From positions 1-22,695 of IMG/VR virus record IMGVR_UViG_3300049846_000669: a stretch of DNA of 22,695 bases, one strand, 5' to 3'. Below are positions 1 to 22,695 of this stretch, one piece after another. The notes below the pieces were generated by a model that searched no databases, had not been told where the DNA came from, and saw nothing but the letters and a program-made list of their open reading frames with translations. The stretch comes from a virus. Numbering within the stretch: position 1 is the stretch's first letter; every line of letters begins with the position of its first letter. The translations under genes and the position numbers were made by a program.

Positions 1-8
1 GGGTGGGC

Positions 9-191
9 TTAGTCATCGAGGCGGATGACGCGGAAGGATGCGTCGGGCCAGAGATCGTGAAGGTCGGCAGCGAGGCGGATTGCGTGTTCGTGCTGTTGGA
101 ACGCATTGGCTTCAGGGTTGAGTGGTGTATTGAGGAGGGGGAAGGTGGATGACCAGCCGGTGGCGGTGAGGGATTGGATGGCGTAGGTCAT
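9..191 (-). CDS. Hypothetical 60-aa protein, last gene of small-gene cluster
   Basis: I do not recognise this protein. It is 60 residues, soluble, with no membrane segment. The middle part (EHAIRLAADLHDLWP) could form an amphipathic helix, followed by a short strand (ASFRVIRL). Its ATG overlaps the stop of the gene before it by four bases (ATGA), so translation is probably coupled. It is the distal member of a four-gene run transcribed leftward from the promoter near 787-815. The tight overlaps are the main evidence that it is real. Function unknown; phage-encoded host-modulating peptides are often of this size, but that is only a guess. Confidence 0.6.
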   Translation of the reverse strand: MTYAIQSLTATGWSSTFPLLNTPLNPEANAFQQHEHAIRLAADLHDLWPDASFRVIRLDD

Positions 192-370
192 GGCTGTGCG
201 GTGCAGGCAACAAGTTCGATGCCGGGGTGATGACGGAGGAACGCTTCGGAGACTTGCTCTGCGGACCAGGAGGAATCAGCGCAGAGGGTTTCAGCGATGG
301 GGGTCATCTCGTAGCCCTTGCGTCGGATGGCGCAGTCGAGGGCGGAGAAGTAGGTGACGAGGAAGGTCAT
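188..370 (-). CDS. Hypothetical 60-aa protein, small-gene cluster
   Basis: Unrecognised 60-residue protein with no signal peptide or membrane helix. It contains two Cys (in ALDCAI and TLCADSS) plus one near the C-terminus, and a helical segment WSAEQVSEAFLRHHP that could be part of a small helical fold. Both ends overlap neighbours by ATGA, the pattern of a translationally coupled phage operon. The first 20 residues are more hydrophobic (TFLVTYFSALDCAI) but too polar for a confident membrane segment. Confidence 0.6.
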   Translation of the reverse strand: MTFLVTYFSALDCAIRRKGYEMTPIAETLCADSSWSAEQVSEAFLRHHPGIELVACTAQP

Positions 371-546
371 GGCGTGGGCCTCCAGCCGTTGCGGTAGGCG
401 AGTTCGATCAGGTACTGCCGGGAATGGCTGAAGTAGTTGATGGCGCGGTCTTCGAGGAATTCGATGGCGGATTCCTCGTGAAGGTCGGAGGTGATTGCCT
501 CACGCAGGAGGCGCTGCAGCTCTCGCAGCTCGCTAGCGCTAGTCAT
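367..546 (-). CDS. Hypothetical 59-aa protein, small-gene cluster
   Basis: Unrecognised small acidic, helical protein. The first half (ELRELQRLLREAITSDL) looks like an amphipathic helix; the end (SRQYLIELAYRNGWRP) is aromatic and basic. I chose the ATG at 546 because it makes an ATGA overlap with the stop of the upstream gene, as at the other two junctions of this cluster. A GTG two codons earlier (552) would also be possible. No catalytic motif is visible. Confidence 0.6.
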   Translation of the reverse strand: MTSASELRELQRLLREAITSDLHEESAIEFLEDRAINYFSHSRQYLIELAYRNGWRPTP

Positions 547-752
547 GTCCACGGGAAGGAAGGGGTTTCCATGCCAGGAGTGAGCTGCACGGTGTAGGGG
601 ATGCCTTCGGCCTGGAACGCTTCGTGCAGGTCGTCAGCGTCGTGCTGGTGGCTCCAGTCAGAGCGGCGGGCATTGGTGAAGATCACGCGTTCTGCCTCCC
701 AGGTCTTGCTGGGTGGGGTATCGGGCAGGACGGTGCAGAGCGGATGCTGCAT
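543..752 (-). CDS. Hypothetical 69-aa protein, first gene of small-gene cluster
   Basis: Unrecognised 69-residue protein and the promoter-proximal gene of the four-gene leftward cluster. It has a helical stretch (DADDLHEAFQAEGIPY) followed by a strand-like YTVQLTP. The start ATG at 752 lies about 35 bases after the -10 of the promoter at 787-815 and has no clear Shine-Dalgarno sequence. The leader instead holds a short GGGG-CGA-CCCC hairpin. The stop overlaps the next gene by ATGA. Confidence 0.6.
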   Translation of the reverse strand: MQHPLCTVLPDTPPSKTWEAERVIFTNARRSDWSHQHDADDLHEAFQAEGIPYTVQLTPGMETPSFPWT

Positions 753-786
753 GGGTTGGTTGCGGTGGGGTCGCCCCCGTGACTTG

Positions 787-815
787 AAGGTAGCCTAGGC
801 GTCGCTAGCCGTCAA
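787..815 (-). promoter_or_regulatory. Leftward promoter with CCTAGGC operator-like palindrome
   Basis: On the minus strand, TTGACG (815-810) is followed by a 17-base spacer and TACCTT (792-787), a good sigma70-type match. The spacer holds GCTAGCG and most of the palindrome GCCTAGGC, both also present in the promoter at 6851-6879. It would drive the four-gene cluster starting at 752. TAGGCT at 797-792 is an alternative -10, but only 12 bases from the -35. Confidence 0.5.
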
Positions 816-915
816 GCGGTGTTGCACAGATGAGGTGCCGGGCCTCCGATGGGCCGCATACCCAGCCTTGATTCCCCTTGCGGGTGTTGTATTCAGGCCG
901 ACCCGGCAGGTTCAT
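805..915 (-). CDS. Possible 36-aa microprotein
   Basis: A 36-codon ATG-to-TAG frame fills most of the gap between the RecB-like nuclease and the small-gene cluster. Its product is basic and ends VCGPSEARHLICATPLDG, with two Cys that could pair. There is no Shine-Dalgarno sequence, and its last bases overlap the -35 region of the following promoter. It may be real, since the rest of the region is densely coding, but the composition alone does not prove it. The 211-base gap from 753 to 963 otherwise holds only the promoter. Confidence 0.3.
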   Translation of the reverse strand: MNLPGRPEYNTRKGNQGWVCGPSEARHLICATPLDG

Positions 916-963
916 GGTGCCATGAGCAGCCGATCGGGCGGGCTAGGTGCCGCTAATGAGCGG

Positions 964-1843
964 CTAGAAGGGGCGGAAGCGCTCGGCATAGATCTCGCAC
1001 ACGTCCAGCCAGGCCTGCAGGCACTCGTCGGCAGTGTGCGTCTCGATGGTGAGGCTGCCGGGGCGGCTCCAGAGCGTGAGGCACCGACTAAAAAACAGGC
1101 CGTAGTGATCACCGATCATTTCCACGCCAGCGCCGAGCTGGGGCTTGGTGTCGTAGGGCGAGGCTGATTTGCTGCCTTGGGTCTTGAGGTCAGCGATGGC
1201 ATAGGTGCCATCGGGGAGTTTGAGCACGAGGTCGGCGGTGCCGGCGACGTTGCGGCGCAGGCTGTAGGCCATGACTTCGGCACCGACCACCTGCACTTGG
1301 TTCCAGAGCGGATGGTCGAGCAGCGGTTTGACCCATGGCTCGTAGTCACCAAGGGGCGGCGCCGACAGGCCAGAGGGCGGGTTCGGGTTCCAGCGATGGT
1401 GGGCAAACGCTTCCAGGGTCTGGTGGATGAGGTTCCCGCGTGGCTCCCAGATGTGCTTGCTCGCCATGATCGCCTCGATCTGTTTCGAGCTTTTGGTCAC
1501 CGACGAGATCAGACCCGTAACGCTCACCGGGAACTGGTGGCCATTGGAGAGGCTGTAGGTCCACGTGCTGCTGTCCCTCGTTAGGCCTAGTGGCTGCAGC
1601 CACGTCAAAGTCGCGTGGGTTGATGGGCTGGACGACTTCTGCGTTGTTGCGGGAGCGGAGAGGATTGACATAAAGAGGGTCGGGAGTGAAGTCTGAGCCG
1701 AAGAACTTGGACTGACGCGCGTCGGCCAGTTGACGCAGGTAGTCAGGTGATGGGCTATCAAGATCATCGACTGTCCAAAGGCCACGGTTCAAACCGTGCT
1801 GCAGGACAGCTTGAACAGCTGAAAGGTCAATCGCTTTCTGCAT
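964..1843 (-). pseudogene. RecB/Cas4-like PD-(D/E)XK exonuclease, single frameshift
   Basis: Phage recombination exonuclease of the RecB/Cas4-like superfamily, expected to resect DNA ends for the annealing protein at 6922. The C-terminal frame shows the motifs in order: His in GNLIHQTLE (about 1425), Glu in GAEV (about 1278), Asp in GTADLVLKL (about 1233), D-x-K in IADLKTQ (about 1191-1183), then Gln and Tyr in QLGAG...HYG. The N-terminal part (QKAIDLSAVQAVLQHG...) lies in another frame from ATG 1843, behind AGAAGGTGAG. One base must be skipped between about 1600 and 1565 to join them. No slippery or stop-codon signal suggests programmed +1 shifting, so this is probably a mutation or sequence error. 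The start overlaps the CoiA-like gene by 17 bases. Confidence 0.65.
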
Positions 1844-2927
1844 ATGCCATCTCACCTTCTCTACGTTGCTGGCGCATCCAGATCTGCTTATCTGAATAAA
1901 TGTATGAGTCGCCAAACACTTCTACAAGCTGTCGCTCCCAAATGGAATCAGTCGCGGTGACGCGTCCTGCCTTGATGTCTTCCATATCAGCCTTAGCACG
2001 CGCCAAAGCCTCTGGTGGAGCGTAACCAAGCTTTAACCAGTATATGTAAATAGCCCGAAGACAACGTGCACGGGCAGCTTGTCGCATATATGTCTTCTGC
2101 TTTTTCGGGGGTGGCAGCTCGTCAATCCCAATGATCCGGCTCTTATCACGTTCTTCGCTAAGGATGTATGCGGTCAACCCCTGTTCAGCCAGCCATTCAC
2201 GAGCAGGCCCAAGGTTGGCTAAGTGATTCTTGACAAAGACCCACCTTACATCCGCGTAGTTCTTCAAGTGATCTTGTGTTCGCTTCATTAGCTGTGGCCT
2301 TGTAATAGGAGACCGTTGAACCTCTACGGCCACCAAGCCCACGCACCTGTCAAATGGGATAACCCTCGATCCGTCATCAAGCTGTGATTGAAGTTGTTGC
2401 GACTCACTAGGGCTAGCCGTCCACAAGACACTGATGTCTGGCTCTCGCCATGACTCGTCCTTTTCGTAGCGTGCCATCACGCTGACAACGTGCTGCGGTT
2501 CGCGCGGCCCGTTTAGAAGCCAATTGCGGTTTGAAGACGCAATCCATCGGCAGTATTCATGATGAATTGAGGCGCTGCTTTCGCATGGCCGCTCGATACG
2601 GTTCCCCTGCTCATCAAGAAGAGGCTCTGGATGCCAAAAAGCAGGGCGAAATGCGACCAGCTCTTCTTTGTATCCGCCAAGACTGTAATCAATCTGACGC
2701 CTGTAACCACCGCGTCTAAATGAGCTGTCAGCGGAAAGGCCAGATAACCCACCAGCGATTGCCGCGATTGAGGAAAGCCCTCTGCTCTGCATCAGACATT
2801 CAGCGCAACAGTACTGCAAAGGCCTGTCCGCGTATTTACGCTCTACTTCTTCACGTGGTCTTTCTGCAAGTTCCTGAACCAGGTCAATCAACTTGCCAGT
2901 ACCCATATCAATTGCGAGCGTTCCCAT
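1827..2927 (-). CDS. CoiA-like nuclease-domain protein
   Basis: A 366-aa protein resembling the competence protein CoiA family, whose members carry a PD-(D/E)XK nuclease fold. The core is visible: an Asp in EPDISVLW (about residue 164), then VAVEVQRSPI with the E-x-Q pair (Glu202, Gln204), then an Arg and a Trp further on (KRTQDHLKNY, RWVFVK). An N-terminal YCCAEC cluster (residues 39-44) may bind zinc. The start at 2927 was chosen because it makes a TGATG overlap with the upstream stop; a longer frame begins at 3059 but lies inside that gene. The gene is visibly more A/T-rich than its neighbours, suggesting separate acquisition. It sits in a replication operon, so processing of replicating or incoming DNA is plausible. 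The family call is from motifs only. Confidence 0.6.
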   Translation of the reverse strand: MGTLAIDMGTGKLIDLVQELAERPREEVERKYADRPLQYCCAECLMQSRGLSSIAAIAGGLSGLSADSSFRRGGYRRQIDYSLGGYKEELVAFRPAFWHPEPLLDEQGNRIERPCESSASIHHEYCRWIASSNRNWLLNGPREPQHVVSVMARYEKDESWREPDISVLWTASPSESQQLQSQLDDGSRVIPFDRCVGLVAVEVQRSPITRPQLMKRTQDHLKNYADVRWVFVKNHLANLGPAREWLAEQGLTAYILSEERDKSRIIGIDELPPPKKQKTYMRQAARARCLRAIYIYWLKLGYAPPEALARAKADMEDIKAGRVTATDSIWERQLVEVFGDSYIYSDKQIWMRQQRREGEMAYAESD

Positions 2928-3319
2928 CAGATAACCCCTTGCAGCACAGGGTTGATCGCCGCTGGCTCTGGAGGCAGCACGGGCTGACCTGGCAGCGGTT
3001 GAGGGTTGAAGACGTTGGGCCGGCTCATCCGCTCGGGCAGGTCGGCCTTTAAGCCCCATGCGACGTTGGCGCGGCCGTTCTCGTTGCGGAACACGTAGTT
3101 CAGCAGCTGCAAGTCGAGCGGTACGTCATCCGGTGGTGCCGGATCCAGCCGGCGCTGGCCGGCGGCATATAGCCACACCTCACGGGTCAGCTCTGCTTTG
3201 GCCTTCTCAGGGAAGGTCATCCACGCCAAGGCCATGGCCGTTGAGTCCCATGGCTTGAAGCGAGGCAGCGTGCGGCTCAAGGCCTGCAGCACGTCCGCAA
3301 ACTCCTGTTCAGTGATCAT
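2927..3319 (-). CDS. Hypothetical 130-aa protein of the replication operon
   Basis: Unrecognised 130-residue soluble protein. The N-terminal 50 residues are helical with conserved-looking Trp/Phe positions (PRFKPWDSTAMALAWMTFP). The C-terminal 35 are rich in Pro (NPQPLPGQPVLPPEP) and probably disordered. It starts with an ATGA overlap to the upstream RHH-like gene and ends with a TGATG overlap to the CoiA-like gene. Its position just after a candidate origin/initiator gene recalls phage helicase loaders of the lambda P type, and the W...FP pattern is loosely similar. I cannot support that beyond context. Confidence 0.7.
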   Translation of the reverse strand: MITEQEFADVLQALSRTLPRFKPWDSTAMALAWMTFPEKAKAELTREVWLYAAGQRRLDPAPPDDVPLDLQLLNYVFRNENGRANVAWGLKADLPERMSRPNVFNPQPLPGQPVLPPEPAAINPVLQGVI

Positions 3320-3903
3320 GCGGCCTCCTGTGCGGTGGAGCTGAACATGGCCAGGAACTTCTCGCGCTCGATCCGGTCGCGGGTGATCGAGTCCACATAG
3401 CCCCCAGCCTGCTGCGAGCTAGCCCTAGGCGCAGGTGGTTCAAAAACATCGCCCCAGCCGCTCGCTATGGCCCGCTCAAGGGCCTCGCGACGCTGCTCAG
3501 GGGTCCACCCACGCAGCTTGCCGCAAACGCGGTTCCAGACGCCCTCAGAGCGCACGCCCTTCTTGACCGCCCACCACTCCGGCAGCAGCTGCTGGCAATC
3601 GAGCAGGTCAACAGGCACCAGATCAGCGCTGATGGCCTTGGCCTTGTAGTGGTCCGCTCCGCGCGCGCGCACGCGCGTATTTGTTTTAAAGGCTGTTGGT
3701 TTTAATTCTTCTTCTATAGGTTCTTCTATAGAAGAAGAATTAGTGGGAGCCCCGGCTGCGCTCGTGGCTCCCAGAGTAACAGCCTTGTCAAGCTGGCTAG
3801 CTAGCAGCAGGCAGATAAAGCCCTTCCTGTCTAGGAAGTTGGGCTTTGCGGCATCGATGCGATCCAGGAGGTCCGCTGGAATCGTGAAATTGAGCTGCGG
3901 CAC
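3316..3903 (-). CDS. RHH-like DNA-binding protein, candidate replication initiator
   Basis: A 195-aa protein starting at GTG 3903. Residues 1-45 (PQLNFTIPADLLDRIDAA...) look like a ribbon-helix-helix domain: a short strand followed by two helices. Residues about 50-80 are a low-complexity Ser/Glu/Thr linker encoded by a very A/T-rich palindromic stretch (3681-3742). The C-terminal domain (LLPEWWAVKKGVRSEG...LRGWTPEQRREALERAIASGW) is helical with several Trp. This architecture, DNA-binding end plus a linker whose DNA is A/T-rich and repeated, is that of lambda O-type initiators, whose origin lies inside the gene. It heads the leftward operon behind a promoter at 3984-4012. The initiator role is inference. 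Confidence 0.7.
   Translation of the reverse strand: MPQLNFTIPADLLDRIDAAKPNFLDRKGFICLLLASQLDKAVTLGATSAAGAPTNSSSIEEPIEEELKPTAFKTNTRVRARGADHYKAKAISADLVPVDLLDCQQLLPEWWAVKKGVRSEGVWNRVCGKLRGWTPEQRREALERAIASGWGDVFEPPAPRASSQQAGGYVDSITRDRIEREKFLAMFSSTAQEAA
3661..3742. other. Candidate replication origin inside the 3316-3903 gene
   Basis: Three unusual elements are adjacent. Positions 3661-3680 are a perfect 20-base alternating purine-pyrimidine tract (GC/CA repeats, Z-DNA-prone). Positions 3681-3702 are A/T-rich. Positions 3703-3742 form a 16-bp perfect inverted repeat with an 8-base loop. An 11-base direct repeat TTCTTCTATAG also occurs at 3709-3719 and 3721-3731. In a GC-rich genome this resembles a duplex-unwinding element with iterons, as in lambda-type origins embedded in initiator genes. 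Function is inferred from structure and context. Confidence 0.45.
3703..3742. repeat. Perfect 16-bp inverted repeat (cruciform-prone)
   Basis: The left arm 3703-3718 (TAATTCTTCTTCTATA) and right arm 3727-3742 are exact reverse complements, separated by the 8-base loop GGTTCTTC. The arms are purely A/T-biased with a purine/pyrimidine strand asymmetry. The repeat lies in the coding sequence of a protein linker rather than at a gene end, so it is unlikely to be a terminator. Confidence 0.9.
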
Positions 3904-3983
3904 GTCGGGTAGTTATGCGGTAGTCGTGCTGCAACCGTGAAGCGTTCCGCCCTAGCTGTGCGGTAGCTCTCGGCTACGGGGAG

Positions 3984-4012
3984 AAACTAGCGGCTGCTAG
4001 CCGCTGCCGCAA
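3984..4012 (-). promoter_or_regulatory. Leftward early promoter with operator palindrome in spacer
   Basis: On the minus strand, TTGCGG (4012-4007) and TAGTTT (3989-3984) are separated by exactly 17 bases. A perfect 7-bp inverted repeat, AGCGGCT-AGC-AGCCGCT (3989-4005), fills that spacer and touches the -10. A protein bound there would block RNA polymerase, as in classic phage operators. It would drive the operon beginning at 3903, giving a leader of roughly 75 bases. The rest of 3904-4077 holds no gene; it has two copies of TGCGGTAG (near 3917 and 3959). Confidence 0.5.
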
Positions 4013-4077
4013 GCCTGCAGCGCCCTAGCCGTTGGGTCCCATGGATCCCGAGCCCCTACTGGTGGTGTGCAGCCATG

Positions 4078-4102
4078 AAAAAGCCCCGCTCGGGGGCGGG
4101 GC
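4078..4102 (-). terminator. Intrinsic terminator after the small RHH gene
   Basis: Read on the minus strand, GCCCCGC and GCGGGGC form a perfect 7-bp GC stem with a 6-base loop, followed directly by TTTTT. It begins two bases past the TGA of the RHH gene ending at 4104. It separates that gene from the promoter of the replication operon. Confidence 0.85.
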
Positions 4103-4103
4103 A

Positions 4104-4319
4104 TCAAGCGGCTTTGTCGGGCCAGCGCTTCTGGATCAGTGGCCGGCCCTCCATGGCATCGAGAGCGGTTTCTAGGAGGTGGGCGGCTAGGTTGCTGGTG
4201 CTGCGGCCTTGCTCGTCGCTGTGCCGCTGCAGGCGCTCCATCACGCCTTGGCTGACGGTGACGGATACGCGGCGCGGCTTGCGCATGTACAGGCGTACGG
4301 GTGGGTTCGTTGCGGACAT
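4104..4319 (-). CDS. Small ribbon-helix-helix (CopG/Arc-like) regulator
   Basis: A 71-aa protein with a probable RHH fold: a basic strand RRVSVTVSQ, then helices GVMERLQRHSDEQG and TSNLAAHLLETALDAM. RHH proteins bind DNA as dimers at short inverted repeats. I chose ATG 4319 because GGAG stands seven bases before it; the frame runs back to 4397 without a good start. An inverted repeat TAGTCC-7-GGACTA (4338-4356) lies just upstream and could be its own operator. It is monocistronic, with a strong terminator after it. Phage regulator or antitoxin-like protein are both possible; no toxin partner is visible. Confidence 0.7.
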   Translation of the reverse strand: MSATNPPVRLYMRKPRRVSVTVSQGVMERLQRHSDEQGRSTSNLAAHLLETALDAMEGRPLIQKRWPDKAA

Positions 4320-4337
4320 CGGTTGACTCCGTGGCGT

Positions 4338-4356
4338 TAGTCCAGCATCGGGACTA
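4338..4356. promoter_or_regulatory. Inverted repeat, possible RHH operator
   Basis: TAGTCC (4338-4343) and GGACTA (4351-4356) are exact reverse complements with a 7-base spacer, 19-37 bases before the RHH start codon at 4319. The symmetry and spacing suit a dimeric repressor. I found no convincing -35/-10 pair around it. Confidence 0.4.
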
Positions 4357-4418
4357 GCGGGTACTAAGAAGCTAAGGCTTCCTTGCATGGGAGCCAACCG
4401 GTTAGCCGCACATCTGCG

Positions 4419-4709
4419 TCACTCGTCCATGGCAGCCTGCGCTTCTGCTAAGGCCTGCAGCGCCCCGTGCAGGTGCTGCTCCAGCCGGATCAGGTACGGC
4501 TGCAGCTCGTCGGGCAGCTCGTAAAACGAGCGGTCAAAGGCCAGCAGATCGAGGGCTGCTTTGACAGCGGCGCCGAGGTTGGCATCATGGGCGCCTTCTG
4601 CCGACAGCCAGTTCTGCAGCTCGGTGCTGCTCATGCGCTGCGGGGAGAGAGGGGAGAGCGTAGTCATCACGCGGGTTCTCGGGTCTGGAGTGGCGCCGAC
4701 CTCATTCAT
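4419..4709 (-). CDS. Hypothetical 96-aa helical protein
   Basis: Unrecognised acidic protein, mostly helical, with a C-terminal helix HLHGALQALAEAQAAMDE that may form a coiled coil. There is no membrane segment. ATG 4709 has AGGAAG ten bases upstream. An internal ATG at 4667 would remove 14 poorly conserved-looking residues but has no such signal. The gene is divergent from the integrase; the two starts are 40 bases apart and share the palindrome AGCCTAGGCT, so their expression may be linked. Confidence 0.6.
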   Translation of the reverse strand: MNEVGATPDPRTRVMTTLSPLSPQRMSSTELQNWLSAEGAHDANLGAAVKAALDLLAFDRSFYELPDELQPYLIRLEQHLHGALQALAEAQAAMDE

Positions 4710-4715
4710 AAGAGG

Positions 4716-4743
4716 TTGGCTTCCTACCAGAGTAGCCTAGGCT
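4716..4743 (+). promoter_or_regulatory. Integrase promoter with AGCCTAGGCT palindrome
   Basis: TTGGCT (4716-4721), a 16-base spacer and TAGGCT (4738-4743) precede the integrase ATG by only six bases. Transcription would then start at or next to the start codon, giving a leaderless mRNA. The 10-bp palindrome AGCCTAGGCT (4734-4743) overlaps the -10. It also presents a TAGGCT -10 on the minus strand for the divergent gene at 4709. Confidence 0.5.
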
Positions 4744-4749
4744 CGGGTC

Positions 4750-6162
4750 ATGAGGACGGCCCTGTACGCACGGGTGTCCACCGGCAGCGAGGAACAGGAA
4801 CAGGCCTTGCAGCAACAGCTGTCTCGGCTCCGTCAAGCGGCTGGCGACCACCCGACCACCGAATACATCGACATCGCCAGCGGCAGCCGCGACGACCGGC
4901 CGCAGCTCCAGGCCATGCTCAAGGCCTGCCGCAGCGGTCAGCTTGATCGGGTCATCGTCACCCGGCTTGATCGCATGAGCCGCAGCGCCTCGCACGGCGC
5001 CCAGCTGCTCACCTATTTCTCTGCGCCGGATACGCCCAGCCTGCTGGCACTGGACGACAGCCTGGACTTGGCCACGATCGGCGGCCGGCTGGTGGCGCGG
5101 ATGCTGATCAACCTGGCCCAGTCGGAAACTGAGCGGCTGAGCGAACGGATCATTCACGGCAAGCAGCACCAGCGCAATCAAGGCAAACCGTTTGGCCCTT
5201 ACCCGCCCTACGGCTACCGCTGGAACGCCGATCGCAGCAACTACGAGCTGGACCCCGAAACAGCACCGCTGGCCCGCGCCATCGTCGAGCACTTCCTGCA
5301 GACGCAACGGCTGCGGGAGACGTTGGCCTTTGCACGGCAACAACTGCGCTGCCCATGGCGCAGCACGGCAGGGTTGTCTACCTGGCTGATGAACCCGTCG
5401 CTGATCGGGAGCCGTTGCTACGGCAAGACCGAACTGGTGCGCGATGAGCAAGGGCAGCTGAAGCGCCGTTCACGGCCCTTCGGCACCTACGCGCAGGTGA
5501 TCCCCGACTGCCATGAGCCGTTAATCACCCAACAGCAACACCTTGAGATCCGTGCGGTCTTCAGCGACAACGCCAACCGCAAGCGAGCCGGCCTGCGGAC
5601 CAAGCGGGTGCGCGAGCTGACCGGGCTGGTCAAATGCGGGCACTGCCAGCACACGATGAGCTACGCGTTCTGGCGCAAGGGTGCGGTGCCGGTTCTGCAA
5701 TGCACCCATGCAGCGTGCAGCTGGGGCCGGCGCAACCGGATTAAGGCCGAGGTGGTGTCAGCAGCAGTGTGGCAGATGCTGCAGGCCAACTGGCAGGTGC
5801 TGGAGATGGTCGAGACCGGCCATGCGGCTAGGGCTGGCAAGCGCTGCAGCGAGGTGGACCGGTTGCTAGCGACCATCCGTCAGTTGCAGGAGCTGAACGA
5901 CCCGGATCTGAGCGAGGTGATCCAGCGCAAGCTCAAGCGGCTGGAGGTGCTCATGCAGGACGTTACCAAGCGGGAGCTGCCGTGGGATATGGGCGAGCTG
6001 CGGCAGGCACTGACGGATGAGCGGTTCTGGGAGGTGGCGCGATCCGATGCGGCAGTTACGCGTCAGCTGTTCACCGATCTGGTGGAGCAGGTGGTGATTA
6101 AGGAGAAGGGTGTGGCAGGTGTGCAGCTGCGGGTTGGCGGTGATGGCGCTGCCGCTCCCTAG
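4750..6162 (+). CDS. Large serine recombinase (phage integrase)
   Basis: A 470-aa site-specific recombinase that would integrate and excise the phage by a serine-linked strand exchange. The N-terminal resolvase domain shows YARVS with Arg8 and catalytic Ser10, GSRDDRPQLQAML, and RLDRMSRS with Arg72/Arg75. A long helix (about 118-140) leads to the recombinase domain (GPYPPYGYRW). A zinc ribbon follows, with Cys296-x2-Cys299 and Cys318-x4-Cys323, and then a helical C-terminus with likely coiled-coil content. Length and order are typical of large serine integrases. It appears to be expressed from a leaderless promoter. The gene is not at the edge of the element seen here and I find no attachment site nearby. 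Confidence 0.95.
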   Translation: MRTALYARVSTGSEEQEQALQQQLSRLRQAAGDHPTTEYIDIASGSRDDRPQLQAMLKACRSGQLDRVIVTRLDRMSRSASHGAQLLTYFSAPDTPSLLALDDSLDLATIGGRLVARMLINLAQSETERLSERIIHGKQHQRNQGKPFGPYPPYGYRWNADRSNYELDPETAPLARAIVEHFLQTQRLRETLAFARQQLRCPWRSTAGLSTWLMNPSLIGSRCYGKTELVRDEQGQLKRRSRPFGTYAQVIPDCHEPLITQQQHLEIRAVFSDNANRKRAGLRTKRVRELTGLVKCGHCQHTMSYAFWRKGAVPVLQCTHAACSWGRRNRIKAEVVSAAVWQMLQANWQVLEMVETGHAARAGKRCSEVDRLLATIRQLQELNDPDLSEVIQRKLKRLEVLMQDVTKRELPWDMGELRQALTDERFWEVARSDAAVTRQLFTDLVEQVVIKEKGVAGVQLRVGGDGAAAP

Positions 6163-6171
6163 TGTTAGGCT
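6163..6171 (+). promoter_or_regulatory. Extended -10 promoter before HTH-like regulator
   Basis: TG-T-TAGGCT (6163-6171) is an extended -10 element directly after the integrase stop codon, with no good -35. The likely start of transcription is near 6178, about 17 bases before the ATG at 6195. It uses the same TAGGCT -10 as the promoters at 4738 and 6874. Confidence 0.4.
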
Positions 6172-6194
6172 CCCTTCTACCGACCCCTAACAGG

Positions 6195-6854
6195 ATGGCA
6201 TTGGACCGCTACGAGTTCCCCCCTCTTGAAACCCGCCAGCGCTTCGGCCGCACCCTGACCGCTTGGAGTCGCCGCAACGGCTGGATCCACGACACGTTGC
6301 ACCTTTGGGGTGAGCAGGCCGGGTTTCCAGCCGTGCGAGACAGCAGCTTTAACCGCCTGCAGAACGCCAAGACCGAGCAGCCGTCACCGTTGACGTTCAT
6401 CCAGTTGGCGATGGCCAACGCCCGCGTGGCCGCTGGTGACTATTCCGGTGTCGTTGATCGCAGCCTGAAGGATCGGCTGGAGGGCTCAACCCCGATCTGC
6501 ACGCCGGAGGGCCAGCCATGGGGGGCGATGGAGTTCTTCGGCCACTTCGTTGGTGAGCTGGATGCACCGGAGTGGGCCAGCGGTCCTGACCCGCTCAGTG
6601 CCGAGCAGCTGCAGGAGCTATCAACGACGCAACAGCAGCGGTTTGAGGCGATTGCCGATGCCAAAGCCATCAGTCCAGCAGTGGCATGGCGGCAGCTGGA
6701 GTCGCATTGCACAGCCATGACCCCTTCCCAGCGGCAAGTGCTGCGTGACGTGCTGAGCGGCTGGCACGTCTGGGACAGCGGTGAATGGGAGGCATTGGCC
6801 ACCGACGGCTCCGACCCGGTAGCCGATGCACTAGCCGCGTGGGAGAAAGGTTGA
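6195..6854 (+). CDS. Putative repressor-like HTH protein
   Basis: A 219-aa protein directly after the integrase. Residues 10-70 (RQRFGRTLTAWSRRNGW...DSSFNRLQNAKTEQPSPLTFIQLA) resemble a Cro/CI-type helix-turn-helix, with the shape of a recognition helix followed by the L-x-x-G/A-K-x-x-P pattern common in phage repressors. The rest is acidic and helical with no recognised catalytic site, including no Ser/Lys pair of LexA/CI autoproteases that I can see. ATG 6195 fits the domain start; a GTG at 6162 overlapping the integrase stop is possible. Its place between the integrase and the early operon suits a lysogeny regulator, a candidate to bind AGCCTAGGCT. Moderate confidence. Confidence 0.65.
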   Translation: MALDRYEFPPLETRQRFGRTLTAWSRRNGWIHDTLHLWGEQAGFPAVRDSSFNRLQNAKTEQPSPLTFIQLAMANARVAAGDYSGVVDRSLKDRLEGSTPICTPEGQPWGAMEFFGHFVGELDAPEWASGPDPLSAEQLQELSTTQQQRFEAIADAKAISPAVAWRQLESHCTAMTPSQRQVLRDVLSGWHVWDSGEWEALATDGSDPVADALAAWEKG

Positions 6855-6879
6855 CCGCTAGCGGAACCTAGCCTAGGCT
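6851..6879 (+). promoter_or_regulatory. Strong early promoter with two operator-like palindromes
   Basis: TTGACC (6851-6856), a 17-base spacer and TAGGCT (6874-6879) make the best sigma70-type promoter in the window. The palindromes CCGCTAGCGG (6855-6864) and AGCCTAGGCT (6870-6879) cover the spacer and the -10. It overlaps the stop of the preceding regulator gene and would drive the annealing-protein operon. Confidence 0.65.
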
Positions 6880-6885
6880 GGTGGA

Positions 6886-6905
6886 GTGCCGCGCCGATGC
6901 GGCAC
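6886..6905 (+). promoter_or_regulatory. Perfect hairpin at the expected mRNA 5' end
   Basis: GTGCCGC (6886-6892) and GCGGCAC (6899-6905) form a perfect 7-bp stem with a 6-base loop. The stem starts about seven bases after the -10 at 6874, so it would sit at the very 5' end of the transcript and leave about 16 bases before the ATG at 6922. Such stems can protect mRNA from decay. There is no U-tract, so it is not a terminator. Confidence 0.5.
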
Positions 6906-6921
6906 CCGATACTCCGCACCC

Positions 6922-7617
6922 ATGACCACCGACATCCCGAATCTGGGAGGGGTCATCACGCCCGATGACATCTCCACCAAAGGCACAGGCAGCTACGCAG
7001 CTGACTATGTGAACTGGGCGAAGATCGCCCATCTGCTGCATGTCCATGCACCTGGCTGGCAGTTCCAGCTGGTGCAGGACCCCTACGGCAGCCATGTTTG
7101 GAAAGCCCCCGATGGCACGGGTTATGTCGTCGGGTGCTTTGTCAACGGTGAGCAGCGCACGCCGGACTTTCCCCAGGCGTGCATGGACAACCGCAACAAC
7201 CCGATCGCGGTTGATCGGATCACGGCCCGCACGCTGACCGACACGCATCGCCGTTGCCTCTGCACAGCGGCTGCGTTCACCTTTGGCTTGGGCTACGAGC
7301 TATGGGCACGGGTTGAGGTGGAAAACCCGATGCGTGACGACGAGCCGGCTAGTCCTAGCAAGCCGCAAGCTGTCAAGGCCGTGCCGGCCAAGAAGGCACC
7401 CGGCAACCCCGTACCCGGCGGCGATCGCCTGAGCGTTGCCGAAGTGCAGGATCTGGTGCAGGCCGTCGTGAAGCTGAGTGAAGAAAAGCGGGCCGGTGTT
7501 GTGGCTGCTTTCCAAGAACACTTTTGCCTGCCAGCGGACAAAAAGGCCGCTGACTACATCAAGACCGCCGCGCACCGCGACTTCCTGATGGCGCAGATCC
7601 ATGCCGCAGCCGCCTGA
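6922..7617 (+). CDS. Single-strand annealing protein, Sak3/DUF1071-like
   Basis: A 231-aa protein matching the pattern of the DUF1071 (Sak3-type, Rad52-like) phage annealing proteins, which pair complementary single strands during phage recombination. The core runs from YVNWAKIAHLLHVHAPGW through the strands around GYVVGCFVNG, to MDNRNNPIAVDRITARTL, then THRRCLCTAAAFTFGLGYELWAR. The last segment corresponds to the family's R-x-L-x-K-A-x-A-x-x-G-L-G signature. An Ala/Pro/Lys linker (about 135-160) precedes a small helical C-terminal domain. ATG 6922 fits the domain start; a GTG at 6886 lies inside the leader hairpin. It likely partners with the RecB-like exonuclease (964-1843). Confidence 0.7.
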   Translation: MTTDIPNLGGVITPDDISTKGTGSYAADYVNWAKIAHLLHVHAPGWQFQLVQDPYGSHVWKAPDGTGYVVGCFVNGEQRTPDFPQACMDNRNNPIAVDRITARTLTDTHRRCLCTAAAFTFGLGYELWARVEVENPMRDDEPASPSKPQAVKAVPAKKAPGNPVPGGDRLSVAEVQDLVQAVVKLSEEKRAGVVAAFQEHFCLPADKKAADYIKTAAHRDFLMAQIHAAAA

Positions 7618-7837
7618 TGACCACATCCGACTTGCTCTCGCGCATGTATCCGCTGCCATCGAGGGCGTTGAAGCAACAGTCCACGAGGCTTATGCAGATG
7701 CTGCATACGATGCCCGCATCAGTGCCTACGGGAACATCTGCGCCCGCCGCGTCCTCCTGCAACGGGTCCGCGCCGATCTCACCCTCCTGCATCGCTCCGT
7801 ATCTACACCGGGTGTGCTGGCTGCTGACCAGTCCTGA
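7601..7837 (+). CDS. Hypothetical 78-aa helical protein
   Basis: Unrecognised protein that looks almost entirely helical (IRLALAHVSAAIEGVEATVHEA... and ARRVLLQRVRADLTLLHRS), possibly a small coiled coil. It starts 17 bases inside the annealing-protein gene and overlaps the next gene by about 26 bases, consistent with a dense operon. I prefer this frame over the alternative one across 7617-7811, because its translation has regular amphipathic helices while the alternative is Ser/Pro-rich and irregular. Confidence 0.55.
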   Translation: MPQPPDDHIRLALAHVSAAIEGVEATVHEAYADAAYDARISAYGNICARRVLLQRVRADLTLLHRSVSTPGVLAADQS

Positions 7838-8060
7838 TGGTCGCTACCTGCGGGACATCTGCGGCACCGTGCTGCACTGGGCGACTTCGCCGAATGCTGT
7901 GCCTGATGCCCAGCGTTATGCAACTTTTGCACGGGCAAAGTCGGTGTGGCTTCGCCTTCGTGAACTGTCGCTGCCTGAGGATGACGGCATAGCCATCAAC
8001 CCGGTTGATTTCTATGCCCATCCTGCAACTCCATCACTCTGGTGTGCTCTCAATGACTAG
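7812..8060 (+). CDS. Hypothetical 82-aa protein
   Basis: Unrecognised protein. A coding-like stretch runs from SPDGRYLRDICGTVLHWAT to FARAKSVWLRLRELSLPEDD, with no catalytic motif. No ATG is available; GTG 7812 is the most likely start and overlaps the preceding gene. The same frame is open back to 7617, but that upstream part reads as a shadow of the 7601 gene. The stop overlaps the next start at 8053. Confidence 0.5.
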   Translation: MCWLLTSPDGRYLRDICGTVLHWATSPNAVPDAQRYATFARAKSVWLRLRELSLPEDDGIAINPVDFYAHPATPSLWCALND

Positions 8061-8241
8061 CACTAGCCAGGCCAAACCGCGTCGGTACGCGCGGTCCACC
8101 CACAGCATCAAGGTCGGCACCCATCTCTGGCCCGATGTGCTGGAGCTAGTGCGCAAGCACGCCGAAGAACACCACCTCACCCCTAGCGGTGCGGTGCATG
8201 ACTGCCTGCGTCGTTACTTCCAACTTCCCACCATCAACTGA
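8053..8241 (+). CDS. Small RHH-like DNA-binding protein
   Basis: A 62-aa basic protein with a short strand (HSIKVGTHLW) and two helices (DVLELVRKHAEEHH, PSGAVHDCLRRYF), the layout of a ribbon-helix-helix domain. The N-terminus (TSQAKPRRYARST) is a basic tail that could contact DNA. ATG 8053 overlaps the preceding stop; an ATG at 8005 would add 16 residues that read as the neighbour's frame. It is a candidate regulator of the early operon, the third RHH-like protein in the window. Confidence 0.6.
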   Translation: MTSTSQAKPRRYARSTHSIKVGTHLWPDVLELVRKHAEEHHLTPSGAVHDCLRRYFQLPTIN

Positions 8242-8244
8242 TCC

Positions 8245-8571
8245 ATGGCTGATTTCCAACCCGCTCTGCCTGTGCCTGTGAAGTGGAGCACCGGCGAGAA
8301 CCGCTACGACACCGCTGGCAAGCAACCGCGCAGCCTCTCGCTGTTTATTCCACGCGAGTCGGCCGTGGCCTTTGCCAACTACATCATGAACAGCGCTGAC
8401 GACAATGAGAAGCAGCGCACTGGCAAGGTCTGGGACTACGAAAAGAAGGCCGAGGTGGAAGTGGAAGGCTTTTACATCAACGGCAAGGGCCGCGAGGGCA
8501 ACGGCGGTGACTTTGGCACCATCAACCCGGCAGCCACGAACGCGGCACTGCCAGCCACGATGCCGTTCTGA
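8245..8571 (+). CDS. Hypothetical 108-aa protein, possible ssDNA-binding
   Basis: Unrecognised as a family. It is strand-rich (SLSLFIPRESAVAFANYIM, KVWDYEKKAEVEVEGFYING), followed by a Gly/Asn-rich flexible tail ending ATMPF. A short hydrophobic Pro-Phe tip after a flexible tail recalls bacterial SSB, and the place two to three genes after an annealing protein would suit an SSB. The tail lacks the acidic residues usual in SSB, so this is a guess. The start ATG follows the previous stop by three bases; the stop overlaps the next ATG (TGATG). Confidence 0.65.
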   Translation: MADFQPALPVPVKWSTGENRYDTAGKQPRSLSLFIPRESAVAFANYIMNSADDNEKQRTGKVWDYEKKAEVEVEGFYINGKGREGNGGDFGTINPAATNAALPATMPF

Positions 8572-8897
8572 TGAAGCCTCAGCTGTTTAGCAGCTCCGGC
8601 GTCCGCATTGAGTCACGCCGCGATCACAACGGCCGTATCTATCTGGCATGGAAACCCCATGCCTCCATGTGGTTCAACGATCGCCGCAGCCTGCTTCGCT
8701 GGTTGGCATGGCCGATCAAAACACCCACCGGTGATGCCCTGCGCGCCTGGCTAGATGAGCTGGAATCCTCGGACAAGGGGGTCAAGCCCAAGGCCACAGA
8801 AGGCCTCAGCGCCGAGCACATTGCCACCGGCTTCGGGCCCGAGGTGCATGGCGTGGACGAGTCCGACCCCAACCATCAAACGCGCACCATCATCTGA
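8571..8897 (+). CDS. Hypothetical 108-aa protein
   Basis: Unrecognised. The N-terminal half is basic and Trp/Arg-rich (RRDHNGRIYLAWKP, MWFNDRRSLLRWLAWPIK), suggesting nucleic-acid contact. The C-terminal third is acidic and polar, probably disordered. It is coupled to both neighbours by TGATG overlaps, which supports its reality. Confidence 0.6.
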   Translation: MKPQLFSSSGVRIESRRDHNGRIYLAWKPHASMWFNDRRSLLRWLAWPIKTPTGDALRAWLDELESSDKGVKPKATEGLSAEHIATGFGPEVHGVDESDPNHQTRTII

Positions 8898-9058
8898 TGA
8901 ATCCTTGCGATCCGATCGTTCAGCAGGCCCGTCAGGACCTGCTGGATCGTGCCTACGAGCTGAACGGTCGCAATAAACCTGACCACCCTTTGCATTGCCT
9001 CTACACCGCTCTGGCGAACACCACCATCTATGAGTGCCTCAACAAGCCCAACAATTGA
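8897..9058 (+). CDS. Hypothetical 53-aa protein
   Basis: A short gene starting in a TGATG overlap with the previous stop. The product (NPCDPIVQQARQDLLDRAYELNG...HPLHCLYTALANTTIYECLN) is helical with three Cys and no recognised motif. Its last 29 bases overlap the next gene. The tight packing on both sides supports it. Confidence 0.5.
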   Translation: MNPCDPIVQQARQDLLDRAYELNGRNKPDHPLHCLYTALANTTIYECLNKPNN

Positions 9059-9188
9059 AGACCTGCTGGCCGAATGGTGGCGGGACTCCTATCCCTACGC
9101 TGCCCCGATCAACAACCAGACCGCACTGCTGATGACGCAGTTTGCATCCTGGTTGCTCGCTCAGAAGTCCCGCGAACTTCACTCCTAA
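9030..9188 (+). CDS. Hypothetical 52-aa protein
   Basis: The last gene of the early rightward operon. The product (TIEDLLAEWWRDSYPYAAPINNQTALLMTQFASWLL...) is amphipathic and Trp/Tyr-rich. The C-terminal helix is moderately hydrophobic but not a clear membrane span. The stop lies six bases before the intrinsic terminator at 9195, which fits a true operon end. Confidence 0.5.
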   Translation: MSASTSPTIEDLLAEWWRDSYPYAAPINNQTALLMTQFASWLLAQKSRELHS

Positions 9189-9194
9189 ACCCAT

Positions 9195-9215
9195 GGCCGG
9201 CACTGCCGGCCTTTT
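9195..9215 (+). terminator. Intrinsic terminator between early operon and sigma factor
   Basis: GGCCGGC (9195-9201), a 3-base loop and GCCGGCC (9205-9211) form a perfect 7-bp stem followed by TTTT. It lies only 12 bases before the sigma-factor ATG. No promoter is visible between them, so sigma expression would depend on read-through. Confidence 0.8.
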
Positions 9216-9227
9216 CCTTGTCCGCTC

Positions 9228-10130
9228 ATGTCTGTCGGCTCCCTTGATTGGCTCCTCCAGCATTCGCACAACTACCCTCTGCTCACTGGCGAGCAGGAAA
9301 TCATCTACAACCGCCACGTCCGGGAATGGCTAGCCCTGCGGGATAAGGCCAACCCGACCAAGCGTGAGCAGGCTGTGATCCGCCGTGGCAAACGGGCCTA
9401 CGACCGCTTCTTCATGTCCAACATCCGTATGGTTGTTCACCTCGCTCAGCGCTACCGGCGCTTTGTTGGGGCATTGACGCTGGAGGACATGACGCAGGAA
9501 GGCCTGCTTGGCCTGGAGCGGGCCATCGTCAAGTTTGACGCTACTCGCGGCTACAAGTTCTCTACCTACGCCTTCAACTGGATAAGGCAGTCCATCAACC
9601 GCTCCATCAGCAGCAAGTCGCGCATGATCCGACTGCCGGACAATGCGATCCAGTCCATCAAGAAGGCCTTTGACTACATGAACGAGTACAAGCGGAAGCA
9701 TGGGCACCGTCCGACGCTTGCACAGATTTCGGAGCACTGCAACATCAGTCAGCACACCCTGCGGGCATATATGCCGCACGGTGCGCCGGTGATCAGCTTG
9801 GATGAGCTGTGCTGCAATAACCGAGAGGATGCCTCAACCTTGCTAGAGCTGATCGCTGACGCGAACAACACCAATGAAGTGGATATGTTTGCTGAGCAGG
9901 TGGATCAGCTGCATGAGGCTATTGGCGGGCTGAATCCGATTGATCGTCACATCCTCGACAGCCTCTACTACGGCGTGGATGGCGCACCGATCAGCATGAG
10001 GCAGATTGCCAGCGAGGTGGGCATCACCCGTCAGGCAGTGGCCCAGCGGCACAATGCCACGCTGCGCCGTCTGCGCCTCAAGCTTGCTCAGAGAGGGCCG
10101 CTTGACACTCCAGCGCTGCAATGTGCTTAG
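9228..10130 (+). CDS. Phage-encoded RpoD-type sigma factor
   Basis: A 300-aa sigma factor of the sigma70 group 2/3 type abundant in cyanobacteria. It would redirect host RNA polymerase to its own promoters. Region 1.2-like sequence is at 5-40. Region 2 spans 56-135, with the core-binding NIRMVVHLAQRYRR and LTLEDMTQEGLLGLERAI, then the -10-reading YKFSTYAFNWIRQSINRSI. Region 3 runs about 140-215. Region 4 spans 233-287, with the -35-reading helix-turn-helix ISMRQIASEVGITRQAVAQRHN. All regions are present, so it should be functional. Its start is 12 bases past an intrinsic terminator, with no visible Shine-Dalgarno sequence. The likely targets are the late genes on the opposite strand. The end overlaps the convergent gene by 53 bases. 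Confidence 0.93.
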   Translation: MSVGSLDWLLQHSHNYPLLTGEQEIIYNRHVREWLALRDKANPTKREQAVIRRGKRAYDRFFMSNIRMVVHLAQRYRRFVGALTLEDMTQEGLLGLERAIVKFDATRGYKFSTYAFNWIRQSINRSISSKSRMIRLPDNAIQSIKKAFDYMNEYKRKHGHRPTLAQISEHCNISQHTLRAYMPHGAPVISLDELCCNNREDASTLLELIADANNTNEVDMFAEQVDQLHEAIGGLNPIDRHILDSLYYGVDGAPISMRQIASEVGITRQAVAQRHNATLRRLRLKLAQRGPLDTPALQCA

Positions 10131-10296
10131 TGGCAGCACGCAGAATCAAATCCTGCTGCATCGTCAGCTGACATAGCTTGAGCAGCATGTCTTGAGCTTC
10201 ACCCAAGCTGTAGCAGGCAATCGCTCGCCGCTGGCGTTCCAGAGTGAGCAGGTGCTCAGGCCCCGGCTTGGGGACCATCCACTCACCCCAGGCCAT
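10078..10296 (-). CDS. Hypothetical 72-aa helical protein
   Basis: Unrecognised protein: a short N-terminal part (GEWMVPKPGPEHLLTL), then nearly continuous helix (RRAIACYSLGEAQDMLLKLCQLTMQQDLILRAATKHIAALECQ), likely a coiled coil. It is convergent with, and overlaps by 53 bases, the sigma-factor 3' end. Read-through transcripts from the two genes would be antisense to each other. The upstream 35 bases are shared with the divergent gene at 10332. Confidence 0.55.
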   Translation of the reverse strand: MAWGEWMVPKPGPEHLLTLERQRRAIACYSLGEAQDMLLKLCQLTMQQDLILRAATKHIAALECQAALSEQA

Positions 10297-10331
10297 ACGG
10301 CTATCTAGAGGTACTCCGTAACTTGCCCGCG

Positions 10332-10517
10332 ATGGTGGATCAGCCGCGTGTTGAGCTGATCCATACCATCAACGGCAAATTGTGGCGGGTGTGTGGGATG
10401 GGTTATTGCACGTTTCACGCGCAGCGATGGCAGGCGGTAGTGATGTTTGAGTGTTTGATGGTTGCAAAGGGCTTAAGCGGTCAGGATGCGACGGACGGTG
10501 GAGCGGGAGATCAGTAG
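10332..10517 (+). CDS. Hypothetical 61-aa protein
   Basis: Unrecognised. The first 45 residues (PRVELIHTINGKLWRVCGMGYCTFHAQRWQAVVMFECL) read as a small strand-rich domain; the Gly/Asp-rich tail may be disordered. A possible -10, TAACTT, ends seven bases before the ATG, which would again give a near-leaderless mRNA. The 3' 45 bases overlap the convergent membrane-HTH gene at 10473. Confidence 0.4.
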   Translation: MVDQPRVELIHTINGKLWRVCGMGYCTFHAQRWQAVVMFECLMVAKGLSGQDATDGGAGDQ

Positions 10518-10661
10518 GTGGTCAGCGATGCGCTGTTGTGTCCAGCCCTGACGGCGCAGGCGCTTGACGCGTTGCTCACGGCTCTCGCTCAGCCAGAGCA
10601 CGACGCCCAGCAGGGCGACCAGTGGCAGCAGCAGCCACCAGAGGATGCAGGTGGTGGTCAT
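10473..10661 (-). CDS. Membrane-anchored helix-turn-helix miniprotein
   Basis: A 62-aa protein with two clear parts. Residues 5-25 (CILWWLLLPLVALLGVVLWL) are a strong transmembrane helix. Residues 30-62 (EQRVKRLRRQGWTQQRIADHL then LISRSTVRRILTA) are a resolvase/Hin-type helix-turn-helix, with the G-W-T-x-x-x-I-A and S-R-S-T-V-R-R-I-L pattern. Only a few charged residues link them, so a membrane-tethered DNA-binding protein is implied. It starts by ATGA overlap with the 50-aa gene upstream and ends the lysis-side operon. Candidate roles: coupling membrane state to transcription, or anchoring DNA to the membrane. I do not know a named family for it. Confidence 0.7.
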   Translation of the reverse strand: MTTTCILWWLLLPLVALLGVVLWLSESREQRVKRLRRQGWTQQRIADHLLISRSTVRRILTA

Positions 10662-10810
10662 TCGTCGTCCTCCGTGTCGAGGTAGTCGGCGATCAGATCA
10701 GCGAGGTGCTCGGGGAGGTTTCCATAGACCGCCAACTCGGCGAGGTCTTCTGGGTGTGCTTCCAGCGCGAGCACCAGCAGCCGCACGGCTGCGATGGTGT
10801 CGGGGTGCAT
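10658..10810 (-). CDS. Hypothetical 50-aa acidic protein
   Basis: A short acidic protein (HPDTIAAVRLLVLALEAHPE...NLPEHLADLIADYLDTEDDE), two to three helices with an acidic tail and no recognised motif. It is coupled by ATGA overlap to the membrane-HTH gene. The 97 bases upstream (10811-10907) hold no gene. They contain a weak promoter-like TTGGCT and another copy of TGCGGTAG, so a separate promoter for this pair is possible. Confidence 0.55.
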   Translation of the reverse strand: MHPDTIAAVRLLVLALEAHPEDLAELAVYGNLPEHLADLIADYLDTEDDE

Positions 10811-10907
10811 GGTTTCAATGCTGTGGAATGCCGGTGGTGGGCGCTGCCCATCTCTTCCGACACGTACACACTACCGCACTAGCTAGCCAACGTCTACTGC
10901 TAGGTGG

Positions 10908-11078
10908 CTAGGCAGCCTCAGGGCCGTCGTCTGACTCGCGGGCCAGCCACTCACGGGCATAGCTCTCGCTGTAGCTCATGAACGTGATCTGATTCGCATA
11001 GGCGATCCACAGCACTGCACCGGTGTCGCGTTGCAGACGGATCAGGCCGGGGGCGATCTCAGTGCTGATGCCGTTCAT
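10908..11078 (-). CDS. Hypothetical 56-aa protein after endolysin
   Basis: Starts in an ATGA overlap with the endolysin stop. The product (STEIAPGLIRLQRDTGAVLWIAYANQITFMSYSESYAREWLARE) looks like a compact strand-strand-helix fold without a signal peptide. Its position in the lysis cassette suggests a lysis accessory or regulatory role, but nothing in the sequence defines it. Confidence 0.6.
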   Translation of the reverse strand: MNGISTEIAPGLIRLQRDTGAVLWIAYANQITFMSYSESYAREWLARESDDGPEAA

Positions 11079-12259
11079 GGGTTGGCAATGATGGCCCAGC
11101 CGTCGTTGCCCTCAACCATCCATCGAGGCCCCCAGTTCTTGCGGGAGTAGGCCAGGCCAGCGCCGCGAGTGCCGGCATAGCTGCCTTCGGCTACAAGCAT
11201 TTCGCCGAATGGATCGTTGACGATCACAGCCGTGGGCGTGGTGCCGATGACGATCAGCCAGTGGCCACCACCCGATGGTGCGGTGCTTGGGCCATGGTGC
11301 AGAAACCCGCATGGCACCGGCACACCGCGTGCAATCTGCTGCTCTAGGTCTGCCCAGGTGCAGTTCTGGCGGAACTTGGCACTGATGCCGTAGTGAGCCA
11401 AGGCCTTGAGCTGTGCCTGCGCATCGGTGGTGTCGCCATACTTCAGCACCGTCTGGAGGTACTGGTCATCCGCGTTGGCTCCGCTGAGCTTCCCAGGCCG
11501 CAGGTAGGCCACGAGCATGGCGCAGCTGCTGCTGAAGCACATGCGGTTGGCTTGACCAGCCACCTGGCTGTCGTGCTGGCTGTAGTACGGCACCTTCAGC
11601 GGACCAAGCGCACCGCTCTGCTGCACAGGCACACGACCAGCGTTGCAGAACAGATCAATCTCGGCTTGCCGGCGCCGCTCTAATCCAGCCAGGACGGCCT
11701 CACCAGCATGGACCCACTTGGCCAGCTCCTGCCGCACCACGGTGCAGGGCTCCTCACCCTTCAGCAGCCGCTTGCGCAGTGTTGAGTCTTCAACTGCGGC
11801 CAGACCGACGTTGTAGGCAAAGCTGATCAGCGCAGCGATGCGATCCACGTGCCAACCACGGGCCAATGGCAGCAGCTGCAGCACACCTGGCCCAAACAAC
11901 GTCTCCACATCGTTGACCAGCAACTCATCAGCCATGGCCTGGCTGATCTTGTCGCCCTTGCGCACCGGTGAATCCAGATAGCGCGTGGTGCCGTAGCCAA
12001 TCGTCCACGGTGCGCCACCGGTCCCAGGATCTGGGTAGGCCTCCAGCTTGCAGCCCTCAAACGCTTTGATGATCTTCAGCGCGGGTGCCACCCAACCAGG
12101 TGGTGGCAGTGCCTTGGGTGGTGGATCAGCGCGGTACAGCTCCGCAAACTCATCAAGCTGATCAACAGTGAGCTGCCCTTCCAGCCAGTTCCAAGCTGCC
12201 AGCTGATGACTGAGAGCCTTGTAATGCTTGGCTGCATCAGCTAGGCGGATGCTGGTCAA
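11075..12259 (-). CDS. Endolysin: GH24 lysozyme fused to C39-like peptidase domain
   Basis: A 394-aa enzyme with two probable cell-wall-degrading domains. Residues about 55-205 are a T4-type GH24 lysozyme with Glu68 (KAFEGCKLEAY), Asp77 and Thr86 (PWTIGYGT), which cleaves glycan strands. Residues about 222-394 match papain-fold C39-like peptidases: YYSQHD, Cys241 in MCFSSSCAML, His333 in GGHWLIVIG and Asn/Asp348-349 in VNDPFG. A short N-terminal helical region (1-50) precedes both. There is no signal peptide, so it depends on a holin. The start is TTG, overlapping the upstream stop as TTGA. The peptidase may cut peptide crosslinks; its substrate is not shown by sequence. Confidence 0.88.
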   Translation of the reverse strand: MTSIRLADAAKHYKALSHQLAAWNWLEGQLTVDQLDEFAELYRADPPPKALPPPGWVAPALKIIKAFEGCKLEAYPDPGTGGAPWTIGYGTTRYLDSPVRKGDKISQAMADELLVNDVETLFGPGVLQLLPLARGWHVDRIAALISFAYNVGLAAVEDSTLRKRLLKGEEPCTVVRQELAKWVHAGEAVLAGLERRRQAEIDLFCNAGRVPVQQSGALGPLKVPYYSQHDSQVAGQANRMCFSSSCAMLVAYLRPGKLSGANADDQYLQTVLKYGDTTDAQAQLKALAHYGISAKFRQNCTWADLEQQIARGVPVPCGFLHHGPSTAPSGGGHWLIVIGTTPTAVIVNDPFGEMLVAEGSYAGTRGAGLAYSRKNWGPRWMVEGNDGWAIIANP

Positions 12260-12498
12260 AATCGGGCCTCCAGCTTGGCCAGCCGCTGCTCAATGCCATT
12301 GAGCCGTGGGTACAGCTCTTGGCGATCTTCTTTGATCTCGGCTCGCAGCAGGCTGACCTCACCAGCAATGTGTTCCACTGCGGTGGTCAACCGCACCACG
12401 GCTTTGCCGGCCTCATCGTCTCGGCGGATGAAACTGCCCACGCCGCTGGCGCCAATGGCCACGGCTGCACCGATCACGGCAGCTGCAATTTCAATCAC
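12256..12498 (-). CDS. One-TM coiled-coil protein of lysis cassette
   Basis: An 80-aa protein with an N-terminal transmembrane helix (IEIAAAVIGAAVAIGASGVGSFI), a basic stop (RRDD), then a long coiled coil (AGKAVVRLTTAVEHIAGEVSLLRAEIKEDRQEL...RLAKLEARF). The start is GTG 12498, overlapping the preceding stop. The place right before the endolysin suits a holin or spanin-like lysis protein. A single TM plus a long cytoplasmic or periplasmic coiled coil fits a class III-like holin or i-spanin; the sequence does not decide between them. Confidence 0.7.
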   Translation of the reverse strand: MIEIAAAVIGAAVAIGASGVGSFIRRDDEAGKAVVRLTTAVEHIAGEVSLLRAEIKEDRQELYPRLNGIEQRLAKLEARF

Positions 12499-12674
12499 CG
12501 GCGGCGCCCCCGACGCTTGTTCTGCTCACCGGCTTCCGTGATGCCCTTCAGGGCGCCCAGGATCAGCTGCACCCAGCCGTTGGCGCGGACGCCCGGCATC
12601 AACGACAGGATCTCAGATCCGGCGAGCAACGCTGCAGAGACGGCAGCAACGTCCTCGGCTGACGGTGGCGTCAC
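12495..12674 (-). CDS. Small 59-aa holin candidate
   Basis: A GTG-start gene too short for routine ORF calling. The product has a fairly hydrophobic middle (AAVSAALLAGSEILSLMPG, then WVQLILGALKG) and a highly basic end (KRRGRRR), like many small holins. The membrane segments are marginal because of Glu and Arg, so it could also be a peripheral protein. The stop overlaps the next GTG by four bases, and the motif AACCTAGGCACA stands 14 bases before the start. Confidence 0.6.
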   Translation of the reverse strand: MTPPSAEDVAAVSAALLAGSEILSLMPGVRANGWVQLILGALKGITEAGEQNKRRGRRR

Positions 12675-12688
12675 ACAGCGCAGGCGGC

Positions 12689-12700
12689 TGTGCCTAGGTT
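12689..12700 (-). promoter_or_regulatory. Late-region motif AACCTAGGCACA, copy 1
   Basis: This 12-mer (minus strand) is identical to the one at 21438-21449 and lies 14 bases before the GTG at 12674. It contains CCTAGG, the core of the early-promoter palindrome. It may be a late promoter element or an operator. Confidence 0.35.
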
Positions 12701-12722
12701 TCCGGCGCCCTAGTTGCTCCGC

Positions 12723-12974
12723 CTACTCCGCTGCAGGTGCCATGAACGCGTCGGAGGCTGCGTCGTACAGGTCGCCTACACCTGCGTACTTACCGCGGAA
12801 GTTTCCGTTGTAGCTCGTTTGTACCCACTGCGTCTCGGCACCAAACAGCGATTGACAAAACGCAATGCCGACCGCTTCCGACTCTTGGCCGTTGGCGTCT
12901 AGGCAGTCGTTGTTATGAACGACAACGACCTGCGTAACGATGCCTGCGTCGTTAAGCCTTGCAAAATGTGCCAT
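12723..12974 (-). CDS. Cyanophage conserved virion protein
   Basis: An 83-aa protein of a type I recognise from cyanophage virion gene sets. It starts AHFARLNDAGIVTQVVVVHN, then the ESEAVGIAFCQSLFG block, QTSYNGNFRGKYAGVGDLYD and an Ala/Pro-rich end. The role is unknown; it occurs among tail/structural genes. It follows the glycine-rich gene (overlapping start/stop). The recognition is from memory of the pattern, not a search. Confidence 0.75.
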   Translation of the reverse strand: MAHFARLNDAGIVTQVVVVHNNDCLDANGQESEAVGIAFCQSLFGAETQWVQTSYNGNFRGKYAGVGDLYDAASDAFMAPAAE

Positions 12975-13918
12975 TAGCCAGGAATTAGGAAGGTGCCGGA
13001 GGCAGTGTACTTATAGATGCGATAGCCAGGGTTGGATGTGGTATCAACCGCAGGGGAGCCTGTTGTTGTCGCCGCTTGAAAACTATCGGGATAACAGATG
13101 AGCACAATGCCGCTGCCGCCACTGCCTCCAGACTGGAATGTTGAGTCGGCACCACCTCCACCTCCACTACCTGAGTTGGCAGATGCTGATGTTGCAGATA
13201 CTGTGATGCTTGCTCCATTTCCACCCGCTCCACTGCTGCCACTGTTGCCTCCATTGGCAACAGAGCTACTTCCGTCAGCACCACCTCCGCCGCCTGCACC
13301 ATAAATCTGTTCAGTTGTAGTTCGGTATAGGTTAAAGTTGCTGAGGGTTGACAAACCGGTGCCCCCAGCTCCGCCAATCGAACCACCCGAGAGAATGCCA
13401 GCGCTTACACCCGCACCTCCCCCGCCACCACCGTTAGCTCCAGAATTTCCATTGCCGCCAGCATTCCCAAAGGATGTTATTACTGAAGCTGAGGTAGAGA
13501 CCTTTAGTGCACTAGAAAACATCGGACTCGGCGGGTTGTAGCTGCCGCTTGTGGCACCACCTGAACCACCCATGTTTGCTGCTATCCGCCCATAACCTGT
13601 TGCCGTTACGGATGCGATATTGGCGCCACCACCACCGCCACCGCCATAGCAAACATAGTTGTCAACACAGCTCATCGTGCCATTTGAGCCTTGAGTATTA
13701 ATAGCACTCGCTCCGGCTCCACCACCGCCGATAGTCACGGTGTAGGTGTAAGCGCTCAGCATCGGCACAAACCCGTAAAGCAACATACCCCCGGCACCAC
13801 CACCCGCTCCGGTTGTACCACCACCACCGCCACCACCGCCACCGCCGACGACCAAGATTTGCGCAGGAACATCAAACTCAAAGACGTTGCCAGCGAGAAA
13901 CTGAGAAAGCGTAGACAT
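12974..13918 (-). CDS. Glycine-rich tail adhesin-like protein
   Basis: A 314-aa protein with about ten Gly-rich runs (for example residues 25-48 and GGGGGGANIASV) separated by short strands such as YTYTVTIGGGGAG. The N-terminal cap is FEFDVPAQILVV, and the C-terminus is strand-like (YRIYKYTASGTFLIPG). Such polyglycine helix bundles are found at fibre tips of phages, where they bind the host surface. It sits at the end of the fibre gene run, coupled to both neighbours. The repeated GGN codons make the gene prone to slippage and variation. No signal peptide. Confidence 0.8.
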   Translation of the reverse strand: MSTLSQFLAGNVFEFDVPAQILVVGGGGGGGGGGTTGAGGGAGGMLLYGFVPMLSAYTYTVTIGGGGAGASAINTQGSNGTMSCVDNYVCYGGGGGGGANIASVTATGYGRIAANMGGSGGATSGSYNPPSPMFSSALKVSTSASVITSFGNAGGNGNSGANGGGGGGAGVSAGILSGGSIGGAGGTGLSTLSNFNLYRTTTEQIYGAGGGGGADGSSSVANGGNSGSSGAGGNGASITVSATSASANSGSGGGGGADSTFQSGGSGGSGIVLICYPDSFQAATTTGSPAVDTTSNPGYRIYKYTASGTFLIPG

Positions 13919-14295
13919 CAGATAATCCTCCAGCCGCGGGTGGCGTCAACGTAGTAATACGTGACGGAAATGTTGCCTGAGTCTATCGTCATGTTTTCAG
14001 CAAGTGACATGATGTTGGAGCCGTTGCGCGCCACCACGGTGTCCGTAAATGTGCCGGCGATGGACACCGTTGCTTCCCAGCCAGCCGAGGGCGTGGCAGG
14101 AAGCGTGATCGTCTGGCCTGATGCCGTAACCGTGCAACGCTCCAAGTTAGTCAGCGTTTTGCTGGTGGCAGTTGTGCTAATCGTGTAGAAGCTGTTGGCG
14201 ACCAGTGCCCAGCCGGTGCCGTTCCACGTCCATGTTCTACCGCTGAACGTGTATGTCTGATTCAGTGTGGGACTTGAAGGAAAGTCGGCAGCCAT
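13918..14295 (-). CDS. Small tail-fibre-like protein
   Basis: A 125-aa, strand-rich protein. It begins with the SPTLNQTYTFSGRTWTWNGTGWAL pattern often seen at fibre or baseplate N-termini, then a beta-sandwich-like part (TITLPATPSAGWEATVSIAGTF...) ending DATRGWRII. Coupled by TGATG to the glycine-rich gene. Probably a short virion appendage component. Confidence 0.7.
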   Translation of the reverse strand: MAADFPSSPTLNQTYTFSGRTWTWNGTGWALVANSFYTISTTATSKTLTNLERCTVTASGQTITLPATPSAGWEATVSIAGTFTDTVVARNGSNIMSLAENMTIDSGNISVTYYYVDATRGWRII

Positions 14296-14301
14296 GGTGG
14301 A

Positions 14302-15711
14302 TTAGGCAAAGGAGCCGGTGGTGTCAGCAATCTGACGCACGGTGTAAAAGCTGCCGGCTTGTGGTGTCACCGAGCCGGCGCCGGCGGTCGCCTGCAACTT
14401 AAACGTGGTTGTAAGGTTGGTGATGACCACCACCTTGAACTCATACACCATATATGCGTTGTTGCTGATTGATCCGGTAGCGCTGAATGCAGCAGTTGTA
14501 GCGCCTCTAGAACCGGTGTAACTCGTTTGAGGCGCACCCGCAACAATGCCAGTAAGCGGTCCAGAGCGATATAGCCCGTTGATTAACGTAGGTGCGCTAG
14601 AAGCCGTAAGTGTCCAAGTTATCGTTCCAGCTGTTGTTGTCTTTTGCAGGTACGCTAGCATTTCAATGTCGTAGACACTGTTGGCTGCCAAGTTGATCGC
14701 ACTGGTGGCGCCAAAGTAGTCGGCAATGGTGGTAATAGAAGTGCCGTTGGATGTCAGGCGGAACGTCTGCCGCGAAGAAATCTGACCCCGGCCGCTGGTG
14801 GTGGTTGGCGTGCTGTAAAAATGCGTGCCGTCGTATTCGATCGCACCGGCGATAGGTGTGGTGAGGTTGGTGCCAGCAGAGAAATCAAGCGGCGCAACTG
14901 TTGCCGTACCCGCTGGCGGCTTGATGGTCTTGCTAAACGTGGCGTCGTTAGCGCTGATCGTCAGCGCGTCCGTTGTCTCAGAGTTGTAGACAAAGCGCAG
15001 GTTATTAGCTGTTGTAGTGCCTATCGCTAGCGGGCCGGTCGTGCTGGTGAGATAAACAGCGTTGGCCGCAGAAAGGGCTCCACTACCGGTAAACGTCGAG
15101 CTGTTGATGCCGAAGTTGCCGTAGTACGTGGAGTCTGTTGAGACGTCATTGCAGACCACAAAGTCGGTCGAAGCACCAGCGTTGTTGCTGGTGTTCTGCA
15201 GAATGACTTGGTAGTAAGACGTCTGCGAAGACGTGAAGTTAGCGCCCATGCGAGCGCCGCTGAATCCCAGCGTGCCAACCGAGAGCAGACCGTTGCTGGT
15301 GGTGGCTGGGTTGAGGCTGCCGGTCAACGACAAGGCTTGGTTGGCCTGTGAGAATGTGTTGAGACTGGTAAAGGTATTAGCACCCGCCAATGTCACGTCA
15401 CTAGCAGCGCCCTGCGGGCCAATACCTGGCGCACCTGTCTCCACCCACTGGCTGCTGGTGCCATCGTTGAGATAGACGTACTCAATACCGCTGCTGGTGT
15501 CAAACCACGCATCCCCACTGGTGGGTGAGCTGGGGGCTGTGGCGCTGACGGTGTACGCCCCACCCCCAGAGCCACCGATCTGCACCATTGTGCCGGCAGC
15601 GTTTTTGACGTAGAGCTTTCCGTTCGTGCTGTCCCACGCGGGTTCGCCCTCAACGAACGAGCCCGCCGTAGGTGCGCCGGAACCTCGGCGCAGACGGATC
15701 GTGTTAGCCAT
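14302..15711 (-). CDS. Tail fibre protein (469 aa)
   Basis: Residues 1-48 (NTIRLRRGSGAPTAGSFVEGEPAWDSTNGKLYVKN) match the virion-attachment module of Mtd-like tail fibres. A short collagen-like stretch (GAPGIGPQGAA, about 93-103) precedes a Thr/Ser/Asn-rich stalk. The last 120 residues, with alternating hydrophobic strands (NAYMVYEFKVVVITNLTTTFKL), look like a beta-sandwich receptor-binding head. It overlaps the upstream fibre gene by one base (TAATG). The shared N-terminal module with the next fibre suggests duplication and divergence. Confidence 0.82.
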   Translation of the reverse strand: MANTIRLRRGSGAPTAGSFVEGEPAWDSTNGKLYVKNAAGTMVQIGGSGGGAYTVSATAPSSPTSGDAWFDTSSGIEYVYLNDGTSSQWVETGAPGIGPQGAASDVTLAGANTFTSLNTFSQANQALSLTGSLNPATTSNGLLSVGTLGFSGARMGANFTSSQTSYYQVILQNTSNNAGASTDFVVCNDVSTDSTYYGNFGINSSTFTGSGALSAANAVYLTSTTGPLAIGTTTANNLRFVYNSETTDALTISANDATFSKTIKPPAGTATVAPLDFSAGTNLTTPIAGAIEYDGTHFYSTPTTTSGRGQISSRQTFRLTSNGTSITTIADYFGATSAINLAANSVYDIEMLAYLQKTTTAGTITWTLTASSAPTLINGLYRSGPLTGIVAGAPQTSYTGSRGATTAAFSATGSISNNAYMVYEFKVVVITNLTTTFKLQATAGAGSVTPQAGSFYTVRQIADTTGSFA

Positions 15712-17114
15712 TAGAACGTGCCGCCATCTACGGTTGATCCATCAGACAACAGTGTGCCGCTAGTTGGCAACGTCACGCTGGTGCTGGCTGTCACCGTGAA
15801 CGTGGTGCCAAAGGCGCCGCTAAAGGTCAGCGCACCAGCCGTCAAAATGTTGCCGCCCAGTGTGATGGTGTTGCTGTTGCTGACACCTGTGCCGCCGTTG
15901 GCTGCAGCAAGGGTGCCGGCCAATGTCACAGCACCGGTGGTGCCCGTAGATGGTGTCAGGCCAGTGGTGCCGGCCGAGAAGGAACTAACCCCGCTCCCCG
16001 CGCTACTGAACTGGTTAAAGGTCAGTGCGGTGCCGCTCGCGCCACCAATCGTGATCGGGTTGTTGGTGGCCAGCACCCAACCACTGTCAGCGTTAGTCGT
16101 ACCCTCTTCAACAAACGCAAATGCCCCGGCAGTGACCTCGGCATCGGTGTCAAAGTCGGTGGCTCGATCCCAGACACCGTTGGCACCCGTGCCGAGGGTG
16201 CTCACAACCCAGATGCCGTTCTGGGCACCGGTGGTCTGGTTTTTGAGCAGGATGCGGTCGTTCGCAGCAAGTGTCACGCCATCAAGCGTGTTGGGTGCTG
16301 CAGTGATCTGGCCGCGAGTGCTGGTGCCGCCAGTCGCGGAGTAAGTAACGGTGACGTTGGCCGTGCTCGCCGCACGCACCGACTGCTTCACATCAAGGCC
16401 ACTGCGGGCCGCATCGACGTACCCCTTGTTGGCCGCGTCGGTGTCCAGCGTCGGGGTCGCCAGGTTGGTGATCTTGAAGCCACCCAGCGAAATATCGGCC
16501 GTTGCAGTGCCGACTGACGACAGCGTGGGGTTGGCGTGAACGTGATCAGCGCGGGCGTACCGGGTTGAGGTGCCAACAGCAGCGCTGCCCAGTGCCGCTG
16601 GAGTCGCTGACGCCGCTTGACCCAACACAAACGCTGTGGTGGCGATCTGCGTGGTGTTGGTATCTACGGCTGCCGTTGGTGCAGCGGGGGTGCCGGTGAA
16701 CGTCGGCGACGCCAGCGCAGCCCGGCTGGTGTCGGTCGGGTGGACGTGATCCGCTCGGGCGTACAGGTTGCTGGTGCCCGCGGCTTGTGTGCCGTTGATC
16801 GCGATGGTGCCCGCCGTGCTGTTGGCTTGACCGAGCACGAACGCCGTGGTGGCGATTTGCGTGGTGTTGGTGTTAGCCGCAGCTGTCGGCGCAGCCGGCG
16901 TGCCAGTAAAGGTGGGGCTGGCTAACGGGGCACCCCAGCCAGGTCCGGCAATCGCTATACAAGCGGTCGCTGACCCGCCAGCGCCACCAGTTCCTTTGCC
17001 GTAATAGAGCGTGTCATCCTGCTCGTTGTACGCGAGTTCGGCGTTGGCCAGCGAGCTAGGAGCACCAGCTGCGCCGCCAGCAGCACGGCGCTTGATCCTG
17101 AGGGTGTTAGGCAC
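15711..17114 (-). CDS. Tail fibre protein with 70-residue repeats (467 aa)
   Basis: Residues 1-45 (NTLRIKRRAAGGAAG...LANAELAYNEQDDTLYYGKG) match the fibre attachment module also found in the neighbouring fibre. Two near-identical blocks with SPTFTGTPAAPTAA and TNTTQIATTAFVLGQA lie at residues 65-97 and 135-167, each followed by an YARADHVH element. These are typical of trimeric fibre shafts. The end (TVTASTSVTLPTSGTLLSDG) resembles common fibre C-termini. GTG 17114 is the start. The 46-base gap upstream has a hairpin. Confidence 0.82.
   Translation of the reverse strand: MPNTLRIKRRAAGGAAGAPSSLANAELAYNEQDDTLYYGKGTGGAGGSATACIAIAGPGWGAPLASPTFTGTPAAPTAAANTNTTQIATTAFVLGQANSTAGTIAINGTQAAGTSNLYARADHVHPTDTSRAALASPTFTGTPAAPTAAVDTNTTQIATTAFVLGQAASATPAALGSAAVGTSTRYARADHVHANPTLSSVGTATADISLGGFKITNLATPTLDTDAANKGYVDAARSGLDVKQSVRAASTANVTVTYSATGGTSTRGQITAAPNTLDGVTLAANDRILLKNQTTGAQNGIWVVSTLGTGANGVWDRATDFDTDAEVTAGAFAFVEEGTTNADSGWVLATNNPITIGGASGTALTFNQFSSAGSGVSSFSAGTTGLTPSTGTTGAVTLAGTLAAANGGTGVSNSNTITLGGNILTAGALTFSGAFGTTFTVTASTSVTLPTSGTLLSDGSTVDGGTF
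16614..16712. repeat. Fibre repeat, second copy
   Basis: Encodes residues 135-167 of the fibre, identical at the protein level to residues 65-97 except for two residues (AANTNT versus AVDTNT). The DNA has drifted at many wobble positions. Confidence 0.75.
16824..16922. repeat. Fibre repeat, first copy
   Basis: Encodes residues 65-97 of the fibre; partner of the copy at 16614-16712 with a 210-base period. Wobble differences indicate the duplication is old or under protein-level selection. Confidence 0.75.
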
Positions 17115-17123
17115 GGCGAACGG

Positions 17124-17145
17124 CTAAAGGCTTTGCTGCCTCTAG
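17124..17145 (-). other. Intergenic hairpin before repeat fibre gene
   Basis: On the minus strand CTAGAGGC and GCCTTTAG pair as an 8-bp stem (one G-U) with a 6-base loop. It lies in the 46-base gap between 17161 and the GTG at 17114. There is no U-run long enough for a firm terminator; it could be a processing or stability element. Confidence 0.35.
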
Positions 17146-17160
17146 ATTTCCTGCCCTCCC

Positions 17161-17451
17161 TCAGAAATGGCCACCATCGGTGATGGTCACAAGCGTGTTG
17201 ATGTCATCCCCTAGCCATTTATCTCCACCTGCGTCGAAGTAAAGGATGCTCTTGTCTACTTTCTGTGTTACATCAACATCACTCAGGGCTGCCAGCGTAG
17301 ACACGCCACTGGTGCCAGGCGCACCCTGAGGACCAGCTGTTGCCACCTCCACCACTGCTGGCTGCGATGGCGCTGTCAGCTCAATGACGTTGACCGCAGT
17401 CTCGGCGACCAGCACCTGCTGCGTACCAATGATCTCAACGGTGTTGCTCAT
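17161..17451 (-). CDS. Small collagen-like virion protein
   Basis: A 96-aa protein with strands in the first third (VEIIGTQQVLVAETAVNVIEL), a short collagen-like GPQGAPG, then STLAALSDVDVTQKVDKSILYFDAGGDKWLGDDI, a pattern common in phage fibre shafts. It ends DGGHF, like the DGGTF end of the next fibre. Starts by ATGA overlap with the upstream gene. Confidence 0.75.
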   Translation of the reverse strand: MSNTVEIIGTQQVLVAETAVNVIELTAPSQPAVVEVATAGPQGAPGTSGVSTLAALSDVDVTQKVDKSILYFDAGGDKWLGDDINTLVTITDGGHF

Positions 17452-17795
17452 GCCGGTGCCGAATAGCCCTCACTAGGCCGAGCAATGCCTTCGAGGTAAT
17501 ACTCACGCAACCCGCTGGGGTTGATCAGCATCACGTCGTAGTAATACTCCGATGCTGTCATCGCCGCAGTCACCGTGTACGGCAGCTTCAGCGATACCTG
17601 TCCGTTGGCCGCGCTGGTCACCGTCACCGTGAAGTCGCCTGTCTTGACCGTTCGAGCCTTGTCCCATACCTGCGCAACGATCTGCCAACCAGTCAGGTTG
17701 ATGGCTGTGCCAGTGCTGTCCTTAAACGTCACTGCCAACGGGTAGTCCGCTTGCCGTTGGGGACGGATGTTAAAGCTAGCCGGTGTAATCGCCAT
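17448..17795 (-). CDS. Virion protein, BppU N-terminal-like
   Basis: A 115-aa strand-rich protein: DYPLAVTFKDSTGTAINLTGWQIVAQVWD, then GQVSLKLPYTVTAAM, then YYYDVMLINPSGLREYYLEG. This pattern is found in baseplate/receptor-binding N-terminal domains of many phages (BppU-like). Probably a connector between baseplate and fibres. ATG 17795 follows the previous stop by 16 bases that contain AACCTAG. Confidence 0.7.
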   Translation of the reverse strand: MAITPASFNIRPQRQADYPLAVTFKDSTGTAINLTGWQIVAQVWDKARTVKTGDFTVTVTSAANGQVSLKLPYTVTAAMTASEYYYDVMLINPSGLREYYLEGIARPSEGYSAPA

Positions 17796-17811
17796 GGTCT
17801 AGGTTCCCGCG

Positions 17812-18213
17812 TCAGCCTGCGATCTTGTCCGGGTTGGTCTGCAGGTCTACACGCATCTGATGCCGTGGTCCAACGCCCTGCGGTACGTTAATGCTCACCG
17901 CATTGCTGCCGGGATACGCCCACAGCAGTCTGCCCGCAATCTCCTGTAGGTTAACGCCGGTCTCGGTCCACATCACCAGATATAGAGTCCAGCGGCTAAA
18001 GGCGTGTTCCTTACTGTACTGACGTATCGGCACCAGTTCCGGCTCGCGCAGGATCACGCATTCCAGCCCCGTTACCTGCGTGCCAGCTGGCAGGCTGCCG
18101 CCCACATCTCGCACCGAGATTGCCGGCGTGGTCGCGCCATTGGCCAGTGTGTAGACGCCGAGAACATCAACAAGCGTGGTCTCCAGCTCGGTGCGCAGGC
18201 TGAGGATGTTCAT
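17812..18213 (-). CDS. Hypothetical 133-aa virion-region protein
   Basis: Begins NILSLRTELETTLVDVLGVYTLANG and continues with strands (CVILREPELVPIRQYSKEHAFSRWTLYLVMWTETG). The size and profile are those of small head-tail or tail-terminator-type proteins, but I cannot name it. ATG 18213 was chosen because the longer frame to 18468 reads as Cys/Trp-rich shadow sequence. It overlaps the frameshift-fusion gene by 47 bases. Confidence 0.7.
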   Translation of the reverse strand: MNILSLRTELETTLVDVLGVYTLANGATTPAISVRDVGGSLPAGTQVTGLECVILREPELVPIRQYSKEHAFSRWTLYLVMWTETGVNLQEIAGRLLWAYPGSNAVSINVPQGVGPRHQMRVDLQTNPDKIAG

Positions 18214-18862
18214 AACCCGAGGTTTCCGCCACGAGCAGCAAACCTGATTCAAGCCACCCGGCCAGCGGTCGTTTGGGGATCTGCACCACATAAGTGGCCA
18301 ATGGGCGGTCAAGGTCGCGCAAGGTGAAGCACCCTGCAGCGTTGCCGCAGGTGGCCACCAGCCCGCCACGGATGTTGCGGCCCTCCCACACTGGGCACAG
18401 CACCCAAACCCGATCGTCATCACTGCGCAGGGCGCGAACGCTGGGAGGTCTGGCGCTGTCGTTGGCACTAGCTAGAACCTCGTTCCAAGCAGCCAGCACA
18501 ATTGGTGGGGCTTTGCCTTCGTGGCGCAGGGCCAAGGCGGTAGCTGCCACGTCAGGCGGCAACTTGGCGGAGGATTCCTCGCGTTGACGGAACAGCGCAA
18601 AGTCGGCTGGCGCGAATGCGTTGCCCTTCTTTGGGTCGCGGTTGATGTTGGCCGTCAATGCCGCAAGGCTGGCCACCGGTAACTCAGCGAGGGCCATTTC
18701 CTCGCGCTTCAGCTTCTGCAGTGCCCGCCAGGCATTTAGCACCGTCACCCGCAACTCAGTGGCATAGGTGTTGCGCTGAAACTGGTTGGGGAACCCTCGA
18801 CTTAGCTCCCAGAAGAGCGCCGACCAGTCCGTGGAGTCTTCTCGTGCTTGGCCGGCTGCGGC
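18167..18862 (-). CDS. C-terminal extension made by -1 frameshift (gpGT-like)
   Basis: An open frame of 231 codons that continues without a stop from the slippery site of the preceding gene. A shift of -1 at AAAAAAG appends it to the first 175 residues of that protein, giving a 406-aa fusion. It reads AREDSTDWSALFWELSRGF just after the junction, then helical sequence with several Trp. It has no good start of its own (a TTG at 18754 is the first formal one, without a ribosome site). The arrangement matches lambda G/GT tail chaperones; the sequence family itself is not one I recognise. Confidence 0.75.
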   Translation of the reverse strand, partial: AAAGQAREDSTDWSALFWELSRGFPNQFQRNTYATELRVTVLNAWRALQKLKREEMALAELPVASLAALTANINRDPKKGNAFAPADFALFRQREESSAKLPPDVAATALALRHEGKAPPIVLAAWNEVLASANDSARPPSVRALRSDDDRVWVLCPVWEGRNIRGGLVATCGNAAGCFTLRDLDRPLATYVVQIPKRPLAGWLESGLLLVAETSGYEHPQPAHRAGDHAC

Positions 18863-19386
18863 TTTTTTAGATCGTCCTCAGACGGTTGGCTGCTGGGCAG
18901 ATCTTCGGCTGCCTGCTCATCTTGTGCCAGCGTCCAGAAGGCATCAAACAATGGTTTCGCCATTTGCCGCGTTTCCTCCAACCCCCAGTGGGGCAGATTG
19001 CAACGGGAGCGCACCAAGGCTGTCACCGTGACCTCCTGCGTGATCTGGCCAGCCTTGGCATAAATCCGGCCCACCTCCGCAATCCGCTCGGCATGACGCA
19101 GGCGGATCGCATCAGCATCTACTTCTAGGCTGCGACCTGAAATTGCCGACTCAATAATCTGAAATGCCTCTGTGAGCGAGATGCCTTCCTCTTTGGCGAT
19201 CGCATCAGCAATCTGCGCACCCTTAACAAAGGCATTCTGCTCGTCAGCTAGTAACTCAGAGATCATTGCAGATTCGCCTACTGTCAGCCCGCCACGTACC
19301 TCAACCTCCAGTTCACCTACCTTTGCGTTGCCTAAAAGACGCTTTTGCATCGGCACCGGTGGGGTGATAAATGGAAGCAGTGCCAT
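18802..19386 (-). CDS. Tail assembly chaperone-like protein, short form (gpG-like)
   Basis: A 194-aa acidic, helical protein. It starts with VGELEVEVRGGLTVGESAMISELL, similar in layout to tail-chaperone N-termini, then FVKGAQIADAIAKEEGISLTEAF and QEVTVTALVRSRCNLPHWGLEET. It ends in a Pro/Lys/Ser tail encoded after the frameshift site. Short-form chaperones bind the tape measure during tail assembly and are left out of the virion. No tape-measure gene is seen in this window, so the role is inferred from the frameshift organisation. Confidence 0.75.
   Translation of the reverse strand: MALLPFITPPVPMQKRLLGNAKVGELEVEVRGGLTVGESAMISELLADEQNAFVKGAQIADAIAKEEGISLTEAFQIIESAISGRSLEVDADAIRLRHAERIAEVGRIYAKAGQITQEVTVTALVRSRCNLPHWGLEETRQMAKPLFDAFWTLAQDEQAAEDLPSSQPSEDDLKKPQPAKHEKTPRTGRRSSGS
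18862..18879 (-). promoter_or_regulatory. Programmed -1 ribosomal frameshift site
   Basis: The zero frame reads CTA AAA AAG, that is the classical heptamer A AAA AAG at 18868-18862. GAGGA (18879-18875) lies six bases upstream as an internal Shine-Dalgarno-like stimulator. Downstream, CCGGCC and GGTCGG can pair as a 6-bp stem with one G-U. The -1 frame is open for 231 codons. Confidence 0.85.
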
Positions 19387-19392
19387 CTGTTG

Positions 19393-19524
19393 TTAACCCT
19401 TGTTTGCAACTTGTGCGATAAGCTTAGCGTCGTTTGTGCGGCGCAGGAAGCTGTAGCGGTTGGCCTGAACCAACAGCTGCACTCGCTGGAGCAGGGCCTG
19501 TTGAGTTTTGCTGGCTGCGTTCAT
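19393..19524 (-). CDS. Hypothetical 43-aa basic protein
   Basis: A small gene that starts in a TGATG overlap with the LamG-like gene stop and ends six bases before the chaperone start. The product (QQALLQRVQLLVQANRYSFLRRTNDAKLIAQVANKG) is basic and helical. The packing on both sides supports coding. The function is unknown; it could be a small assembly factor. Confidence 0.55.
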   Translation of the reverse strand: MNAASKTQQALLQRVQLLVQANRYSFLRRTNDAKLIAQVANKG

Positions 19525-20582
19525 CAGAGGTTTGGCGGTGGGGTGAAGTTCGTCGTCCACCGGCAGCTCTCTTCAAACTTGACGCCGTGGACTAAGACCG
19601 CTTGCGGCGGATCGGTGCGTGAAACAGTGTGGCCGAACGACACGTTGATGCTGGTTGAGCCGCTAGCTGTTGCGACTTGAACCGTGGATAGCCCAGTAGC
19701 GCTGGTGCCCAGCAGCACCCCGTTGAAGAACGCATAGGCTGAGCCGTCCTTAAAGGTCATAGCAGCGTGATGCCATACCCCAGGGCTCATATCGGGGGCG
19801 GCTGTGCTGCCGATTGGAACATTGCTGATCTCATAGGGTGCTGGCACGTTCGGGCGGTTGTATAAGCCGCTTGCCAGTCCGTACAAAAAGCGCTTGGTAG
19901 GGTCGCCGCTGGTGGTATCCAATCCAAAAGCCATCACTAATCCAGCAAAGTCAACCAACACCTCCGGCCAAGTTGAAGTCGCTACGAACGTGCTACCAAG
20001 CTGAAAGAACAGCTGAAAGGTAAACTGACGCACGCTACGGTTGGCACGGAGGCCGATCCCGCTAAAGCTCAGCGTTGGGAAATTGAGGTCTTGACTTCCA
20101 AGCTGCGTATTTCTGGAGCTGATGGCGGGTGCGTTATTTGGGCCTCCAGTAGCGAGATACGTGGGTCTGCCTAACCCTGCGGAATTGCTGGTGCCTGATG
20201 TCAGAGGTGATGGGTAGCCCGCTCGTGTTTGCAGTGGGAACACCGCTTGGGCGTAGGGAGCAAACCACAGGTTGGCGTTTGGTGGCTCAGTTGGACGCAG
20301 GAACCAATATCCCAGAGGGCGTAACACGCCAGGCTCCTCCTCCAGTGGCTGCCGCCCGAATGGGTCGGCTTGTGCTTTGACAATCTTGTCGCTGGTGTCC
20401 ACGCCGTTTAGGCGCCTGAGCTGTTCCCGCTGTACCTCCGCCTGCTCTGCGACCTTTCTGCGGTTATCACTTTCCAATTTCTGCAGACGGTTGGCCTCCA
20501 TCTGGGCTTTAGACTTTTCCAGCAGACTGGTGCTATCTGCGCCGCTGCGACCGTCAACGACGACATTGATCGTCGTTGACAT
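19524..20582 (-). CDS. LamG/concanavalin-like virion protein
   Basis: A 352-aa protein. Residues 10-65 form a coiled coil (LLEKSKAQMEANRLQKLESD, then KVAEQAEVQREQLRRL). Residues about 130-350 form a LamG-like jellyroll with the signature GVWHHAAMTFKDGSAYAFFNGVLLGT. This fold binds carbohydrates or proteins and occurs in phage decorations and fibres. There is no signal peptide. It likely forms a trimeric appendage or decoration. Confidence 0.8.
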   Translation of the reverse strand: MSTTINVVVDGRSGADSTSLLEKSKAQMEANRLQKLESDNRRKVAEQAEVQREQLRRLNGVDTSDKIVKAQADPFGRQPLEEEPGVLRPLGYWFLRPTEPPNANLWFAPYAQAVFPLQTRAGYPSPLTSGTSNSAGLGRPTYLATGGPNNAPAISSRNTQLGSQDLNFPTLSFSGIGLRANRSVRQFTFQLFFQLGSTFVATSTWPEVLVDFAGLVMAFGLDTTSGDPTKRFLYGLASGLYNRPNVPAPYEISNVPIGSTAAPDMSPGVWHHAAMTFKDGSAYAFFNGVLLGTSATGLSTVQVATASGSTSINVSFGHTVSRTDPPQAVLVHGVKFEESCRWTTNFTPPPNL

Positions 20583-20584
20583 CG

Positions 20585-20986
20585 TTAGTCGTCCTGACGC
20601 AGGCTGATGCGGTACGTCTGGGTCTGCCCAGCACTCAGTGAGATGTTGGGACTTTCACTAATGATGCTATGCGGGTAGGTAGCTCCGTCAATGTAAAGCA
20701 CCACGGTGTCATAGCTGTAGGGAGCAGAGGCAGTGAACGCAGCGTCAATATCGGGCATCACATAGGCTGCGGCTGTGTTACTCCAGGCGCCGGTGGCAAT
20801 CACAGCTGAGAAGCGCACGTAGCCACTACCGCTCAGCTCCACCGTCTGCCAGTTGGCCACAGTGCTGCTGGCCGTGTAGCCCGTCACACCGACGTTGCAC
20901 AACATAACCTTGAGGGTTTCGCCCTCAAGGCACAGCGCCGCCTGTCGCTCCAGCTCCTTTGGGCTGATCGTTGTGGTTTGCGCCAT
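20585..20986 (-). CDS. Virion protein (133 aa)
   Basis: A strand-rich protein with LERQAALCLEGETLKVMLCNVGVTGYTASS, followed by an Ala/Tyr-rich middle, VVLYIDGATYPHSIIS and a final strand. The layout (LKVMLCN...YTAS...W..VE..GSGY) resembles the neighbouring 144-aa protein, so the two may be distant paralogues. Probably a tail or decoration component. It starts four bases after the upstream gene's end. Confidence 0.7.
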   Translation of the reverse strand: MAQTTTISPKELERQAALCLEGETLKVMLCNVGVTGYTASSTVANWQTVELSGSGYVRFSAVIATGAWSNTAAAYVMPDIDAAFTASAPYSYDTVVLYIDGATYPHSIISESPNISLSAGQTQTYRISLRQDD

Positions 20987-20989
20987 TGC

Positions 20990-21424
20990 TTAGGCCACCG
21001 TGAAGGTGAAGATACCGTTGGCATCCCAGATAATCTGAAAGATGCCGCCGTCCGTTACGGTTTGCGTGCCTCCAAAGTCAATGAACAGCACCGGCGGCGA
21101 GTTGGCGTCTGTTGAGTTGTAGAGAATGCCATACGCGGCGCTGAGAGAGCCAGCTGCTGGCACTGTCCAAGACACATCGTTCGCGTCAAACTTAGCGTCG
21201 TTAGTCGTGACCGTCGTAATTGCTACACCAGCAAGCGTGGCTCCTCCTGTTGTGTAACCGTTGCCGGCAGCGACTTCCGTCTTGGTGATGCCGGCGAGCG
21301 TTGTGGCTGCTGCCGAGAATGTGGCTGTGGTGTAAAGCGCCACTTTGTAGGTGTCCGCGGCAATGTTGGCGCCAGACGCAAACCGCTGCGCGTTGTGATC
21401 AAACTGCGAAACGGTGACTGGCAT
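20990..21424 (-). CDS. Conserved phage virion protein (144 aa)
   Basis: Matches a widespread phage structural pattern: FASGANIAADTYKVALYTTATF, then AAGNGYTTGGATLAG, WTVPAAGSLSAAYGILYNST, SPPVLFIDFGGTQTV and GGIFQIIWDANGIFTFTV. Proteins of this type occur in tail or decoration gene blocks of many environmental phages. The motif AACCTAGGCACA stands 13 bases before its ATG. Confidence 0.75.
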   Translation of the reverse strand: MPVTVSQFDHNAQRFASGANIAADTYKVALYTTATFSAAATTLAGITKTEVAAGNGYTTGGATLAGVAITTVTTNDAKFDANDVSWTVPAAGSLSAAYGILYNSTDANSPPVLFIDFGGTQTVTDGGIFQIIWDANGIFTFTVA

Positions 21425-21437
21425 GATTCCAGGCGTG

Positions 21438-21449
21438 TGTGCCTAGGTT
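21438..21449 (-). promoter_or_regulatory. Late-region motif AACCTAGGCACA, copy 2
   Basis: This is the same 12-mer as at 12689-12700, here 13 bases before the ATG at 21424, in a 30-base gap in an otherwise tightly packed gene block. Both copies lie at nearly the same distance from a start codon. Confidence 0.35.
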
Positions 21450-21454
21450 GCCCC

Positions 21455-22695
21455 TTAGGCTTGGGTTGGGGCCAGTGCCGCCACCGTGATGTTTGCTGCA
21501 GGTGGTCGCATGTGCCACAGAGCGCCAGGGACGTTCGGCGCCAAAGCTGTGATCGTGACGGTGGCAGTGGCAGGATTAGCGTAGATACCAACCTCTCGTC
21601 CCACCACCGGCACCAACGCCGTGATGGTGCTATCCACGCTTGCTGGACGTACATCCACGCTCGTATCAACGCGTGGTGGCAGAGCAGCAACCGTTGTGTC
21701 ACCACCAAATGGCACCGCAAAACTACTGACCCTGGTGGTCTGAAGTGCCGTGCGAGTGCCAATCGCCACCGCTGTCAGTAGCTCTAGCGCATACGGCAAA
21801 GAGGTCACCTCCATACTGGTGCGGGTTCGACCCTGCGACACCACCGTCTCGTTCCAAGGCGGTACGGGCTCGGTGTAAGTGATCTGTCCGCCAACCACCG
21901 CTGGAGCGCTTGGGAGCTGTGTAATCCCAGGTGCGACCGGGAACCACCAGTTGGTGGAGCCGGTGCCACCGCCAATCGCACCCCAGAACATCGCGTCAGT
22001 GCTGGCGATCACGCCGTTGGCGTCAAACGTCCAGCTGGTGCCGTTCGTCTTGTAAAGCGCCATCACCCCATTGGCTTGCAAAGCCAAGCTGCTCATGGGT
22101 GCAGACGGCATCTTCTCCGGTGCCATCTGCATTTGCATCCCGTGGCGGTTTCCTAGTAGCAATCGGTTCTGAACCCGACCAAAGGCTCGTGCTTTCGCCT
22201 CGGCGTCACTCTTCACCGCTGCGTAGGTCACATCTGGGCAGGTGCCGGTACGGACAAAGGTGTCATCCGGCGCATAGGGCATGGAGAAGGTTGTGACATC
22301 AGTGGCGTAGGTCGCACCGCTCACATAGGTAGTTTCAGAGACGCTCTGCTGTCCGTAGCCCGATTTACCGCTGCCTGGTGGTGGAGGGGCAGCATCACCC
22401 GCTTTCAGTCGAGCTGCCTCCTCAGGGTCTTTTTTCGCCAAAGCGTCCAGCAATTTGTCGCTGGTGCTGGGGCGGCGCTGTAAAAACGCCTCTCTGCCGG
22501 TTGCAATCCGAAGTTCCGACGACCCCCAGACGACCCGCAATGCTGCATCGGCATAGTCGGCAATCCACTCGCCGTTTTGCTGTCGCAACGCAATGTCCTG
22601 CTGACCACGCTGCGTCTCGCCATAGCTGACGTAATACTGCGTCTCTACCTTTGTGGTTGGAGCCTGATATAGCTGTCCATTGCTCAAGACTTGAC
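21455..22695 (-). CDS. Large virion protein, 5' end cut by window edge
   Basis: At least 410 residues. The first formal start here is TTG 22687, but the frame is open to the window edge, so the true start may lie outside. The N-terminus (QYYVSYGETQRGQQDIALRQQNGEWI) is followed by a Pro/Gly linker, a variable middle with a Trp/Gly-rich part (MFWGAIGGGTGSTNWWFPVAPG), and a C-terminal third of repeated strands (TTVAALPPRV, STITALVPVV, VTITALAPNV, ITVAALAPT). These short repeats look like a beta-stack in a tail or fibre protein. I cannot assign a specific family. Confidence 0.7.
   Translation of the reverse strand, partial: QVLSNGQLYQAPTTKVETQYYVSYGETQRGQQDIALRQQNGEWIADYADAALRVVWGSSELRIATGREAFLQRRPSTSDKLLDALAKKDPEEAARLKAGDAAPPPPGSGKSGYGQQSVSETTYVSGATYATDVTTFSMPYAPDDTFVRTGTCPDVTYAAVKSDAEAKARAFGRVQNRLLLGNRHGMQMQMAPEKMPSAPMSSLALQANGVMALYKTNGTSWTFDANGVIASTDAMFWGAIGGGTGSTNWWFPVAPGITQLPSAPAVVGGQITYTEPVPPWNETVVSQGRTRTSMEVTSLPYALELLTAVAIGTRTALQTTRVSSFAVPFGGDTTVAALPPRVDTSVDVRPASVDSTITALVPVVGREVGIYANPATATVTITALAPNVPGALWHMRPPAANITVAALAPTQA

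Follow-up and report, generated by a model that had tools for sequence, protein, structure and literature searches.

The window, which is the whole stretch of 22,695 bases analysed here from an IMG/VR virus record, very probably encodes a tail assembly chaperone pair like lambda G/GT, made by a programmed -1 frameshift and lying at a displaced position. Judged from the conservation of its site, programmed -1 frameshifting at this locus is nearly certain, and once the frameshift is granted, a role of the pair as tail assembly chaperones is highly likely. Pairs of this kind are already known; what is new is the displaced position, a G family that had not been recognised, and a slippery heptamer that toggles between two states.

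The 0 frame of the pair is a 194-aa open reading frame on the minus strand (18802..19386, stop TAA at 18804-18802), for which homologues were found and which encodes the putative tail assembly chaperone G. The slippery heptamer A AAA AAG lies within it at 18862..18868 (minus strand), in register as CTA AAA AAG (18870-18862). In the -1 frame, a TGA at 18880-18878 closes the frame just upstream of the heptamer, after which it stays open until the TGA at 18169-18167. The T frame, read in -1 after the shift (18167..18868, minus strand), comprises 231 residues that form a helical domain and a C-terminal beta domain. The predicted products are thus 194 aa without the shift and 175 + 231 = 406 aa with it. 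The preliminary description of this DNA had the coordinates and phase of the heptamer, the lengths of both products and the 231 open codons of the -1 frame right; its statement that the -1 frame has no start of its own is nearly true but not strictly so, as a TTG at 18754 opens a 195-aa ORF in that frame. This TTG lies past a conserved W..FWEL segment that begins right after the shift, so that a start there would lose the segment.

The lambda proteins G and GT form a chaperone pair that works in trans, with G coating the tape measure protein and T recruiting the major tail protein; in lambda-type systems G is in large excess over GT, and both are absent from the virion. In the window, most ribosomes would make the 194-aa G, while a minority would slip from AAA AAG to AAA AAA at the heptamer and go on in the -1 frame to make the 406-aa GT. 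We infer this slippage and its rate from the register of the heptamer, the open -1 frame and the comparisons that follow. By analogy with lambda, G would coat the tape measure protein, whose gene would lie upstream and outside the window, and T would recruit the major tail protein, likewise in trans.

Homologues of both frames were gathered from viral contigs, one contig of a bacterial bin and named cyanophages, a comparison that the preliminary description had proposed as a check on the heptamer. The junction carried a heptamer in phase in all but one (82) of the 83 distinct homologous loci with both frames, and it was of only two kinds, A AAA AAG or G GGA AAG, the latter in about half of the relatives; T lay in the -1 frame of G in all 83. 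The heptamer was retained down to about 20-30% protein identity and was also found in phase in the distant named cyanophages PSS2, S-CBS2, S-CRES1 and S-CRES3. Both heptamers are documented as -1 shift sites and are shift-prone in bacteria (PMC5009743). When 79 distinct homologous G genes were scanned, 16,019 codons in all, no in-phase copy of either heptamer turned up away from the junction, so that the near-universal presence of one there is far above chance. Homologues in which the genes are separate, each has its own start and the slippery site is missing had been named beforehand as the finding that would speak against a frameshift; a search for them turned up a single degenerate site. 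In this sole exception, L117 (L117:6743-6800), G GGG GAG stands at the same place (CTG GGG GAG TAG, with GGAGGAG upstream), and the frames still overlap in the same -1 relation.

The state of the heptamer has changed repeatedly. On a tree of 76 sequences, built by a quick method with the slippery site itself excluded, it changed 10 times, with at least 8 of the changes on well-supported branches. Each switch exchanged AAA and GGG as a block, and no intermediate between the two forms was present among 79 sites. Upstream of the heptamer, gap-free sequences from the window's family varied most at third positions of the 0 frame; within the overlap, the maximum shifted to 0-frame second positions, equivalent to third positions in the -1 frame. 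Both frames are under constraint. The conserved and repeatedly replaced heptamer argues strongly for the proposal that a -1 frameshift joins two tail-assembly frames by the logic of lambda G/GT, to which the Phage_tail_T matches described below add a little. Across all homologous loci, the distance from the heptamer to the 0-frame stop took only a few values (10-13, 55-58, 67-70 and 115-130 nt), indicating that the short tail of G after the site comes in discrete lengths.

Two stimulators had also been pointed out in the preliminary description, an upstream SD-like motif and a possible downstream stem. The SD-like GAGGA is present at 18875..18879 (minus strand) and is frequent in the window's family; GAGG is invariant at -11 to -8 in 27 representatives, and the codon at -11 is GAG in 35 cases and GAA in 4, with a GAG:GAA ratio of 485:284 elsewhere. 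However, when synonymous codons were shuffled, the SD-like affinity was no higher than the amino-acid sequence predicts, and selection of the motif as an SD is not supported by this codon control. The motif is mostly absent from the S-CBS2 group. Downstream folding in the window's family had a mean z of -0.25 to -0.32, the same as in control stretches within T (-0.28), and the stem was rejected as a conserved stimulator because it folds no better than these controls; folding was slightly stronger in the S-CBS2 group (z of -0.8 versus -0.4 in the control). Neither the stem nor the SD-like motif is established as a stimulator.

Comparison with known proteins gave little for G and a weak signal for T. 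The window's G had no match in Pfam or PHROG at E 0.1, hhalign of the G family with lambda gpG returned a probability of 0.2 percent, which indicates no relation, and a search of the PDB with the G model gave nothing below E 0.7. The -1 domain of the window scored 22.1 bits against Pfam Phage_tail_T (PF06223, lambda gpT), below the curated cut-off of 25.9; of 18 homologues, 14 had a -1 domain that matched the same model, the best at E 2.5e-5. In hhalign, T and seven lambda-T relatives shared a 32-column match at P 0.06. Homology of T to lambda gpT, as judged by pairwise and profile comparison, is not convincing. AlphaFold gave confident models of both parts, with two strands and a helical bundle for G (pLDDT 86.7) and a helical part followed by a C-terminal beta domain of about 80 residues for T. 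The best matches in BFVD were F4YCJ6, A0A346A5Z9 and A0A510E8E6 for G, and C7F4B1, A0A346A5Z8 and A0A510E8J5 (rank 4) for T; the paired accessions suggest two further phages with both parts. A structural match in BFVD to a "Pre-tape measure frameshift protein G" reached only E = 1.0. From its sequence, the pair would work like G/GT in genetic design, and its belonging to the lambda G/T sequence family is not established.

Just upstream of G, a small 43-aa ORF (19393..19524, minus strand) is conserved in relatives at about 35-62% identity; there it often overlaps the start of G as TGATG, which suggests translational coupling of the two. It is preceded by a 352-aa gene with a LamG/ConA-like domain (19524..20582, minus strand; weak Laminin_G_3 match), the same neighbour as in relatives, and by the 3' part of a large tail-tip gene (21455..22693, minus strand), inside which the window ends and which in relatives lies between the tape measure side and G. 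After T comes a 133-aa gene (17812..18213, minus strand) whose counterpart in relatives forms the N-terminal part of a longer reading frame, that of a long tail-fibre protein. The tail-fibre genes beyond it (14302-17795, minus strand) for the most part have no counterpart in the nine mapped relatives, which do share the genes on either side; from the comparison, this stretch appears to be a variable fibre region. A phage lysozyme fused to a C39-like peptidase domain follows (11075-12259, minus strand). On the plus strand lie a sigma-70 family factor (9228-10130), whose closest counterparts in the phage collection are those of the cyanophages KBS-S-2A, S-CBS3 and S-CBS1, a Sak-type single-strand annealing protein (6886-7617; PF06378, E 3.7e-7) and a large serine recombinase with resolvase, recombinase and zinc-ribbon domains (4750-6162), which suggests a temperate phage. 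The homologues and the sigma factor, closest to those of Synechococcus phages, point to a picocyanobacterial host, and the phage probably infects freshwater cyanobacteria.

Near-complete relatives carry, in order, terminase, portal, capsid, adaptors, major tail protein, two opposite-strand genes, tape measure, tail-tip genes, the LamG gene, G/GT, fibres and lysozyme. The tape measure was assigned in relatives by position, length and N-terminal form, and by the similarity of one member to the annotated tape measure of S-CRES3. It lay upstream of G/GT in all 42 window-type loci that had one within reach, whereas in S-CBS2-type loci the major tail protein lay downstream of G/GT in 22 of 22 and the tape measure downstream in 19 of 19, all three counts including overlapping loci from the same contigs more than once. 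In both groups G/GT is thus outside the canonical slot between major tail protein and tape measure. The absence of a tape measure after the pair, which the preliminary description had found unusual, is true of the window and is explained by this order: the gene is not missing from relatives but lies upstream of the pair, and as the window ends inside the tail-tip gene, its own tape measure would lie beyond 22695.

In relatives of the window's family, the slot between major tail protein and tape measure is occupied by two inverted, opposite-strand connector-like genes, and no other gene pair fitting the chaperone role was found there. These genes were seen at L032:19275-20000 and L037:6668-7533 (contigs G001 and G002) and also in G005, G006, G007 and G009. 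Their codon-position bias supports the minus frame, and they are related to S-CBS2 gp013-gp014, clearly so for gp014 and more weakly for gp013, which has better matches in PSS2 and L148. In S-CBS2 itself, gp013-gp014 are on the same strand, directly before G/T.

The pair resembles lambda G/GT in its two overlapping frames with -1 slippage near the 3' end of G, in the G GGA AAG of its relatives, which is lambda's heptamer, and in the weak match of the -1 domain to Phage_tail_T. It differs in that G has no sequence relation to lambda G, T is longer and has a C-terminal beta domain, and the order V-G-T-H of the lambda record is not kept, the pair here being outside the slot between major tail protein and tape measure. 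Closer counterparts are the cyanosiphoviruses S-CBS2, S-CRES1, S-CRES3 and PSS2, which have homologous G and T frames with an in-phase A AAA AAG or G GGA AAG; unlike in the window's family, the pair in S-CBS2 and S-CRES comes before the genes for major tail protein and tape measure, and its heptamer is directly followed by the 0-frame stop. The retrieved records of these four phages give two separate ORFs, with no frameshift annotation seen. In S-CBS2, the genes flanking G/T carry an annotation as structural proteins and G and T carry none of this kind, the pattern to be expected if the two are chaperones and leave the virion, and the S-CRES T is annotated as a tail assembly protein. S-CBS3 and KBS-S-2A, cyanosiphoviruses with a sigma factor related to the window's, also have an in-phase -1 heptamer, A AAA AAC, but their pair is in the canonical slot and is not homologous to the window's G/T. 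In S-CBS3 (L156:12346) the heptamer and open -1 frame lie just before the annotated tape measure, and in KBS-S-2A (L157:34092) before a gene of 2.8 kb that is presumably the tape measure. By sequence and position both would be canonical chaperone frameshifts, and the retrieved annotation of the two phages has no frameshift feature. In the haloarchaeal siphoviruses HCTV-1, -2 and -5, g-t frameshifts use heptamers that differ between the three viruses (PMC5009743), much as they do among the relatives here; the hosts are other ones.

The most serious alternative, though an unlikely one, is that the frameshift is real but G/GT are no chaperones of the tape measure, and that it yields, at a constant ratio, two versions of a component of the tail tip or fibres or of a factor for fibre assembly. 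The window's family does have the pair past the tail-tip genes, with the LamG-domain gene on one side and the tail-fibre genes on the other; G shows no homology by which a chaperone could be recognised, and T has its beta domain. However, in S-CBS2/S-CRES the pair is not near the fibres, every S-CBS2-type locus tested has major tail protein and tape measure downstream of it, and the annotation of the S-CRES T, the Phage_tail_T matches and the lack of another chaperone candidate in the slot between major tail protein and tape measure all argue for tail assembly chaperones. We infer the chaperone role from these points together.

Production of T without any frameshift, by ribosomes that re-initiate past the 0-frame stop or start at an internal TTG or GTG, is very improbable: such codons do exist at +114 and beyond, counted from the heptamer, and T is a gene of its own in some records, but the first ATG, GTG or TTG of the T frame is beyond the conserved post-shift segment in 66 of 79 loci, and a separate start would not keep a heptamer in phase at nearly every junction. 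Runs of A6 can cause transcriptional slippage and one is present at the site; slippage of RNA polymerase rather than of the ribosome is nevertheless even less probable, since G GGA AAG, which is not a homopolymer, replaces the run at the same place and phase in so many relatives. A sequencing or assembly error or a decayed gene, conceivable for an A6 homopolymer in a single metagenomic contig, has a negligible probability and is refuted for the family, since 83 distinct loci, cultured phages included, show this frame relation.

Programmed -1 frameshifting of a displaced chaperone pair is thus the preferred reading. Beyond it, with a chance that we put somewhat short of even, the pair may belong to a line of cyanophage chaperones without sequence relation to lambda G. 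The frameshift cassette of this line would be a self-contained unit, acting in trans, that has changed its place within the late operon, and its site may toggle between exactly two heptamers (AAA/GGG) because intermediates of partial slipperiness would disturb the G:GT ratio. No earlier report of this cyanophage frameshift was found in the literature searched.

Tail chaperone genes are usually identified from their place immediately ahead of the tape measure. In these phages, gene order and sequence have changed while the slippery site stayed nearly invariant, suggesting that selection keeps the frameshift and not the position. In the retrieved cyanophage records the two frames stand as separate, mostly hypothetical ORFs, and the site offers a position-independent route to finding and correctly annotating these genes in cyanophages. 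The repeated swap between two heptamers is in addition a natural experiment on how tightly the ratio of the two products is held.
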